Program-made: the position numbers and the translations under genes
Assembly: GCA_016188965.1 (NCBI GenBank)
Contig: JACPGT010000005.1
Span: 1-64,000, forward strand
Origin: Microcaldota archaeon
GTDB lineage: Archaea > Micrarchaeota > Micrarchaeia > Norongarragalinales > Norongarragalinaceae
Length of the DNA stretch: 64,000 bases
Reading direction: 5' to 3'
Notes under the pieces: generated by a model
What the model saw: the letters and a program-made list of their open reading frames with translations, nothing else
Database searches by the model: none
What the model was told of the DNA's origin: nothing
Part shown: one piece after another, positions 1 to 64,000 of the stretch
Layout of the letters: the number at the start of each line of letters is the position of its first letter
How positions within the stretch are numbered: the first letter of the stretch is position 1

Positions 1-11
1 ACGCAACATCC

Positions 12-420
12 GGGCCGGCCGAAGGCCGGCCCACGCGCCGCTGGACACATCACGAAAAACAAACAAAAAGAACGGTGCTTTTAGCTCCGATTCATCTGCG
101 GGCTAAAGCCCGCAGTATTCTCGGCTCTAAACCCATAAAAAGGACGAGCGGGCGCTAGAAAAAAAATGGAAGATTGAGGCGGCCGGAGCCGTAGCCCGCT
201 TTCTGTTGTCCACGGCATTCGACTAAGCGGCACAAAGGCCTTGCATCCCCCAGCCGACGGCGCGTTTCATCCGCATTCTTCCAACGTCAGAGGACTTCAT
301 CCTGTACGAAAGAAGCGGTATCGTTTCTGTTCCGCCGGTCGCGCCTTAAACGCGGAGCCTTGCGACTCAAGGGTTAAGCACAGCAACCGTTGGGTTGCGA
401 TCGGCGACGAACGCCGATCG
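12..420. repeat. Dispersed 9-bp-stem hairpins: 12-32 (GGGCCGGCC-GAA-GGCCGGCCC), 96-115 (CTGCGGGCT-AA-AGCCCGCAG), 398-420 (CGATCGGCG-ACGAA-CGCCGATCG)
   Basis: Perfect inverted repeats read directly; stems all 9 bp with different sequences. Confidence 0.75.
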
Positions 421-589
421 TTTCGCTTAAATGAGCGGAGCTTCCTCAGCCACCCGGGTTTTGAATCCGGGCTACCGACAGCCGTGCACTCCGCCGCCTC
501 AAACAAATGATGCCGAAACCGGCTTAAAAACGCGACGAAAGCCTCCCGCGAATTCGAGCGCTAATCCGAGGGGGAAATCAAGAGGACAT

Positions 590-810
590 CACAACTCCGT
601 CGGGAGTTGTGTAGCTCACACAAATCCATCCGGATTTGTGATAACCGTGACCGTGCAAGTCCACGAGGGACTTGCGGGTCTTGCAAACTATGCGAGGTTT
701 GCAAGGCCACACAAAACCCGAAAGGTTTTGTGATGACCCACAGAAGCCAAGGCTTCTGTGCGGAAACTGAAATAGGGAAGTGGTTGCCGACGGTCAAGCA
801 AGACCGTCGG
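590..810. repeat. Array of seven consecutive short hairpins with unrelated stems
   Basis: 590-611, 619-640, 654-676, 680-705, 710-732, 739-760, 787-810; stems about 9 bp, loops 4-8 nt, first six at about 29-nt spacing. Confidence 0.85.
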
Positions 811-881
811 TTGCTTCCGTGCCCTTGCAGTTCCGGTTGAGAAAAAATCAACTCAAACAATATAAATATATTGAATATATT

Positions 882-898
882 GCATGAAGAATTCATGC
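882..898. promoter_or_regulatory. Palindrome GCATGAA-GAA-TTCATGC over the vapB start region, candidate autoregulatory operator
   Basis: Perfect 7-3-7 dyad overlapping the likely ATG (895), downstream of TATA-like ATATAAATATAT. Confidence 0.5.
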
Positions 899-1188
899 CG
901 GCGATATTGGTCAGCATCAAAAAAGACGTGTGGAAGAAGATGAAAAAACACCCGGAAATCAAATGGACGCAAGTGGCACGCCAGCGTTTGGAAGAATATG
1001 CCGACGAATTAGAGGGCGAGATGAACATGGAGGAATTGAGGCGACGCATGGGACCCAAGTGGCTCAAATCCGTGCGAAGCACGCCCAGGGAAAAAGCGCT
1101 TGAAGATTACAAGAAGGTGAAAGAATCCGAAGCCCGACGCCTGCGATTGTTGACACAAGCGCAGCGATTGAAGGAATCCAAGGCATAG
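895..1188 (+). CDS. VapB-like antitoxin
   Basis: Small basic/acidic protein immediately upstream of a PIN-domain ORF; ATG at 895. Confidence 0.6.
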   Translation: MPAILVSIKKDVWKKMKKHPEIKWTQVARQRLEEYADELEGEMNMEELRRRMGPKWLKSVRSTPREKALEDYKKVKESEARRLRLLTQAQRLKESKA

Positions 1189-1445
1189 TCACGATATTCA
1201 CCGTGATCGAGCACCCGCCAGCGGAGCGGGCATACGACAAAGTGCTCCACCCGGTAAAACGGGATTTCGATACGGCACTGGACATGTCCCAGCGCCTTCG
1301 CGAAGCTGGAAGCCCGGTGGGTACAGTCGACATCCTCATCGCCAGCATGGCCATCAACCGAAACCTCTCACTGATCACCAAAGACGGAGACTTCGAAAAG
1401 ATCCAAGCCGTCGAAAAGAAGCTTAAAATCGAATGGGTCCCCTAG
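1146..1445 (+). CDS. VapC-like PIN-domain toxin, apparently with a non-canonical (ATT) start
   Basis: Upstream extension of ORF 1203..1445 reads IVDTSAAIEGIQGIVTIFTVIEHPP...GTVDILIASMAINRNLSLITKDGDF, giving the four PIN acidic positions; frame opens after stop at 1101. Confidence 0.6.
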   Translation: MVDTSAAIEGIQGIVTIFTVIEHPPAERAYDKVLHPVKRDFDTALDMSQRLREAGSPVGTVDILIASMAINRNLSLITKDGDFEKIQAVEKKLKIEWVP

Positions 1446-1453
1446 AACCGGCC

Positions 1454-2284
1454 ATGGACCTTTTCCAATCCATCATCCTGGCCGCCATCCAAGGCACCTC
1501 GGCCTGGATTCCCATCAGTTCCAAGACGCAAGTCATCCTGGCGGCCGACGCGCTTTTCAGAATCCCCTTCCAAACGGCCGTGGCCTTCGCCCTGGCCCTC
1601 CACGTCGGCGACCTCTTGGCCGCGCTGTACAAGTATCAGGACGAGTATGCGGACGCGTTTTTGCAGCTGTTCCAACCACGCAACCTGGCGCGCTTCCAGA
1701 CAGAAGAGCGCATGCAGGACGCGCGCTTTCTCGTCCTGTCCGTCTTGGCCTCCGCCGCCGTGGGCCTGCCCGTCTACCTGCTTTTGCGCAAGATATTCAC
1801 CAACGTCTCGGGCGAGCCCTTGTTGTTCTTCGTCGGCATCTTCCTCATCGGCATGGCCGCCTTGACCTGGCACAGCCGACGAAAAACCGTCGTCGAAAAA
1901 CCATTGGACCTCACGACCACGCTCATCACGGGCGCAGCGCAGGGACTGGCCGTATTGCCCGGCATCAGCCGCTCCGGCATCACCCAATGCACGCTGCTTT
2001 TGCAAGGCGTCCCCCAGGAGCGGGCCATGCGCCTAAGCTTCCTGATGAGCGCACCCATGATTGCGGCATCCGTCGTCGCGTTCCAACTCGTCGAAGGATT
2101 CGGCGGACTTGACCCCGCGTTGGTGCTGGCCGGCATCGCCGTGTCCGCCATCGCGTCGCTTCTGACCATGGACGCCATCACCAAAATCGCACGCAAGGTG
2201 CCGTCGTGGCAATTCATGGCGGCCATCGGCGCGTTGGCGCTGGTGCCGTTCGTGCTGAAAATCACGATGAGCCCCACGGGCTGA
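1454..2284 (+). CDS. uppP: Undecaprenyl-diphosphatase UppP/BacA family
   Basis: QGTSAWIPISSKTQ and VLPGISRSGITQ motifs; multi-TM. Confidence 0.85.
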   Translation: MDLFQSIILAAIQGTSAWIPISSKTQVILAADALFRIPFQTAVAFALALHVGDLLAALYKYQDEYADAFLQLFQPRNLARFQTEERMQDARFLVLSVLASAAVGLPVYLLLRKIFTNVSGEPLLFFVGIFLIGMAALTWHSRRKTVVEKPLDLTTTLITGAAQGLAVLPGISRSGITQCTLLLQGVPQERAMRLSFLMSAPMIAASVVAFQLVEGFGGLDPALVLAGIAVSAIASLLTMDAITKIARKVPSWQFMAAIGALALVPFVLKITMSPTG

Positions 2285-2313
2285 AGGAATAGACCACCGG
2301 AGAGTACGACGAC

Positions 2314-3090
2314 ATGGACGGGTTCTGGCTGCAAATCGCGCTTTCCTTCATCGTAGGCGGACTGTACATCGCGCTGTGCATCCGCGCCGCTGAATTGTTC
2401 GGCTCGCAATGGGGCGGCCTGATCATCGGCCTGCCCAGCACGTCCTTGGTCAGCTTCGCGTTCATCGGCCTCACGCAAGGAACGCAAGCCGTAGTCCAGG
2501 CCATCTCCATCGTACCCATCGCGTTCGGCATGAACGCGTTTTACGTGCTGCTGTTCGTAAAACTGGAGGCGCGATACGGATGGAAAGCCGCATTGGCCGC
2601 ATCCCTTGCAGTCTGGACCGCCATCATGCTGCCGCTGACGGCCGCCCACCCCGAAAACCTCGCCTTGACGACCGCGGCCGGCATCGCCTGCATCGGCCTG
2701 GCCGTCATCTGGGGCCGCGGCATTGCCAACCGGAAAGTCGAGAACCCCACGTCCAGCAAGACCGACTTCGCCCTGCGTGCCGCATTTGCCGGCTTAGTCA
2801 TCGCCTCGGCCGTGTACCTGGCCAAGACCCAAGGACCCATCTGGGGCGGCATGATGGCCGGATTTCCGGCCGCGTTTTCCGCCTCACTGGTCCTTATCAG
2901 CCGCAAGCACGGCGGCGGCTTTGCCTCGGCCGTAGCCAAGAACATGCCGTGGGGCAACCTCGCATGCATGCCTTACCTCCTCGTGGCATACGTCCTGCTT
3001 CCGGCCGCGGGCCTCTGGATCGGCCTGGCCACCGCCTACGCCGCCTCTCTCGTAGCGGGCTTGCTGATCCAACGGCTCATCCGCAGCTGA
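2314..3090 (+). CDS. Multi-pass membrane protein of unknown function
   Basis: 258 aa hydrophobic ORF in a same-strand run. Confidence 0.7.
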   Translation: MDGFWLQIALSFIVGGLYIALCIRAAELFGSQWGGLIIGLPSTSLVSFAFIGLTQGTQAVVQAISIVPIAFGMNAFYVLLFVKLEARYGWKAALAASLAVWTAIMLPLTAAHPENLALTTAAGIACIGLAVIWGRGIANRKVENPTSSKTDFALRAAFAGLVIASAVYLAKTQGPIWGGMMAGFPAAFSASLVLISRKHGGGFASAVAKNMPWGNLACMPYLLVAYVLLPAAGLWIGLATAYAASLVAGLLIQRLIRS

Positions 3091-3144
3091 AAAAAACGCA
3101 AAGGAAAATAAGCCGGCACGCCGTCGTACTACTCCGAATCCATC

Positions 3145-3876
3145 ATGACCGAACCCGTCTTTCTTTCCCCGCCTGTCGACGTGCAGGAAGCCTTCCTCTC
3201 CGCCGCCGCGCTACTGGGTAAAACGGATTGCGCCGTGAAGGCCCAGTTCCGCAACTTCGCCTCGCTCAAGGCCACGCTCCAACGGCAAGGTAACACGATT
3301 TCGGCCAACGTCAGTCCCGGATTTGCCGCCGGCGGACGCGACGTCTTGGTGGGCCTAGCGTTGGACCTCACGGCCCGCGCGTACCGCATGCGCGTGCCGG
3401 ACAATGCCTACACGAGAGCCTACCGCGAGTTCCGCCGCAGCCAGAATTCGAACCAATTGAACAACGCGCTCAAACGCTCGCACGGACGCAAGCGCAACCT
3501 CCAAGCCCAAGGCGCGTGGCACGATTTGAACGACATCGTGCTGCGCATGACGCGCGAATACCCATTGCTTCAGACGCTGTCGGTGCCGAAAATGGGCTGG
3601 AACGCCAAAGGCGGCAGCCGCATCCTGGGATTCTACGACGAATCCGCGCACGAAATCCTGATCAACGCCAATTTGGACCAAAAACGCGTGCCGCCCTTCG
3701 TCCTGGAATACGTCATCTTCCACGAATTGTTGCACGCCAAGCACCCCGTGAAACACGGCCGTTCGCGCCGCACGATCCACACCACGGAATTCAAACGCGA
3801 GGAACGCCAATACCCGTTCTATGATGAAGCCATGGCGTGGCTCAAGCGAAACAACGTGGACCGCGACTGGGACTGA
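3145..3876 (+). CDS. SprT/YgjP-like putative zinc metalloprotease
   Basis: VIFHELLHAKHPVKH (HExxH) motif. Confidence 0.7.
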   Translation: MTEPVFLSPPVDVQEAFLSAAALLGKTDCAVKAQFRNFASLKATLQRQGNTISANVSPGFAAGGRDVLVGLALDLTARAYRMRVPDNAYTRAYREFRRSQNSNQLNNALKRSHGRKRNLQAQGAWHDLNDIVLRMTREYPLLQTLSVPKMGWNAKGGSRILGFYDESAHEILINANLDQKRVPPFVLEYVIFHELLHAKHPVKHGRSRRTIHTTEFKREERQYPFYDEAMAWLKRNNVDRDWD

Positions 3877-3962
3877 ACAGATGCCGCCGAAATGCCGGCA
3901 ATGCGGCTCGGAAGGAACATGAACGGAAGTTTCAAGAAAATAAGCAAGGAAGGTGCATCGGC

Positions 3963-4283
3963 ATGAAGTTGGGAATCGTCATTTCCACGGACGAAGCAGA
4001 AGCCGTATGGAACGCGTTGCGGTTGGCCAACCTCGCTCTCTCTATGAAGGACGACGTCGCCGTCTTTTTGGTGGGACGCGGAGTCGACTATGAAAAAACG
4101 AGTGAGCCGCAGTTCGACAACGTCGCGGAAACCCAAAAATTAGTGGAGTCTGGCGGCCGCTTGATGGCCTGCGGCACCTGCCTGAAGAGCCGCGGAATGC
4201 AAGGAAGCAACATCTGCCCGGTTTCGAGCCTCGGCGAGCTTTACAGACTTGTCCGCGACAGCGATAAAGTCATCAGTTTTTGA
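3963..4283 (+). CDS. DsrE-family protein
   Basis: MKLGIVISTDEAEAVWNALRLANLAL...DDVAVFLVGRGV...GGRLMACGTCLKSRGM. Confidence 0.7.
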   Translation: MKLGIVISTDEAEAVWNALRLANLALSMKDDVAVFLVGRGVDYEKTSEPQFDNVAETQKLVESGGRLMACGTCLKSRGMQGSNICPVSSLGELYRLVRDSDKVISF

Positions 4284-4365
4284 ACACGCACCCCGGAAGC
4301 AGAGGGCCAAACGGGTGCGTGCACGACAGCACTTTAAACTCCGGCCGTCAGCATCCACCTGACGT

Positions 4366-5820
4366 ATGACGGCCGAACGCACGATTCCCCGCACCATGGG
4401 CACGCAGCATCCGGACAACGCGTCCAAGCCACGCTGGGCGCAAGACGCGTTTATTGACACCCAAACCGAAGTGGAAGAGGCCTACCGCTGTTATTCGGAA
4501 CTGGATGCGCACGAATTCATGTGGGACTGGGAAGGCAAACACGTCGACGAAAGCGTGGTCGAGAAGCTCTTCGAGAACTACACCGAATTTTTCCAGAACA
4601 CGCCTCTGGGCCGCGACATCTTCCTGACGACGCGCCTTCCGAACATCTGGGAGGAAAAAGGCTACCGGCTGCCTAAAGCATTCGTCAACGTCATCTCGGC
4701 CAACCAGATGGCCCGCGACCACGGCATGCACGCACCTGTATTGTTCGAAGCCATCCTGCCGATGACCAAGTCGGCCGACCAATTACACTTTTTGCACCAA
4801 CGCTTCCGCCAAGTCAAAAAAGCATTCGATGCCCCGGACGAATTGGAACTGATTCCGCTGGTGGAAGAGACGCACGCCATCCAGAACGTCGACCAACTCT
4901 TACGCCAATACGTCGATAAGGAGCCGCGCGAATCCATCCGCGTTTTCTTGGCCCGCTCCGACCCCGCGCTCAACTCTGGCAACGCGGCGGCGTGCCTAAG
5001 CGTCAAAGCCGGCCTGGACCGTCTGCAGCGCTTCTCTGAAGACACAGGCATCGCCACCCACCCCATCCTCGGCGTCGGTTCCTTGCCGTTCCGCGGCGGC
5101 CTCAACCCCGCGACGGTAGACGACTTCTTCAAGGAATACGCCGGCATCCGGACCGTCACTGTCCAATCCGCCTTCCGCTACGACTATGAACCGGCCGACG
5201 TCGAAGCGGCCATGAAGAAGATCAACGAAATGCCCATCCAAAAAGCGCAAAGCGTTCCGGAAGGCCTGGATGCCGTCGTCGACGCATTCAGCGCGCACTA
5301 CCAACGGTTCATCGAAGGCGTGGCCGGCACCGTCAACGCCGTGGCCGCGTACGTGCCGAAACGCCGCGAACGCCGGCTCCACGTTGGATTATTCGGTTAT
5401 GCCCGCAAGATGCAAGGCATAACTCTGCCACGGGCCATCGCGTTTTGTGCCGCCATGTACTCGCTTGGCGTGCCGCCGGAACTCTTGGGCGCAGGCTCCG
5501 CCTTGGCCAAGATGAAAGTCAAACAACGCGACGCGCTGTACGAGACGTACCGCTTCTTCGAGCAGGACCTGGAGCGCGCCGGGCACTACTTGAACCACGA
5601 GAACCTCCACGCGCTGGCGCGACACGACGCCGGATGGGAAAAAGTCGAGCAGGACGTGAAGACGCTGGAAGAACAACTCGGCCGCAAGCTGGGTCCAAAG
5701 GAAGACGAACACTACATCCACCGCAACCTGACATCCAACGTCCGGCTCCTGCTCAAGTCCAAAGCCGACGTGAGCCCTGAAATCGTCCGCGCCGGACAGT
5801 TGAGAAAGAGCCTCGGCTAA
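4366..5820 (+). CDS. ppcA: Archaeal-type phosphoenolpyruvate carboxylase
   Basis: 484 aa; MGTQHPDNASKPRW start and overall sequence typical of PpcA. Confidence 0.9.
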   Translation: MTAERTIPRTMGTQHPDNASKPRWAQDAFIDTQTEVEEAYRCYSELDAHEFMWDWEGKHVDESVVEKLFENYTEFFQNTPLGRDIFLTTRLPNIWEEKGYRLPKAFVNVISANQMARDHGMHAPVLFEAILPMTKSADQLHFLHQRFRQVKKAFDAPDELELIPLVEETHAIQNVDQLLRQYVDKEPRESIRVFLARSDPALNSGNAAACLSVKAGLDRLQRFSEDTGIATHPILGVGSLPFRGGLNPATVDDFFKEYAGIRTVTVQSAFRYDYEPADVEAAMKKINEMPIQKAQSVPEGLDAVVDAFSAHYQRFIEGVAGTVNAVAAYVPKRRERRLHVGLFGYARKMQGITLPRAIAFCAAMYSLGVPPELLGAGSALAKMKVKQRDALYETYRFFEQDLERAGHYLNHENLHALARHDAGWEKVEQDVKTLEEQLGRKLGPKEDEHYIHRNLTSNVRLLLKSKADVSPEIVRAGQLRKSLG

Positions 5821-5835
5821 AAAGCAGCAGTCGAA

Positions 5836-6192
5836 TCAGGAAAAATCAAAAAGCCTAAGAATCTCATTGCGCGTCTGTCTTGCCTTTGCAGGGCCCAAAA
5901 CGCCCAATTTCTTGACCACCAGTTGCGTCTGGACGGTGAAGAGGCGGTAGGGCTTGATCTTGCTGTCGAACGCAAGAACTCCGGAAGACAGGTCTTTTTG
6001 CGAAATCGTCGGACAGCCCGGCTCCCCGTCCAAATGACTGGTAATCATGCAACACACCAAGTCATCGTGGCGTTCATTGAAAGCCGACGTGGAAAGCACC
6101 AGCGCCGGGCGCTGCTTGACGCCACTTAGATCCGAAAATGGAAATGGCACCAGAATGATTTGCCATTGGTCAAATCGCGTTCCACCGCTCAT
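5836..6192 (-). CDS. mazF: MazF/PemK-family toxin
   Basis: GDIILVPFPFSDLSG-like start (WQIILVPFPFSDLSGVKQRPALVLS); downstream of MazE-like ORF. Confidence 0.85.
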   Translation of the reverse strand: MSGGTRFDQWQIILVPFPFSDLSGVKQRPALVLSTSAFNERHDDLVCCMITSHLDGEPGCPTISQKDLSSGVLAFDSKIKPYRLFTVQTQLVVKKLGVLGPAKARQTRNEILRLFDFS

Positions 6193-6442
6193 CGTCCTCA
6201 TTGCTCCAATCCTTGGCCAGCGTCTGCTCCGAAACCAACATGCTCGTCAACGACTCGCTTCTTTCAACTAGTTCCAGCCTTCGCATCAAGTGGGCGGCGG
6301 GCTCCAGCACAATGCGACCGCCGTCTTCCCGCAAAACAAGCTGTTCGCCTTTTTTCAGACCTAAGTCTTGCCGCACCTTCTTCGGAATGCTGATTTGGCC
6401 CTTGTCGCTCAAAGTCACAGTTGTAAAATACATATGCATCAA
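6170..6442 (-). CDS. mazE: AbrB/MazE-family antitoxin
   Basis: TVTLSDKGQISIPKKVRQDLGLKKGEQLVL SpoVT-AbrB motif; overlaps mazF. Confidence 0.85.
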   Translation of the reverse strand: MMHMYFTTVTLSDKGQISIPKKVRQDLGLKKGEQLVLREDGGRIVLEPAAHLMRRLELVERSESLTSMLVSEQTLAKDWSNEDDERWNAI

Positions 6443-6451
6443 ATAGAAAAG

Positions 6452-6465
6452 TAAGAATATTCTTA
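6452..6465. promoter_or_regulatory. 14-bp palindrome TAAGAATATTCTTA upstream of mazEF
   Basis: Perfect dyad between mazE start and the upstream gene end. Confidence 0.4.
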
Positions 6466-6469
6466 TTTA

Positions 6470-7114
6470 TTAGCGTTTGTTTTCCTGAAAAAGCAATCGA
6501 CCCACCCGCACCATCGTAGCTCCTTCTTCGACAGCGGCTTCGAAATCATGCGACGTGCCCATGGATAGGACGGTCAACTTGAATTCGACCTTGAGGGAAT
6601 CGAACAGCCGTTTCATGGCCTTGAAGTAGGGCCGCGAGTCCTCGTCCATCGGCACCACGGCCATCAAGCCTTCCACGTACAGGTGGGAAAAACCGGATAA
6701 GGAACGGAAGAAAGCCGCGACTTTTTCTTTTTCCGGAGGCAAGCCGCTTTTCTGCGCTTCATTGCCGGCATTGATTTGCACCAGCACCCGCAGCACTTTG
6801 CCCTCGGCGGCCGCCGCACGGTCCAATTTTTCGGCATGCGCGCGATCGTCCAACGATTGGACCACGTCAAACAACCGAGCAATCTTACCGATCTTGTTGG
6901 ATTGGATCGTGCCGATGAAGTGTTTCTCACACGACACGCCGGCGTCAGTAAGCTTCGAAAAATGCGCTTCCGCGTCCTGCACGCGGTTCTCGCCGATGGC
7001 CCGCACGCCGCCGTCCAGTAACGAGCGGATGGAACGTGCATCGGGCGCGTATTTGACGGCCGCCACCAGCGTGACATGGGGGGGAATTTTCTCCAACACG
7101 GCGGGCAGCGACAC
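6470..7114 (-). CDS. YggS/PROSC-family PLP-binding protein
   Basis: VTLVAAVKYAPDARSIRSLLDGGVRAIGENRVQDA; HFIGTIQSNKIGKI. Confidence 0.85.
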   Translation of the reverse strand: MSLPAVLEKIPPHVTLVAAVKYAPDARSIRSLLDGGVRAIGENRVQDAEAHFSKLTDAGVSCEKHFIGTIQSNKIGKIARLFDVVQSLDDRAHAEKLDRAAAAEGKVLRVLVQINAGNEAQKSGLPPEKEKVAAFFRSLSGFSHLYVEGLMAVVPMDEDSRPYFKAMKRLFDSLKVEFKLTVLSMGTSHDFEAAVEEGATMVRVGRLLFQENKR

Positions 7115-7132
7115 GTTTTGCCTCCGTGCGGC

Positions 7133-8767
7133 TCAGCGCTCGCCTTTGACCAAGCGGATTTCGAATACGGCCGCCGGCACCTGCAAACCGAAGTTTTCCA
7201 ACACCTGCGGATGCAGCTCGCCGACGAAGCCGACGTTTTGCGTGCCGACGAAGACGGACGCGGCGCGGCCTTCGATGAAGCGTTCCGACTTGAGCTCCTT
7301 GAGCTGGTACGACACACCCATGCGGCGGCAGAACTCATCCAACAACGACGCGGCCTCCGTCAGGCCAGCGCCGGCATGGACCGACACCAGGCAGGCGTGC
7401 ACATCGGTGCGCGTCTTGGTTTCCGTCGAAGGATCCAGTCCGACGACTTGGCCGACTTCGAACACCTTCTGCGGATAGGGCTGGTGCGTGTTCTCCGAGA
7501 GGGCCTCCAGGACCGACGGCATCAGCATCGAACGCAAGCTTGTGTATTCCTCGCTCACCGGGTTGCGGATCTTGACCAGATCGGCATCCGCAAAGGACTT
7601 CGCGGCCTTGCGCGGCGCGAAGAACACGTGCGTCATGAATTCGACGAAACCGAACGACGCCAAGGCGTCGCGGGCCGACTGCACCACGTACGTCTGCTCG
7701 CTTTTGGATCCCACGGTGAACAGCGAAGGCGGCTTGATGGAAAAACGGTTGAACGTGTGCGCTAAGGCCACTTCCTCGACGAGGTCCACCTCGTGCAGGA
7801 AGTCGGCCCGGTAGCGCGGCACTAAGCAGTCCAACGCATCGCGGCCCACCTGGACGTCCAAACGCTGGCGGCGCAGCAATTGCACGACCTGCTTGGGCGT
7901 CAACTGCGTGCCTAACACCTGGTTGACCTTGTCCACGCGCATGACGTATTTTTCCGGCCGGAAGTCCGGAGTCACCAATTTCTTGGACGCATGGTGGATC
8001 TCCACCGTTTCGACGGATGCGCCTTGGTCGGCAAAGTCCTGGCAGAGCACGTTGAGCGCCGTGTTGCACGCATGCAGATCCGTACCCGTCAAGTCGATCA
8101 GGATGTTCTTCGTCTTTTCCGTCACTGCGCAGGAAACGGAGTTGATGATGTCCACCAGCGAGAGGATCTTGCCTTTTGAATCGACCAGGGCCGGATAGTG
8201 CTCGCCCTTGACTAAGTGTGCGTAATCCTTGCCCGTCGGATGCTCCCGGAGGATCTGCCGGACGCTCATCTCGCGCTCGGCCTTGAGAGGGTGGAATTTG
8301 GCATCCATGCCGATGTTCTTCAGATAGAACGGCCCTTTGAGCGCGTCCAAGTCGTACAGGCCGATGGAGCCTTTCTTGCGGCGGCGGCCCAACGTCAAAT
8401 CCAGCTTTTCCTGGACTTGGAACAAATGCTGGATCTTGGCATCGTCAAGCCGGACGTTGCGGACCACGGCACCCACCAAAACGGGGCGCAGAGCTTCGGA
8501 TTCCGGCTCGACGAAGAACTTGACGCCGGAAGGCGGCCAGTCGTTCTTGACCAGGCCTAAGTCCTTTTCCAAAAAGCCGCGCAACGCACGCGCCGCGCCG
8601 TACACGGAAAGCAGGTCCGGACGGTCGCCCGTGATCTCGACGGTGATGCCAACGTCATCCACCGTCTCCACGCCGGCCTTGATCTGCGGCAAAGCCTCCA
8701 AAATTTGGGCCTCCGGCGCACCGACCAGCGCAATCAACTGTTTCTTCGGATATGTCGTTGAAACCAT
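7133..8767 (-). CDS. pheT: Phenylalanyl-tRNA synthetase beta subunit
   Basis: Start MVSTTYPKKQLIALVG; EITGDRPDLLSVYGAARALRGF and archaeal PheT architecture. Confidence 0.9.
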   Translation of the reverse strand: MVSTTYPKKQLIALVGAPEAQILEALPQIKAGVETVDDVGITVEITGDRPDLLSVYGAARALRGFLEKDLGLVKNDWPPSGVKFFVEPESEALRPVLVGAVVRNVRLDDAKIQHLFQVQEKLDLTLGRRRKKGSIGLYDLDALKGPFYLKNIGMDAKFHPLKAEREMSVRQILREHPTGKDYAHLVKGEHYPALVDSKGKILSLVDIINSVSCAVTEKTKNILIDLTGTDLHACNTALNVLCQDFADQGASVETVEIHHASKKLVTPDFRPEKYVMRVDKVNQVLGTQLTPKQVVQLLRRQRLDVQVGRDALDCLVPRYRADFLHEVDLVEEVALAHTFNRFSIKPPSLFTVGSKSEQTYVVQSARDALASFGFVEFMTHVFFAPRKAAKSFADADLVKIRNPVSEEYTSLRSMLMPSVLEALSENTHQPYPQKVFEVGQVVGLDPSTETKTRTDVHACLVSVHAGAGLTEAASLLDEFCRRMGVSYQLKELKSERFIEGRAASVFVGTQNVGFVGELHPQVLENFGLQVPAAVFEIRLVKGER

Positions 8768-8801
8768 GAAAACTCCCGCTCCTCGGTCATTCTTGAACCA
8801 T

Positions 8802-9170
8802 TCAATTCCAGACGATTTGGTACCGCTCCGGATGATCCGGATACATGAACTCGTGATACGGTTCCACGCGGCCCGGGCCGGCCAGCTTCTTGGCCAATTC
8901 CTCATGCGGGAAATTGGCAAACACCACGACGTCGGCACCCTGCTTGCGGGCGAAACCCACGGCGTACGCCACCAACGCCTTGCCCACATCCTTGCCTTGA
9001 AAGCCGGGTTGCGAGGAAAAAGGCGCATGCGGATACGGCAGAAGGACGGCTTTTTGGCGCACCATGCGCACCTGCAATTGGCAGGCCAGACTGCCGCCGG
9101 AATACGCCGACAGGACGAACCAGTTCGCGCCGCGCTTGACCGCGTCGAACGCCAGCTTCACGTCAACCAC
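8802..9170 (-). CDS. Small hypothetical protein (weak GNAT-like resemblance) between pheS and pheT
   Basis: GTG start overlapping the pheS stop; GFQGKDVGKALVAYAVGFARKQGADVVVFAN. Confidence 0.65.
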   Translation of the reverse strand: MVDVKLAFDAVKRGANWFVLSAYSGGSLACQLQVRMVRQKAVLLPYPHAPFSSQPGFQGKDVGKALVAYAVGFARKQGADVVVFANFPHEELAKKLAGPGRVEPYHEFMYPDHPERYQIVWN

Positions 9171-10614
9171 TTTTCTTGGCCTCCGAGCCGCGCAAGTAAC
9201 CCAAATCGTGCGAAAACAAATCCCGGATGTCCGTAATACCCATGGACACCATGGCCAACCGATCGATCCCAAGACCCCAGGCCACGACGGGCACACTGAC
9301 GCCCAACGCGCTGAGCATCTCCGGGCGGAACATGCCCGCGCCTCCGACTTCGGCCCAACCGCGCCCGGGAATCTTGGCGTACAGCTCGACGGACGGCTCG
9401 GTGAACGGGAAATACGAAGGCACGAACTTGACGTCCTCGGCCTGGAACACTTCCTGCGCGAACGTCTTAAGCTGGCCCAGCAAGTCGCTGAACTGGATGT
9501 TGCCTGCCACGTAACCGCCCAACTGGGAAAACTCGATGAAGTGCTTCCAATCGATCTCATCCGGCCGAAAGACGCGGGCGATGAAGAACACGCGGTCCGG
9601 AAATTCCTTCGACCGGTGCAACTCGCGCGAACTGATGCCCGTGTCATGCGAGCGGGCGATCAAACGGGCGGACGTGCGCGGATCCCACGAATACCGCCAA
9701 CCCTTCGAGCCTTCCAGGCCCTCCTCATGCGCCTTTTTCACCTTCTGGACGAAAACGTCATCCGGAAGAAGGCCTAAACTTGGCTGCTCGACATAAAACA
9801 CGTCATGCAAATCGCGCGCCGGGTGGTCCTGCGCCATGAACAGCGAATCCATGTTCCAGAATTCCGTCTCCACCAGGCTGCCATCCACCTCGCGGAAACC
9901 CAGGCCCACCAGCTTGTCCCGCATCTTCTGCAAGAACTCCTGGTACGGATGCTTGCGGCCCGCGAGCACCGGCGCTACGACCGTCTTGAGGTCGTACGGC
10001 CGGAACTTCTGGCCCTTCCACGAGCCGGACTTGAGCATCTCCGGCGTCAACGCGGAAACCATGCCAGCATCGGCCTCCGGGTCCTTGAGCGCCGACTTGC
10101 CGGACGCGGTGATGGACGCCAACACGGTCTTTTCCGACGCGTCGCGCGCCAGCTTGCGCTGGATCAATAAGGACACGTCCGCCGATTTTCCGGCGGCCAG
10201 CGCCTCCAGCGCCGTTTCCGACTCGCTGGGCTTGTCGGACGCCACCGACGCCTTGCCGCCTTCAATGGTAAGAGCGCCGCTTTTTTTGGCCCACATCAAG
10301 GCGATGCCTTGCTCGGCCGGCGATAAGTTGGCTTTTTTAAACGCCTCGCCCAACGCAAGCGCTTTTTTGCCGAGCACACGCACCAGGCGGCGTTCAGGCA
10401 AGCCGTTTTTCAGCGCGGCGTTGCCCTCGTCGGTCAGCTCGGCGCGCTTTCGCTCTTCCTTGCGCAAAACGGCAAAGCCGTCCGATTCCAAGCCGGCCAG
10501 CACACTCATGACCGACGACACGGCTACTCCCGCCTTTTCGGCCAAAATAGAAGCGGACAGCTCGCCTTTGTATGCGGATAAAACGGACAAAACCTTGCGG
10601 TCCAGTTCCTTCAT
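9163..10614 (-). CDS. pheS: Phenylalanyl-tRNA synthetase alpha subunit
   Basis: N-terminal wHTH-like region and class II motifs (FREVDGSLVETEFWNMDSLFMAQDHPARD; GIDRLAM). Confidence 0.9.
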   Translation of the reverse strand: MKELDRKVLSVLSAYKGELSASILAEKAGVAVSSVMSVLAGLESDGFAVLRKEERKRAELTDEGNAALKNGLPERRLVRVLGKKALALGEAFKKANLSPAEQGIALMWAKKSGALTIEGGKASVASDKPSESETALEALAAGKSADVSLLIQRKLARDASEKTVLASITASGKSALKDPEADAGMVSALTPEMLKSGSWKGQKFRPYDLKTVVAPVLAGRKHPYQEFLQKMRDKLVGLGFREVDGSLVETEFWNMDSLFMAQDHPARDLHDVFYVEQPSLGLLPDDVFVQKVKKAHEEGLEGSKGWRYSWDPRTSARLIARSHDTGISSRELHRSKEFPDRVFFIARVFRPDEIDWKHFIEFSQLGGYVAGNIQFSDLLGQLKTFAQEVFQAEDVKFVPSYFPFTEPSVELYAKIPGRGWAEVGGAGMFRPEMLSALGVSVPVVAWGLGIDRLAMVSMGITDIRDLFSHDLGYLRGSEAKKSG

Positions 10615-10753
10615 GGACAAACCCCTCAAAACAGCAGAGTTCTTCTGTCCGGAGCCAATTAAAGACTGTCGTTTGCTGGACCCAATGGCGTAGGAAAACG
10701 AAATCAAACCTTAAAAGCTCACGACGCATAAACGTAATGGGGGTTGAAAACCT

Positions 10754-11320
10754 ATGCTCGAATGGATCGTCATCGGATTGCTCGTCTTAATCGTGCTTGT
10801 CGCCGTCTATTACTACAACAAGCTGGTCGGCCTGAACAACCAAGCCGAAGCCGATTGGAAACAGATCGACCCTTTGCTTCAGCAACGCCTCGACACCATC
10901 CCGAACCTCATCGCCATGGCCAAGCGCATCATGAAACAGGAAACCGACCTGTTCACCGGTCTGGCCCGCGCCCGCGAAGGCGCCATGTCCGCCAAGGACA
11001 TCAAAGGCAAAATCGAGGCCAACCAGCAACTAGGCTCGCTGATCGGCACGCTATACGCACGCGCGGAAGCCTACCCCGAGATGAAGTCCAACACGACGAT
11101 GCAGACGGCCATGGAAGCGCTCTCCGGCATCGAGGACAAAATCAAGTACGGACGCCAACGCTATGGCTACACCGTCCAGGAGTACATCAACGCCACCACC
11201 CAGTTCCCCGGCATGCTCTTCGCCGGCCTCTTCGGCTACGCCAAGGACAAATGGCCGTACTACAAGGCCGATGACGCCGCCCGCAAGGGCATCGACGCCG
11301 GCAAACTGCTGGAAGACTAA
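10754..11320 (+). CDS. lemA: LemA family protein
   Basis: N-terminal TM plus YNKLVGLNNQAEADWKQIDPLLQQRLDTIPNL. Confidence 0.9.
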   Translation: MLEWIVIGLLVLIVLVAVYYYNKLVGLNNQAEADWKQIDPLLQQRLDTIPNLIAMAKRIMKQETDLFTGLARAREGAMSAKDIKGKIEANQQLGSLIGTLYARAEAYPEMKSNTTMQTAMEALSGIEDKIKYGRQRYGYTVQEYINATTQFPGMLFAGLFGYAKDKWPYYKADDAARKGIDAGKLLED

Positions 11321-11450
11321 AGACAAACCCGGCAAAGGAGCCGTCGCGTCCTGGAAGAAAAACCAAGGCGACGGCATTTTTCCCTTTTTCCAATTTTTTT
11401 CAAAGCCTCAATAGCGCAATAAACCGGAAAACGGCATTGGACAAAAACAC

Positions 11451-12398
11451 ATGGCCCAAACCCCTGAACCAACGATGAAGCCGAACACCCGCACCTCATT
11501 CCAAGCCGAAATCGCCTCGAACAAGCGCAAGAGCTGGGCCTTAGTCGCCGTCGTCTTTCTCATCCTGACGGCGCTGCTGTACGTCATCGCCTCCGTCTAC
11601 ACCGGCGCAAGCTCGATCGTCTTTCTGCTCATCGGCCTGCTCTTCTCCGGCGCCTATGTCGCCGTCACATACTTCTACGGCGACCAGATCGTCTTGAGCA
11701 CGACCGGCGCCCAACCCATTGACGAACGCAATCCCAAACACCTCTTCCTCAAGAACACGGTCGAAAACCTGGCCTTTGCTGCCCGCCTGCCGAAAACGCC
11801 GGACATCTACGTCATCCAAAGCGACGCGCTGAACGCCTTTGCCACCGGACGCGACCCCCAGCATGCCTCCATCGCCGTCACCGCCGGCTTGTTGAACACA
11901 TTGGACCGCAACGAACTGGAAGGCGTCATCGCGCACGAAATCAGCCACGTATCCAACTACGACATCCGCTTTTCCCTGTTAGTCGCCATCATGGTCGGAC
12001 TGATCGCCATCTTGAGCCACATGTTTCTCCGCTCGCTCTGGTATTCCGGCGGCAACAACTCCGACCGCAAAGGCGGCGCCTTGCCCTTGATTCTCATCGG
12101 AATCCTGCTGGCCATCCTCGCGCCCATCCTCGTCCGCCTGGTCCAGGCCGCCGTCTCGCGTCACCGCGAATCCTTGGCCGACGCTTCCGGCGCCAAGCTC
12201 ACCCGCTACCCGGAAGGTCTTGCCTCGGCATTGGAAAAGATCAAAGCGCAAGAGAGCCGGAAGGACGCGCCGAAACTCAACGTCAGCGAAGCGGAATCCC
12301 ATCTTTTCTTCAGCGACCCGGTCAAGAGCCACCTGGACGGATTGTTCGCCACGCACCCCCCGCTGGAAGAACGGATTAAGACGCTGCGGGGCATGTAG
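11451..12398 (+). CDS. htpX: HtpX-like M48 protease
   Basis: GVIAHEISHVSNYDIR, multiple TM segments. Confidence 0.9.
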   Translation: MAQTPEPTMKPNTRTSFQAEIASNKRKSWALVAVVFLILTALLYVIASVYTGASSIVFLLIGLLFSGAYVAVTYFYGDQIVLSTTGAQPIDERNPKHLFLKNTVENLAFAARLPKTPDIYVIQSDALNAFATGRDPQHASIAVTAGLLNTLDRNELEGVIAHEISHVSNYDIRFSLLVAIMVGLIAILSHMFLRSLWYSGGNNSDRKGGALPLILIGILLAILAPILVRLVQAAVSRHRESLADASGAKLTRYPEGLASALEKIKAQESRKDAPKLNVSEAESHLFFSDPVKSHLDGLFATHPPLEERIKTLRGM

Positions 12399-12483
12399 AA
12401 AAAAGAGTCAGCCAACGGCCAAGAAAAAAACGAAAAAAATTATTGGACGGAGACGTCCACCGGAATGGTTTGGAGATTTTCCT

Positions 12484-12663
12484 TTAACTGCCGCGGGCTG
12501 TCCGACTCTGGACCACGAAATCAGCATCCAGAATGGCCAGACGCACCAGAGCAACCCGGCCGTGCATGACGGGATGCTTTTTCGTCACGATAAGGGCCCA
12601 ACGCTCTTCCGTCAGGCGAATCGTGCGGCCCAGCACGCTCGGAAGGGAGAACAGGACAGGCAT
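12484..12663 (-). pseudogene. Possible truncated PBECR-like nuclease fragment (59 aa)
   Basis: MPVLFSLPSVLGRTIRLTEERWALIVTKKHPVMHGRVALVRLAILDADFVVQSRTARGS; below ORF-track length cutoff; family resemblance judged by eye. Confidence 0.35.
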
Positions 12664-12721
12664 GCCAGCGTCGGTGCAGGTGAAGCTGAAAAGAGTTGAG
12701 TAGAGAAATAATCAAACGAAG

Positions 12722-13375
12722 CTAGCGGCGTTTCCGCACCTGATTCGAAATGCCGAGCGAACCGGAAAAAGGGACATAACGCAGGTACGAATAATCCGAT
12801 TCAACAGGATAAAGGCGTTGAAAACCCCACACGACGAGATACCCTCCGGCGGAAAAATAGGCCAGCAGAACGGAGAAGGGCATCAGGGAAACGGCAATAA
12901 GCGGGCTAATAATGAAAAGATAGAGCAACGCCGAAAATACTCCGATGACTACGGCCACGACCGCGTCGATTACGAAAAGCAGCAAATGCTGTCTCACGAT
13001 GAAGAAAATCAAGCTTCCTAAAACCAAATCCTTGAAAGACCTCACCATCCAGGATAGAAAACGAGGGTAACCCTGCGCGTTGTAAGACATCCGAGCCAAT
13101 TTTGAAAACGGGATACCGTTGAAAACGGAATAAAAAAGCATGGCCACGACGATAAGGGAAAGGGAAAGAAAGACCAAGGCCAAATAAAGTAATACCAATA
13201 CGAAAAACACGTCTTCGGCTTGAGCATACGTTTTCAAATCGCCCAGCGGATCCACAAAGCTTGAAATGGTTTCAATGAATGGAAAATGCCCGGAATAACC
13301 AAGAAGAATCCATGATAGGCCGGCTGCAATCAAAAACCAGGAAAAATAGCGGCCCAAACGTTCAAAGTCAAACAA
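12722..13375 (-). CDS. Membrane protein of unknown function
   Basis: 217 aa, several hydrophobic segments. Confidence 0.7.
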   Translation of the reverse strand: MFDFERLGRYFSWFLIAAGLSWILLGYSGHFPFIETISSFVDPLGDLKTYAQAEDVFFVLVLLYLALVFLSLSLIVVAMLFYSVFNGIPFSKLARMSYNAQGYPRFLSWMVRSFKDLVLGSLIFFIVRQHLLLFVIDAVVAVVIGVFSALLYLFIISPLIAVSLMPFSVLLAYFSAGGYLVVWGFQRLYPVESDYSYLRYVPFSGSLGISNQVRKRR

Positions 13376-14291
13376 GTCCTGCCACCGCTAACGGGAAATT
13401 GATCGTCGCATCGCCGTACACGGTGACGTGGGCCGCCTTTTCCTTGACTTTCCCCCACGACACGGCTTCCTTCGGACGCGCGCCCGACAAAGAACCGTCG
13501 TACTCCTGCGCGGTCGTGAAATAGACAGCGGAATCCAAACCGCCGCGCAGCAGGTTGCAGCCGATGGTGAAGTGCTTGCTGGGACCGCCGCCGATGATGA
13601 CGGCCGACGTTTTTTCCGCGTTCAACACTAAATTCCCAACGGGCTTCAGATCCGCTGTGGCATCCAGGACGAATTCCGGATGGTCCTGTTTGAAGAAGAA
13701 CAGTTGCAGACCCAACGCCGAGTCAATGAGCGCCGGCGAGAAGACGGGCACTTTTCTCTCGCGGCACGCGGCCAGGAACGAGTGCTTGTCCTTGCCCAAG
13801 GCCGAAACGGAAAGCTCGCGGATGAACTCCGACGGCGCCCAGACTTCCTTCTTCGAAAGCATCTTCTTGAAGACCGGTTGCACTTTTCTTTCCAACTGCA
13901 CGTACGACGCATTGTCCACCAGCACGTTGCCGATGCGGTTGATGCTGGCCTTGTGAAGCCGCACATCATCCGCGTCGAACGAACCGGCATCGTACGGCCG
14001 CCACGACTTGATCAGGTCGTGGTCGATGGAGCCTCCAGACGTCACCACCGCGTCCACCCAGCCCTGCCGGATGGCCTGCGCCAAGACGCCGCGAAGGCCC
14101 GAGGCGACCAGGTTGGCGGTGAACGCTAGGAAAACCGTCCGGTTTTCATCCTGCTTCATTTCGCGCATCAGGGCCACGGCCTGCGCCAAATGCGAGGCCT
14201 GAAAGCCGGCGGATTCAAAATCGGCCAACAAGTCGGAGACGTCCCCACGGGCTTCAAAATCGCGAATCGTCTTTTTTTCTTTTTTTGCCAT
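13368..14291 (-). CDS. dys: Deoxyhypusine synthase
   Basis: GWVDAVVTSGGSIDHDLIKSW; GGGPSKHF; YDGSLSGARPKEAVSWGK. Confidence 0.92.
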   Translation of the reverse strand: MAKKEKKTIRDFEARGDVSDLLADFESAGFQASHLAQAVALMREMKQDENRTVFLAFTANLVASGLRGVLAQAIRQGWVDAVVTSGGSIDHDLIKSWRPYDAGSFDADDVRLHKASINRIGNVLVDNASYVQLERKVQPVFKKMLSKKEVWAPSEFIRELSVSALGKDKHSFLAACRERKVPVFSPALIDSALGLQLFFFKQDHPEFVLDATADLKPVGNLVLNAEKTSAVIIGGGPSKHFTIGCNLLRGGLDSAVYFTTAQEYDGSLSGARPKEAVSWGKVKEKAAHVTVYGDATINFPLAVAGLV

Positions 14292-14372
14292 TCGCACAAA
14301 CAACTCCTCTTAAAGCAATGATTCGGCACAATAAAAACGGTTCAACCAACACCCAATCCGAAGGTTTCAACC

Positions 14373-15410
14373 ATGAAGATCATCCATCACGACGAACAGG
14401 AACACAAAATCAAGCTGGAGCCGCAGTGCCCGGAAGACCTATGGTACCTCCAGAAGATTATCGAACCGGGCGACGGCGTCGAAGGAGTGTCGTTCCGCCG
14501 CTTCAAGTCGGAAGGCGAAGAAGGCGAATCCGGAGAGAAGAAGAAAGTCCACATCCTGCTGCGAGCCGAACAGGTCGAATTCGCGGAAAACGCGTTGAAA
14601 CTACGCATCACCGGCAAGATCGAATCCGGCAGCCCCGAAGAATTCGCACCCAAAGGTGCCTTTCACACCCTGGACATCGAAGTCCACGAACGGCTCACGT
14701 TGTACAAGACGCTCAACGCCTACCACTGGTCGATCCTGAACGACGCCAAGAAACGAAGCTCGCACGTCAAGGCCTTCCTCGTCGTGCTGGACGAACACCA
14801 AGCCACCTTGGCCGAACTGCAATTGCAAGGCCTGCGCTTCATCGCCGAAATCCACTTCCGCGGCACCAAGAAAGACCCCAAGGCTTTCGAAGAAGCGCAA
14901 AAAGCGTACTTTTCCGAAATCGCCAAGGCCCTGGAAGGAAAAGACCACCTCGTCATCGCCGGGCCCGGCTTTGCCAAGGACAACCTCAAGAAATACCTCG
15001 ACGAGAAATACCCAGCCGTCTCCAAGAAAGCCCGCTTTGAATACGCCGCATCGGCCGAAAAGCCCGGCGTGTACGAATTACTCAAACGCGGCGTCATCGA
15101 AAAAGCGTTGGGAGAGCAGCGGCTGGCCAAAGAATTCGAACTCATGGAAAAATTCAAGGCAAGCGTAGGCCGCGACGACCACCTCTGCGCCTACGGCCTG
15201 GCCGACGTGAAAGCCGCCGTCGAGGCCGGCGCCGCGTCCGATCTCATGATCAGCGAGACGCTCATGAAAGACAAAACCATCCAGTCCATCATGGACCAAG
15301 CCCGCCGCCTAGGGGCTGAACTGCACGTCTTTGAAACGGACAGCCAACCCGGGGCTGAATTGAAAGCCTTCGGACTTGCGGCATTGCTGCGCTACCCCAT
15401 CTGGAAATAA
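14373..15410 (+). CDS. pelA: Pelota homolog (aPelota)
   Basis: 345 aa; PEDLWYLQKIIEPGD, LVIAGPGFAKDNL, eRF1-like C-terminal domain. Confidence 0.9.
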   Translation: MKIIHHDEQEHKIKLEPQCPEDLWYLQKIIEPGDGVEGVSFRRFKSEGEEGESGEKKKVHILLRAEQVEFAENALKLRITGKIESGSPEEFAPKGAFHTLDIEVHERLTLYKTLNAYHWSILNDAKKRSSHVKAFLVVLDEHQATLAELQLQGLRFIAEIHFRGTKKDPKAFEEAQKAYFSEIAKALEGKDHLVIAGPGFAKDNLKKYLDEKYPAVSKKARFEYAASAEKPGVYELLKRGVIEKALGEQRLAKEFELMEKFKASVGRDDHLCAYGLADVKAAVEAGAASDLMISETLMKDKTIQSIMDQARRLGAELHVFETDSQPGAELKAFGLAALLRYPIWK

Positions 15411-15450
15411 TACGTAACCGCTACACAACCCTGCTGGAAAAGTCCACGAA

Positions 15451-15717
15451 TCAGAATACGTTCGCCGCGTCATTCGCCACGTGACCGCCAACGCGGACAC
15501 GCACTGGGTTGTAGACGAAAGCGAACGCCAAGAAGGACAGCGTGAAAAGCGCCACGTTCTGCTCAATCAACAAAAAATAGGCCGAAGCCACAAACAAGGC
15601 GGCAGCCAAGACGCCCGACTGGGACGCACCGGTGCCAAGACCCGTCAAAGCCGCATCGGAAACGCGGACGCGGTCCTGGGTCCGCTCCGCACGATCCAGC
15701 ACCGCATAGTCCACCAT
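15451..15717 (-). CDS. Small two-TM membrane protein
   Basis: 88 aa; LAAALFVASAYFLLIEQNVALFTLSFLAFAF. Confidence 0.55.
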   Translation of the reverse strand: MVDYAVLDRAERTQDRVRVSDAALTGLGTGASQSGVLAAALFVASAYFLLIEQNVALFTLSFLAFAFVYNPVRVRVGGHVANDAANVF

Positions 15718-15729
15718 ATGACATTACCT

Positions 15730-15917
15730 GATTGCTCCCAATGAGCCGGCGAGGTTTGAAACCCGCTTGCCGTTTCACGCCTTTCTGCGGGTTTTGCAGG
15801 GCGTTTTGGGACGAATCCTCCCAATTCGGATGCGGTCCTACGCCCGGCCCGTCAGGAGCTCTGTCTGCCGATCTACTCCGTCTACAGCTTGTTCCTCCCT
15901 ATCTAACACACGCAGCC
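15730..15917 (-). ncRNA. Candidate structured leader RNA / unknown ncRNA upstream of the small membrane protein
   Basis: Nested inverted repeats (GGGCGT..ACGCCC, AAACCCGC..GCGGGTTT, loop GGCG with downstream CGCC) behind a TATA-like ATTTTTATATCC (15919-15930, minus). Confidence 0.4.
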
Positions 15918-16001
15918 CGGATATAAAAATCTTTTGATTTTACAACGTATTTGTCAATAAAATAACATAAACATTAATAAGTATGGCGTTGTTAGGCTCC
16001 A

Positions 16002-16739
16002 ATGGGAAAAACCGGCCGCGCGGCCGGCATCCACGAGGGGCACAAACGCATGCAATCCAACGCCGAGAAGGCACTCAAACTCTCTGAAGCCGTCAAACAA
16101 TCCATCGACGCCTACCCGTTCCTCAGGACGCCGATGGACCTGGGCCTGGTAAACTACTCCGCCTTGGCACGCAAGATCAAACCCCATTTGGAAAAGAAAC
16201 TGGGCCAGGCATTGAGCGTGGAATCGATCGCCATGGCGCTGCATCGGCACGTCGAGCCGTCCGACGGACAGCACTTCGTCAGCCCGTTGAGCACCATCGC
16301 GGCCTGCAAAGTCCAACTCATGCCGGACATCAGCGCCGTCCACTATGCCTACAGCCGCAAACTGCAGGAACGAATCCATCAGGCGAAAGGGGACATTGAG
16401 AACCGAGGCGGCAACGTATACGTCGTGGAGCGCGCCGTGGAAATCTCCGCCATCACCCAGAGCCAGTTCATGGACCAAATCATCAAGGCTGCCGACAAGG
16501 CAAAGCCCTTGGCGCGCCATTTGAACCTGTCGCTTCTGACGCTGCAATACCCGCCGGAAGTGCTGGAAAAACCCGGCGTGTTCAACTACTTCCTGGAAGC
16601 GCTGTACCAGGCCGACGTCAACATCATCGGCGTCTTCAGTTCCTACAGCAAGATGTCGTTCGTCATCGCCGAGTCGGACGCTCCCCGTGCCTACGACCGC
16701 CTGGCGCGCGCCATCGCCGCCGCCAAGACGCTGGAGTAA
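16002..16739 (+). CDS. ACT-domain-like regulatory protein
   Basis: NYSALARKIKPHLEKKLGQALSVESIAMALHRH; paralog of ORF at 56074..56736. Confidence 0.65.
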   Translation: MGKTGRAAGIHEGHKRMQSNAEKALKLSEAVKQSIDAYPFLRTPMDLGLVNYSALARKIKPHLEKKLGQALSVESIAMALHRHVEPSDGQHFVSPLSTIAACKVQLMPDISAVHYAYSRKLQERIHQAKGDIENRGGNVYVVERAVEISAITQSQFMDQIIKAADKAKPLARHLNLSLLTLQYPPEVLEKPGVFNYFLEALYQADVNIIGVFSSYSKMSFVIAESDAPRAYDRLARAIAAAKTLE

Positions 16740-16822
16740 AAAAAACACCAGCAGAAAAAAATAAACAGCCGCCGCCTTTTCGAAAAACGGCGAGGGCGAT
16801 TCAAAACGCAGCCAAACGCATC

Positions 16823-17389
16823 ATGCCTTCCATCACCCGCGTCCTGATCATCCACGGTTACGCCAGCTCCGGCCCGAAGCATTGGCAGACGTGGCTGGCG
16901 CGCGAATGCGAAAAAGCAGGATTGGAAACGCACTACCCGGATTTGCCGGATCCATACCGTCCGGATTTGGCCATCTGGCTACAAGCGCTGAAAAAAGACA
17001 TGCCCAAAATCGACGCCCAAACGGCACTCGTGGGCCACTCGCTGGGCTGTGCTATCATCCACCACATTCTTCAGCGGAAAGATGTCCGTCGCGCAGGACA
17101 CGTCATCCTGGTGGCCCCCGCAACGCCGGCCAAAGTCGCGGCCAGCAAGCTTGCCTTCCTCAATCCGTTTTACGAAGACATGGAACTGGAAACGACGAAA
17201 AAAAAGGCCAAGAAAATCGACGTGTTCGCCTCGGATGACGACGTCTGGATGTCCATGAACGAATCCGCCGCCCTGGCCCGGCAGCTGGACGCCACACTGC
17301 ACACCTTTGTCGATGGCGGGCATTTGAGCCTCAACGCAGGATACCACACGTTTCCGGAAGTGCTGGACGTCCTGCTCAGCCAAGATTAG
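16823..17389 (+). CDS. RBBP9/YdeN-family alpha/beta hydrolase
   Basis: VLIIHGYASSGPKHWQTWL; LVGHSLGCAIIHHIL. Confidence 0.85.
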   Translation: MPSITRVLIIHGYASSGPKHWQTWLARECEKAGLETHYPDLPDPYRPDLAIWLQALKKDMPKIDAQTALVGHSLGCAIIHHILQRKDVRRAGHVILVAPATPAKVAASKLAFLNPFYEDMELETTKKKAKKIDVFASDDDVWMSMNESAALARQLDATLHTFVDGGHLSLNAGYHTFPEVLDVLLSQD

Positions 17390-19191
17390 GTTTTCTTCAT
17401 CTTGGCGATTTCTTCCGCAACGGCATCGTCCTCGATGCGGGCAAACAGAGGCTTGACGTCCTGGAGGCTCAAACCGGGCTTGAAAACCGATAAGTTATTC
17501 CACCCCCTCGGCTTGACGCCCAACTGGGAAAACAGCTCGCCGGAGGAAAACGGCAAGTAGGGAGACAACGCAAGTCCAAGGGCGTACGCGGCCTTGGCGC
17601 TCAAGTAAAGCACCGTGTTCAGCTCGTCGGCGTCCGTGAGCTTCCACGGCGCGCGGTCGTTGAAGTACTTGTTCGACTTTGCCGCGAACGCCATGATTTT
17701 TTCCAGGCCTTCCTTGACGCCCACGCCGTCCAATTCGGCCGCCACGGCGTCGGCAAACGATTCCGTCTCTTTTTCGAACGCGGCGTCCGTATCCGTCTTC
17801 GTTCCCGGCGCGGGCACCAAGCCGCCTTTCTTGGCGATGAACGACAAACAACGGTAGACGAAGTTGCCGTAGGCGCCGATCAATTCGGAATTGACCTTGG
17901 CCTGGAAGTCACTCCATGCGAAGTTGCCGTCCGTCGTGTTGTTCGGCGTGATGGTGCACAAATAATATCGAAGCGCGTCGGGGTGGAACCGCGCCAAGAC
18001 GTCCTTGACCAAGATGAACGTGCCGCGGCTCTTGCTCATTTTCTCACCTTCCACGTTCAAGTAGCCGCGCGTCGGAATGCGGCTGGGAAGAGCAAACCCG
18101 GCCGCATCCAGCATGGCCGGCCAGAACAAGTAATGGTGGTACACAATGTCCTTTCCGATGAAATGCAGGATATTGGAGTCCGCCGACCACCAATCCGCCA
18201 AACGCTCGTTTTTGGATTTGCACCAGGCCTCGGTGGCGGCGACGTAGCCGATGGGCGCGTCGAACCACACGTAGAAGAACTGGTCCTTCCGGCCGGGGAT
18301 GGGAATCCCGAAGTACGGCCCGTCGCGCGTGATGTCCCAGTCCTTCAAACCCGTCAGCCAGTTGCGGACGTAATGCACCACGTCCGGCTGCAACACCTCA
18401 TTGGAAAGGAAACGGTACAGAAAAGGGCCCATGGCGCTGAGTTTGAAAAAGACATGTTCGGTGCTTTTCTTGATGGGCGGCGTCTGGCAAATAGCGCAAC
18501 GCGGCTCCTTCAAGTCGGCCGGTTGGTATACCTTGCCGCACTTTTCGCACCCGTCGCCATATTGGTCGGCCGCGCCGCAGAACGGACAAGTGCCTTTGAC
18601 GAAGCGGTCCGGCAGGAAGCGCTCGTCCTTGGGGCAGTACGTCTGCTCGACTTGCTTGGAAAAAAGGATGCTTTTGGACTCGGCCGCTTCGTAGAACCGC
18701 TTGGCCAAGGCATGGTTCTCCTCGGAGTGCGTGCGGTGGAAAACGTCGAACGAAATGCCCAACGCCGTGAAGTCTTTTTCTTGGCGGCCGTGGTACTTCT
18801 TTACGAATTCGGCCGGCTCCATGCCCTCCTTGGCAGCGTTGAGCTCGATGGGTGTGCCGTGCTCGTCGCTGGCGCAGACGAAGACCACTGGCCTGCCTTG
18901 CATCCGCAAATAGCGCGCATACACGTCGGCCGGCAAGTAGGTCGAACGGATGCCGCCCAAATGCAAGTCGCCGTTGGCATACGGCAAGGCGGCGGTAATC
19001 AGGGTCTTTAAAGGCGCCTTGGGCTGGGCAATGCCGTAATCAGCCGTAGACGCGGAAGACGGTTTTTTCTTTGACTGGGACGAAGAAACGATGGAAAACA
19101 CCTTTTGTCCAAAGCGGTTTCTGCGCCTCGGAAACCAAAGAGTGAAAGCCTGCATATAAAAAAAGGCCGGAAAGACCCGCCTTAAAGCCAA
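17386..19191 (-). CDS. metG: Methionyl-tRNA synthetase
   Basis: LITAALPYANGDLHLGGIRSTYLPADVYARY; EGEKMSKSRGTFI; start codon uncertain. Confidence 0.92.
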   Translation of the reverse strand: MALRRVFPAFFYMQAFTLWFPRRRNRFGQKVFSIVSSSQSKKKPSSASTADYGIAQPKAPLKTLITAALPYANGDLHLGGIRSTYLPADVYARYLRMQGRPVVFVCASDEHGTPIELNAAKEGMEPAEFVKKYHGRQEKDFTALGISFDVFHRTHSEENHALAKRFYEAAESKSILFSKQVEQTYCPKDERFLPDRFVKGTCPFCGAADQYGDGCEKCGKVYQPADLKEPRCAICQTPPIKKSTEHVFFKLSAMGPFLYRFLSNEVLQPDVVHYVRNWLTGLKDWDITRDGPYFGIPIPGRKDQFFYVWFDAPIGYVAATEAWCKSKNERLADWWSADSNILHFIGKDIVYHHYLFWPAMLDAAGFALPSRIPTRGYLNVEGEKMSKSRGTFILVKDVLARFHPDALRYYLCTITPNNTTDGNFAWSDFQAKVNSELIGAYGNFVYRCLSFIAKKGGLVPAPGTKTDTDAAFEKETESFADAVAAELDGVGVKEGLEKIMAFAAKSNKYFNDRAPWKLTDADELNTVLYLSAKAAYALGLALSPYLPFSSGELFSQLGVKPRGWNNLSVFKPGLSLQDVKPLFARIEDDAVAEEIAKMKKT

Positions 19192-19260
19192 AAAAAACGG
19201 TTGCCGCCCGATGCCTTACTAAAACAAATATTTTAAATTCAGCTGATTGGTTGCAATCTC

Positions 19261-20223
19261 ATGAAAAAAACACTTTTGTTCATAACTTTAGCCGCAATGC
19301 TGATTTTCGGATGCACATCCTACCGGCCCGATTCAAGCCAAATCAACCCGACCTCCACAAACTGGCCTTCACCAAAACCAACCCATGCGCCCACGGCATC
19401 GCCGGCCATGCCATCCTCAAGCCCCGCCCCTTCCGCCACCGTCGTTTCCTGCGTCCCGGAAGGCGGCCTCATTTCCGACGCGATAATTCCAAACGAACCG
19501 GTTTTGCGATGCTGCCCCGGCCTCAAGCAAGTCCCTTCCGAAGGAAGAGAAGGTGCCACATGCGTCAAAACCGATGAGATGCCTACTCCATCCGTTACGC
19601 CCGCGCCTTCGGACCCGGCCGTTGCCAACTATTGTAAAGATTCCTCCGAGCTTGTCCAAGTTTCCGTCAAGCGATGCAACTTAAACGGACGCCTTGTTTA
19701 CTCGGTATCCCAGTCGCTTACGGAAGTCATAATGGAAGGCGGATGGGGAACGACATATTATGAATCAAACGGCACGAAAATAGGAAGCTTCGGCGACCCC
19801 GGAGCGAGATACGCCAATGGCTCGTCAGCAAATCAAGACAATGCATTTTTCAAATTCATCAGCGGGCTGGCCTCCACCTGCGACCAGGACAACCTCTGCC
19901 CCACGCCAACTCACCCACCAATACCGGCCGCCTTGACCGCAGTCTGCCAAACGGATTCCGGCGTCCGCGTAGATTTATACGCCTGCCAGCCGGAAAATGG
20001 GATTCCAATCTACGCAGCACACTACTACAAAGCATTCGGCTCAGGTTGGGGCGCCAACGGCGTCAGATTCTTCTACGCCAATGGATCGACGCGCATGGAA
20101 TCCATGAGTGGGCCGGTCAGCGAAGCGTTCCAGGAATACCAACGCGACGCCCACTGCCGGTACCCCGACCTCTGTCCACCCGCACCTGCCGCAACATCCG
20201 AGCCCGGGCAGCCCAATCCGTAA
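19261..20223 (+). CDS. Putative lipoprotein with duplicated Cys-containing domain
   Basis: Lipobox-like LIFGC, Ser/Pro linker, two related repeats. Confidence 0.75.
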   Translation: MKKTLLFITLAAMLIFGCTSYRPDSSQINPTSTNWPSPKPTHAPTASPAMPSSSPAPSATVVSCVPEGGLISDAIIPNEPVLRCCPGLKQVPSEGREGATCVKTDEMPTPSVTPAPSDPAVANYCKDSSELVQVSVKRCNLNGRLVYSVSQSLTEVIMEGGWGTTYYESNGTKIGSFGDPGARYANGSSANQDNAFFKFISGLASTCDQDNLCPTPTHPPIPAALTAVCQTDSGVRVDLYACQPENGIPIYAAHYYKAFGSGWGANGVRFFYANGSTRMESMSGPVSEAFQEYQRDAHCRYPDLCPPAPAATSEPGQPNP

Positions 20224-20360
20224 ATTTTTAATAGGGGCTCGACAAGACAATAACGCTGGTTTTAAGCGAAAACAATGGGCTAGAAGCCACAGGCTCCAAA
20301 AAAGCCGCCTTTGCGATCAACACTTGAAAATGCAGCAATCCAATCGAGGTGCACCAAACT

Positions 20361-22019
20361 ATGCAGCAAGGACAACTGAATGGACAACAAGTACTCGTAC
20401 TGCCGGAAGGCTCCAGCCGCGTATTGGGCCGAGACGCGCAGCGCACCAACATCGCCGTCGGCTACGCCGTGGCCTCCGCCGTCAAGTCAACGCTTGGCCC
20501 GCGGGGCATGGACAAGATGATGGTCTCCGAAATGGGCGACATCGTCATCACCAACGACGGCGCCACCATCCTCAAGGAAATGAACGTTGAGCACCCCGCC
20601 GCCAAAATGATGGTCGAAATCGCCAAGACGCAGGACGAGGAAGTCGGCGACGGCACCACCACCGCCGTCGTCATCGCAGGCGAACTGCTCAAGAAAGCCC
20701 TGGAGTTGTTGGACCAGGACGTGCACGCATCCACCATCATCTCCGGATACAAACTGGCCTCGGCGCAAGCCATCCAGACGTTGTACGACGTGGCCGAGAA
20801 CGTGGCCATGGACGACAAAGCCATGCTGCAAAAAATCGCCGCCGTATCCATGGGCTCCAAGACGGTCGCCTCCGGAACGGCCAAAGAAACGCTGGCCAAG
20901 CTGGTCGTCGACGCCGTCACGCAAGTCGCCGAAAAGAAAGACGGCAAATTCACCGTGGACAAAGAATACATCAAGATCGAAAAGAAGCAAGGCGGCGACG
21001 TTCAGATGACGACGCTCATCGGCGGCGTCCTGGTGGACAAAGAAGTCGTCCACCCCGGCATGCCCAAGAAGCTCGAAAAGGCCAAGATCGCTTTGCTTGA
21101 CGCCGCGCTCGAAATCGAGAAGACGGAAACCGACGCCCGCATCAGCATCACCTCGCCGGACCAGATGACGGCCTTCTTGGAACAGGAAGAGAAGATGCTC
21201 AAGGACATGGTCGAGAAAGTCGCCGCATCCGGCGCCAACGTTCTGTTCTGCCAGAAAGGCATCGACGACGTCGCCCAGCACTACCTGGCCAAGAAAGGCA
21301 TCCTGTCGGCACGCCGCGTCAAGAAATCCGACATGGAAAAGTTGGCGCGCGCCACGGGTGCCCGCGTCACCACGACGCTGGAAGACCTCTCGGACGACGA
21401 CCTGGGTTTTGCCGGCATCGTCGAAGAGCGCAAAGTCGCCGGCGAGCACATGGTCTTCGTCGAGAAATGCAAGGACCCCAAGAGCGTGACCCTGCTGGTC
21501 CGCGGCGGCACCGAGCATGTCATCGACGAGGCCGAACGCGCGCTGGTCGACGCCATCGGCGCTGTTTCGTCCGCCATCCAGGAAGGCAAATACGTCACCG
21601 GCGGCGGCTCCATAGACACGGAACTGGCCATGCGCCTCCGCAAGTACGCCACGCAAGTCGGCGGACGCGAACAGTTGGCCATCACGGCCTTTGCCGAAGC
21701 GTTGGAAGTCATCCCGCGCACGTTGGCGGAATCCTGCGGCTTGGACTCGATCGACACGCTGGTCGACTTGCGCTCCAAGCACGAGAAAGGCCAAAAGACA
21801 CTCGGCATCGACGTTTTGAAGAGCAAGGTCGGCGACTTGAAAGCCGCGGGCGTGTTTGAGCCGCTCAAGGTCAAGAAGCAGGCTTTGCAGAGCGCCTCCG
21901 AAGTGACGGAAATGATCCTCCGCATCGACGACATCATCGCCAGCAAAGGCAAATCCGGCGGCGGCAAGGGCGGAGCCGGCGGAATGGGCGGCGGCGAAGG
22001 CATGGACATGGGCATGTAA
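20361..22019 (+). CDS. thsA: Thermosome subunit (group II chaperonin)
   Basis: [39 protein letters not shown]; Gly-Met-rich tail. Confidence 0.95.
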
Positions 22020-22168
22020 GTGCCTGACGTCCAAAGCCGAAAGCCAACAACACCAAACGGCCGAAACCGGCCCTCTTTTTCTTTTTTTCCAAGAAGGGGC
22101 GCAAAAACACCCCGACTTCTTTTTCTCAAACCCACAAAATCAATAATAAACCGCGACACGCCAAGACA

Positions 22169-22675
22169 GTGAATATGGCATCTTCAGAAGTTTCGCGCTC
22201 AATCCACCACGTCCTTTCCCGGCTGAAAGAACACCTGCAACCCTTGGACCCCAGCGACGTGGCCGCCACCCGGCCGCATCAAATCGAAGTCAACCCGAAC
22301 AACCGCCGCGAGATGGAATCACACGGCTACGTCTACCACGAACCCCTGCCCGGCACCCGCCGGGAACCGTTCTACAAATGGAAGCTGGGTCGAACGCCCA
22401 CTTACAAAAGCCCGCAACCGGAGCCCAAGGAAAAAGGAAGAGACCGCACGGGCTACGTCCTGTTCGGAACACTTAAGACCGAGCCGACGGAATTCATCCA
22501 AGCCCTGGAAGAATTGGAAGCCCACCTGCACCAACACGGACACGCCGTCAACGTCTACCAACAAGGCGCACTCGTCGCCCTGCATCCGTTCTTCGAACAC
22601 GCTTACGGCCAAGGCCCAAACGCGGTCGACATCGAAAACGCCTGGTTCGGAAAGCGCAAAGGAACGGCCAAATAA
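22169..22675 (+). CDS. Hypothetical protein
   Basis: 168 aa ORF, codon usage like neighbours. Confidence 0.6.
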   Translation: MNMASSEVSRSIHHVLSRLKEHLQPLDPSDVAATRPHQIEVNPNNRREMESHGYVYHEPLPGTRREPFYKWKLGRTPTYKSPQPEPKEKGRDRTGYVLFGTLKTEPTEFIQALEELEAHLHQHGHAVNVYQQGALVALHPFFEHAYGQGPNAVDIENAWFGKRKGTAK

Positions 22676-22754
22676 AACTTAAGACCAAAAAAGCGACAGG
22701 AGCCACTGCGGAGTTTGGCATCGTGGGCGGCAGCCCCGATGCTATTGCTCAAAA

Positions 22755-22859
22755 CGGGCCCGGAGGGATTTGAACCCTCGACTTCCTGCTGTCTTCAAGC
22801 CGCCGGTTCGGGCGGCGTTTAGAAGGCAGGCACTCTGATCCAGGCTGAGTTACGGGCCC
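22755..22859 (-). tRNA. tRNA-Arg(UCU) with 29-nt intron (22791-22819)
   Basis: GGGCCCG/CGGGCCC acceptor, CCUGC-CUUCUA|intron|A-GCAGG anticodon arm, bulge-helix-bulge with CUUC/GAAG central helix. Confidence 0.92.
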
Positions 22860-22953
22860 ACAAGCTCGAAACTAGGGTTTCCAGCATACAACGTGTGCCG
22901 AAACGTTTTATTAAACGCGTCGCGCTAAGCACCCATCAACCAATCAAACTTAG

Positions 22954-23877
22954 GTGAATCGCATGGGCAAAGTAGGCAAGGCAATCAGGGCGACGATAGC
23001 CGCCGCATTCATTCTACACGGATTGGCGGGCCCGGCCGGCACGCAAGAACACGGACACGATGACGCCGTCACGCAACCGGCAACACCCAGCGTGCACGTG
23101 GAGAAGATGAAAGCGGGAAATGAAAACTTCGTCCGGCTTCACGGAAGGGAGTACCGCCTCGTGCACTCCAAAGGACAACAACCCTCACTCATCGTCATGC
23201 AGTGCGCCGATTCGCGCGACGACCTCGTGACGCAGGCGCAACTTCCGCCAGGCTATGCGTTTGAAATGGGCGTCAACGCCGGAAACATCATCAACACCGA
23301 AGAGGCGTCACTAGTGGCCAACATTATCTATCATCTGAAGCACCTCAAAGGCCAGAACCGGGCCTACGTCGTCATGGGGCATTACGGCTGCGGCGGCATC
23401 AAGGGATTGGACGAATGGGAGCATTTGGAGCCGGAAATCGCGAAACACCTCCGCCTTGCGCTTCCGGCCAAAGAATTCGTCGAAAAGCAATTGCGCAACC
23501 GCAGGCTCAACGTCAGCGAGGAAACGCGGCACCGCATGATCGTCGAAGCCAACGTATTGGCTCAAATCAGGAACCTGATGAGCATCCAGCAAGTCCGCAG
23601 CGCGGTGGAGCAGAGGCACTTAGCCGTCATGCCGGTCATCTCGGACATCAACACCGGCGAACTACACTTCGGCCTTCCCACGCTGCAGCAACACGGCCTG
23701 TTGGAACACGCCAAAGCCGAATTCGGCATCCAGAAATGGCTCCAAGGCCAGCACCGGTTGCAAGACCAACAATTAGCACGATTGGGTCCGTTCCGACCGC
23801 AGGACCGACGGATGCCGGCCGAGTCACGCAACTTTCCGAAAACACGCGTGCGGCCCACCGCGTTCAGACGCAAATAA
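22954..23877 (+). CDS. Beta-carbonic anhydrase-like protein with N-terminal signal peptide
   Basis: CADSRDD and GHYGCGG motifs; hydrophobic N-terminus. Confidence 0.75.
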   Translation: MNRMGKVGKAIRATIAAAFILHGLAGPAGTQEHGHDDAVTQPATPSVHVEKMKAGNENFVRLHGREYRLVHSKGQQPSLIVMQCADSRDDLVTQAQLPPGYAFEMGVNAGNIINTEEASLVANIIYHLKHLKGQNRAYVVMGHYGCGGIKGLDEWEHLEPEIAKHLRLALPAKEFVEKQLRNRRLNVSEETRHRMIVEANVLAQIRNLMSIQQVRSAVEQRHLAVMPVISDINTGELHFGLPTLQQHGLLEHAKAEFGIQKWLQGQHRLQDQQLARLGPFRPQDRRMPAESRNFPKTRVRPTAFRRK

Positions 23878-23933
23878 GTCAACGCAAAGACTCCGAGCTC
23901 AACCCGCGTCCGCCAACACGGCGGTAGCCGCGT

Positions 23934-24245
23934 TCACCATCCGCGGAAGTACTGGTGGATTGCCGTGTAGAAGCCGCTCCATTGGTAAGCGAAGTGCGCC
24001 AAACCGGCCAGCAACAGGGGAATGGACAGCCATTTGAGGGCGTCGTACTTCTTCCACACCAGGTAGGCCAAAGCCGCGAAAGGCGAAATGACGGCCCATA
24101 GAAGCAGGATGCGGAATTCGTGGTCCCCCAAGAGCGTACGGGCCTCCAAGGCGACGCTTGAAAAATAGGACGGAGGCTGAGCGCTTTCCCCGTTGAGCGT
24201 GGTCTGTTTGACGCTGACAATCCGAGGCAAGCGCTCGTCCAACAT
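23934..24245 (-). CDS. Small membrane protein
   Basis: 103 aa with two hydrophobic segments. Confidence 0.5.
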   Translation of the reverse strand: MLDERLPRIVSVKQTTLNGESAQPPSYFSSVALEARTLLGDHEFRILLLWAVISPFAALAYLVWKKYDALKWLSIPLLLAGLAHFAYQWSGFYTAIHQYFRGW

Positions 24246-24400
24246 GCCTCCAGTAAGGCCAGCGCAAATAAAAGCGTATTTAGGGAAGGGCGGTCGGAAT
24301 TGGAGGAAACGATGAAAAAAGCCAATCCGAAACCGAAGCAACGGAAAGACCAAAACGTTATTGAGCCGACGCGACCGATACAAACCCGGTGAATTCCCCC

Positions 24401-25192
24401 ATGGCAATCCGGCCTCTACAACTATCTCGAGAACGGCTTTCCGGGCCCGTCGCAAGCCACTTGGAAGAAGGCGTCCGAAGCGGAAAACTGAGGCGCGACC
24501 AAGTCGACCGATTCATGCAAAAGTACGTCGAGCTTCACGACCGCCTGCCGGAGCCGAGCATGAAGCAAAGCTTCGTGAACTTGATGCGCAACGTCAAGCC
24601 CGGAGCACAACCAATGCAAACACTCCAGGCAGTCCGCTACGGGCTATCCCATTTCGAAAACAAGGGCGAGCGTTTTTTGCCGGAAGAACACGAAGACCGG
24701 AAAATGGGATTCGAACGACACGGAGGTCTGGGCCCGGACATGCTGGCCGACATCGGAATCGAACCGGGACAACACGCCCACACGACGTATCATTTCCTCA
24801 CGCCCCATGGACCCAGAGAACTGGGATATGAAGAGGAAAACCAAATGACGCGCGTGCTGGGCGAAGGCAACACAGCGCTGGAACGCTTGGCCCGCCACGC
24901 GGAAAAAGAACCGGAAGAACTCTCAAAATCCATGCACGAAGCATTGCAGGCCGCCGACGTCAACTTCCAAGGCACACGCGGAGCGTTCCACGGCGTCGAC
25001 ATCGTCCGCAAAGGCGACGCCGTGGCGCTCCACGTCCACGCCATCCACCTACCCAACAGCCAAGGAAAACCACGTGGACCCGAACACGTCGTCATACCCA
25101 TCGGAAAGCAAAGCTTAACCTTAGCACGGCAAGTCCGCGACTACATCAAAGAGGCCACCGGAAAAAATGTTCCACGCCTCAAAACGCAATAA
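24401..25192 (+). CDS. Hypothetical protein
   Basis: 263 aa ORF. Confidence 0.6.
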   Translation: MAIRPLQLSRERLSGPVASHLEEGVRSGKLRRDQVDRFMQKYVELHDRLPEPSMKQSFVNLMRNVKPGAQPMQTLQAVRYGLSHFENKGERFLPEEHEDRKMGFERHGGLGPDMLADIGIEPGQHAHTTYHFLTPHGPRELGYEEENQMTRVLGEGNTALERLARHAEKEPEELSKSMHEALQAADVNFQGTRGAFHGVDIVRKGDAVALHVHAIHLPNSQGKPRGPEHVVIPIGKQSLTLARQVRDYIKEATGKNVPRLKTQ

Positions 25193-25216
25193 CAAAAAAA
25201 GAAAAAAAAAGAATAA

Positions 25217-25289
25217 TGGGGGATCTGAGATTCGAACTCAGGTCACGTCCACCCCAAGGACGAAGGATGCCAGGCTACCCCAATCCCCC
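25217..25289 (-). tRNA. tRNA-Pro(GGG)
   Basis: GGGGGAT acceptor, CGTCC-TTGGGGT-GGACG anticodon arm, GTTCGAATC T-loop. Confidence 0.93.
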
Positions 25290-25486
25290 AATTTTCAGCG
25301 GCGCGGCCGTCGACGACGATAGCCACTACCGGCCCCTAACCCTTTGGGTTACTCGGCTAGAAGACGGAACAAAATAGTGCTCCCATAGGCTTTTTAGGGT
25401 TTCTTGAACGCCCGCCGGACGGCCGCTCAACACAACGCCTGACCAAAACGAATCCGTTTTTACAGGACAAACACCACAATACAACC

Positions 25487-26035
25487 ATGCGAAACGCCGC
25501 GTTTTTCACCCTGCTGGCCGCCATCCTGCTCTTCGGCTGCGTAAGCAACCCAACGCCAGCCCCCGTGCCGACCGTCAGCGTCTTTCTGCCCGCGCCCAGC
25601 GCCACGGCCAGCCCGACGGCATCCGCCACCGCCGTCATCACCGCCATGCCGTCGCCTACCGCAACGCCCACGGACCAAGGACCGCCGTCGGACATCGTCT
25701 ACGCCGATTACGGACAGAAATTCACTCTCATCGAGGGCCAGCGCGCCGTGTTCGAACAAGGCGGAGTCCTGCTTTGGTTCACCAACGTGTCCGACTCGCG
25801 CTGCCCCACCGGCGTGCAATGCATATGGGCCGGAGTCGCCAGCGTCAAGACGAGCATGCAAAGCGGCGCGGCGCAGGCCTCGTTCACCCTCATCGCGGGT
25901 CAGAACGCGACGGCCGTCACGCTCAACGGGCCGAAGTACCTGGCCCGCGTGGAATCCGTCACGCCGTATCCGGCGTACCCGGGCAAGATACCACTGTCGG
26001 ACTATCGCGTGACTTTCACCGTGGTAAAAAAATAA
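25487..26035 (+). CDS. Putative lipoprotein
   Basis: Lipobox LLFGC, Ala/Pro/Thr-rich linker, DSRCPTGVQCIWAG. Confidence 0.7.
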   Translation: MRNAAFFTLLAAILLFGCVSNPTPAPVPTVSVFLPAPSATASPTASATAVITAMPSPTATPTDQGPPSDIVYADYGQKFTLIEGQRAVFEQGGVLLWFTNVSDSRCPTGVQCIWAGVASVKTSMQSGAAQASFTLIAGQNATAVTLNGPKYLARVESVTPYPAYPGKIPLSDYRVTFTVVKK

Positions 26036-26086
26036 TCCGAGGGCCAACAGGACAACCTTTTTTAGCCGGCCGACAATTCTGACTGC

Positions 26087-27145
26087 ATGAAAAAAGTACT
26101 CGTCGGGCTAGTACTGCTCGGCGCCATCCTGACGGCCTACGTCCTATTCCTGCCGCCAAAGCCCGTCCTTTACTCCGACACATACTACGGCCAACTCAAG
26201 GCCGCGTGCGCCAACGCGACGGACGCGGCCTGCTGCCAGGCATCTGTCCAACGCATGGAAGCCGGCGGCTACCGATTAGCGGAAAACAAGCAATGCCCCG
26301 AAAGCCTTTCAGCCGACACGCTCAAGTGTCCCGGCAGCTATACCTGGTGCGCGGGCGACGTCACGGGTTCGGCCATTCAATTCCGGGGAAAGACCCTGGC
26401 GCGAGGAGAAAAAATCGTGCTCGCAATGGACCCTTTCGGAAACCATTTCGTCACATTCGTTTCCATGCAAGGCCAAACCGTGACCCTCGAATACCCCGAC
26501 ACGCTGGCTGGAAAACCACCCCACCCCGGGCCCTGCACGCAAGCCGCCGAAAAGACATACCGCCAAGAGTTCGCCGATGGAGACTGCCTGACGACCAATA
26601 CCTGCGACTCCGGAAAAAACGTCTGCTTCAACATCAAGACGGAAGGCACGACAACCACCCTGGATTATGCCGTCACGCAAGGATTCACTGGACTTAACCC
26701 CCCGACACCTACTCCAACCGGCACAGACTGCCCTCAATACAGCCCTACTGCACCGGGGTGGTGCGCCAACGGCACGACATTACCCGGAGAAATCGACGGG
26801 AACGGCTGCCGAGGTCCGCCACGATGCGAAACCAAACCCAAGCCTGAAATGGGCGGTGCTCTGGACACATGGACGCTGACGCAAGGACAAGTGACTCCAG
26901 CTTGCGGCTATTTGATACGCTACAACGGCATTATCCGCGCGCCGGGAACCAAATCCGACTGGTTCCACTCGTTCGACATACTCGACGAATCAACCAACGT
27001 GCTGGAATCCCTATCCACGTGGGGAACGCACGAACACGTGATGCGTTCACAAACGCTCAAAGACCAAACGATCAGCATCATCGTCAAAAACATCGAAGAA
27101 ACTCCACCATACCCCGCCCACGTGGCCATCGACTGCGGCATCTGA
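26087..27145 (+). CDS. Secreted/membrane-anchored Cys-rich protein
   Basis: N-terminal TM, PTPTPT linker, C-terminal domain shared with 29338..29721. Confidence 0.7.
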   Translation: MKKVLVGLVLLGAILTAYVLFLPPKPVLYSDTYYGQLKAACANATDAACCQASVQRMEAGGYRLAENKQCPESLSADTLKCPGSYTWCAGDVTGSAIQFRGKTLARGEKIVLAMDPFGNHFVTFVSMQGQTVTLEYPDTLAGKPPHPGPCTQAAEKTYRQEFADGDCLTTNTCDSGKNVCFNIKTEGTTTTLDYAVTQGFTGLNPPTPTPTGTDCPQYSPTAPGWCANGTTLPGEIDGNGCRGPPRCETKPKPEMGGALDTWTLTQGQVTPACGYLIRYNGIIRAPGTKSDWFHSFDILDESTNVLESLSTWGTHEHVMRSQTLKDQTISIIVKNIEETPPYPAHVAIDCGI

Positions 27146-27406
27146 ATTGCCCGCAACGAAATAATAGATCGAGACCAGCGACGCCCAACGGCCTTGAAGA
27201 GAACGCTCCGAAGGTAGCAACGCGGCGGGCGTCTTGAACAGGAACACGAACCCGGCCTTCGACCGAAGAACACCAACAGCTGCGAAGACCATCAAATCAA
27301 ACGGCTCAAAAATACGAGAGCAACGCGCCTCAACATCAAACCGGGCTACACACCCAAACGAAACAACGATACGTAACAATAATAAACGCGAAAAAAATAC
27401 GCGTTA

Positions 27407-29095
27407 GTGGAAAAAACGCCAGACCGCCACTGCCGTCGTGCCCAAGGGACGTTTGAATACGTGCTTCTCTTAGGCGGAAGCCTCCTGACGGTCACGATTG
27501 CGCTCTACGTCCTGACCCAGTCTGGACCCCAAATCGACGACAAGAACACCTGCCTTATCCAAGCCCGCAACGCGCTTACATGCTTCAACACCGACGGAAC
27601 CTTTGACAATACCAAAACATTCACCTACAAGACTCAAACATTGAAATGCGACTGCACGGCCGCATCGGCCGGCGTCCAAAGCCCTACGCTTACGGCAACC
27701 ACAACACCGACTCCAAGCCCGACACCGACGCCCACTCCTTCAGCCACGCCAACACCTACACCAACCGCAACGCCGACGCCAACCCTTACTGCAACTCCTA
27801 GTCCGACTCCCACGACCACCCCCACGCCGTCTCCAACTTCCACGCCAAGCGCAACGCCAACACCTACGCCGCTTCCCACGCCCTGCCCAGGAACCACCAT
27901 CTCGTGCGGACAACCCGGCCAATGCCAAACCTGTCCCAACCCCTCACCCGTAGCCGTATACAGCGCAAACACCTGTCAAGGAAACACGGTGGTAAGAACA
28001 AGAACCGACAACGTCGCCTACTGCAGCTACAACACCTGCGGCATAAAACAATCAATCCCAACCACCGAAACAATCCAAACCTGCACGGCCGCCCAATCAC
28101 CAACCTACAGCACAAACCACTGCACCGGAACCAGTCTCTACCGGACAAAAACCACCTACACCCCGACCTGCACCAACGGCGCCTGCAGCCAAACCCAAAC
28201 AAACACTGAAGACCTCGTGCAAAACCGCCCGGCACCAAACCCCGCATACACCTCCGGCCCCAACACCTGTCAAGGAAACACGGTGGTAAGAACAAGAACC
28301 GACAACGTCGCCTACTGCAGCTACAACACCTGCGGCATAAAACAATCAATCCCAACCACCGAAACAATCCAAACCTGCATAGCCCCCGCAACCTGCCAAA
28401 ATGGCGCCTGCGTTAGCCCCGCCATAACCGGCTGTCACATAGTACCACAAACAAGCACGTGGAACTATGGCTCCGAAGGATTTGCCACAGCACAATGCCC
28501 ATCTGGCGAGTCTGCTATCGGTGGAGGCGGATACTGCAACCCATCCGGGCTATATTCAAGCACGCCTTCTGCCACGGCCTACACAACCCACTGCTTCTGG
28601 GGAACGGCATACGCGAGCGCGGTGTGTTGCAAGGTTAATTCGCCAGCGTCGGTGAGAATTGTGTTAGGCGCTTCGGGCGCGTCAAGCCAAGCGTCCTGCC
28701 AGCCGAACGAAAAACTAACCGGAGGCGGAGGCGCATGCTCCGGATTGACGAACCAAGGGCTCTACCAGATAGAACCCTCGGGCAACGTGTTCACTGCGGC
28801 ATGCCAAAACGGCAACGCGATAGCTTATGCGGTCTGCTTAAACAACGCCGGCTCGACTAACATACAGCAATATACCGCAACCGGGAGCGGGAGCGCGACC
28901 GCCAACTGCGGCACAGGAACAATAACAGGCGGCGGCGGGGCTGGCCCCACAGACAAGTCAAACCCGTACATGACAACCAACTTATACAATTTGGAGATAG
29001 CGAACCCAATAACCAACGGGTTCAGCGTGCGCCGGTCAAACCCGCAATTGTCTGCGCCGCCTGTCAGAGCGGTCGCAATCTGCGCCACGCCCTGA
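27407..29095 (+). CDS. Large surface protein with class III-like (pilin) signal and Thr/Pro linker
   Basis: AQGTFEYVLLLGGSLL class III signal; long PTP tract; duplicated Cys domain; GGGG-containing C-terminal repeats; GTG start. Confidence 0.75.
   Translation: MEKTPDRHCRRAQGTFEYVLLLGGSLLTVTIALYVLTQSGPQIDDKNTCLIQARNALTCFNTDGTFDNTKTFTYKTQTLKCDCTAASAGVQSPTLTATTTPTPSPTPTPTPSATPTPTPTATPTPTLTATPSPTPTTTPTPSPTSTPSATPTPTPLPTPCPGTTISCGQPGQCQTCPNPSPVAVYSANTCQGNTVVRTRTDNVAYCSYNTCGIKQSIPTTETIQTCTAAQSPTYSTNHCTGTSLYRTKTTYTPTCTNGACSQTQTNTEDLVQNRPAPNPAYTSGPNTCQGNTVVRTRTDNVAYCSYNTCGIKQSIPTTETIQTCIAPATCQNGACVSPAITGCHIVPQTSTWNYGSEGFATAQCPSGESAIGGGGYCNPSGLYSSTPSATAYTTHCFWGTAYASAVCCKVNSPASVRIVLGASGASSQASCQPNEKLTGGGGACSGLTNQGLYQIEPSGNVFTAACQNGNAIAYAVCLNNAGSTNIQQYTATGSGSATANCGTGTITGGGGAGPTDKSNPYMTTNLYNLEIANPITNGFSVRRSNPQLSAPPVRAVAICATP
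27968..28085 (+). repeat. 118-bp direct repeat, copy 1 (copy 2 at 28262-28379)
   Basis: Base-for-base identical segments at offset 294 bp. Confidence 0.95.
28262..28379 (+). repeat. 118-bp direct repeat, copy 2
   Basis: Identical to 27968-28085. Confidence 0.95.
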
Positions 29096-29337
29096 ACCGA
29101 GCTGCCGTCAAAAAAAAACCCTGCTTGAAAAACGAAAGAATAAGACAAACTAATCAAAAACAAGGGCAACCCAAAAAAACAAGGCCGCCAATAAAAAAAA
29201 CAACTTCCACCATACAGCCCGAAAAACCGTCACTTCAAAAACCACGCAACGGCCTTTTCCAAACCAACAATCGAAAACGCATAACCACGAAACGCCTAAA
29301 ACAAAGCCTTTTACACACGATCGACTTTTCTGGATAT

Positions 29338-29721
29338 ATGAAAAAATGGCTCATCAGCAGCCTCATCATCTCCGTGATTCTCGCCGGCTGCGCATATCCG
29401 CCCTCAAACGGGCCTGTCGGAAATAACTCCATCGCCGACGCGCCCACGGCAGTCACCATGGCCCAAGGAGAACGAGCCGACGCTTGCGGCTATACCATCT
29501 ATTTGGCGAAGTTGACGGGTGCGGCGGGAACCCGTTCGGACTGGATGCACCAATTCGAAATCCAACGCGCCGGCGGCGAAGTCGTCGACACGCTGACGAG
29601 CTGGGGCAACGAAGAGCACGAATTGCAGTCCCAAAAAGCCCAAAACGTGCGCATCATCGTCAAAAGCATTCAAGACACGCCGACGCTTCAAGCCGACGTC
29701 GTGTTCGACTGCAACCGCTGA
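29338..29721 (+). CDS. Putative lipoprotein, paralogous to the C-terminus of 26087..27145
   Basis: Lipobox ILAGC; ACGYTIYLAKLTGAAGTRSDWMHQFEIQ...VDTLTSWGNEEHELQSQ...IIVKSIQDTP. Confidence 0.75.
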   Translation: MKKWLISSLIISVILAGCAYPPSNGPVGNNSIADAPTAVTMAQGERADACGYTIYLAKLTGAAGTRSDWMHQFEIQRAGGEVVDTLTSWGNEEHELQSQKAQNVRIIVKSIQDTPTLQADVVFDCNR

Positions 29722-29733
29722 CGACTGAAAAAA

Positions 29734-30048
29734 TCAAAAACGATACAACTTCTTGTGAAAATCCACCACTTTGCCGTTGCGAACGTGCACGCCTTCTTTT
29801 TCCAAGAGGGCTATCTTCCTCTTCACGCCGTAAGCGAAGCCTCCAAGCGAGCCGTCCGAACAGACCACGCGGTGGCAAGGAACGGTGCAATCACCAGACA
29901 CAAAGTCATACGTGTTCGAATTCAACGCTTGGCCCACGGCGCGGAACGCCTTGGACTTCAACGCACTTGCAATCGCGCCATACGTGGTGACGCGGCCGGA
30001 AGGCACGCGGGCGCACAACGCAAGGACGCGAGAGGAAAAAGACGCCAT
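29734..30048 (-). CDS. ogt: O6-alkylguanine-DNA alkyltransferase
   Basis: VPSGRVTTYGAIASAL; VPCHRVVCSDGSLGGFAYG. Confidence 0.85.
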   Translation of the reverse strand: MASFSSRVLALCARVPSGRVTTYGAIASALKSKAFRAVGQALNSNTYDFVSGDCTVPCHRVVCSDGSLGGFAYGVKRKIALLEKEGVHVRNGKVVDFHKKLYRF

Positions 30049-30101
30049 ACACGAGCCTACGCAACGGCCAGTTAAAATAGCTCGCCGCAGTCAAGACACG
30101 C

Positions 30102-30404
30102 ATGGCAGGGCAATACCGCGGACCGACGTTCCTGGAACACCTCTACGGGCGGCAATGCCAACTGCACAGCGGCATCAAGACGAAAAGCCTGCCGCATGCG
30201 CTGGCCATCCTAACGGACAAGCGCGTCGTCAGCTTCGAAAACGCCAAAATTATCCTCGAACAGCACGCGGATGAACTGGTGAAAACGGATTTGAAGAACC
30301 CGTTCGCCCACCTGCACGAAAAGCTCACGCGTTCTCGTCGGAAGAAAAAATTCGACGAACTGATGGGCCAATACTCCATCCACATGGCCCTCCAAAGCAA
30401 ATAG
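30102..30404 (+). CDS. Hypothetical protein
   Basis: 100 aa ORF. Confidence 0.5.
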   Translation: MAGQYRGPTFLEHLYGRQCQLHSGIKTKSLPHALAILTDKRVVSFENAKIILEQHADELVKTDLKNPFAHLHEKLTRSRRKKKFDELMGQYSIHMALQSK

Positions 30405-30743
30405 GACGATGCTCCGCTCGGCCTTCCAAAAGAAAAAGAATTTGGAATGCAAGCGCGGAAAAAGTGTATTTTTCGAGCGGTTGTAGGAGAGAACGAGATT
30501 CACAAACGGCGTTAGTGCCACGAGGAATCAAAAGTTGGCCTTTAGTAACGGTTCGCTGAAACCATCGCTTGCGCTTTGGCCGTACACGTCCGTCCTATCA
30601 AACCCGTCTGCTACGGGCGACCTAAGCAGTCTCGTTTTGGGAATGGCTTCGCCCTTAGATGCTTTCAGGACTTATCCAAAAGCGCGTAGCTACCCGGCGT
30701 CCTTGTAAAGAACCGGTAAACCAGAGGCGCCGATTCCCCGTTC

Positions 30744-30925
30744 ATCGAGTAGAAAATTCCACCCGTAAACGGAAAATGTAAAGTTCCATCTCTCTTAAGC
30801 CGTTTCCTCCAAAGCTGAACTCCGCACGACTGTTGACATTCTTTCATCCAATAAAGTCGGAATGCCATCCGTCGGCGTATCAAAACAACGCGTTAGGAAA
30901 ACGCGTGCCGCCTTGTAGAAAACGT
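30744..30925 (-). other. ~182-nt insertion in the 23S sarcin-ricin loop (H95)
   Basis: Flanks GGTTCCCTAAGTAC and GAACGGGGAATCGGCG preserve H95; GAGAG missing; 8-nt direct repeats near ends. Confidence 0.7.
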
Positions 30926-31648
30926 GTACTTAGGGAACCTTACCCTCAGACTGCAATGCACTCCTAGGAGATGCCACCGAACTGTCTCGCAACGTTCTGA
31001 ACCCAACTAACGTGGGTCTTTAATGGATGAACAACCCAACCCTTGGCGGCTCCTGCACCGCCAGGATGACCCGAGCCGATAGCGATGTACCAAACCGCGT
31101 GGTCGATATGAACTCTCGCACGCGACAAGCCTGTTACCCCCGGGGTAGCTTGTCTGTCAGAACAGGGTCCCATCAACGGACACACTGTTGTTCGTTAAGC
31201 CCCACTTTCGTGCCGGCGACCCATTTTGTTAAGATCACCATCAGTCCGACGTTTGTCTTTAACCCTCTACATCCGATTTCTGACCGGATTGAGTCGAACT
31301 TTGGGCGCCTTTGTTATTTTATCGAAGGCGTACCGCCCCAGTCAAACCGCCCACCTGCCGCTGTCCTCTCCAGAAGGAGAGTAAGCAACGCAGTCAAAAA
31401 ATAGCAGTGTCACACTTTCGCCTATTCGGCCCCCGGAAGGACCGACATGACGGCTCCTGCTTACGCTTTGATCCTCCAACCGTGTCACAACAACAGGCTG
31501 CGGTTAAGCTCCACGGGGTCTTCGTTTCCCCCTAGGAATCCCCGGCATGTTCACCGAGTAGTAGGTTCACCAGGTTCAAGACAGGGACAGTGGGACGCGC
31601 GTTACGCCATTCATGCAAGCCGCCAATTAAGCGGCGAGGTATTACGCT

Positions 31649-32390
31649 CAATTTGTTACTCATCCTAAAAAGCGGATGGAACGGGCCATTTCTGCCCATT
31701 TCCGACACATCGCTGTGCGGATCGGACTATATCTTCAACGCTTCAGCGAAACCGATGGTCCTTACGACCATCGGCAACCACCGTTGCGTTGTCTAGCGTA
31801 TAGTCTCTGAGGATTCTAGATACGCTGGAACGGGTTTACGATTCATCATGGAGATGATGCGAGCGATTTGGTCCAATCCTTCTTGAGTCAAATGCCGTTT
31901 TTCATTCATCATAGAGATGACCTCGGCAAACAATTCGAAGTTTTTCCGCTTCGACGTCTGCAAAGGATGGCGTTGAAAAAACCGAATCAAATGATTCAGA
32001 TTTTCCAAGCCGCGAACGCGAAACTCTTTGCGGTCACCGTTGTTGACGGTAACCGTCCCGAATCCGAAATAATCCCGGATTCGGAAAAGCACGCGTTCGT
32101 CCCGTTGATGTTGAACGACACGAAACTCTGGAAGAACGGTCCAGCCCAAAGTCATTTTCTCCAGCCGGTTAAGACTGATGTGAAAACAACCTTCTCCATC
32201 GACAAATCCCACGATCCAAGACGGATCTAGCCTTTCCTGCTGATTGCCTGCACTCATCGCGTTGTCACCAACGACCATAGACCGAATCCGAACTTTTTAA
32301 GGCTCGGACACGTCGTGGCCGGTGGTAGCGTGAGATTCTACCAGGGTTTCCAGCATATAGCTAGATTTTACTAAGGCAAGCTTTTGGTTT
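31649..32390 (-). other. Putative group I intron in 23S rRNA at the L1923-type site (CTTAAGGT^AGCG)
   Basis: P1 CUUAAGGU/GCCUUAG with terminal U.G, terminal intron G, motifs UAUGCUGGAAA, CUCAGAGACUAUACG, GAAGAUAUAGUCC. Confidence 0.88.
31793..32257 (-). CDS. LAGLIDADG homing endonuclease in the 23S intron (single motif, I-CreI-like)
   Basis: WIVGFVDGEGCFHIS; LIRFFQRHPLQTSKRKNFELFAEVISMMNEKRHLTQEGL. Confidence 0.9.
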   Translation of the reverse strand: MSAGNQQERLDPSWIVGFVDGEGCFHISLNRLEKMTLGWTVLPEFRVVQHQRDERVLFRIRDYFGFGTVTVNNGDRKEFRVRGLENLNHLIRFFQRHPLQTSKRKNFELFAEVISMMNEKRHLTQEGLDQIARIISMMNRKPVPAYLESSETIR

Positions 32391-34342
32391 ACCTTAAGAG
32401 AGTCAGAGTTACTCCCGCTCTTTACCAGTCCTTCGCTCCCTTGAAAAGGAGTTTGAGATACTAGCAGTGAGCAGGCGTCGGCCTCTGTACACAGCGTTTC
32501 CACGTCGCAGAGACCTATGTTTTTGGTAAACAGTCGACGTCCCCTTGTTACTGAGACCTACGAATCCTCCAAAGATAAATCTCGGGAAAAAACGTAGGCA
32601 CCCCTTATACCGAAGGCACGGGGCTAACTTGCCGATTTCCCTTGTCTTGATTCTCCTGACACGCCTTAGCTTTTTCTGCTAGGGGCACCTGTACTGGTTC
32701 TTGGTACGGACACACTCGATCGAATACGCACCCTTTTCATGGACTTTGGGATTCAAACCAACCTTGCGGCCATTCGCCACTTGCGCCAATGCTCCTCGCA
32801 ATGAGACTTCTCGGCGGTATTTGGCTTGGACAGAATACATCTGCTGGATTTATCCCCAAGCGTCGGATGCGTACCTTGCGTTGCCGCGTCTACGAATGTG
32901 GTAGGCGAATGTTAACGCCTTTCCCTTTCCCCTACACGGTTACGTTACGGGTTAGGACCGACTGACTCTGGGCCGACAAACGTTGCCCAGAAACCCTTGC
33001 CCTTCCGGCGTCCAGGATTCTCACCTGGAATAGCTGCTACTAGCACCAAGATCTTCATTACAACCCGGTCCACAGGAACTCACGCCCCTGCTTCGACCCC
33101 GGCTGTACGCCCATCTACTCAATTTGTGTCCCTTCGGACACATTGCCCACGTATCGGTGAATGGCTTGAGTCCCGACAGTTTACGATGCTCTGAATCTCA
33201 ATGGATCCGCTGTTACGCGTTGTTTAAAGGATGGCAGCTTCTGTTCCTACCTCTCCACTGTCTACGATTCGAAACATCTTGAGTTTACACTTAGCCATTA
33301 CTTTGGGACCTTAACGTGAGTACGGGTCGTTCCCCCCTCGGGACGCGCGCTTAACTCGCGCCCCCAACTCCCACCGTCTACGGCGGCATGAACTTCGGAG
33401 TTTGACAAGGTGGTGAGGGATTTCTCCCCCGCTCCACCAAATCGGTGGCTCTACATCATGCCAACCTCGGGTGAGGCTGAACTGCGGTTCACTTCGATGG
33501 GAACCCGCTATCGCCAAGCTCGAATGACCTATCATAGACCAATACGGGTGACGGGCTTTCACCATCCGGATGGACGGCTGCACCCTGCTCGCGCTTAGAT
33601 CGCTTTGGCTTCGGGTCTTAAGACAGTGACTTGCCGCCCATGAAGACGGCATCCCTGGGTCCTTGCGGACTTGCGGATTTTTGCTTTCGCTGTGCGCAAT
33701 GCTCGCCACGGCCTTAAACTCCTTGGCCCTTGCTTCAAGAAGAATGACGCAACCCTGTTGCCCTTGCGGGCCCTTTGGGGCCGCGTCTTCGCTGTCACCA
33801 TTCAATTTCAGGCACTTTGAACTGCCCTTTCGGGCTGCTTTTCAGTTTTCCCTCGCGGTACGTCTGTTCGCTATCGGTCTTGGGGTATATTTAGCGTTGG
33901 AAGTTAATACTCCCGACTTTATGTGCCCAAACCAGGACACACTACTCTGGAACGTCCTCCACGCCTGCACTTCTTCGCCTACCGGGCTATCACCGTCTAT
34001 GACGGAGTTTTCCAACTCACTTCAGCTCGAAGACCTGCGCTAAAAAGAACGCCCAAACACCACATCTCTACCTGCCTTGCGGCAGGGATTCGGTTTGCGC
34101 TGATCCACTTTCGGTCGCCCTACTGATGGAATCTCGTTGATTTCTTTTCCTCCTCCTACTAAGATATTTCAATTCAGAGGGTTTCCGCCTCTCTCGAGGC
34201 AATTCGGGGATCCCCGGTTCGCAGGATGCATGCTCCTCGCCGGGGCTTATCGCAGCTTGCCACGCCCTTCTTCGGTACCCAAGCCCAACCATCCACTGAA
34301 TGGTGTGTAGCTTTACTACTCCTCGTGAACTAATGCCGATTA

Positions 34343-34742
34343 CAGCAAACTAAAAGTTTGCTGCTTGGTAAGACCTACATGGCCTTACCAAGTGCATTTC
34401 GTTCTCTGCCTACAACCGCTTCACGAAAACACTCCCTCTTGAGCGAAGCGGTGGTCAAAACGACCATCGCATCCACCTTAAAGAAGAAATCCGCGCTTGA
34501 TTCTGGATTCCGTCCCCGCAAGCGGGCGACGTTTGGTCCAAAACTGCGGAAAAACGACTTGCGCCGCCTTCCCAATTGCCAGAAACGGTTTTGAAGCCGT
34601 TTCCAACACTTGAATTTTTCTTTTTACAACCCATCTGATTCGCGCGCATTTGGCTTTTCGTTTGGCGCGACCAGCTTTTCTTTTTCGCAACGCTCGCAAA
34701 CCCGAACGGTTTGCGGCGCCCAGCAAACGCCGGAGCGTTTGC
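34343..34742. repeat. Cluster of seven hairpins with mostly 9-bp stems in the tRNA-Ala/23S spacer
   Basis: 34343-34363, 34364-34392, 34448-34470, 34511-34531, 34582-34603, 34694-34716, 34723-34742. Confidence 0.75.
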
Positions 34743-34763
34743 CCGGGAAAGAAAAGTTGGGCA

Positions 34764-34835
34764 TGGACTCGGCGGGATTCGAACCCGCGGCCTCGTGATT
34801 GCAAATCACGCGCGCTACCACTGCGCCACGAGCCC
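34764..34835 (-). tRNA. tRNA-Ala(UGC)
   Basis: GGGCTCGTGGCGCAGTGGTAGCGCGCGTGATTTGCAATCACG...GGTTCGAATCC; between 16S and 23S. Confidence 0.95.
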
Positions 34836-34940
34836 TTTGAGCAAAACCGTCGGCACGTCGTGCCCACGGCAACGGCCGATGCGAACGTAAAAAAAATCGT
34901 TGCCATCGACGCTCAGGCTCTCGCCGAGTAATGAAATATT

Positions 34941-34961
34941 TGCAGGCCTTGAAAATTGCAG
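34941..34961 (-). other. 3' strand of pre-16S processing stem (5' strand about 37305-37337)
   Basis: tgcaggccttgaaa...gcag complementary to the 16S leader; GUUGGGUUCU/GAGAACCCAAC also pair. Confidence 0.6.
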
Positions 34962-35056
34962 AGAACTTAAAGGAACTTTAAGCTCCCTCCAAAAGTTGGG
35001 TTCTCCCAACCAATAGGAGGTGATCTAACCGCAGGTTCCCCTACGGTTACCTTGTT

Positions 35057-35802
35057 CACGTATGGTCTCCATGTCGCCATGGGGCGTGGACTATATCACC
35101 ATCTTAAGGATATTTTGCTTGACTGGATGTCGAGAACCAATCTTCTTTGCAAAGTCCGAGTAGGACTTGCAGCTCAAAAAGAATCGCCAATAATCGGGAT
35201 CCTTTTTTCGGCTCGGATTGTGAACCGCTCCACAAATGATTCCGAGTTCTTCCAAGAACATTTTCACTTCTTCCAAATCTTTTCGGTTTTTTTGGCAAAA
35301 GTAAATGTACATTCTTGAACCGTTGAGCGGCACGCTTCCTTCCGCATCGAAGTATCCTCGAATATAGTCGATTTTATCCTGGTTTGAAAAAACTTCAACT
35401 CCGGTCAAAACCGATTTCGAAAATTCGACGATGTAGACGTTACGACTGGTTCCTTCTTTGTAAACCCACGCGCGATAACCCAAATTACGAATCATTTCCG
35501 CTAAATCACGGACATATGATTCATGTTTTTGGGCGATCCGATACGTGTGCTTCGCTTCGAAGCCATCGTGAAGCGCACCAAGCAGATAGGATTTGGACAT
35601 CCGTCGCACCTTAAGAGCTCTGCGTGTAGTCTCTGAGGGGTCAACCGACTTTAAGAACCTTACAAGGGCTCTTGGCCGGTGACTTCCCTGCTGATTGACC
35701 CCACCCAAACCGTTGCCAGTTTGGGATCCTCGGGTTTTTCCAGCATACAGCAAAGTTTTACCGTTCTCCTCGCGGAAAACGGGTCGCAACAACTCTCATT
35801 TT
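35057..35802 (-). other. Putative group I intron in 16S rRNA after U1498-equivalent (GTCGT^AACAAGG)
   Basis: P1 GUCGU/GCGAC with U.G, terminal G, motifs UAUGCUGGAAAAACCC, CUCAGAGACUACACG, GAUAUAGUCC. Confidence 0.88.
35091..35600 (-). CDS. LAGLIDADG homing endonuclease in the 16S intron (two motifs)
   Basis: YLLGALHDGFEAKH and YIRGYFDAEGSVPL. Confidence 0.88.
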   Translation of the reverse strand: MSKSYLLGALHDGFEAKHTYRIAQKHESYVRDLAEMIRNLGYRAWVYKEGTSRNVYIVEFSKSVLTGVEVFSNQDKIDYIRGYFDAEGSVPLNGSRMYIYFCQKNRKDLEEVKMFLEELGIICGAVHNPSRKKDPDYWRFFLSCKSYSDFAKKIGSRHPVKQNILKMVI

Positions 35803-36886
35803 ACGACTTAACCCTCCTCACCTACCTCTAGCTCGACTTTCGCTCATCACGGAAGCCTCACTAAAAGCAAGCTTGGATGGCGTGACGGGCGGTGTGTGCA
35901 AGGAACAGGGACATATTCACCGCGCGATGATGACGCGCGATTACTAGCCATTCCAGCTTCATGCGGACGAGTTTCAGCCCGCAATCTGAACTTAGACTCA
36001 GTTTCGGAGATTGCCTTCGCCTTTCGGCGTCGGAGCCCATTGTCTGAGCCATTGTATGCCACGTGTGGCCCAAGAGATTCGGGCCATACAGACCTAGCGT
36101 CGCCCCCTCCTTCCTCCCGCTTAACGCGGGCAGTCTTCACAGAGTGCACCCCGGATCGCTCCGAAGTTAGCAACTGTAAACGGGGATCTCGTTCGTTTCA
36201 GGACTTAACCTGACACCTCACGGCACGAACTGACGCTGGCCATGCAACACTTCTCGGCTTGTCGGCTAAAGTCGTTAGCTTGAGCCTCATTCTGCCGTCT
36301 CTCTTGGTGAGTTTCCCGGCGTTGAATCCAATTGAACCGCAGCATCCACGGCTTGTGGTGTTCCCCCGCCAATTCCTTTAAGTTTAAGCCTTGCGACCGT
36401 ACTCCCCAAGCGGCAAACTAAACGGTTTCCCTACGGCACTGCACCCGCTCAAGGCAAGTGCAACGCCTAGTTTGCATCATTTACAGCTAGGACTACTCGG
36501 GTATCTAATCCGATTTGCTCCCCTAGCCTTCGTCCCTCACCGTCGGACGTGTTTTGGTCAGACGCCTTCGCCACTGGTGGTCCACCAAGGATTACAGCAT
36601 TTTACCGCTCCCCCTAGTGTACCTCTGACCTCCCCCACTCCCTAGCCTGGTAGTATTCCCTGCACGCCTCTTGGTTGAGCCAAGAGATTTCACAGGAAAC
36701 TTGCCAAACCGGCTACGGACGCTTTAAGCTCAATATTCGTGGACACCACTCGGGCTACCTGTGTTACCGCGGCGGCTGGCACAGGATTTACCCACCCCTT
36801 ATTCCCCAAGCGCTTCAAGCTTGGTAAAAGATGACCGTTAGGCCATCACTCGGATTCCCCCCGTCACGCTTTCGCGCATTGCGGAA

Positions 36887-36918
<32 letters not shown>

Positions 36919-37510
36919 GCCCTTGTCTCAGTGCCCGTCTCGGGGCTCCTACTCTCATAGCCCCTACTGATTATCGCCTTGGTGGGCCGTTACCCCACCA
37001 ACTAGCTAATCAGCCGCAGTCCCATCCTAGAGCGAAACGCGCTGCAATCCGCGCGCCCGTTTGGGCCAGGGTTCGTTCCAGAATCCCAGGCCTATCGGGA
37101 ATTACCCTCAGTTTCCCAAGGTTGTCCCCGTCACTAGGGTAGGTTGACTACGTGTTACTGAGCCGTACGCTGCGGCCCAACACTTGGACCGCAAAACTTG
37201 CATGGCTTAGTCGAAATCCGATAGCAGTATCCTCCAGCAGGATCAACTGGTGTTGAAATCGGCCACCTTCTTGGGAGAAGATGGACCGATCGTACTTGGG
37301 TCGCAAGAACCCAACTTAACTGCTTTCAAGGCCTGCATCCAACCTGAATGAATCCTCCTCGACGGAGGGCTTGGTTCAAGTGATCATTTCGCGCTACCGT
37401 CTGACAAAGCGAGACCCTCATAGACAGAATGCTCTGGGTCCGCCGGGAACGGTAGCATGAGAAAACGCGTCTTCGACATGAAAACGCGCTCTCTTACCGT
37501 ACTTATCCCC

Positions 37511-37520
37511 CTTTATATAC
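37511..37520 (-). promoter_or_regulatory. TATA box of the rRNA operon
   Basis: GTATATAAAG on the minus strand upstream of the 16S leader. Confidence 0.6.
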
Positions 37521-37706
37521 CTTCTGACGGAGTACGGTCGACACCTCCATTTGCCTAACCAAAGCCTGAAAACGGCCTAAACCTGAAACAAAGGCACAAT
37601 AGGCCCCCGTACGAGGGCAGGGGAAGGGGCTCGTTTATAAAGGAAGACGCCAATCGAGGCTGAAAAAAACCGGCAGTGGGAAATTGGAAAATATTTGAGA
37701 ACAGAG

Positions 37707-38939
37707 TCAACCCAACAGCATCGACAGGATCGTTCCCGGTTCCCACAATTGCGCCGCGTGGCGGTAATCCGAGGCGATTTTTGACGCGAGTTCTGCAAGC
37801 TTCGGATTCTTCGCGCTTCGTTTGACCGCAAAATCGAATAGGGGGGGGTTCTTGATTAGAAACTCCAGTGAACCCATAGCCTTGTTTTCCGGACCGATGA
37901 CGCGCCAGAGGGCGGCGTCGTAGCGGTGGAGGCTTCGGGCCGAGACGTCGCCGGCGCGCAGTGCGGCATCGATGCTTTCCGCAGCGATTTTTCCGGAGCG
38001 CATGGCGGGCCCGCAGCCTTCGCCGGCGAAGGTGACGGCCGCGTTGGCCGCGTCGCCCACGAGCACGAAGCCTTCGCCGGATACGGCTTTTTTCTTGCTG
38101 CTGCCCACGGTGACGCCCCAGACGCCGATGTCGGAAATGCGACGGGCCTTGGCAAAACGGCCCTTGAATTGCGGTAAGTTCGTCAACTCCAGCAGCATTT
38201 TCTTAGGGTCCAAACGGTTTTTTCTAACATGGGCGGTGGGAAGCCCCACGCCGACGTTGCATACACCACCGTCCACGGGGAAAATCCAGAAATAGCCCGG
38301 ATTCACGCCGGCCAAATAGTGCAGCTCGACAGTGTACGCATCGTGCACCACGCCTTTGAAGTAGGCTCGGGCGTTGGAGGCATGGCGTTCCGGCACGACG
38401 GGCTCAAGGCCGGCGGTGCGGGCCACGGGGCTTTGCGAACCGTCGGCGCCGACCACGACGGCCGCGAAGAAGGATTCCAAGTTGCCGCGGCCGTCCGTGC
38501 CTTTCACGCCGACGACGCGGCGGCCTTCGCGGATGACGCCTTGGACTGAGAAGCCCTCCATCGTCCTGACGGTCCTCTGTTTCTTGGCCGCCTTGAATAG
38601 CATGTGGTCGAAGAGTTTGCGGCGTACGTCGTAGTGCGGCCCGTGGCGCTTGATTTTCGCGGTTTCCAGCGGCACGCGCAGTTGGTGGCCGCCGGGAGTG
38701 GAAAAGAGCATGGCGTGGATTTCCTGCTTCGGCAGCCGTTGGAAGGCATTCCAGAGGCCCATTTCCTTGACCAAATCCGTGCAGATCCAGGACTTGTTGT
38801 CGGCGCAGATCTTGTCGCGCGGAAAAGTAGCGCGGTCCAGCAACAGCACGGAGCGGCCCGCCTTGGCCAGGAAGAATGCGCAAGTGGAGCCGGCGGGTCC
38901 GGCGCCGGAGACGATGACGTCATAGGGGGCGGAAGGCAT
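37707..38939 (-). CDS. Geranylgeranyl reductase-family FAD protein
   Basis: YDVIVSGAGPAGSTCAFFLAKAGRSVLLLDR; LVGDAANAAVTFAGEGCGPAMRSG. Confidence 0.88.
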   Translation of the reverse strand: MPSAPYDVIVSGAGPAGSTCAFFLAKAGRSVLLLDRATFPRDKICADNKSWICTDLVKEMGLWNAFQRLPKQEIHAMLFSTPGGHQLRVPLETAKIKRHGPHYDVRRKLFDHMLFKAAKKQRTVRTMEGFSVQGVIREGRRVVGVKGTDGRGNLESFFAAVVVGADGSQSPVARTAGLEPVVPERHASNARAYFKGVVHDAYTVELHYLAGVNPGYFWIFPVDGGVCNVGVGLPTAHVRKNRLDPKKMLLELTNLPQFKGRFAKARRISDIGVWGVTVGSSKKKAVSGEGFVLVGDAANAAVTFAGEGCGPAMRSGKIAAESIDAALRAGDVSARSLHRYDAALWRVIGPENKAMGSLEFLIKNPPLFDFAVKRSAKNPKLAELASKIASDYRHAAQLWEPGTILSMLLG

Positions 38940-38974
38940 GTTGGCAAGCCGCAAGAAATGACGGAAAAAGCGCT

Positions 38975-39325
38975 TTAATTCGTTATGCCGCCTCTCGCCA
39001 GCGGAAAAGAAAAAAAGGAAAAAGTGGCTTCACAGCCGTCGATCCGATCCCAGGCTTCGGCGAGTTTCTCTTCCTGCCGTTCCAGGGATTCGGCGCCCTG
39101 CGCGCGCTCCGTCACGACTTCGACGATCAGGTCAGCCAAGGCATCCAATTGCGCGCCATGCTTCTGGTCGATCCTCGCCTTGACTTTTTCCTTGAGCAGC
39201 TCGACTTTCGCCCACTGGGCCAAGGCATGCGCGTACTCGGACGGTCCGCACGCGGCGCCTGCGCACATCACTTGTCGTTGCATCCCGTACAAACCGGTCA
39301 CCACCCGATTTTCGATATATTGCAT
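38975..39325 (-). CDS. Hypothetical protein divergent from padR-like gene
   Basis: 116 aa; shares AT-rich intergenic region with 39369. Confidence 0.5.
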   Translation of the reverse strand: MQYIENRVVTGLYGMQRQVMCAGAACGPSEYAHALAQWAKVELLKEKVKARIDQKHGAQLDALADLIVEVVTERAQGAESLERQEEKLAEAWDRIDGCEATFSFFSFPLARGGITN

Positions 39326-39336
39326 ACCCAATATAT
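39315..39336. promoter_or_regulatory. Perfect dyad ATATATTG-CATACC-CAATATAT, candidate PadR operator
   Basis: 8-6-8 inverted repeat in the divergent intergenic region. Confidence 0.6.
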
Positions 39337-39368
39337 CCATATAAATATATCGCACGCCCAATAGCAAC

Positions 39369-39671
39369 ATGGCCAAAGAGTCTGTCTGCGACATGCGGGG
39401 CTTTCTTTCATTCCTCATCCTGTGGCTCTTGCGCAAGAAGGCCATGTCCGGCGCCCAGATCGCCCATGAGTTGGAAGTACGCAAAGGGTGCAAGCCGAAT
39501 CCCGGCACCATCTATCCGGCGCTCAAGGAATTGCTGCGCAAGAAGGCCGTCAAGGTCCAGGCCCAGCACGGCAAAGAGAAGATCTACGCCTTGACGCCGA
39601 TGGGAAAAGAAAGGCTCGACGAAGCCACCCACTCGTTCTGCAAGGTCTTCTACGACGTGTTCACGCGCTAG
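39369..39671 (+). CDS. PadR-family transcriptional regulator
   Basis: SGAQIAHELEVRKGCKPNPGTIYPALKELLRKKAV; LTPMGKERLDE. Confidence 0.85.
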   Translation: MAKESVCDMRGFLSFLILWLLRKKAMSGAQIAHELEVRKGCKPNPGTIYPALKELLRKKAVKVQAQHGKEKIYALTPMGKERLDEATHSFCKVFYDVFTR

Positions 39672-39716
39672 GCCAAAGCGCACCTTGAAAAAACACAACC
39701 GCGTCCTTTTCCACGA

Positions 39717-40781
39717 ATGAATCGACCGACTTCGCGCATCCTTCCGCCACGCGGGCCTTACGTCCAGCACTGGGCCGGTCCCTGGAGCCTGCTGTCCTGC
39801 TCGTACTTCGGCACCTACTACACGCACACCGTGGCCGAACTGCTGGAGACGCGCATCCCCCATTGCGTCCTGACGTATTCCCGCGGCCGCAGCGCGTGCC
39901 ACTTCGCGAAAACCGAGCTGGACGCCTTCGGTGTCGACTTGGCCGACCAGGCGCGCCGCCACCCGGCCGTCATCCGCAAATGGGCGGACGAACTGAAGTT
40001 CGAATCCGATGCCATCCGCGCCGCGTTGAAGCGATTGGAAACGAAGGCAACGGATGCAAAAAGCATGGGGCGGTTCGAAGCCTCGTTGCGCAACTATACC
40101 GCGCCGCACCTGGCCGTCAAGAAAGCCGTGGACTATTTGCCGGCGTCTGCGCTTAAAACCGCGCTGCCGGTGCTGGAAAAAGCACGGCTTTACTCGGAGA
40201 CCGTATACGGACAGACCGAGGCGTTCATGAAAAAGGCCGTGGCCCGCATCGCCAAGGAAACCGGCCGTACGCCCCAGCAGATCGAAACGCTGACACACAA
40301 GGAACTCGACCACTACTTCAAGACCGGCCGGCTGCCCAACGTTAAGACGCTGGAGGAGCGCTACCACGCCGCCGCCTTGGTCTTCGAAGAAGGGGACTTC
40401 CAAGTAGTTCAAGGACCGGCCGCGACGCGTCTGGAAAAAAGCCTGGCGCGCACGGAAGACGGCGGCGTCATCCGAGGCTCGTGCGCGCATCCGGGACACG
40501 CCAGCGGCATCGCGCGCGTGGTGCTGGACCCCGCTAAACCCGGCGAATTCAACGTAGGCGACATCCTGGTCACGGGCATGACCCGGCCGGAATACCTGCC
40601 GCTGTTCAAAAAAGCCGGAGCAGTCATAACCGACGCCGGCGGCATCTTGAGCCACGCGGCCATCGTGGCGCGCGAATTGAAGAAGCCTTGCGTCATTGGC
40701 ACGCAGGACGCGACCAAACGCATAAAGAACGGCCAGCGCGTCCGCGTGGATGCAAAAGGCGGAATAATCAGCACGACATAA
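39717..40781 (+). CDS. PEP-utilising-enzyme mobile (phosphohistidine) domain protein without an ATP-grasp half
   Basis: AGAVITDAGGILSHAAIVARELKKPCVIGT. Confidence 0.75.
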   Translation: MNRPTSRILPPRGPYVQHWAGPWSLLSCSYFGTYYTHTVAELLETRIPHCVLTYSRGRSACHFAKTELDAFGVDLADQARRHPAVIRKWADELKFESDAIRAALKRLETKATDAKSMGRFEASLRNYTAPHLAVKKAVDYLPASALKTALPVLEKARLYSETVYGQTEAFMKKAVARIAKETGRTPQQIETLTHKELDHYFKTGRLPNVKTLEERYHAAALVFEEGDFQVVQGPAATRLEKSLARTEDGGVIRGSCAHPGHASGIARVVLDPAKPGEFNVGDILVTGMTRPEYLPLFKKAGAVITDAGGILSHAAIVARELKKPCVIGTQDATKRIKNGQRVRVDAKGGIISTT

Positions 40782-40788
40782 AACAACC

Positions 40789-41580
40789 GTGAACGCAATG
40801 AAATACGAAGAAGAAATACGGGGCCAAACGTGGCTGGGACGCCATCACCCGGCCATGACTTGGCTGGAAGAGCACGCCAAAGAATTCAAAGGAATCCATC
40901 CCATTCGAGCGCTCGTGGTCGGAATCGGAGGAGGCGAAGAAATACGACGCGTACGGCAGCGATGGATAACGGGAAAAAGCGGCCTCCACACGCCGACGGA
41001 ACACGTGGAAGTCGCCTGGGCGCTGCACCTCGCTGGCGTGCCGTTCGAAGTGACGGCTCTTGACGTCAACCCTAATGCCGTCCGGTTGGCAAAAAAGCAC
41101 CTGGAAGAAAGGATAATACGGATCCACGAGCAAATCAACACGCTGGAGCAGGTGCCCCATATATGGAAAGGAGTTTGGAGAAGGCGGCTGGACTATCTGG
41201 AGCGGTTCGGGTTGAAGCCCAGCACGTCGGAAGGGCGGCATGAATTCGAAGTCCCGAAGGAAATCGCCGGACACATACGGTTGCGTGGCCCTGACTCGAA
41301 AGGCGACGTCCTGAAAACCGAACTGAAAAGTGAACACCAAATCATCACCTGTTTCAACGTCGGCATTTACCACGGCCAAGAAGACCAGCGACACTTGGCC
41401 CGGATTCTTTTCGAGGCGCTGGAAGACGGCGGCGTCCTTCTGACCAACGACCGCGGCGAGCAAGGCGCCTTCCTTGAGGCGCTGCGACATCGCATGCCCG
41501 AACCGGCCGAAATCGGCCTCGTGCCGCATTTCGACCCCAGTAGAAAGGAAAAAATCCTGGCATTCCAAAAAGCGGCCTAA
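40789..41580 (+). CDS. CheR-like SAM-dependent methyltransferase
   Basis: [13 protein letters not shown]...[18 protein letters not shown]; paralog of 42022..42735. Confidence 0.6.
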
Positions 41581-41617
41581 AGGAATATACCCCAAAAGAA
41601 CCCATAAAATCAAGGGT

Positions 41618-42001
41618 ATGATGAAGAAAACCGACTCCGACTGGAAGAAGAAACTCACACCCGAGCAATACCGCATACTACGTGAAAAAGGCACCGAACT
41701 GCCGTTCACGGGCTCGCTTCTGAACAACAAGGAAAAAGGCACGTACGTCTGCGCCGGATGCGGGACCGAATTGTTCTCCTCCGACGCCAAATACGATTCA
41801 GGCTCCGGCTGGCCCAGCTTCTACGCCGCGCACAAGGACAAGATCGAGACGCGGGCTGACCGCTCGGCAGGCATGGTGCGCGTTGAAGTGCTCTGCCGCA
41901 CGTGCGGCGGGCATTTGGGCCACGTTTTTGACGACGGGCCAGGGCCGGGCGGTAGACGTTACTGCATCAACTCGGCGAGCCTGGAATTCACGAAAAAATA
42001 A
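41618..42001 (+). CDS. msrB: Peptide-methionine (R)-S-oxide reductase
   Basis: [37 protein letters not shown]. Confidence 0.92.
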
Positions 42002-42021
42002 GCGCCAGCGGCCAGAACGCC

Positions 42022-42735
42022 ATGAAGACAACCCGCTATCACCACCGGCTCAAGCCGCGCCAGACACCCAACTGCGACACGTGGCTGGGTCGGCACCAAG
42101 CGGCCATGGAGTTCATCACGGAAAACTTCAAAAGCCGCATGGATTCACGCCGCGTCGTGGCGTGGGTCATCGGCATCGGAGGTAAGGAAGCGGGCGTAAA
42201 CCCGCCGGCTTTCACTCCCACTGAACACATCGAAGTGGGCCAGGCATTGGAAAAAGCCGACGTACGGGACTTTCGCCTGTACGCGATGGACATATCGGTC
42301 CAAAGCATCGCCATGGCCGAAGAACAGTTGAAGACCAACACAGTCAAAGCGGCAAGAAAAGGCCACCCTTCAATTCCCAAAACGGCCCAAGGCGTTGATT
42401 TTGTCGTTCCTGAAAAACTCGCCGGAAAAATAACGCTCATGGGGCCGGAAGATTCGGGCGACATATTCCTCAACCTGCCGCCGGAGAAGCCCGATGCGAT
42501 CACCATCTTCAACGTGGCGCGCTCCTACCATCGGCGACACCAGACTCAACTGGCCCGCCGCTTGGCGGACGCGCTGCGCGAAGGTGGAATCCTGTTGACG
42601 AACCGCACGGAAAGCCAGACCGTATTCGTCCGCACTCTTGAGGAAATGCTCGGCGCGCCGCTTGACTTGGGCCCGTGCCCTGATTTAGGAAAGCCGGGGC
42701 GCATCGTGGCGTTTGGAAAGAAAGCCACGGCGTAG
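42022..42735 (+). CDS. CheR-like SAM-dependent methyltransferase (paralog)
   Basis: DTWLGRHQAAMEF...VIGIGGKEAG...RLYAMDISVQSIAMAEEQL. Confidence 0.6.
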   Translation: MKTTRYHHRLKPRQTPNCDTWLGRHQAAMEFITENFKSRMDSRRVVAWVIGIGGKEAGVNPPAFTPTEHIEVGQALEKADVRDFRLYAMDISVQSIAMAEEQLKTNTVKAARKGHPSIPKTAQGVDFVVPEKLAGKITLMGPEDSGDIFLNLPPEKPDAITIFNVARSYHRRHQTQLARRLADALREGGILLTNRTESQTVFVRTLEEMLGAPLDLGPCPDLGKPGRIVAFGKKATA

Positions 42736-42797
42736 GCAAAACAACGGCGGCCGAAAAAAAACCACTTCAAAAGGCGAAATCTAAACGGCTGCAACCG

Positions 42798-43325
42798 TCA
42801 TTTCGTTTCGGGTTTGGCCGAATCATCGCGGGCCAGGATGACTTTCTTCGTCATTCCGAACGGGTGCGTGGTGATGAGTTTCTTTTCTTCCAGGCGTTGG
42901 AGCACCCGGTGGGCCTTGACGGCGGAAAAGCCCAGCAGCAAGGACAGTTCCTTCTGGGTCAGCTCGCCCCCGCGTCCTTCCAAAGCGGAGATTGCGGACT
43001 TCTCGTCGGGAGTCAGGACGGACCATACCGCGTCTTTTCGGCTCTGGCGTCGCTCGTGCTGACGGACGTACTTCAACAGCAAGTAGCCATTGGCCAAAAA
43101 AACCACACCGCAAAGGAGGACGAAGAGGACCGGGGGCGAAAAGAGCACCGCGGTACGCGCATCCGGAGGCAGCCGTCGGGGACCCATCACGTCAGCCAGG
43201 AATTCACCGCGCCAGAAGACGGAGTACACGATTCCGGAAAAGGCGATAAGCAGGAAGCCGCCGAAAAGCAGGCTGATCAGGCCCAGGCGATTGAGGGTCC
43301 GTTCAGATACGGGAGTGAAATGCAT
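42798..43325 (-). CDS. Membrane-anchored winged-helix regulator
   Basis: Two TM segments then LTQKELSLLLGFSAVKAHRVLQRLEEKKLI. Confidence 0.7.
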   Translation of the reverse strand: MHFTPVSERTLNRLGLISLLFGGFLLIAFSGIVYSVFWRGEFLADVMGPRRLPPDARTAVLFSPPVLFVLLCGVVFLANGYLLLKYVRQHERRQSRKDAVWSVLTPDEKSAISALEGRGGELTQKELSLLLGFSAVKAHRVLQRLEEKKLITTHPFGMTKKVILARDDSAKPETK

Positions 43326-43407
43326 TGAAACCGGCTCATTTCAGGACATTACTAGTTACAGGTTGTTACAAGATGGATATATATGGGCATTCCGGCCTGC
43401 GGGCTTC

Positions 43408-44139
43408 ATGGAAAGAAAGGCCCGCACGCCCGCGACGCCCATCGTGGAGCTGCGCCACGTCAGGAAGGTCTACGGCAACGAGGAGGGGTACACGACGGTG
43501 CTCCACGGCATTTCGTTCTCGGTACGCAAGGGCGAATTCGTCGCGATCATGGGCCCGTCCGGCTCGGGAAAGAGCACGCTGTTGAACCTGCTGGGTTGCC
43601 TGGACACGCCCACCGAAGGACAGGTCCTCATCGACGGCACGGACGCCGCCGCCCTGGATTCCGCGGAGCTTGCGGATCTGCGCGCACGCAAGATCGGGTT
43701 CGTCTTCCAGGCGTACAACCTACTGGCGAACCTGACGGCCAGCCAGAACGTGGAGCTGTCCCTGCAGATAACCGAAACGGCAAAACCGCAGCGCAAAGCC
43801 CGGGCCGGGCAGCTGCTTGAAAAAGTCGGCCTAGGCCACCGCACGGGCCACCGGCCGGCGCAGATGTCCGGCGGCGAGAAGCAGCGCGTCGCCATCGCGC
43901 GGGCGCTAGCCAACGAGCCGCCCATCCTGCTGATGGATGAGCCCACCGGCAACCTGGATACGGCGTCAAGCAAGGATGTCATGAAGCAGGTGGAGGACCT
44001 CTGGAAAAACCAGGGCGTCACGATCCTGCTGATCACGCACGAAAAGGAAATTGCCGATTACGCCCAGCGCACTTTGCACGTGCGCGACGGCCGCATCGAG
44101 AAGATTACCGAAAACAAGCACCGAGGTGTCCACACATGA
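43408..44139 (+). CDS. ABC transporter ATP-binding protein (MacB/LolD type)
   Basis: GPSGSGKSTLLNLLG, MSGGEKQRVAIARAL, LLMDEPTGNLD. Confidence 0.92.
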   Translation: MERKARTPATPIVELRHVRKVYGNEEGYTTVLHGISFSVRKGEFVAIMGPSGSGKSTLLNLLGCLDTPTEGQVLIDGTDAAALDSAELADLRARKIGFVFQAYNLLANLTASQNVELSLQITETAKPQRKARAGQLLEKVGLGHRTGHRPAQMSGGEKQRVAIARALANEPPILLMDEPTGNLDTASSKDVMKQVEDLWKNQGVTILLITHEKEIADYAQRTLHVRDGRIEKITENKHRGVHT

Positions 44140-45434
44140 ACGTACGCATTCTTACAACCCTGGCATTGGCCCTGCTTCTGGTGAGCGCATCGTCCGCGTC
44201 AGCGGCATTCAACGTTACGCAGATCATGGTCGCCAAGAACACTGGCTACGGCTTTTCCGACGTCATCCAGACGCCGGACCGCGTGTATCCAGGCGACCAG
44301 GTCAGTCTGCGGTTTTCCGTCTACACCACGCGCGCGGAAGGCGCCCGCAACGTCGTCGTCACACCCAACACGCCGTTCTTGACGACTACGACGGTCTTCT
44401 CGCTGGGCAACATCGTCCGGGACGTGGCCCAGGCCGAACTGCTGTCGTTCACGGTGCCGGGGGACACCAAGCCTGGCACGTATCCAATCTACTTTTACGC
44501 CACGGACGCGGCCACGCCCCAGCAATTGATCGGGCAATACCAGATTACCGTGAACGAGCCTTTGGTGGCCAACCGCCTCCTGGCCGAGGCAAAACTGGAC
44601 GAACCAGCCAAGGCCGGCGACAGCGGGTCGCTGCAAATCGTTATCACGAACAAGGACCCCTTGGACGCCACGGACGTCATCGTCCAAATCAAACCGGATG
44701 CCGACCGCGTGTTCACGCCTCTGGCGACGGACCGAAAATACGTCGAGCGCATCGCCGCCGGCGCCACCGTCCGGGTGCCGTTTGACGTTGGCGTGTCCGC
44801 CGGCGCCACGCCGGGCTACTACCAGCTACCGGTGTCCATCCAGTACGCGGTGGACCAGGTGGTCCAGCCGGTCATCAACCAGAGCCTCGGCATCCAGGTG
44901 CAGGCTCGGCCGGAGTTGCTGCTGACGGTCGACAGCACGACGGCAAGCGGGACGTCGGCAAGTTCGCTGACGCTGACGGTGGCCAACGTAGGGGACACGC
45001 CGGTGCGCGGCGTGTACATCAAGACGTCGAGCCGGTCCTTCCGCATCGTCGGCGCGTCCGACAAGTTCATCGGCACGCTCAACCTGGACGACTCCACCAC
45101 CATGGCCATCAACCTACAACCCCGTGGACAGGTGTCCAACGAATCCACGCTGGACGTGACCGTGACGTACAAGGACCCGAACAACCAGGAGCACACGCTA
45201 ACGCGCAGCATCCCCGTTTCGGCCAATGAACTGGCCGCCGGCGGCAATGGAAACGCCGCGCTTGGGACCCGTTTCCGCCAGTCGTCCCGCGGCTTCCTGG
45301 GCATCGACCTTCTGGGCTGGGCCGTCATCGTCTTCGCACTGGGCGTTGCCGGGTTCTTCGGCTACCGCTGGCACCAGAAACGAAAGGCCCAGACGGTTGC
45401 GTCCAAGGTCGCGCATATCGGAGGGAAGAAATGA
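44136..45434 (+). CDS. Extracellular CARDB/COG1361-like protein with C-terminal TM
   Basis: Signal peptide, tandem Ig-like segments, C-terminal anchor. Confidence 0.75.
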   Translation: MNVRILTTLALALLLVSASSASAAFNVTQIMVAKNTGYGFSDVIQTPDRVYPGDQVSLRFSVYTTRAEGARNVVVTPNTPFLTTTTVFSLGNIVRDVAQAELLSFTVPGDTKPGTYPIYFYATDAATPQQLIGQYQITVNEPLVANRLLAEAKLDEPAKAGDSGSLQIVITNKDPLDATDVIVQIKPDADRVFTPLATDRKYVERIAAGATVRVPFDVGVSAGATPGYYQLPVSIQYAVDQVVQPVINQSLGIQVQARPELLLTVDSTTASGTSASSLTLTVANVGDTPVRGVYIKTSSRSFRIVGASDKFIGTLNLDDSTTMAINLQPRGQVSNESTLDVTVTYKDPNNQEHTLTRSIPVSANELAAGGNGNAALGTRFRQSSRGFLGIDLLGWAVIVFALGVAGFFGYRWHQKRKAQTVASKVAHIGGKK

Positions 45435-46708
45435 AGACGCTGGACGCCGCGGAGTACGCCTATTTGAACCTCCGCGCCCGCAAGCTCCGCTCGTGGCTGA
45501 CGATACTGGGCATCATCATCGGCGTGGCCTCGATCGTCACGCTCATATCCTTGGCCAACGGCGTCAACGAACGCATCACCAACCAGCTTTCGGGCCTCGG
45601 GGATAACATCATTCAGATTACGCCCGGCGGAACCCGGTCCATGCGCGTGGGAGGCGGTTTCGGGTTCGCCGGAGGGCCCCCCGCGGGCGGTGGCGCAGCC
45701 GGAGGCCGCGCGTTTTCCATGGGCGGCTTCGGACAGGACGAAGCGCAGCCGTTGACGTTCAACGACGCGGACGAACTGGCCCGCTTGGACGGCGTGGCGT
45801 ACGTCGACGCGCGCATCTCGTTACGGGGCACGGCCGTGCTCAAGGGCCGCAACGCATCGGTAAGCCTGACCGGCGTGGATCCAGCCGCTTTTCGCGCCAT
45901 GTCCACCACGCCGTTGGCACAGGGACGGGCGTTGGGCGCGTCCGACCGGTACGCCGCCGTGCTGGGATTCCGCCTGTACAACAGCACGTTCGCCAACCAG
46001 GAGTTGCTCAACCGCCAGCTGCAGATCACCATCAACGGCTCGGCGTACGCGTTCCGCGTGGTGGGATTCCTGGAACAAAGCAGTGGCAGTTTTTCCGTGT
46101 CGGACAACGCCATCTACATCCCGCTGTCCGTAGCGAAGAGCATCACAAGCGGAGCCGACCCGGCCCAGGTCATCCTCATGACGCAGGCAGGAGCCGCCAC
46201 GGATGACGTGGCCACGCGGGCCGAAGCGCGGTTGCTGGACTTGCACCGCAAGACTGCCGACACGGAAGACTTCACCATCACCACCGCGGCCACCATCCAA
46301 TCCACCGTCTCGCAGGTCACCGACCTGCTGACTTTGTTCTTGGGAGGCATTGCAGCCATTTCGCTGATCGTCGGCGGCATCGGCGTGGCCAACACCATGT
46401 TCATGTCCGTTTTGGAGCGCACGCGCGAAATCGGTACGCTGAAGGCATTGGGCATGCGGGACAACGAAATCACGCGGTTGTTCCTCTTCGAAGCGGCGGC
46501 CATCGGCTTAGTCGGCGGGCTCATCGGCGTGGCGTTGAGCTTCGGCCTCTCTGCCATCCTCTCGGCCGCCGGCGTGCCCACGCTCATCACCTTTGACCTG
46601 GTGCTGCTGGGATTGTTCTTCTCCGCCGGCGTCGGCGTCGTCTCCGGCATCGTGCCGGCGCGCAACGCGGCGCGCTTGGAACCCGTCGAAGCGCTGAGGT
46701 ACGAGTGA
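45431..46708 (+). CDS. MacB/FtsX-type ABC permease
   Basis: N-terminal TM, periplasmic domain, ERTREIGTLKALGMRDNEI. Confidence 0.9.
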   Translation: MKTLDAAEYAYLNLRARKLRSWLTILGIIIGVASIVTLISLANGVNERITNQLSGLGDNIIQITPGGTRSMRVGGGFGFAGGPPAGGGAAGGRAFSMGGFGQDEAQPLTFNDADELARLDGVAYVDARISLRGTAVLKGRNASVSLTGVDPAAFRAMSTTPLAQGRALGASDRYAAVLGFRLYNSTFANQELLNRQLQITINGSAYAFRVVGFLEQSSGSFSVSDNAIYIPLSVAKSITSGADPAQVILMTQAGAATDDVATRAEARLLDLHRKTADTEDFTITTAATIQSTVSQVTDLLTLFLGGIAAISLIVGGIGVANTMFMSVLERTREIGTLKALGMRDNEITRLFLFEAAAIGLVGGLIGVALSFGLSAILSAAGVPTLITFDLVLLGLFFSAGVGVVSGIVPARNAARLEPVEALRYE

Positions 46709-46715
46709 ACCTGCT

Positions 46716-47141
46716 ATGAACCGACATCTCAACGCCGCCCTGCTTTTCGGCCTGGTTCTGGGCATGTTCGTGCTGGCCGGATGCACGGAGGAATCGCCGT
46801 ACGGTACGGATGGCTTTGGCCGCGGTTTTGGAAGTCGGGCGTTCGGCAACCGTTCATTCAACGGCACGCGGGCAATTGGCGGGCCCGGTTTTGGCAACGT
46901 GACGGAAGAACAACGCCAACAATCTAGGCAACAACGCACACAAGCCGCCATCGAGGCATGCCAAGGCAAAGCTGAAGGCGGCGCCTGCACGCTGAATTCG
47001 TCCGGAGGGTTCGGCCGCAACCAAAACCGAAGCAACGGCAGCCGCACCGTGGAAGGCCGATGCCAGGACACGGAAGGGAATTTGCAGTGCCGGCCCGGGG
47101 ATCAAAGGCGGCCGATTGATGAAAAACGGGAAATAAAGTGA
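46716..47141 (+). CDS. Small Gly/Arg/Asn-rich lipoprotein
   Basis: Lipobox VLAGC; end of the ABC operon. Confidence 0.65.
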   Translation: MNRHLNAALLFGLVLGMFVLAGCTEESPYGTDGFGRGFGSRAFGNRSFNGTRAIGGPGFGNVTEEQRQQSRQQRTQAAIEACQGKAEGGACTLNSSGGFGRNQNRSNGSRTVEGRCQDTEGNLQCRPGDQRRPIDEKREIK

Positions 47142-47147
47142 GGGAAT

Positions 47148-47624
47148 TCAGCGCTTGGCTAAATGGGTTTCGGCTTTCTTGAGCAAGTCCAGCGTTCCGG
47201 GCGTCAACTTGCGTTTCGCGGCTTGTTTGAACGTCAGCCAGAAGAACGCGTCGTGTTCCGGGGGCTTGCCGCCAAAGCGTGGCTTGGGTTTGGGCTCCGC
47301 CGGTTCAGATACGCGTTGCAAGAAGCCGTGGTGGAAAAACCGCTTGCTCCCATCTTCGTGCAAGTAGTCGACCACGCCAAGGGGATGGTGTTCGCCTTCA
47401 AAAAAAGTGGCAAAGGTATCACCGGCTTCTTCGGATGCTTCACGGTGGAAGGCATTCTCGGGCGTCTCATTTAATTCGGTTTTGAGTTTTCCGCCCAGAA
47501 TCTGAAGCATGCCCACGTTGTTCTTGTTGGTGGGAGCGCGGCGGCCCAATAGGTACCGGACGGTGCCGCGACGGTCGCGGTGGTAAAAAACGCAACGGGA
47601 CGAAATGCGTTCCTCCATATTCAA
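47148..47624 (-). CDS. NUDIX hydrolase-like protein
   Basis: GGKLKTELNETPENAFHREASEEAGD. Confidence 0.75.
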   Translation of the reverse strand: MNMEERISSRCVFYHRDRRGTVRYLLGRRAPTNKNNVGMLQILGGKLKTELNETPENAFHREASEEAGDTFATFFEGEHHPLGVVDYLHEDGSKRFFHHGFLQRVSEPAEPKPKPRFGGKPPEHDAFFWLTFKQAAKRKLTPGTLDLLKKAETHLAKR

Positions 47625-47648
47625 TATTGTACCACTCTATGTAAATCC

Positions 47649-48593
47649 TTAACACGCCGGTCCGTAGGGTCCGCTGCGACAACGGACGCACGAGTTGGAA
47701 CTGCATCTCTTGCCGTAGCCGCAGTGCGCGTCGTTGGTGCATTTGACCGTAACACATTGACCGTCCCGGCAGATTTGTTTGTAGCCACATGCCGAGTTGG
47801 ACGTGCATGCCGGCGTGACCGAAGCGGAAGCAACCGGGCAGTCCGCACTGCAGGTGGACGAGGATTCCGACGCGTCGCATACGTTGTTGCCGCAGTCCGG
47901 CCGGATGGGCGTGCAGTCCGCCGCACAGAGGGCCGCGTCCTCTCCGGAAGAGCAGGCGCCGTCGCCGCACGCCGCCCCAGCGGCACTGCTGACGCTGCAG
48001 TCCTGTGGGCAGGACTGATATGATTCACCGCCGTCGCACACGCCGTTGGCGCACGCCGGGCCGCTTGGTCCGCTGGCTGTTGCAGCGGGAGTTGCCGTGG
48101 GCGCTTGGTAGTCGAACGGCCGAACAGCGAACTCAATCGAACTTCGGGAAGACTCGTGTCCGGTCGAATCCGTGGCGTACACCCGGATGGTCTTGACGCC
48201 GTCGGCGGACGACGCGAACGTGAAGGACGCCGAGCAGGTGCGCTGGAGGCCGCAGTCGAACGACGCGGATTGCGGCTGGATGGAAAATGAATCCGTCGAT
48301 TCCCACGAAATCGCCTTGACGCCTAAATCGTCCTCTGCGGTCGCATCCAGGATGAAGGGCTGGTTCCGGTCGGGATTCGACGGCCGAGCCATGGTGGACG
48401 TCACGCGGGGGGCCGCATCGTTGGAAAACACAGGAAGGTCATCCGCAGATACGGCAGCCGTGGCAGCCGCTTCCGTCGGAGAAACCATGGGGCTTGCCGA
48501 TGCGGAGGGAGAAGCCGACGGAGAAGACGAAGGAGTGCTAGTACAACCCAACAGGAGGAAGCTGACGAGCAACAGGATGAAAAAACGGGCCAT
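47649..48593 (-). CDS. Lipoprotein with Cys-rich CGNxVCDxxES repeats
   Basis: LLLGC lipobox, Ser/Pro linker, repeats ANGVCDGGESYQSCPQDC / GDGACSSGEDAALCAADC / GNNVCDASESSSTCSADC. Confidence 0.75.
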   Translation of the reverse strand: MARFFILLLVSFLLLGCTSTPSSSPSASPSASASPMVSPTEAAATAAVSADDLPVFSNDAAPRVTSTMARPSNPDRNQPFILDATAEDDLGVKAISWESTDSFSIQPQSASFDCGLQRTCSASFTFASSADGVKTIRVYATDSTGHESSRSSIEFAVRPFDYQAPTATPAATASGPSGPACANGVCDGGESYQSCPQDCSVSSAAGAACGDGACSSGEDAALCAADCTPIRPDCGNNVCDASESSSTCSADCPVASASVTPACTSNSACGYKQICRDGQCVTVKCTNDAHCGYGKRCSSNSCVRCRSGPYGPAC

Positions 48594-48684
48594 GAACAGG
48601 CGTAACCGCTGGGCCTATTTAAAACGAAGCCATGCCGAACATCCCAAAAAAAACGGGTGCAGGGAGTGGGATGGGTGTGGGCCA

Positions 48685-48707
48685 TACAATTTCCTGACGA
48701 AATTGTG
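48685..48707. repeat. 9-bp-stem hairpin TACAATTTC-CTGAC-GAAATTGTG
   Basis: 8 Watson-Crick pairs plus one T.G. Confidence 0.5.
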
Positions 48708-48749
48708 ATGTCCTCCGGCTCCCCCGAACTAGTGCGCGAATAAAAAAAA

Positions 48750-48888
48750 TGCAGGGAGTGGGAATCTCCGAACCTGTTCTTTTGGTGAAGCTTTTCTTTG
48801 CGAAAGAAAAGGTTCATTTGAACCCACGAACTCGCTAGGAGGCGAGGCCCTAAACCTCGTGCATTTGGCCAAGCTTTGCTATCCCTGC
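48750..48888 (-). tRNA. tRNA-Leu(UAG) with a 53-nt intron in the T-loop (48764-48816)
   Basis: GCAGGGA/TCCCTGC acceptor, CGAGG-TTTAGGG-CCTCG anticodon arm, GTGGG-TTCAAA|intron|T-CCCAC T-arm. Confidence 0.9.
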
Positions 48889-48975
48889 GTCAGGAATCTG
48901 CCCGGGGCCGTTAAAGAAAGTTTGGAAGAAAGGAAAACGGGAAAAATGAGCGGCAAAAAAGTGAGGAAAAGAAAT

Positions 48976-49329
48976 TTAGCGCTTGGCGGCGGCCTTGGGC
49001 GCGGAAGCCGGGGGAAACGCCATGCTCAACAACAACGGGATAAGGGCGGCCAACACCAAGAAAGCCTCGTTCGGCGTGTCGTAGGCAACCATCAAGAAAA
49101 GCAGTACCAGCAGGCCGGCAAGCCCAAGTTCAGCCAAGGGCTGCGGGTCCTTCAAAGCGGTTTTATACGTCTTGAAGTCGCGCGTATAAGCGGTGCGGCG
49201 CCAAGCGAGCAGGCCATAGAGGGCGAAGAAGCCGACGATGGCGAACGCCAGGCCGGGAGTCGCGTAGAACATGATGGCCAAAAAAGGAATCGTCCAGGCC
49301 AGGAACCAGAACCACCAGCGTTTCTTCAT
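48976..49329 (-). CDS. Small multi-TM membrane protein
   Basis: 117 aa, hydrophobic segments. Confidence 0.6.
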   Translation of the reverse strand: MKKRWWFWFLAWTIPFLAIMFYATPGLAFAIVGFFALYGLLAWRRTAYTRDFKTYKTALKDPQPLAELGLAGLLVLLFLMVAYDTPNEAFLVLAALIPLLLSMAFPPASAPKAAAKR

Positions 49330-49341
49330 GGAAAGTCACCG

Positions 49342-50085
49342 TCAGCCGTACATCGGATTCTGTTCGAACTTCTTGTAATCGGCGTGCAAGTCTTTCATCT
49401 TCTCCATGCTTTCGCGCACGCGCGTCTCGACGGCGTCGCCTTGCTTGAGGAGGTCCTTCGTGTCCAGAGGCAGCTTGAGCATGACGGCCAATTTTTCCAG
49501 CAGGCGGGCCGATGCGCGCGGATCCAAAGGGGCGGCGCTCTGCACCAGGAGGTTGGCCGCGTCGACGTTGCGGGCCGCGCATTCGGCGATGAGCACGCCG
49601 GAGACGCCTTGGGTCGCGCCTTCGCGGATGAGTTCCACGCCGTTTCGCTTTAACTGCGCCGACATGCGGTCCGTCGAGGCGACGCCGTAAATCGTGTCGT
49701 TCGGTTCGGGCTGGGCGATGGCCGCCAGGCTGTACAGCGCCGAGGCCTTCTTGGCTTTGGCCAAGTCCAGGATGGCATTGGACAGGCCGTACACCGTCTC
49801 GGCGGGAATGACGAATTCGGAGAACAGAACGAGGAGGTTGTGCTTGCGCGACGCGTAGATGCGCGCGGGTGATACGGGCTTGTAATCGTGGATGGCGGAG
49901 ATGGGTGGGAAATGGGGCGAGTGCATGGAGCCGACCAGTTCCATCTTGAGCTTCTCGGCCAAGTAGGACGCGCAGATGTTGCCCACCATGCCGATGCCGG
50001 GGAAGCCTTCGATGATGACGGGTTTTTTCAGAGGGATTTTCTTGGTTTCACGGATGACGACGTGCATATGGGGAAAGACCTCCAC
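49342..50085 (-). CDS. PAC2-family (proteasome assembly chaperone-like) protein
   Basis: PVIIEGFPGIGMVGNICASYL; EFVIPAETVYGLSNAIL. Confidence 0.85.
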   Translation of the reverse strand: MEVFPHMHVVIRETKKIPLKKPVIIEGFPGIGMVGNICASYLAEKLKMELVGSMHSPHFPPISAIHDYKPVSPARIYASRKHNLLVLFSEFVIPAETVYGLSNAILDLAKAKKASALYSLAAIAQPEPNDTIYGVASTDRMSAQLKRNGVELIREGATQGVSGVLIAECAARNVDAANLLVQSAAPLDPRASARLLEKLAVMLKLPLDTKDLLKQGDAVETRVRESMEKMKDLHADYKKFEQNPMYG

Positions 50086-50162
50086 AATGGTCGAGCTAAG
50101 AACGCAACGCGTCTTTTTATAGCAATCCGCGGCCCGCCGCCCGACCCGCCGTCACGGCGGAA

Positions 50163-50858
50163 TCAGGCGCCCCAGGACCGCACGGTATGGAAGACCAAAA
50201 GGCCGCATAGGGCCAAGGAAGCGGCACGCGAAGGCAGGGCAGAGCGGTCGGACTGGACGGTGGCGATGAAGGCGGCGGACAGGACGCCGAAACTGGCCAA
50301 GTAGAATTGGAGGCCCCAGAAAACCGACGTGCCATAGGCGGAGGACGCCGCATCCGTGCGGGCGGAAAGCAGACCTAGCAAGGCAGGCACCAGAAGCACG
50401 CCGGCATACAGCGTATACTTCTGCAGAGCAAATGCCTCGCGACGCTGCGCTTGCAGCCGCTGCAGATGGTAAGCTTCTTCCGCGACTTTCCGAAAAACGT
50501 CGGACAGATCCACTCCGCTTCTGTACGCCGCTTGCAGCAACTGCACGACGCGGTCCAGCAGCCGGCTGCCGCTTTGCAGCCGCATGCGCTGCAACGCCTT
50601 CGGGAACGGAACGCCGCTACGTACTTGTCGCACACAGGTGGCGAACGCCGAGCGCAACGGTTCGGGCGAACAGGCAGCCACGTCGGACAGGATGGTTTCC
50701 AGCGGGACGCCGGGCTCGTACGCGGCCATGGAAAAAAGCGCGGCCGGCAGGTCCGCTTCCAGCTTGCGGATGCGGGATGCACGCCGCCACGACCACAGGG
50801 CGCGCGCCGTCAACACCAGAAGCACGGCCAAGAACGGCAGGAATTCCAACGCAATCAT
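50163..50858 (-). CDS. Type II secretion F (TadC/FlaJ-like) membrane protein
   Basis: LPAALFSMAAYEPGVPLETIL...SGVPFPKALQRM; next to second F protein and E ATPase. Confidence 0.75.
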   Translation of the reverse strand: MIALEFLPFLAVLLVLTARALWSWRRASRIRKLEADLPAALFSMAAYEPGVPLETILSDVAACSPEPLRSAFATCVRQVRSGVPFPKALQRMRLQSGSRLLDRVVQLLQAAYRSGVDLSDVFRKVAEEAYHLQRLQAQRREAFALQKYTLYAGVLLVPALLGLLSARTDAASSAYGTSVFWGLQFYLASFGVLSAAFIATVQSDRSALPSRAASLALCGLLVFHTVRSWGA

Positions 50859-51607
50859 GCGTCATCCTCCGGAGCATCCAACAAAACGTGCATCAGAAGG
50901 ACGCCGATGAGCAGCGGAAAGCCGACGGCCAGCATCCAAAACGGCAGGGCGGGCGGGAACGTAAAATCCAGGAACGATGCGCCGATGAGCACGTACGCGG
51001 AGAGCAACAAAGGCAGAAGCGACCCGAGGGCTTCGAACCACACGCTGGCGAACGACGTGCGGCTGGCGAACCGCTGCAGGGCCGCGGATTGCAGGTGCGA
51101 AAACTCATCCGCCAGCGCCGCAAGGGCCGACGCGTCGCCGTGGCGGTAACAGAACGCCAACTGCATGGCTGCTTTGCGCACGGGCACGGAAGGCGACGCG
51201 CCGAAGCGCCGCAAGGCTGAAAGCGGAGGCACGCCGCATTGGACGTCGTGCGCCAGGCGAGCCAGCGCGGGGTGGGGTCGTTGAGCCTGGAGGCAGGCGC
51301 CGCAAAGCGCCGGCTCGAACGGCTCGAACGCTAACCGGACCGAAAGCAGACGCAACGCCGAGCCTAGCTGGCTTTCAAGTCGACACACCTGTCGGCGGGA
51401 CAAGGCGCCAGGAAGCAGGAAGCACGGCACCGACACGGCCAGCGCGACGACGGCGAAACATGCACCCGCGTCAAGGCCTGCTTGCGAGCCGATGAGCGCC
51501 GCGGCGCCGGCGGATGCGCCGACCGCGGCAAGGCAAGCGCCGGCGTAAGCCGGCCATCCGTGCGGCCAGCCAGCGGCCTCCAAGACCGACGAAAAGCTCA
51601 CCGCCAT
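50855..51607 (-). CDS. Type II secretion F-like membrane protein, second subunit
   Basis: ESQLGSALRLLSVRLAFEPFEPAL; overlapping neighbours. Confidence 0.7.
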   Translation of the reverse strand: MAVSFSSVLEAAGWPHGWPAYAGACLAAVGASAGAAALIGSQAGLDAGACFAVVALAVSVPCFLLPGALSRRQVCRLESQLGSALRLLSVRLAFEPFEPALCGACLQAQRPHPALARLAHDVQCGVPPLSALRRFGASPSVPVRKAAMQLAFCYRHGDASALAALADEFSHLQSAALQRFASRTSFASVWFEALGSLLPLLLSAYVLIGASFLDFTFPPALPFWMLAVGFPLLIGVLLMHVLLDAPEDDA

Positions 51608-52842
51608 TCCTCCGCCGCCACCGCGACCTTGCGGGAAAGCGCGTCAGCAGTCAGGCCATGGCTGCGCCGCATCCTGGCAAAGGCGCGGGTATGGCAGAAG
51701 TCGGCGGACAGCTTGCCCCGCGCGTCCAGAACGGGCACAGCATGGCCTTGGTGCACGGCGCACAACTCCATTAGGGCCCGCCGCTCGAAGCCGTCTGGCA
51801 GGACGGTGTACCGCTTCAGCACCGTGATCAGCTGCAGCGCGTCCAAGTCGGCAGGACGCACGCCCATGAACTGTAAGCGGGATAAAGCGTCGGCGGCCGA
51901 GTCAGCGTGGAACGTAGCAAAGGCGCCTTTGGCCTGTCCGGACAGCAGGACGTCGAAGAGTCCGGCCGCCTCGGCGGCGGTGCGCACTTCGCCCACGACG
52001 ATGCGGTCGGGCCGCATGCGCAGCGTATCGACCAGCAACGAAGACAGGGGCGTCTCGCCGCAGAGCAAGCGGACTTGGTGGGAATGCGGCCAGCGCAGTT
52101 CCGGCGCATCTTCCAATAGGACGATGCGTTCGTGTTTCGGAATGAGTCCGGACAAGGCGTTCAGAAGCGTCGTCTTGCCCGAGCCGGTGTTGCCCGCCAC
52201 CAGCAGCGAACAATCCGCCGGCAGCGCCCACTGAAAAAACGCGGCCGCCTCCGGGGAAAGAAAACCGCCGGCGACCAGCTCCCGCAGGTTATAGGGTTCC
52301 TTTCGGAACTTGCGGAGGCTGATCTGGATGCCGGAAAGCGCGACGGGCGCGATGCAGGCATGCAGCCGCGAGCCGTCCGGCAGGACGGCGGAGAGGCGGG
52401 GTTGGCGGGCGGTGAGGCGTCGGCCCAACGGTTGCGCCATGCGGTTGACGCATTGGATGGCGAAGTCCAGGTCGGTCAACGCCGCGTTGGTGGACTGCCA
52501 TCCCACCGTACGGTCATAGACGTAGATGGGCACGTCCAGGCCCGTGACGGCGATTTCTTCCAATTGATCGTCCTGCAGGAGGTAAGATAGGACGCCGAAG
52601 CCTTCAAGATTGGCCAAGGCAAGCTCGCATAACGGCTCGGCCCACGCTGCGTCGTACCGGATTCGCCGCGACTGACAGAGTTGCTGCATCAAGTCGCGCA
52701 CGGCATCGGCAACGGACTGACCCGTCGCAGGCCCGCAATACGCGTCCAGCACGGCGTCCAACGCCTCGGCCTGCCGCCCTTGCGGCAGGTTCCACGAGAT
52801 GCGGTACTGGCCATCATCGCGCAAGGTCCAGCCAAGCCCCAT
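51598..52842 (-). CDS. Type II/IV secretion ATPase (VirB11/TadA/FlaI-like)
   Basis: LLVAGNTGSGKTTLLNALSGLIP, LLEDAPELRWPHSHQVRLLC, MRPDRIVVGEVR. Confidence 0.9.
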   Translation of the reverse strand: MGLGWTLRDDGQYRISWNLPQGRQAEALDAVLDAYCGPATGQSVADAVRDLMQQLCQSRRIRYDAAWAEPLCELALANLEGFGVLSYLLQDDQLEEIAVTGLDVPIYVYDRTVGWQSTNAALTDLDFAIQCVNRMAQPLGRRLTARQPRLSAVLPDGSRLHACIAPVALSGIQISLRKFRKEPYNLRELVAGGFLSPEAAAFFQWALPADCSLLVAGNTGSGKTTLLNALSGLIPKHERIVLLEDAPELRWPHSHQVRLLCGETPLSSLLVDTLRMRPDRIVVGEVRTAAEAAGLFDVLLSGQAKGAFATFHADSAADALSRLQFMGVRPADLDALQLITVLKRYTVLPDGFERRALMELCAVHQGHAVPVLDARGKLSADFCHTRAFARMRRSHGLTADALSRKVAVAAEEWR

Positions 52843-53179
52843 GAACGTCCACTCCGATGGCTTGGCCTTCCTTCAAGCCGGATCCGAATCCCGGCGGGCC
52901 CTCGATGAGGTACAGCGCTTCGCGGCGGGGTTGGATCCATAAGCGGGTGGAGCGTACGGCGAACACGTCGATGACTTTGCAGTCGGCATCGAGGAAAACC
53001 GCGTCGAAAGGAGGGCAAAACATGGAATGGATGGCGAAGATGCGCGGCTGCGGCAGCACGAACAGAAGCGGCGTCGTGAATCTTCCGGAAAACATCAGGC
53101 CCCGCATCTGCTCAAAGAAAGTCCGGAGAACGATGCAGGGGATACGGGGCATTAGAAAAAACCGGTCGTTTGAACGCAT
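52814..53179 (-). CDS. DUF192-family protein
   Basis: QMRGLMFSGRF...FAIHSMFCPPFDAVFLDADCKVIDV; overlaps secretion ATPase start. Confidence 0.75.
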   Translation of the reverse strand: MRSNDRFFLMPRIPCIVLRTFFEQMRGLMFSGRFTTPLLFVLPQPRIFAIHSMFCPPFDAVFLDADCKVIDVFAVRSTRLWIQPRREALYLIEGPPGFGSGLKEGQAIGVDVHGAWLDLAR

Positions 53180-53283
53180 TGGTTTTCGGCGAGGGGAGGA
53201 ATTAAACGTGACGGGCGAAAAAAAATCAACTGCCGCGGGCGTTGCCACAAGGTTAAAAGCCAACGGAAACCTTGAATTTTGTC

Positions 53284-53973
53284 ATGACGTTTCCGGGCTC
53301 AATCGCCATCATTCCCGACGGAAACCGTCGTTTCGCCGAAACGCGCGGATTGGCGTTGGAACAAGCGTACCTGCAGGGGTTTTCCAAGGCCGAGCACGTC
53401 ATGGACTGGCTTTCGCACACGCCCGTGGCCTCGGTCAAGCTTTGGGCACTTTCGTTGGAGAACTTCCAGAAGCGAAGCTCGCTTGAGCTGTCCATCCTGT
53501 TCGAATTGATGAAACGCCAGTTGCACGCGAGCCTCAAGGACCAGCGATTCGACGGCCGCGATTTTTCCGTCCGGTTCATCGGCCGGACCGACCGGCTGCC
53601 GGACGAGGTGCAGCGGCTCATGGGCGAGCTGTCCGACCGCACCAAAGGCGCACCGCGCGAGTTGTGCGTGGCCATGGCGTACAGCGGCCAAGCCGAATTA
53701 GCGCAGGCGGCACAAGCCGCGGCGGAAGACTACAAGGCCGGCAAAATCGAGCGCATCGACGAGACCGTATTTTCCAATTACCTCTACGCCAAGGAACCGG
53801 TGGACTTAGTCATCCGCACCGGCGGCGTGCAACGGCTCTCCGGCTTTTTGCCGTGGCAGAACGCGTACGCCGAGGTCTACTTCTCGCAAAAGATGTGGCC
53901 CGAATTCAGCAAAGCCGACATGGATGCCGCGCTGGACTTCTACGCCAAGACCGAACGGCGATTCGGAAAATAA
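53284..53973 (+). CDS. uppS: cis-prenyltransferase (UppS family)
   Basis: IAIIPDGNRRFAETRGL; DLVIRTGGVQRLSGFLPWQNAYAEVYF. Confidence 0.9.
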   Translation: MTFPGSIAIIPDGNRRFAETRGLALEQAYLQGFSKAEHVMDWLSHTPVASVKLWALSLENFQKRSSLELSILFELMKRQLHASLKDQRFDGRDFSVRFIGRTDRLPDEVQRLMGELSDRTKGAPRELCVAMAYSGQAELAQAAQAAAEDYKAGKIERIDETVFSNYLYAKEPVDLVIRTGGVQRLSGFLPWQNAYAEVYFSQKMWPEFSKADMDAALDFYAKTERRFGK

Positions 53974-53982
53974 GCATGCCTT

Positions 53983-54993
53983 ATGGCACGTGCACACCAC
54001 CGTTTCTTCGAGCGGCTGGGCGTACCTTTGCACGGGCACTTTTCCGAATCAGTGCGAGCAAGCATACGATCAGGAATAGAGTCCGAAAGACTGAAACCAA
54101 AGGAAGCCAAACAGTTCTTCGCAACGTACAAAGGATATTGGGATAAAGCCCGCCGCAGGGGCGCAGACAAAGCGGAACTCGTGAAAAAAGTCCATGGGTT
54201 GGAAGCGGAAGCAGGCGAACATCCACGCCAACTGCTTCAGCGGCTGACGGGAAGACTGTGGTACGCCTTTGACTCGGGTTTGCCGACTAAAAAACCGGCG
54301 AACACCAAGCCGGCCCGGGTCCAGGAAAAAAAGAAAACGGCACCCGTAAAGCCCGCCAGCACGCCGCGGCGAACGCAGGGAGAAGTCATCGGGGTCAACC
54401 ACGTATGGAACAGCAGTCACCGAGCATACGCGGAAAACCGCATCCGGGCGCTGCCTCCGGGTTCAAAAGTCGCATTGGAATTGACGCCCATCCATTCCCG
54501 CGTGGACCGGATCATCCAGGACTTAAATGACAAGCATTTCTTTCTCCACTTGCAGCGCGTCTGCCACGAGTTAGGCCATACGGTAGTGCCACTGGACGAT
54601 GATCAATTGCAAGAACAGCAAGGTTTCCACTTAAATAAAATGAACGCGATGATTCGGGATACGCTTTTCCTGCGCAGGCGTTTCAATCGTGAAGAGGCAA
54701 CCGCGCGCAGTGTTCATAGCGAACGGGTGGCCGCGCTCCGAAGCAAGCATATGCTTCAAACCCTTCTTCGGGAGAGGCCAGCGCTGACCATCGTGGGAGC
54801 GCAGCATGCGGAAGACTTTCAACGAGCAGGCCATGCCGCAACCTTCCATTTTCCCGAGGAGAATGGTTTTCTGATGGGGATAGCCACCCGGCTCCTTTCG
54901 TTTTTTGAACGTCGATTTCCCAATAAACCGGAAGTGCGGATGGCACGCGAAGAGATCATCCAGGAAATGAAAAAACTGGTGCGACGAAAATAA
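53983..54993 (+). CDS. Hypothetical protein, C-terminal half possibly TraB-like
   Basis: GEVIGVNHVWNSSHRAYAENRIRALPPGSKVALELTP...ALTIVGAQHAEDF. Confidence 0.6.
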   Translation: MARAHHRFFERLGVPLHGHFSESVRASIRSGIESERLKPKEAKQFFATYKGYWDKARRRGADKAELVKKVHGLEAEAGEHPRQLLQRLTGRLWYAFDSGLPTKKPANTKPARVQEKKKTAPVKPASTPRRTQGEVIGVNHVWNSSHRAYAENRIRALPPGSKVALELTPIHSRVDRIIQDLNDKHFFLHLQRVCHELGHTVVPLDDDQLQEQQGFHLNKMNAMIRDTLFLRRRFNREEATARSVHSERVAALRSKHMLQTLLRERPALTIVGAQHAEDFQRAGHAATFHFPEENGFLMGIATRLLSFFERRFPNKPEVRMAREEIIQEMKKLVRRK

Positions 54994-55026
54994 TCGTCGA
55001 ACACGCATCCGGTCGCTAGAGTATAC

Positions 55027-55134
55027 TTAGTGCGTGCCCAGCAGCCAGAAGAGCGCGAACAGAACGGCCAGGACGATGCCGAAGTCCGCCGCGCGGAACG
55101 CCGGATGCTCCCAAAACGATTTTTTTCCCGCCAT
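55027..55134 (-). CDS. Possible single-TM microprotein (35 aa)
   Basis: MAGKKSFWEHPAFRAADFGIVLAVLFALFWLLGTH. Confidence 0.35.
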   Translation of the reverse strand: MAGKKSFWEHPAFRAADFGIVLAVLFALFWLLGTH

Positions 55135-55264
55135 GTGCCCGCGACCCGTGCGGCCCAATGAGGGAAAAGGGGAAAATAAAGGATGCGGCAAACCGCATGC
55201 GGGGATGGGCACGCGATTCAGACGAGATTCCGGATAGCGGCACGACGGTTATCGATGGCTCGCG

Positions 55265-55747
55265 TCAAGTTTGGTCAGCATGCAATTGGGCGATTCGTTC
55301 CCGCTCCAAACCATGAAGCAGCTCCTGGGCGTGGCCCACCACATCCCGGATGCGGTAATGCGCCTGGACAATGCGGCCGTTGCGGATGACGAACGTCGAG
55401 CGCACGACACCCGCGCCATTGTTCTCGCCGGACTTCCACGCGCCGTAGGCCCGGGCCACTTCACAATCCGGATCGCTCAACAAAGGGTACGGCGCCTGAT
55501 GCATCTCGCAGAATTTCTTGTGGCTTGCTGAATCATCCGGACTCACGCCGAAAATCTCAAACCCGTTGCGCCGGAAGTAGAAGTACTCATCCGTGAATTC
55601 CTCCAGCTGCGTCGTGCAGTCCGGCGTGAAGTCCTTCGGATAAAAATACAGCACGAAGCCTTCTTGTTCGGCCGAGGAACGCATCCGGCCGTCGCCATCC
55701 TTCAGACGGAACGGCGGGGCACGGTCTCCTTCTTTGAGAACCACCAT
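55265..55747 (-). CDS. Peroxiredoxin (BCP/AhpC-TSA family)
   Basis: FVLYFYPKDFTPDCTTQLEEFTDEY; VVRSTFVIRNGRIV. Confidence 0.88.
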   Translation of the reverse strand: MVVLKEGDRAPPFRLKDGDGRMRSSAEQEGFVLYFYPKDFTPDCTTQLEEFTDEYFYFRRNGFEIFGVSPDDSASHKKFCEMHQAPYPLLSDPDCEVARAYGAWKSGENNGAGVVRSTFVIRNGRIVQAHYRIRDVVGHAQELLHGLERERIAQLHADQT

Positions 55748-56073
55748 ACTGATTCCACCTCTGAAACCAACGCCCCCGACGATGCACAGGCCCGAGAAGA
55801 ACGGCCCGTCTTATTAGCGTACACGCCTTGCTTTTTTAGAATACCGGATTGACGAGCAACAAAACCGAGATGGCCATGACGGCCAGCAACAGGGCATCCA
55901 CGCTCTCAAAACCCGGATAGTTCCACAACGGCAACTCCATCTCCAATTCCCCTCACAAGCCTGAGCGGACGCCCCGGCCGTCTATGCAAAACGTGACGAA
56001 AATCGCGGATTCATTTAAAAAACGTTCCGGACAAAAACCAACGGATTTAAACATATTATGCCCAAATTTGGAC

Positions 56074-56736
56074 ATGAAAGCAAGAACGCGGAAAACATCC
56101 GCACGGCCTGTGAAAAATCAAAGCGTGTCCAGAAAAGTGCAAACCGCATTGGAGGAAAAACCGTTCTTGCTGGAAGCCTTGGCACAAGGGTACGCCAACC
56201 TCTCGGAAGCCGCGCGGCAGATGCAGAAACAGACCGGAGGCAGTGCCGAAGCCGTGAGGGCGGCCATCAAGCGATACGCCGACTCGAAAATGCAAAAGCA
56301 ACGGCTGGAAGAAAGGCAGGTGTTGGGCCTGCTGCGCAGAAGCACGTTGACGTTGTCCAGCAAGATCGGCATGATGGTCATCCAGCGCACGCCGGTGACG
56401 GAGGCCAAAGCCGCACATTTGCTGGTCAAGGCACGCGCATGGGCGAAAGGGCCGTCCGGCATGAGCCTGGCCGTGGATGACGAGCATTGGGATGAGTTGA
56501 ACCATCTATTCGGTCCGGCTGAAATCATCGCATCGTACCGCGACTTGGTGGCGTTGACATTGGTCTCGCCGCCCGGCATCGTCAGCAGTCCGGGCTTCGT
56601 GGCCATCGTGACGTCGCGGCTGGCGCGCGAAGGCGTCAATCTTCGGGAATTCTGGTCGGCGTACAACGACACCGTCATGCTGTTCGACAAAGCCGACGCC
56701 GTTAAAGCGTATAATCTTTTGTCAAACCTCACGTGA
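56074..56736 (+). CDS. ACT-domain-like regulatory protein (paralog of 16002..16739)
   Basis: ANLSEAARQMQKQTGGSAEAVRAAIKRY; internal ATG chosen. Confidence 0.6.
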   Translation: MKARTRKTSARPVKNQSVSRKVQTALEEKPFLLEALAQGYANLSEAARQMQKQTGGSAEAVRAAIKRYADSKMQKQRLEERQVLGLLRRSTLTLSSKIGMMVIQRTPVTEAKAAHLLVKARAWAKGPSGMSLAVDDEHWDELNHLFGPAEIIASYRDLVALTLVSPPGIVSSPGFVAIVTSRLAREGVNLREFWSAYNDTVMLFDKADAVKAYNLLSNLT

Positions 56737-56890
56737 AGAAGGAATCCGGAAAAACGTCACCACGCAATTCTTCACCGTGCAACGGCCACCCTAATTGATT
56801 CGCAGCGCTTTGATGGGAGGGAAGCCGGAGGCACGCGAAACTGGGGGCACAGCCTCCCCGCGGTTCCGGCGTAGAACGACACGATTACAG

Positions 56891-56974
56891 CAAGACCGGC
56901 AAATAAGACGACGAAATAGGCCGGTCTTGTTGTCTAGCAAACCAAGAAATCAGTCGGGAAACTTTCTTGGTTTG
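56891..56974. repeat. Two long hairpins: CAAGACCGGC/GCCGGTCTTG (10 bp) and CAAACCAAGAAA/TTTCTTGGTTTG (12 bp)
   Basis: Perfect inverted repeats 56891-56900/56920-56929 and 56938-56949/56963-56974. Confidence 0.7.
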
Positions 56975-56978
56975 ATAT

Positions 56979-57038
56979 ATGCTTTTCGACAAGAAAGACG
57001 GCGTAAAAGCATACAACGTCTTATCCAACCTTACATAA
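56979..57038 (+). pseudogene. 19-codon relic duplicate of the upstream gene's C-terminus
   Basis: MLFDKKDGVKAYNVLSNLT* vs VMLFDKADAVKAYNLLSNLT*. Confidence 0.75.
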
Positions 57039-57087
57039 AGCGGTGGAGGCGTAAGCAGTCAAACGACCACAATGGATGCACCTGTCG

Positions 57088-57630
57088 TCAAGCCGGATTC
57101 AGCGTGACGGATTCCAGAGGCACGTATTGCGGACCGAACGGCGTCAGCCGGCTTTCGTACAACGTCAAGCGGGCGGCGAGAAACGAGCCGAACGCAGTCC
57201 GTTCGTGCGTCTTGAGAAATGCCTCGACGCCGGGATGGTCCTTGACGGACTTGACGCGTGCCAGCGTCACGTGGGGATGGAACCGCTCGTCGCCTTTTCC
57301 GAGCTCTTGAGCCACTTGGACCTGCAAGCGTTCGATGTCGGCATGTCCTTGGGAAAAACCAGCCCAGATGACGCGGATGCGCTCCAAGTTGGGAAAACAG
57401 CCCAGGCCTCGGACATCGGCCTGGAAGGAGTCGGCGGAAAAAGAGGCTAAGGCATCCGCTTTGTTGCGGACGTCGTTGGCGGACAACTCACCGAAAAACG
57501 ACAGCGTCACGTGGAACTGGTCTGACGTCGGATAGTTCGCCAAGAGGCCCAACGATTTGATTTCACGTTGGATGGCGGCCAATGACTCGCCTATGGATGA
57601 AGGTAAGTCCAAAGCCAGGAAGCAGCGCAT
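57088..57630 (-). CDS. thpR: RNA 2',3'-cyclic phosphodiesterase (2H family)
   Basis: MRCFLALDLP; two HxT motifs (FHVTLSFFG, HPHVTLARV). Confidence 0.88.
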   Translation of the reverse strand: MRCFLALDLPSSIGESLAAIQREIKSLGLLANYPTSDQFHVTLSFFGELSANDVRNKADALASFSADSFQADVRGLGCFPNLERIRVIWAGFSQGHADIERLQVQVAQELGKGDERFHPHVTLARVKSVKDHPGVEAFLKTHERTAFGSFLAARLTLYESRLTPFGPQYVPLESVTLNPA

Positions 57631-57757
57631 GGAAAGAAGATAGCCGCGGTCGTTAAAACCATCATCCATCGAAACGGGCGCACGCACGGATCAATCCTGA
57701 AAGCGTCCAAAACCGCCTTCCGTGGCTTTTTTAAGCCGTCGCGACAATCTACCAACC

Positions 57758-58576
57758 ATGCGCCGCATGCCGTTGATAATGGCCCTGCTCTTGAGCGTCA
57801 GCCTCGTGTCGGCCGCCAACTGGACCGTCATCGACCCGGTGCAAAAGACGCTGGAAAATGGTCAAAGTCTGGATTTGGGCGTGGCCGGGCCCGGGCAGAA
57901 GATCGCCATCCTGTCCAACCGCGAAAGCGGCGAACTGTCCAAAAACGCGGCGAACCCATCCGAAGCGCTGTGGGACCGTGCCGTGGTCGAAAACCTCCCT
58001 GCGGGCTGGACGACGGAACCGTCCAAACTCTACGAAACCCCGTTCCAGACGTTCGTCACCATCTCGCCTGCGGCCGCGGACGGCGAATACGCATTTTCCA
58101 TCCTCACCGCTGACGAATACGACGGCTTGACGCCCGTGACGGTCAACGCCCGCGTGCGGGTCTCGCGCGACGTGTTGGCCGCGTCGCTATCGCAGGCGCG
58201 CGAGTCTTCCGGCGTCCTGCAACCGGCGTTTTTCTATCTCACGTTGTCCAACACCGGCTCGGCATCCGACATTTTCGAAGTCATCCCTCAAGGACTGCCG
58301 GCTAAATGGTCCGAACGCCGGCGCGTGTTTGTGCCGCACAACGCCGCCGTCACGCTATCCTACCCGGTCACGGCCACGGAAGGCGGTTCGTACCCGTTCT
58401 CGTTCAACGTCACGTCACTGTCCAGCCCCTTGATCCAACAACGCGTGGCCGCCCACCTGGACGCGCGCACATCCATCTGGAATGACGCCAAGGCCGCTTC
58501 GCACGGACTCGCATTGTTCCCGTTCATCTCCCAACCCCTCTATGCGTTGATTGGAGCCCTGTCAAACTGGCGGTGA
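57758..58576 (+). CDS. Secreted protein of unknown function
   Basis: Signal peptide, Ig-like region, C-terminal hydrophobic tail. Confidence 0.65.
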   Translation: MRRMPLIMALLLSVSLVSAANWTVIDPVQKTLENGQSLDLGVAGPGQKIAILSNRESGELSKNAANPSEALWDRAVVENLPAGWTTEPSKLYETPFQTFVTISPAAADGEYAFSILTADEYDGLTPVTVNARVRVSRDVLAASLSQARESSGVLQPAFFYLTLSNTGSASDIFEVIPQGLPAKWSERRRVFVPHNAAVTLSYPVTATEGGSYPFSFNVTSLSSPLIQQRVAAHLDARTSIWNDAKAASHGLALFPFISQPLYALIGALSNWR

Positions 58577-58812
58577 GAAGGAATCCATTCCCCGGCTAGG
58601 ATTGCATGACTCCTCGACTATTTTTTCAGGTTTCGTTCAAGGATTGCCATAGCCAAAGACTTGAAAAGGCGTCGCCGGCAGAAAGAACGAAGCAAACGCC
58701 TAAAACCTCCCGGTATGGAACCCCAAACGGCTGGATTTTTTTGGTGCATGCGCTTGGTGTTTGCGCGAAATCGCGATTGCCGGATCCGGTTTTACGGCTT
58801 GAGAAGTCCCCC

Positions 58813-60399
58813 ATGTTTCCACTCATCGACGCCCGCGCGGCGGCATTGGACGAACTGGTACGCACGCTGAACGACGAGCCGCCGGCCAGCCACCAGGAAC
58901 TGCTCGACCTCAAGTCGGCCATCGCCAAGGAATTCGGACTTAAAGCCGTATTCAAGAACTCGGAAATCCTGAAAGCCGGCCAGGACCGCCTCAACGCGCA
59001 GGCGCAGAAGATCCTGCGCACGCGCAACGTCCGCTCGCTTTCCGGCGTATCCGTCATCGCGCTCATGATGCACCCGGACTGGTGTCCCCACGGCACCTGC
59101 GTCTACTGCCCCGGCGGACCGAACACCAACTCGCCCAAGAGCTATACGGGATTCGAGCCGGCGGCACGCCGCGCCGGACAGAACGATTTCGACTCCCACC
59201 GCCAAGTCACTTCACGGTTGCACCAACTGGAAAGCATCGGACACACGCCCCAAAAATGCGAAGTCATCCTCATGGGCGGCACGTTCAACGCCCAACCATT
59301 GGACTACCAGCACGGCTTTCTCAAGGGGCTTTACGAAGCGTTCGACCGCAAGACCTACGCCACATGGACCGAAGCGAAGGAGGCCAACGAATCGGCGCCG
59401 TACCGCGTCATCGGCTTGACGTTCGAGACTAAACCGGACTGGGCCACGCCGCCGCACGTCGACCAACTGCTCGAATACGGCGGGACGCGCGTCGAACTGG
59501 GCATCCAGAGCCTGGACCCGGCCGTCCTGGAAAAAGCCCACCGTGGCCACACCTTGCAGCAGTCCTGGGAAGCCACGGCCGCGTGCAAGGACGCCTTCCT
59601 CAAAGTCGGCTACCACATCATGCCCGGCCTGTTTTCCACGCCGGAAAAGGACGTGGCCATGTTCCAAGAGCTGTTTTCCGACGCCAAGTGGCGCCCCGAC
59701 ATGCTCAAGATATATCCGTGCCTGGTCATGCCCGGCACGGGCCTGTACCAAATGTGGAAACAAGGCGTTTTCACGCCGTACACAGCGGCGATTGCAGCCG
59801 ACGTCATGGCCGACGCCAAACCGTTCATCCCGGAATACTGCCGCGTCATGCGCATCGATCGCGACATCCCGACGAACCTCATCGCTGCTGGAGTGGAGAA
59901 AAGCAACTTGCGCGAAATGGTGCAGCAGCGCATGGCGGCCAAAGGCACGAAGTGCCGCTGCATCCGCTGCCGCGAAGCCGGCCTTAAGGCTCGCGACGGC
60001 ACGAACGTGGACTGGAAATCAGCCACCATGCGCCGCATGGATTATGACGCCTCCAAAGGCAAGGAAGTCTTCCTCTCGTATGCTGACAAGAACGACACTC
60101 TGCTGGGATTTTTGCGCCTCCGCCTGCCCCACGCTCCATGGAGGGCGGAAATCACGAACGACACGGCTGGCGTGCGCGAACTGCACGTCTACGGCGAAGT
60201 CCTGCCGCTGCACCTGCGCACGAAAGACGCCGTCCAGCACAAGCAACTGGGCAAGAAGTTGTTGGAAGAAGCCGGACGCATCGCCCGCGAGGACTGGGGC
60301 TGCAAGAAACTGCTCGTCATCTCGGGAGTCGGCGTGCGCGAATACTACCGCAAACAAGGCTTTGAGCGCGACGGCGTCTACATGGGCAAACGCCTCTGA
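58813..60399 (+). CDS. elp3: Elp3-family radical SAM / acetyltransferase
   Basis: PHGTCVYCPGGPNTNSPKSYTG; VELGIQSLDP; C-terminal GNAT domain. Confidence 0.93.
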   Translation: MFPLIDARAAALDELVRTLNDEPPASHQELLDLKSAIAKEFGLKAVFKNSEILKAGQDRLNAQAQKILRTRNVRSLSGVSVIALMMHPDWCPHGTCVYCPGGPNTNSPKSYTGFEPAARRAGQNDFDSHRQVTSRLHQLESIGHTPQKCEVILMGGTFNAQPLDYQHGFLKGLYEAFDRKTYATWTEAKEANESAPYRVIGLTFETKPDWATPPHVDQLLEYGGTRVELGIQSLDPAVLEKAHRGHTLQQSWEATAACKDAFLKVGYHIMPGLFSTPEKDVAMFQELFSDAKWRPDMLKIYPCLVMPGTGLYQMWKQGVFTPYTAAIAADVMADAKPFIPEYCRVMRIDRDIPTNLIAAGVEKSNLREMVQQRMAAKGTKCRCIRCREAGLKARDGTNVDWKSATMRRMDYDASKGKEVFLSYADKNDTLLGFLRLRLPHAPWRAEITNDTAGVRELHVYGEVLPLHLRTKDAVQHKQLGKKLLEEAGRIAREDWGCKKLLVISGVGVREYYRKQGFERDGVYMGKRL

Positions 60400-60478
60400 A
60401 TACTCGGCTAACGGCAGAAATACCGGCACCTCAAAATCCATTTAAGCGCCGCAAGCCTCACTTCTCACGCCGATTTCC

Positions 60479-61876
60479 ATGGCCTACTCCAAAGCCGTAG
60501 AGGCACTCCTTCGGAAACAGAAGATCCAGCCGGGCGACCGCATCCGCTATTCCGGAGCCAAAGGCACCTTGGAAGGCATCTTGTTGCCCAAACCCGAGAC
60601 GACCGGCTCCGACGACGTGCTGCTGCTCAAGCTGGACAACGGCTACAACGTAGGCCTACAAGCAAGCGGTGCGACGCTGGAGAATCGTCCGGGACCGTCG
60701 GCCGCTTTGGGCCAAGTGGGCGCTGTTTGGAAGCCTTCCATCCGCCACAACGTTCCAAAAATCTCGCTGGTCGCCACCGGCGGCACCATTTCCACTAAAG
60801 TCGATTACAAGACCGGCGGCGTGTACATGCTGTCCGAGCCAGCGGAAATCCTGGCCAAAGTGCCCGAGCTTGCGGACATTGCCGATATCCACCGCATCCA
60901 AAGCCCGTTCCGAAAAGCCTCGGAAGACATGGACGGAAAAGACTGGCAAACGTTGGCCAAGACCGTGGTGGACGAGCTAAACTCGGACTCGCAAGGCGTC
61001 GTGCTCACGCACGGCACCGACATCCTGGCCTACACCGCCGCCGCGTTGTCGTTCATGATCACCGACTTGAACAAACCCGTCGCCATCACCGGAGCACAAC
61101 GCTCCCCGGACCGAGGCAGTTTTGACGGCGCGCTGAACCTAATCTGGTCCGCCCAATACGCCGCGTCGGACTGCGCAGAAGTGGCCGTCGTGATGCACGG
61201 CTCGTCTTCGGACGACTTCGGCTTATGCCACGTGGGAACCAAGTGCCGCAAAATGCACACCAGCCGACGCGACGCGTTCCAGACCATCAACGCGCAGCCC
61301 TGGGCTACGATAAACGGAAGCAAAGCGAGCCAGGAAAGCGAAAGAAAAAACGACGAAAACGCCGTCCATTTCCTGCGCGACGACTACCACCGCCGTGACA
61401 ACGGCCGCAAAGCCGCGGCCGACACTGCGTTCGAACCGAAAGTGGCCCATATCAAGCCGTGGCCCGGAGCGGACGGCCGCATCATCGATTTTCTGGTCGA
61501 GCAGAAATTCAAAGGCATTCTCATCGAAGCATGGGCATTAGGACACGTGCCGGCCACGTCGAAATTCTCCTGGGTGCCGAACATCCAAAACGCCATCGAC
61601 GCAGGTTTAACCGTCTGCATCGCAAGTTCGGTCCTGTACGGCAAAGTGCATCCGGCCGTCTACGCCAACCTGCGCAAGATCAGCGCCACCGGCGCTTTGT
61701 ACCTGGACGACATGCTGCCGGAAACGGCGTGGGTCAAACTGGCCGTGGCACTGGGCAGGGAGAAAAAAATGGAAAAAGTCGAGGAATTCATGCGCCGCAA
61801 TGTCGCGCACGAGTACAACGAACGGCACCAACAAAACGATTTTACCGGATTCGACGACAACAGCCAAAGCCGCTGA
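60479..61876 (+). CDS. gatD: Glu-tRNA(Gln) amidotransferase subunit D
   Basis: SLVATGGTISTKVDYKTGGV; VLTHGTDILAYTAAALSFM. Confidence 0.93.
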   Translation: MAYSKAVEALLRKQKIQPGDRIRYSGAKGTLEGILLPKPETTGSDDVLLLKLDNGYNVGLQASGATLENRPGPSAALGQVGAVWKPSIRHNVPKISLVATGGTISTKVDYKTGGVYMLSEPAEILAKVPELADIADIHRIQSPFRKASEDMDGKDWQTLAKTVVDELNSDSQGVVLTHGTDILAYTAAALSFMITDLNKPVAITGAQRSPDRGSFDGALNLIWSAQYAASDCAEVAVVMHGSSSDDFGLCHVGTKCRKMHTSRRDAFQTINAQPWATINGSKASQESERKNDENAVHFLRDDYHRRDNGRKAAADTAFEPKVAHIKPWPGADGRIIDFLVEQKFKGILIEAWALGHVPATSKFSWVPNIQNAIDAGLTVCIASSVLYGKVHPAVYANLRKISATGALYLDDMLPETAWVKLAVALGREKKMEKVEEFMRRNVAHEYNERHQQNDFTGFDDNSQSR

Positions 61877-61977
61877 AGGCAAGGAAAACAAAAAAAATCA
61901 AAAAAAAGAAAGAAACTCAAAACGTAATCCGCCATCGCAGTCGAAAAAAAATCGAAAACAAAAAAAAGGCTTGAAAA

Positions 61978-63828
61978 ATGGAAAAACCCGATTTGCAGAA
62001 ACTCGGATTCAAAGCCGGCATCGAAATCCACCAACGCCTGGCCACGGACGAGAAGCTATTCTGCCACTGCCCCACGCGCATCCGCGAAGACGCCTACGCC
62101 TACGGCACGCTCAAGCGCCGCCTGCGGGCCGTCGCCGGCGAATTGGGCACCGTCGACCCAGCAGCCGCTTTTGAGGCCGCGCGCCGCAAGACCTTTACGT
62201 ACCAACTCATCTCCGAGAACACGTGCCTCGTCGAGCAGGACGAAGAGCCGCCGCGCGGATTGAACCAACAGGCCTTGCGCTGCGGCCTGGTCATGGCCAA
62301 GATGCTGCACGCGCAACCCATGGACGAAGTGCACGTCATGCGCAAGACCGTGGCGGACGGCTCGGCCACCTCCGCATTTCAACGCACGGCCTTGGTCGCG
62401 ATGGACGGCCACGTGGAGACGTCCAAGGGCATCGTCACCATCCCGACGGTCTGCATAGAAGAAGAAAGCTCCGGCATCGTCACGCGCGTAAGCGACGAAG
62501 TCACGTACCGCCTGGACCGCCTGGGCATTCCCTTGATCGAAATCGCCACCGGGCCGGACCTCCAGGACGGCGCGCACGTGCAGGAAACCGCCGAAAAAAT
62601 CGGCCGCCTCTTGCGCTCCACCGGTTTCGTCCAACGCGGGTTAGGCACCATCCGGCAGGATATCAACGTCTCCATCGCCGACGGCACGCGTGTCGAAATC
62701 AAAGGCGCGCAACAACTCGAAGATTTGGCCGCGTTGGCGGAAAACGAGGCACTGCGCCAGCACAACCTGCTCCAGATTGCCGCGGAACTCAAACGCCGTG
62801 GCGTCAAAAACGCGGATTTCGCCAACCCGCACGGCGTCACCAGACTGGCGTTCGGCAAGCCCCACGGCGTGTCGCACCACTTCACGCACGCCAAAGCATT
62901 TCTAAGCCAACCGATTGCCGAAGGAAAGGCCGTCGCCATGGCCATCAAGCTGCTATTCACCAAGGGCCTGCTGGGAAAAGAACTCATGCCGAACCACCGC
63001 TTCGGCACCGAACTGTCCGGCTACGCCAAGGCCAAAGCCGGTATCAAGGGCATCATCCACTGCGACGAGGACCCGGTCAAATACGGCCTGACGCAGGACG
63101 ACTTCAACAACATCTCGAACGAGTTGGACTGCATCGAGGACGACGGCTGGGCCGTGGTCGTCGCCGACGAATTGACCGCTGTCCGGGCCTTGCACGCCGT
63201 GTTCGACCGATGTTATACGCTGGAAATCCCGAAAGAGACGCGCAAGGCCGAAGGCCGAATCAGCACGTTCATGCGGCCCTTGCCCGGAGCGGCCCGAATG
63301 TATCCGGAAACGGACGTCCTGCCGGCATACGTCAGCACCGCGGAGTGGGATGCACTGCCACTGCCCAAGACGGCGGACGAACGCAAGGCCGATTACGAAA
63401 AACTGGGCCTTGCCTCCGACATGGCCGAACGCCTGGTGCGCTCGAACGAATGGGAACTTTTCGACCAGCTGGCCGGCAAAACCGAGGCCAAGACCTTGGC
63501 CTGGCTATTGTTGGAAGTCAAGCCGGCATTGCGCCGCGCCGGCGTCGACGTCAACCAGCCGGCCGAACGCGTCGCGGCCCTGCTTCAACTTTACTCGGAG
63601 GAAAAAATCACGCGCGCCGCCTTGCAAGACCTCTTCGCCTTGGCTTCAAAGGAGCCGCAAGCCGACCTCGAAAAAATGGTGCACACGGCCAAGCTGGCGC
63701 GCATCCGAGGTCCGGCACTCAAAAAACTGGCGGACGAGTGGGGCGGCAACTTCGGCGAAGTTATGAAGCGCTACCGCCTGCAAGTCGACGCGGGCGAGCT
63801 GAAAGGCCTGCTGGAAAAGAAGAAGTGA
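61978..63828 (+). CDS. gatE: Glu-tRNA(Gln) amidotransferase subunit E
   Basis: LGFKAGIEIHQRLATDEKLFCHCPT; follows gatD. Confidence 0.94.
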   Translation: MEKPDLQKLGFKAGIEIHQRLATDEKLFCHCPTRIREDAYAYGTLKRRLRAVAGELGTVDPAAAFEAARRKTFTYQLISENTCLVEQDEEPPRGLNQQALRCGLVMAKMLHAQPMDEVHVMRKTVADGSATSAFQRTALVAMDGHVETSKGIVTIPTVCIEEESSGIVTRVSDEVTYRLDRLGIPLIEIATGPDLQDGAHVQETAEKIGRLLRSTGFVQRGLGTIRQDINVSIADGTRVEIKGAQQLEDLAALAENEALRQHNLLQIAAELKRRGVKNADFANPHGVTRLAFGKPHGVSHHFTHAKAFLSQPIAEGKAVAMAIKLLFTKGLLGKELMPNHRFGTELSGYAKAKAGIKGIIHCDEDPVKYGLTQDDFNNISNELDCIEDDGWAVVVADELTAVRALHAVFDRCYTLEIPKETRKAEGRISTFMRPLPGAARMYPETDVLPAYVSTAEWDALPLPKTADERKADYEKLGLASDMAERLVRSNEWELFDQLAGKTEAKTLAWLLLEVKPALRRAGVDVNQPAERVAALLQLYSEEKITRAALQDLFALASKEPQADLEKMVHTAKLARIRGPALKKLADEWGGNFGEVMKRYRLQVDAGELKGLLEKKK

Positions 63829-63892
63829 CCGTGAAGAAGGGCGGTCCGGCCGTAGGCGTTGCCACGGAAGACTAATTAATCCATTTCCGGTA

Positions 63893-64000
63893 ATGCAACA
63901 AGGCGATTTGAACATGGAAGACACGTCAGGATACGAAGAAGCACCCAGCGGCCCGGCCGCTATCCTCGAGGCCGTCAAGAAGTTCGGCATCGGCAAGCTC
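63893..64000 (+). CDS. Partial ORF running off the window
   Basis: MQQGDLNMEDTSGYEEAPSGPAAILEAVKKFGIGKL, open to the edge. Confidence 0.45.
   Translation, partial: MQQGDLNMEDTSGYEEAPSGPAAILEAVKKFGIGKL

Follow-up and report, generated by a model that had tools for sequence, protein, structure and literature searches.

A hairpin array beside an archaeal RNase P RNA gene is one copy of a dispersed, modular family of non-coding elements, many of them flanked by duplicated gene ends

The DNA analyzed here (“the window”) is a 64,000-nucleotide stretch, positions 1 to 64,000 of contig JACPGT010000005.1 from a Microcaldota archaeon (assembly GCA_016188965.1). Near its start, the spacer between an RNase P RNA gene (179-497, minus strand) and a vapBC-like locus holds seven perfect hairpins, in an array that adjoins the RNase P RNA gene directly upstream. 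An earlier reading of the letters alone (the “sequence-only reading”) made no mention of RNase P and placed the array upstream of the vapBC-like locus. That position is correct, but the array is not a solitary feature of the vapBC locus. It belongs to a dispersed family and is missing from the same spacer in a sister genome. The VapC-like PIN protein encoded at 1147-1445 is short (∼100 residues if TTG is the start codon), and its coding sequence begins before the VapB-like gene has ended. Contigs C15, C21, C20 and C12 end in sequence that matches part of positions 1-141; this repeat is a probable cause of assembly breaks. All genomes used for comparison are metagenome assemblies or drafts; the window's own genome (G000) is a MAG, 89% complete, which falls in the Micrarchaeota by a TFB search.

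Stems of at least 8 bp were counted between positions 580 and 820. Seven were found, whereas 2,000 dinucleotide shuffles averaged 0.034 and never gave more than 2; the array is thus as real as had been proposed. The constant geometry described in the sequence-only reading holds for the stems (8-10 bp) and loops (2-8 nt). The periodicity is confined to the first six hairpins, which are spaced by ∼26-36 nt; hairpin 7 stands apart, as part of a separate module. The stems had been called unrelated in sequence, which is incorrect: four of the seven (hairpins 1, 2, 5 and 6) have the foot CACA..TGTG in common, and hairpins 3 and 4 have GCAA..TTGC. The array is itself composite, with hairpins 1-2 forming one recurring unit and hairpins 3-6 another (Table 1). 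A search of 590-810 against 4,227 Rfam families returned no match, and no identical direct repeats with unique spacers of the CRISPR type were found in positions 1-1500.

Table 1. Parts of the composite element in the window, and the comparisons on which each assignment is based.
Feature	Positions	Strand	Comparison
Composite type B element in full, chassis plus nested hairpins	548..836	+	Alignment to the syntenic G002 spacer ends ∼540 and resumes ∼833; left boundary approximate
Type B chassis, left part GAGGGGGAAATCAAGAGGAC; elsewhere GAGGGGGAATCCGGAGGAC	568..587	+	Compared with C4:71250, C1:386889, G001 L252 and G002 L253
Hairpin 1, CACAACTCC/GGAGTTGTG, opens the two-hairpin unit	590..611	+	Homologues with paired changes at C4:71260, C15:75588, C1:128318, window 48669-48715 and G002 C68
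Hairpin 2, CACAAATCC/GGATTTGTG, closes the two-hairpin unit	619..640	+	Two-hairpin unit (hairpins 1-2) also at C4:71260 and C15:75588
Hairpin 3, GCAAGTCC/GGACTTGC, opens the four-hairpin unit	655..675	+	Four-hairpin unit (hairpins 3-6) again at C17:143364 and G002 C68
Hairpin 4, GGTCTTGCAAAC/GTTTGCAAGGCC	677..708, core 680-705	+	Covariation in eight-copy alignment
Hairpin 5, CACAAAACC/GGTTTTGTG	710..732	+	Covariation in eight-copy alignment
Hairpin 6, CACAGAAGCC/GGCTTCTGTG	739..760	+	Covariation in eight-copy alignment
Type B chassis, middle part CGGAAACTGAAATAGGG; elsewhere CGTGAAACTGAAGGGGG	761..777	+	Comparison with other copies
Hairpin 7 module, core CCGACGGTC 787-795 / GACCGTCGG 802-810	774..824	+	94% identity to C12:14914-14965; hairpin 7 alone at C12:14914, C1:45652 and C1:128376
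Type B end TTGCAGTTCCGG; elsewhere TGCGGTTCCGG	825..836	+	Adjoins duplicated gene end in other copies

A DNA search with the array gave 14 matches in its own genome (the array itself included) and more in G002, a genome of the same genus. When the own genome was scanned for hairpins, 13 clusters of three or more were found versus none in a Markov control, and the observation therefore survives both the shuffling and the search. Under a stricter gap limit, the scan gave 36 clusters of at least two, versus 6-8 in the control. The window array is the biggest of the own-genome clusters, and the sister genomes contain further ones. In addition to the recurrences listed in Table 1, units related to hairpins 3-6 lie at C15:176, C1:371480, C13:66638 and C4:97897. 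G022, which belongs to another family, has a hairpin array that is related but not the same. On these sequence comparisons, the array is one instance of a dispersed, modular family of non-coding elements with a few chassis types.

The order of parts in the type B chassis, to which the window copy belongs, is CCGGAGGA-[hairpins]-CGTGAAACTG-GGGGG..CCCCC-GCGGTTCCGG. Type A begins with GGTCGCCCCGGGG, and types C, D and E begin with GGATCCCCGGG, GACCACCCAGGGG and GGTCGCCTTTTC, respectively. Between zero and seven hairpins are nested per element, and one and the same chassis can carry none, two or more. The four-hairpin unit (hairpins 3-6) also occurs in another chassis, which is palindromic (TATAGCAA..TTGCTATA). 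In G008, from another genus of the same family, the type B hairpins differ in sequence and the insertion point is identical. That genome also holds at least five near-identical type B elements with differing neighbor sequences (L254, L258-L261), the most recently active copies seen. Exact type A and type B patterns matched G000, G001, G002 and G008 among 29 genomes of the order; because such patterns miss most known copies, absence from the other genomes should be considered weak evidence. Elsewhere in the window, tRNA-Ala in the 16S-23S spacer is followed by a two-hairpin type E element (34678-34763, minus strand).

In G002, the RNase P RNA gene, a spacer and the vapBC-like genes occur in the same order. 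Homology between the two genomes stops at ∼540 of the window and restarts at ∼833, and none of the hairpin and chassis sequences tested was found within the shorter G002 spacer. Given this presence in one genome and absence in the other, insertion in the window lineage would be the simpler reading, with loss in G002 as the alternative.

Whether the fold or the sequence is kept was assessed with eight homologous copies of hairpins 4-6. Changes on both sides of the stem were seen at 8 of 24 pairs, and the covariation score was 0.305, versus 0.123 for shuffled alignments and at most 0.097 when pairing partners were slid. Together, the paired changes and the covariation indicate that the fold is kept while the sequence changes. 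These homologous hairpins, from the own genome and from G002, together with the G008 elements described above, bear out the earlier suggestion that structure is retained over sequence. Among copies, the foot alone is shared and the stem tops vary, with covariation between the two sides, so the palindrome is not conserved in sequence as it would be in REP or REPIN elements; the sequence-only reading had set the array apart from both CRISPR and REP, in agreement with the tests run here. Mismatches in 559 stem pairs comprised 8 G-T and 5 A-C, few counts with no clear wobble excess. Such an excess was considered as a sign of folded RNA over DNA and was dropped, the numbers being too few.

The flanks of many elements are direct repeats of a gene end. 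In a blind scan for short-range duplications, 102 merged pairs were found versus 2 in a Markov control. At 40 loci or more, counted by inspection with repeat-protein genes left out, a gene end is duplicated around a small non-coding insert. Duplicated ends are 18-68 bp long and come from protein or tRNA genes, and inserts measure 45-220 bp. By our reading of the translations, targets include TFB, two PPS-like genes and SufB, as well as several tRNAs (at either end), and those hit at the 5′ end include a NAC-like gene, a HAD-like gene, ThiI and TrpG. The outer edge of the duplication is a start codon, a stop codon or the end of a tRNA or terminator, and it lies at the gene terminus even where the two copies are identical (34/34 at C1:38909 and 29/29 at C12:24752). 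On the inside, one precise element end (GGTCGCC.. and variants) adjoins the inner edge of the orphan copy, the one separated from its gene. The inner insertion points have no sequence motif in common.

A duplicated flank was present at 18/24 type A, 8/21 type B, 3/4 type C, 3/3 type D and 3/3 type E motifs, compared with 7/600 random positions, and the pattern also occurs in G001, G002 and G008. Some genes have been hit repeatedly at different inner points (TFB in G000 and G001, TrpG in G000 and G002). In G000, TFB has three copies of its gene end with two elements between them, a tandem accretion; in G001, the TFB 3′ end has its own insertion, a hairpin-less element whose inner edge differs slightly. 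The other readable Micrarchaeota loci, a few of which were in unsuitable orientation, showed no duplication of the TFB end. Note that no convincing gene-end duplication was found at the window copy itself, where the best flank match is 15 nt, so that its mode of arrival is inferred from relatives of the element. A SufB-like gene of G000 (C21:5245-7860, L050) contains an intein with a LAGLIDADG domain, and its 3′ end has a hairpin element with a gene-end duplication. A tRNA-Leu in the window (48735-48895, minus strand; anticodon TAG, by eye) appears to carry an insert of ∼50 nt in its T-loop, after which come part of a hairpin element and a second copy of the tRNA 3′ end; ARAGORN did not report a tRNA-Leu there.

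Differences between in-gene and orphan copies were counted in 20 pairs, hand-picked from nucleotide-level duplications, using the reading frame with the fewest stops and the best identity. These pairs differ by 97.5 synonymous and 27.5 nonsynonymous changes (pN/pS 0.08). The nonsynonymous fraction is 0.22, whereas a neutral orphan should show at least 0.39 (p = 5e-5); this value should be considered indicative, due to the hand-picking of pairs and the counting of differences as independent. At two loci in G001, the copies are identical over 30 and 38 bp and then have synonymous last codons and a different stop (TTGCGTTGA/CTTCGGTAG; CAATAG/CAGTGA). Because the divergence is mostly synonymous, the orphan copies, and with them both gene-end copies, look like recently working gene ends. 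When both were compared with relatives to tell which is the foreign one, synonymous sites were saturated; one copy apparently derives from a different strain. A foreign gene end brought in by the element would be simpler than selection acting on orphans, and it is preferred for this reason and due to its precedent in fungal mitochondria (PMC3630166).

Candidate drivers were sought in the own genome, where no match to a TnpB-like gene (PF07282) or a reverse transcriptase (PF00078) was found in the 89% that is covered. Two tyrosine recombinases are present, one with an element ∼5 kb away (at ThiI) and the other with no element nearby. Duplicated ends 450-5,000 bp apart and enclosing an ORF, as an autonomous copy would have, were not found in G000 or in the portion of G001 that was searched (one third, to 385 kb). 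LAGLIDADG genes, several of which are present in the own genome, are equally common in relatives that gave no match to the chassis patterns, and thus single out no driver. The LAGLIDADG gene of the window and another at C4:112621, beside a tRNA 3′ end, are near hairpins, as are many tRNAs. As an autonomous partner, LAGLIDADG genes were rejected for being common in all relatives, and TnpB and reverse transcriptase for want of a match in this genome.

What can be read from the sequence itself is the dispersed modular family, the array-less sister spacer, the precise end at the orphan copy and the synonymous divergence. These features suggest selfish DNA that copies gene ends together with itself as it spreads. 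With somewhat better than even confidence, we propose that the hairpins of the array are cargo of a mobile, non-coding type B element, from a family resident in a few Micrarchaeota genomes, and that this element spreads at gene ends through DNA break repair or one-sided homologous recombination. The element would pass from cell to cell by one of these two routes. A recipient gene broken near its end would be repaired from a donor gene that carries the element, and repair would copy the donor gene end together with the element. On the far side, the junction would form at the precise element end, and the gene end that the recipient had before would become the orphan. Because the gene is restored, insertions at gene termini would survive. 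The hairpins would be the folded DNA (or RNA) of the element, serving to define or cut its precise end or to stall replication, and would not be a regulatory leader of vapBC. A bolder version of this proposal is tentative, and we hold it to be rather doubtful: that these elements are a new class of selfish DNA, protein-less and with interchangeable hairpins, that spreads between archaeal species via homologous recombination, carrying a working gene end so that the host gene stays unbroken, while the hairpins supply the precise break or stop.

Other explanations were weighed. The elements could be MITE-like transposons, moved in trans by a transposase or recombinase, whose target-site duplications at gene ends are unusually long and variable. 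The defined element end, the direct flanking duplications, the high copy number and the two tyrosine recombinases would all agree with this. The duplications, however, lack the fixed short length of those left by a classical MITE or transposon remnant, ranging from 18 to 68 bp, and their outer edge falls at a start codon, stop codon or transcript end. Since, in addition, copies differ synonymously, types A and B have no terminal inverted repeat (by eye) and there is no common target motif, this explanation is considered unlikely. Still less probable is a structured RNA, in which the array would serve vapBC or RNase P as a long leader or as a non-coding RNA, acting in cis or as a protein-binding ladder of hairpins. 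Its stable folds, covariation and intergenic position upstream of both vapB and RNase P are as expected of an RNA, but G002 has kept RNase P and vapBC with a spacer that has no array, and the same hairpin units adjoin unrelated genes. Element orientation relative to the host gene also differs between 5′ and 3′ insertions, no Rfam family matches and wobble pairs are in no clear excess.

Very little probability is given to splicing by the archaeal bulge-helix-bulge endonuclease, in which the elements would be introns or twintrons and the duplicated gene end would serve as an alternative 3′ exon. Against it, the in-gene copy already has its stop codon or acceptor stem and is complete, 5′-end insertions leave an intact real gene, and many gene-end copies come from protein genes; the points in its favor are that several elements come after tRNA T-arms and that both gene-end copies look constrained. 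Tandem duplication, with growth of hairpins by replication slippage or template switching and no mobility at all, can hardly be credited, because chassis and hairpin units are spread over unrelated loci and genera and the orphan copies have diverged synonymously. Duplicated ends do lie side by side, and inverted repeats are generally known to be prone to template switching.

Recombinational spread at gene ends, the reading preferred above, has partial counterparts elsewhere. Prophages such as e14 in icd, which rebuild the 3′ end of the gene they enter, are large, encode their own tyrosine integrase and use one site each; the element supplies the in-gene end, which may differ synonymously, and the old end becomes an orphan. 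The archaeal elements would resemble them in both respects, the in-gene end being element-supplied under our proposal and the old end an orphan. REP and REPIN elements of bacteria are dispersed extragenic palindromes, non-autonomous and of high copy number, and REPINs consist of two conserved REP palindromes tied to a RAYT transposase. The archaeal elements differ from REPINs in their variable stems, their arrays of up to seven hairpins and their insertion with gene ends. REP and REPIN elements count among the nearest counterparts (PMC3116915).

The DHE and RHE elements of organelles (Allomyces DHE, yeast GC clusters and sponge RHE) are described as short, dispersed, ORF-less perfect hairpins whose stems vary among elements while the fold is kept (PMC2800124, PMC4478555). 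The archaeal elements are alike in all of this: short, ORF-less, hairpin-bearing and present in many dispersed copies. At the window site they also vary in presence between close relatives, as DHE and RHE do. Unlike these, they nest their hairpins in a larger chassis with a precise end, and the rRNAs and RNase P RNA of the window are archaeal, not mitochondrial; gene-end duplication is not given as a hallmark of the organelle elements in the passages cited (PMC2800124, PMC4478555). The closest precedent is provided by the mORFs of fungal mitochondria. These homing endonuclease elements replace 3′ gene ends (Allomyces atp6; Glomus atp6, atp9, cox2 and nad3), such that C-terminal ends are swapped for synonymously diverged foreign copies (PMC3630166). 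There too, a gene end lies on both sides of the insert, the old end is orphaned and the in-gene copy can be a foreign homologue with mostly synonymous differences (PMC3630166). Duplicated gene ends with mostly synonymous differences are found across the archaeal family, though not at the window copy. An mORF carrier encodes a LAGLIDADG or GIY-YIG endonuclease and hits few genes (PMC3630166); the archaeal carrier is a 45-220 bp, ORF-less hairpin element, found at 40 or more loci per genome, including 5′ ends and tRNAs. Membership in either class is not claimed, since DHE and RHE are defined in mitochondria and mORFs by an endonuclease ORF that is missing here. Nothing matching such elements in Micrarchaeota or DPANN was found in the open-licence literature.

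Gene-end replacement by mobile elements has been described for some prophages and for a small number of genes in fungal mitochondria, in each case with a dedicated enzyme. Here it would apparently affect at least 40 genes of one small archaeal genome, with gene-less carriers of ∼45-220 bp. If true, this would be a route by which ORF-less DNA spreads between species, and many host genes would carry foreign ends, which could mislead gene phylogenies and gene calling. It would also offer a natural collection of alleles with which to ask what hairpin DNA does in recombination.

The rRNA genes of the window have features of their own. A LAGLIDADG ORF (35091-35792, minus strand) lies within the 16S rRNA gene near its 3′ end, apparently in an rRNA intron. 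The 23S rRNA match (30523-34320, minus strand) spans 3,798 bases versus 2,987 positions in the model, and because of this excess length introns are probably present there as well.
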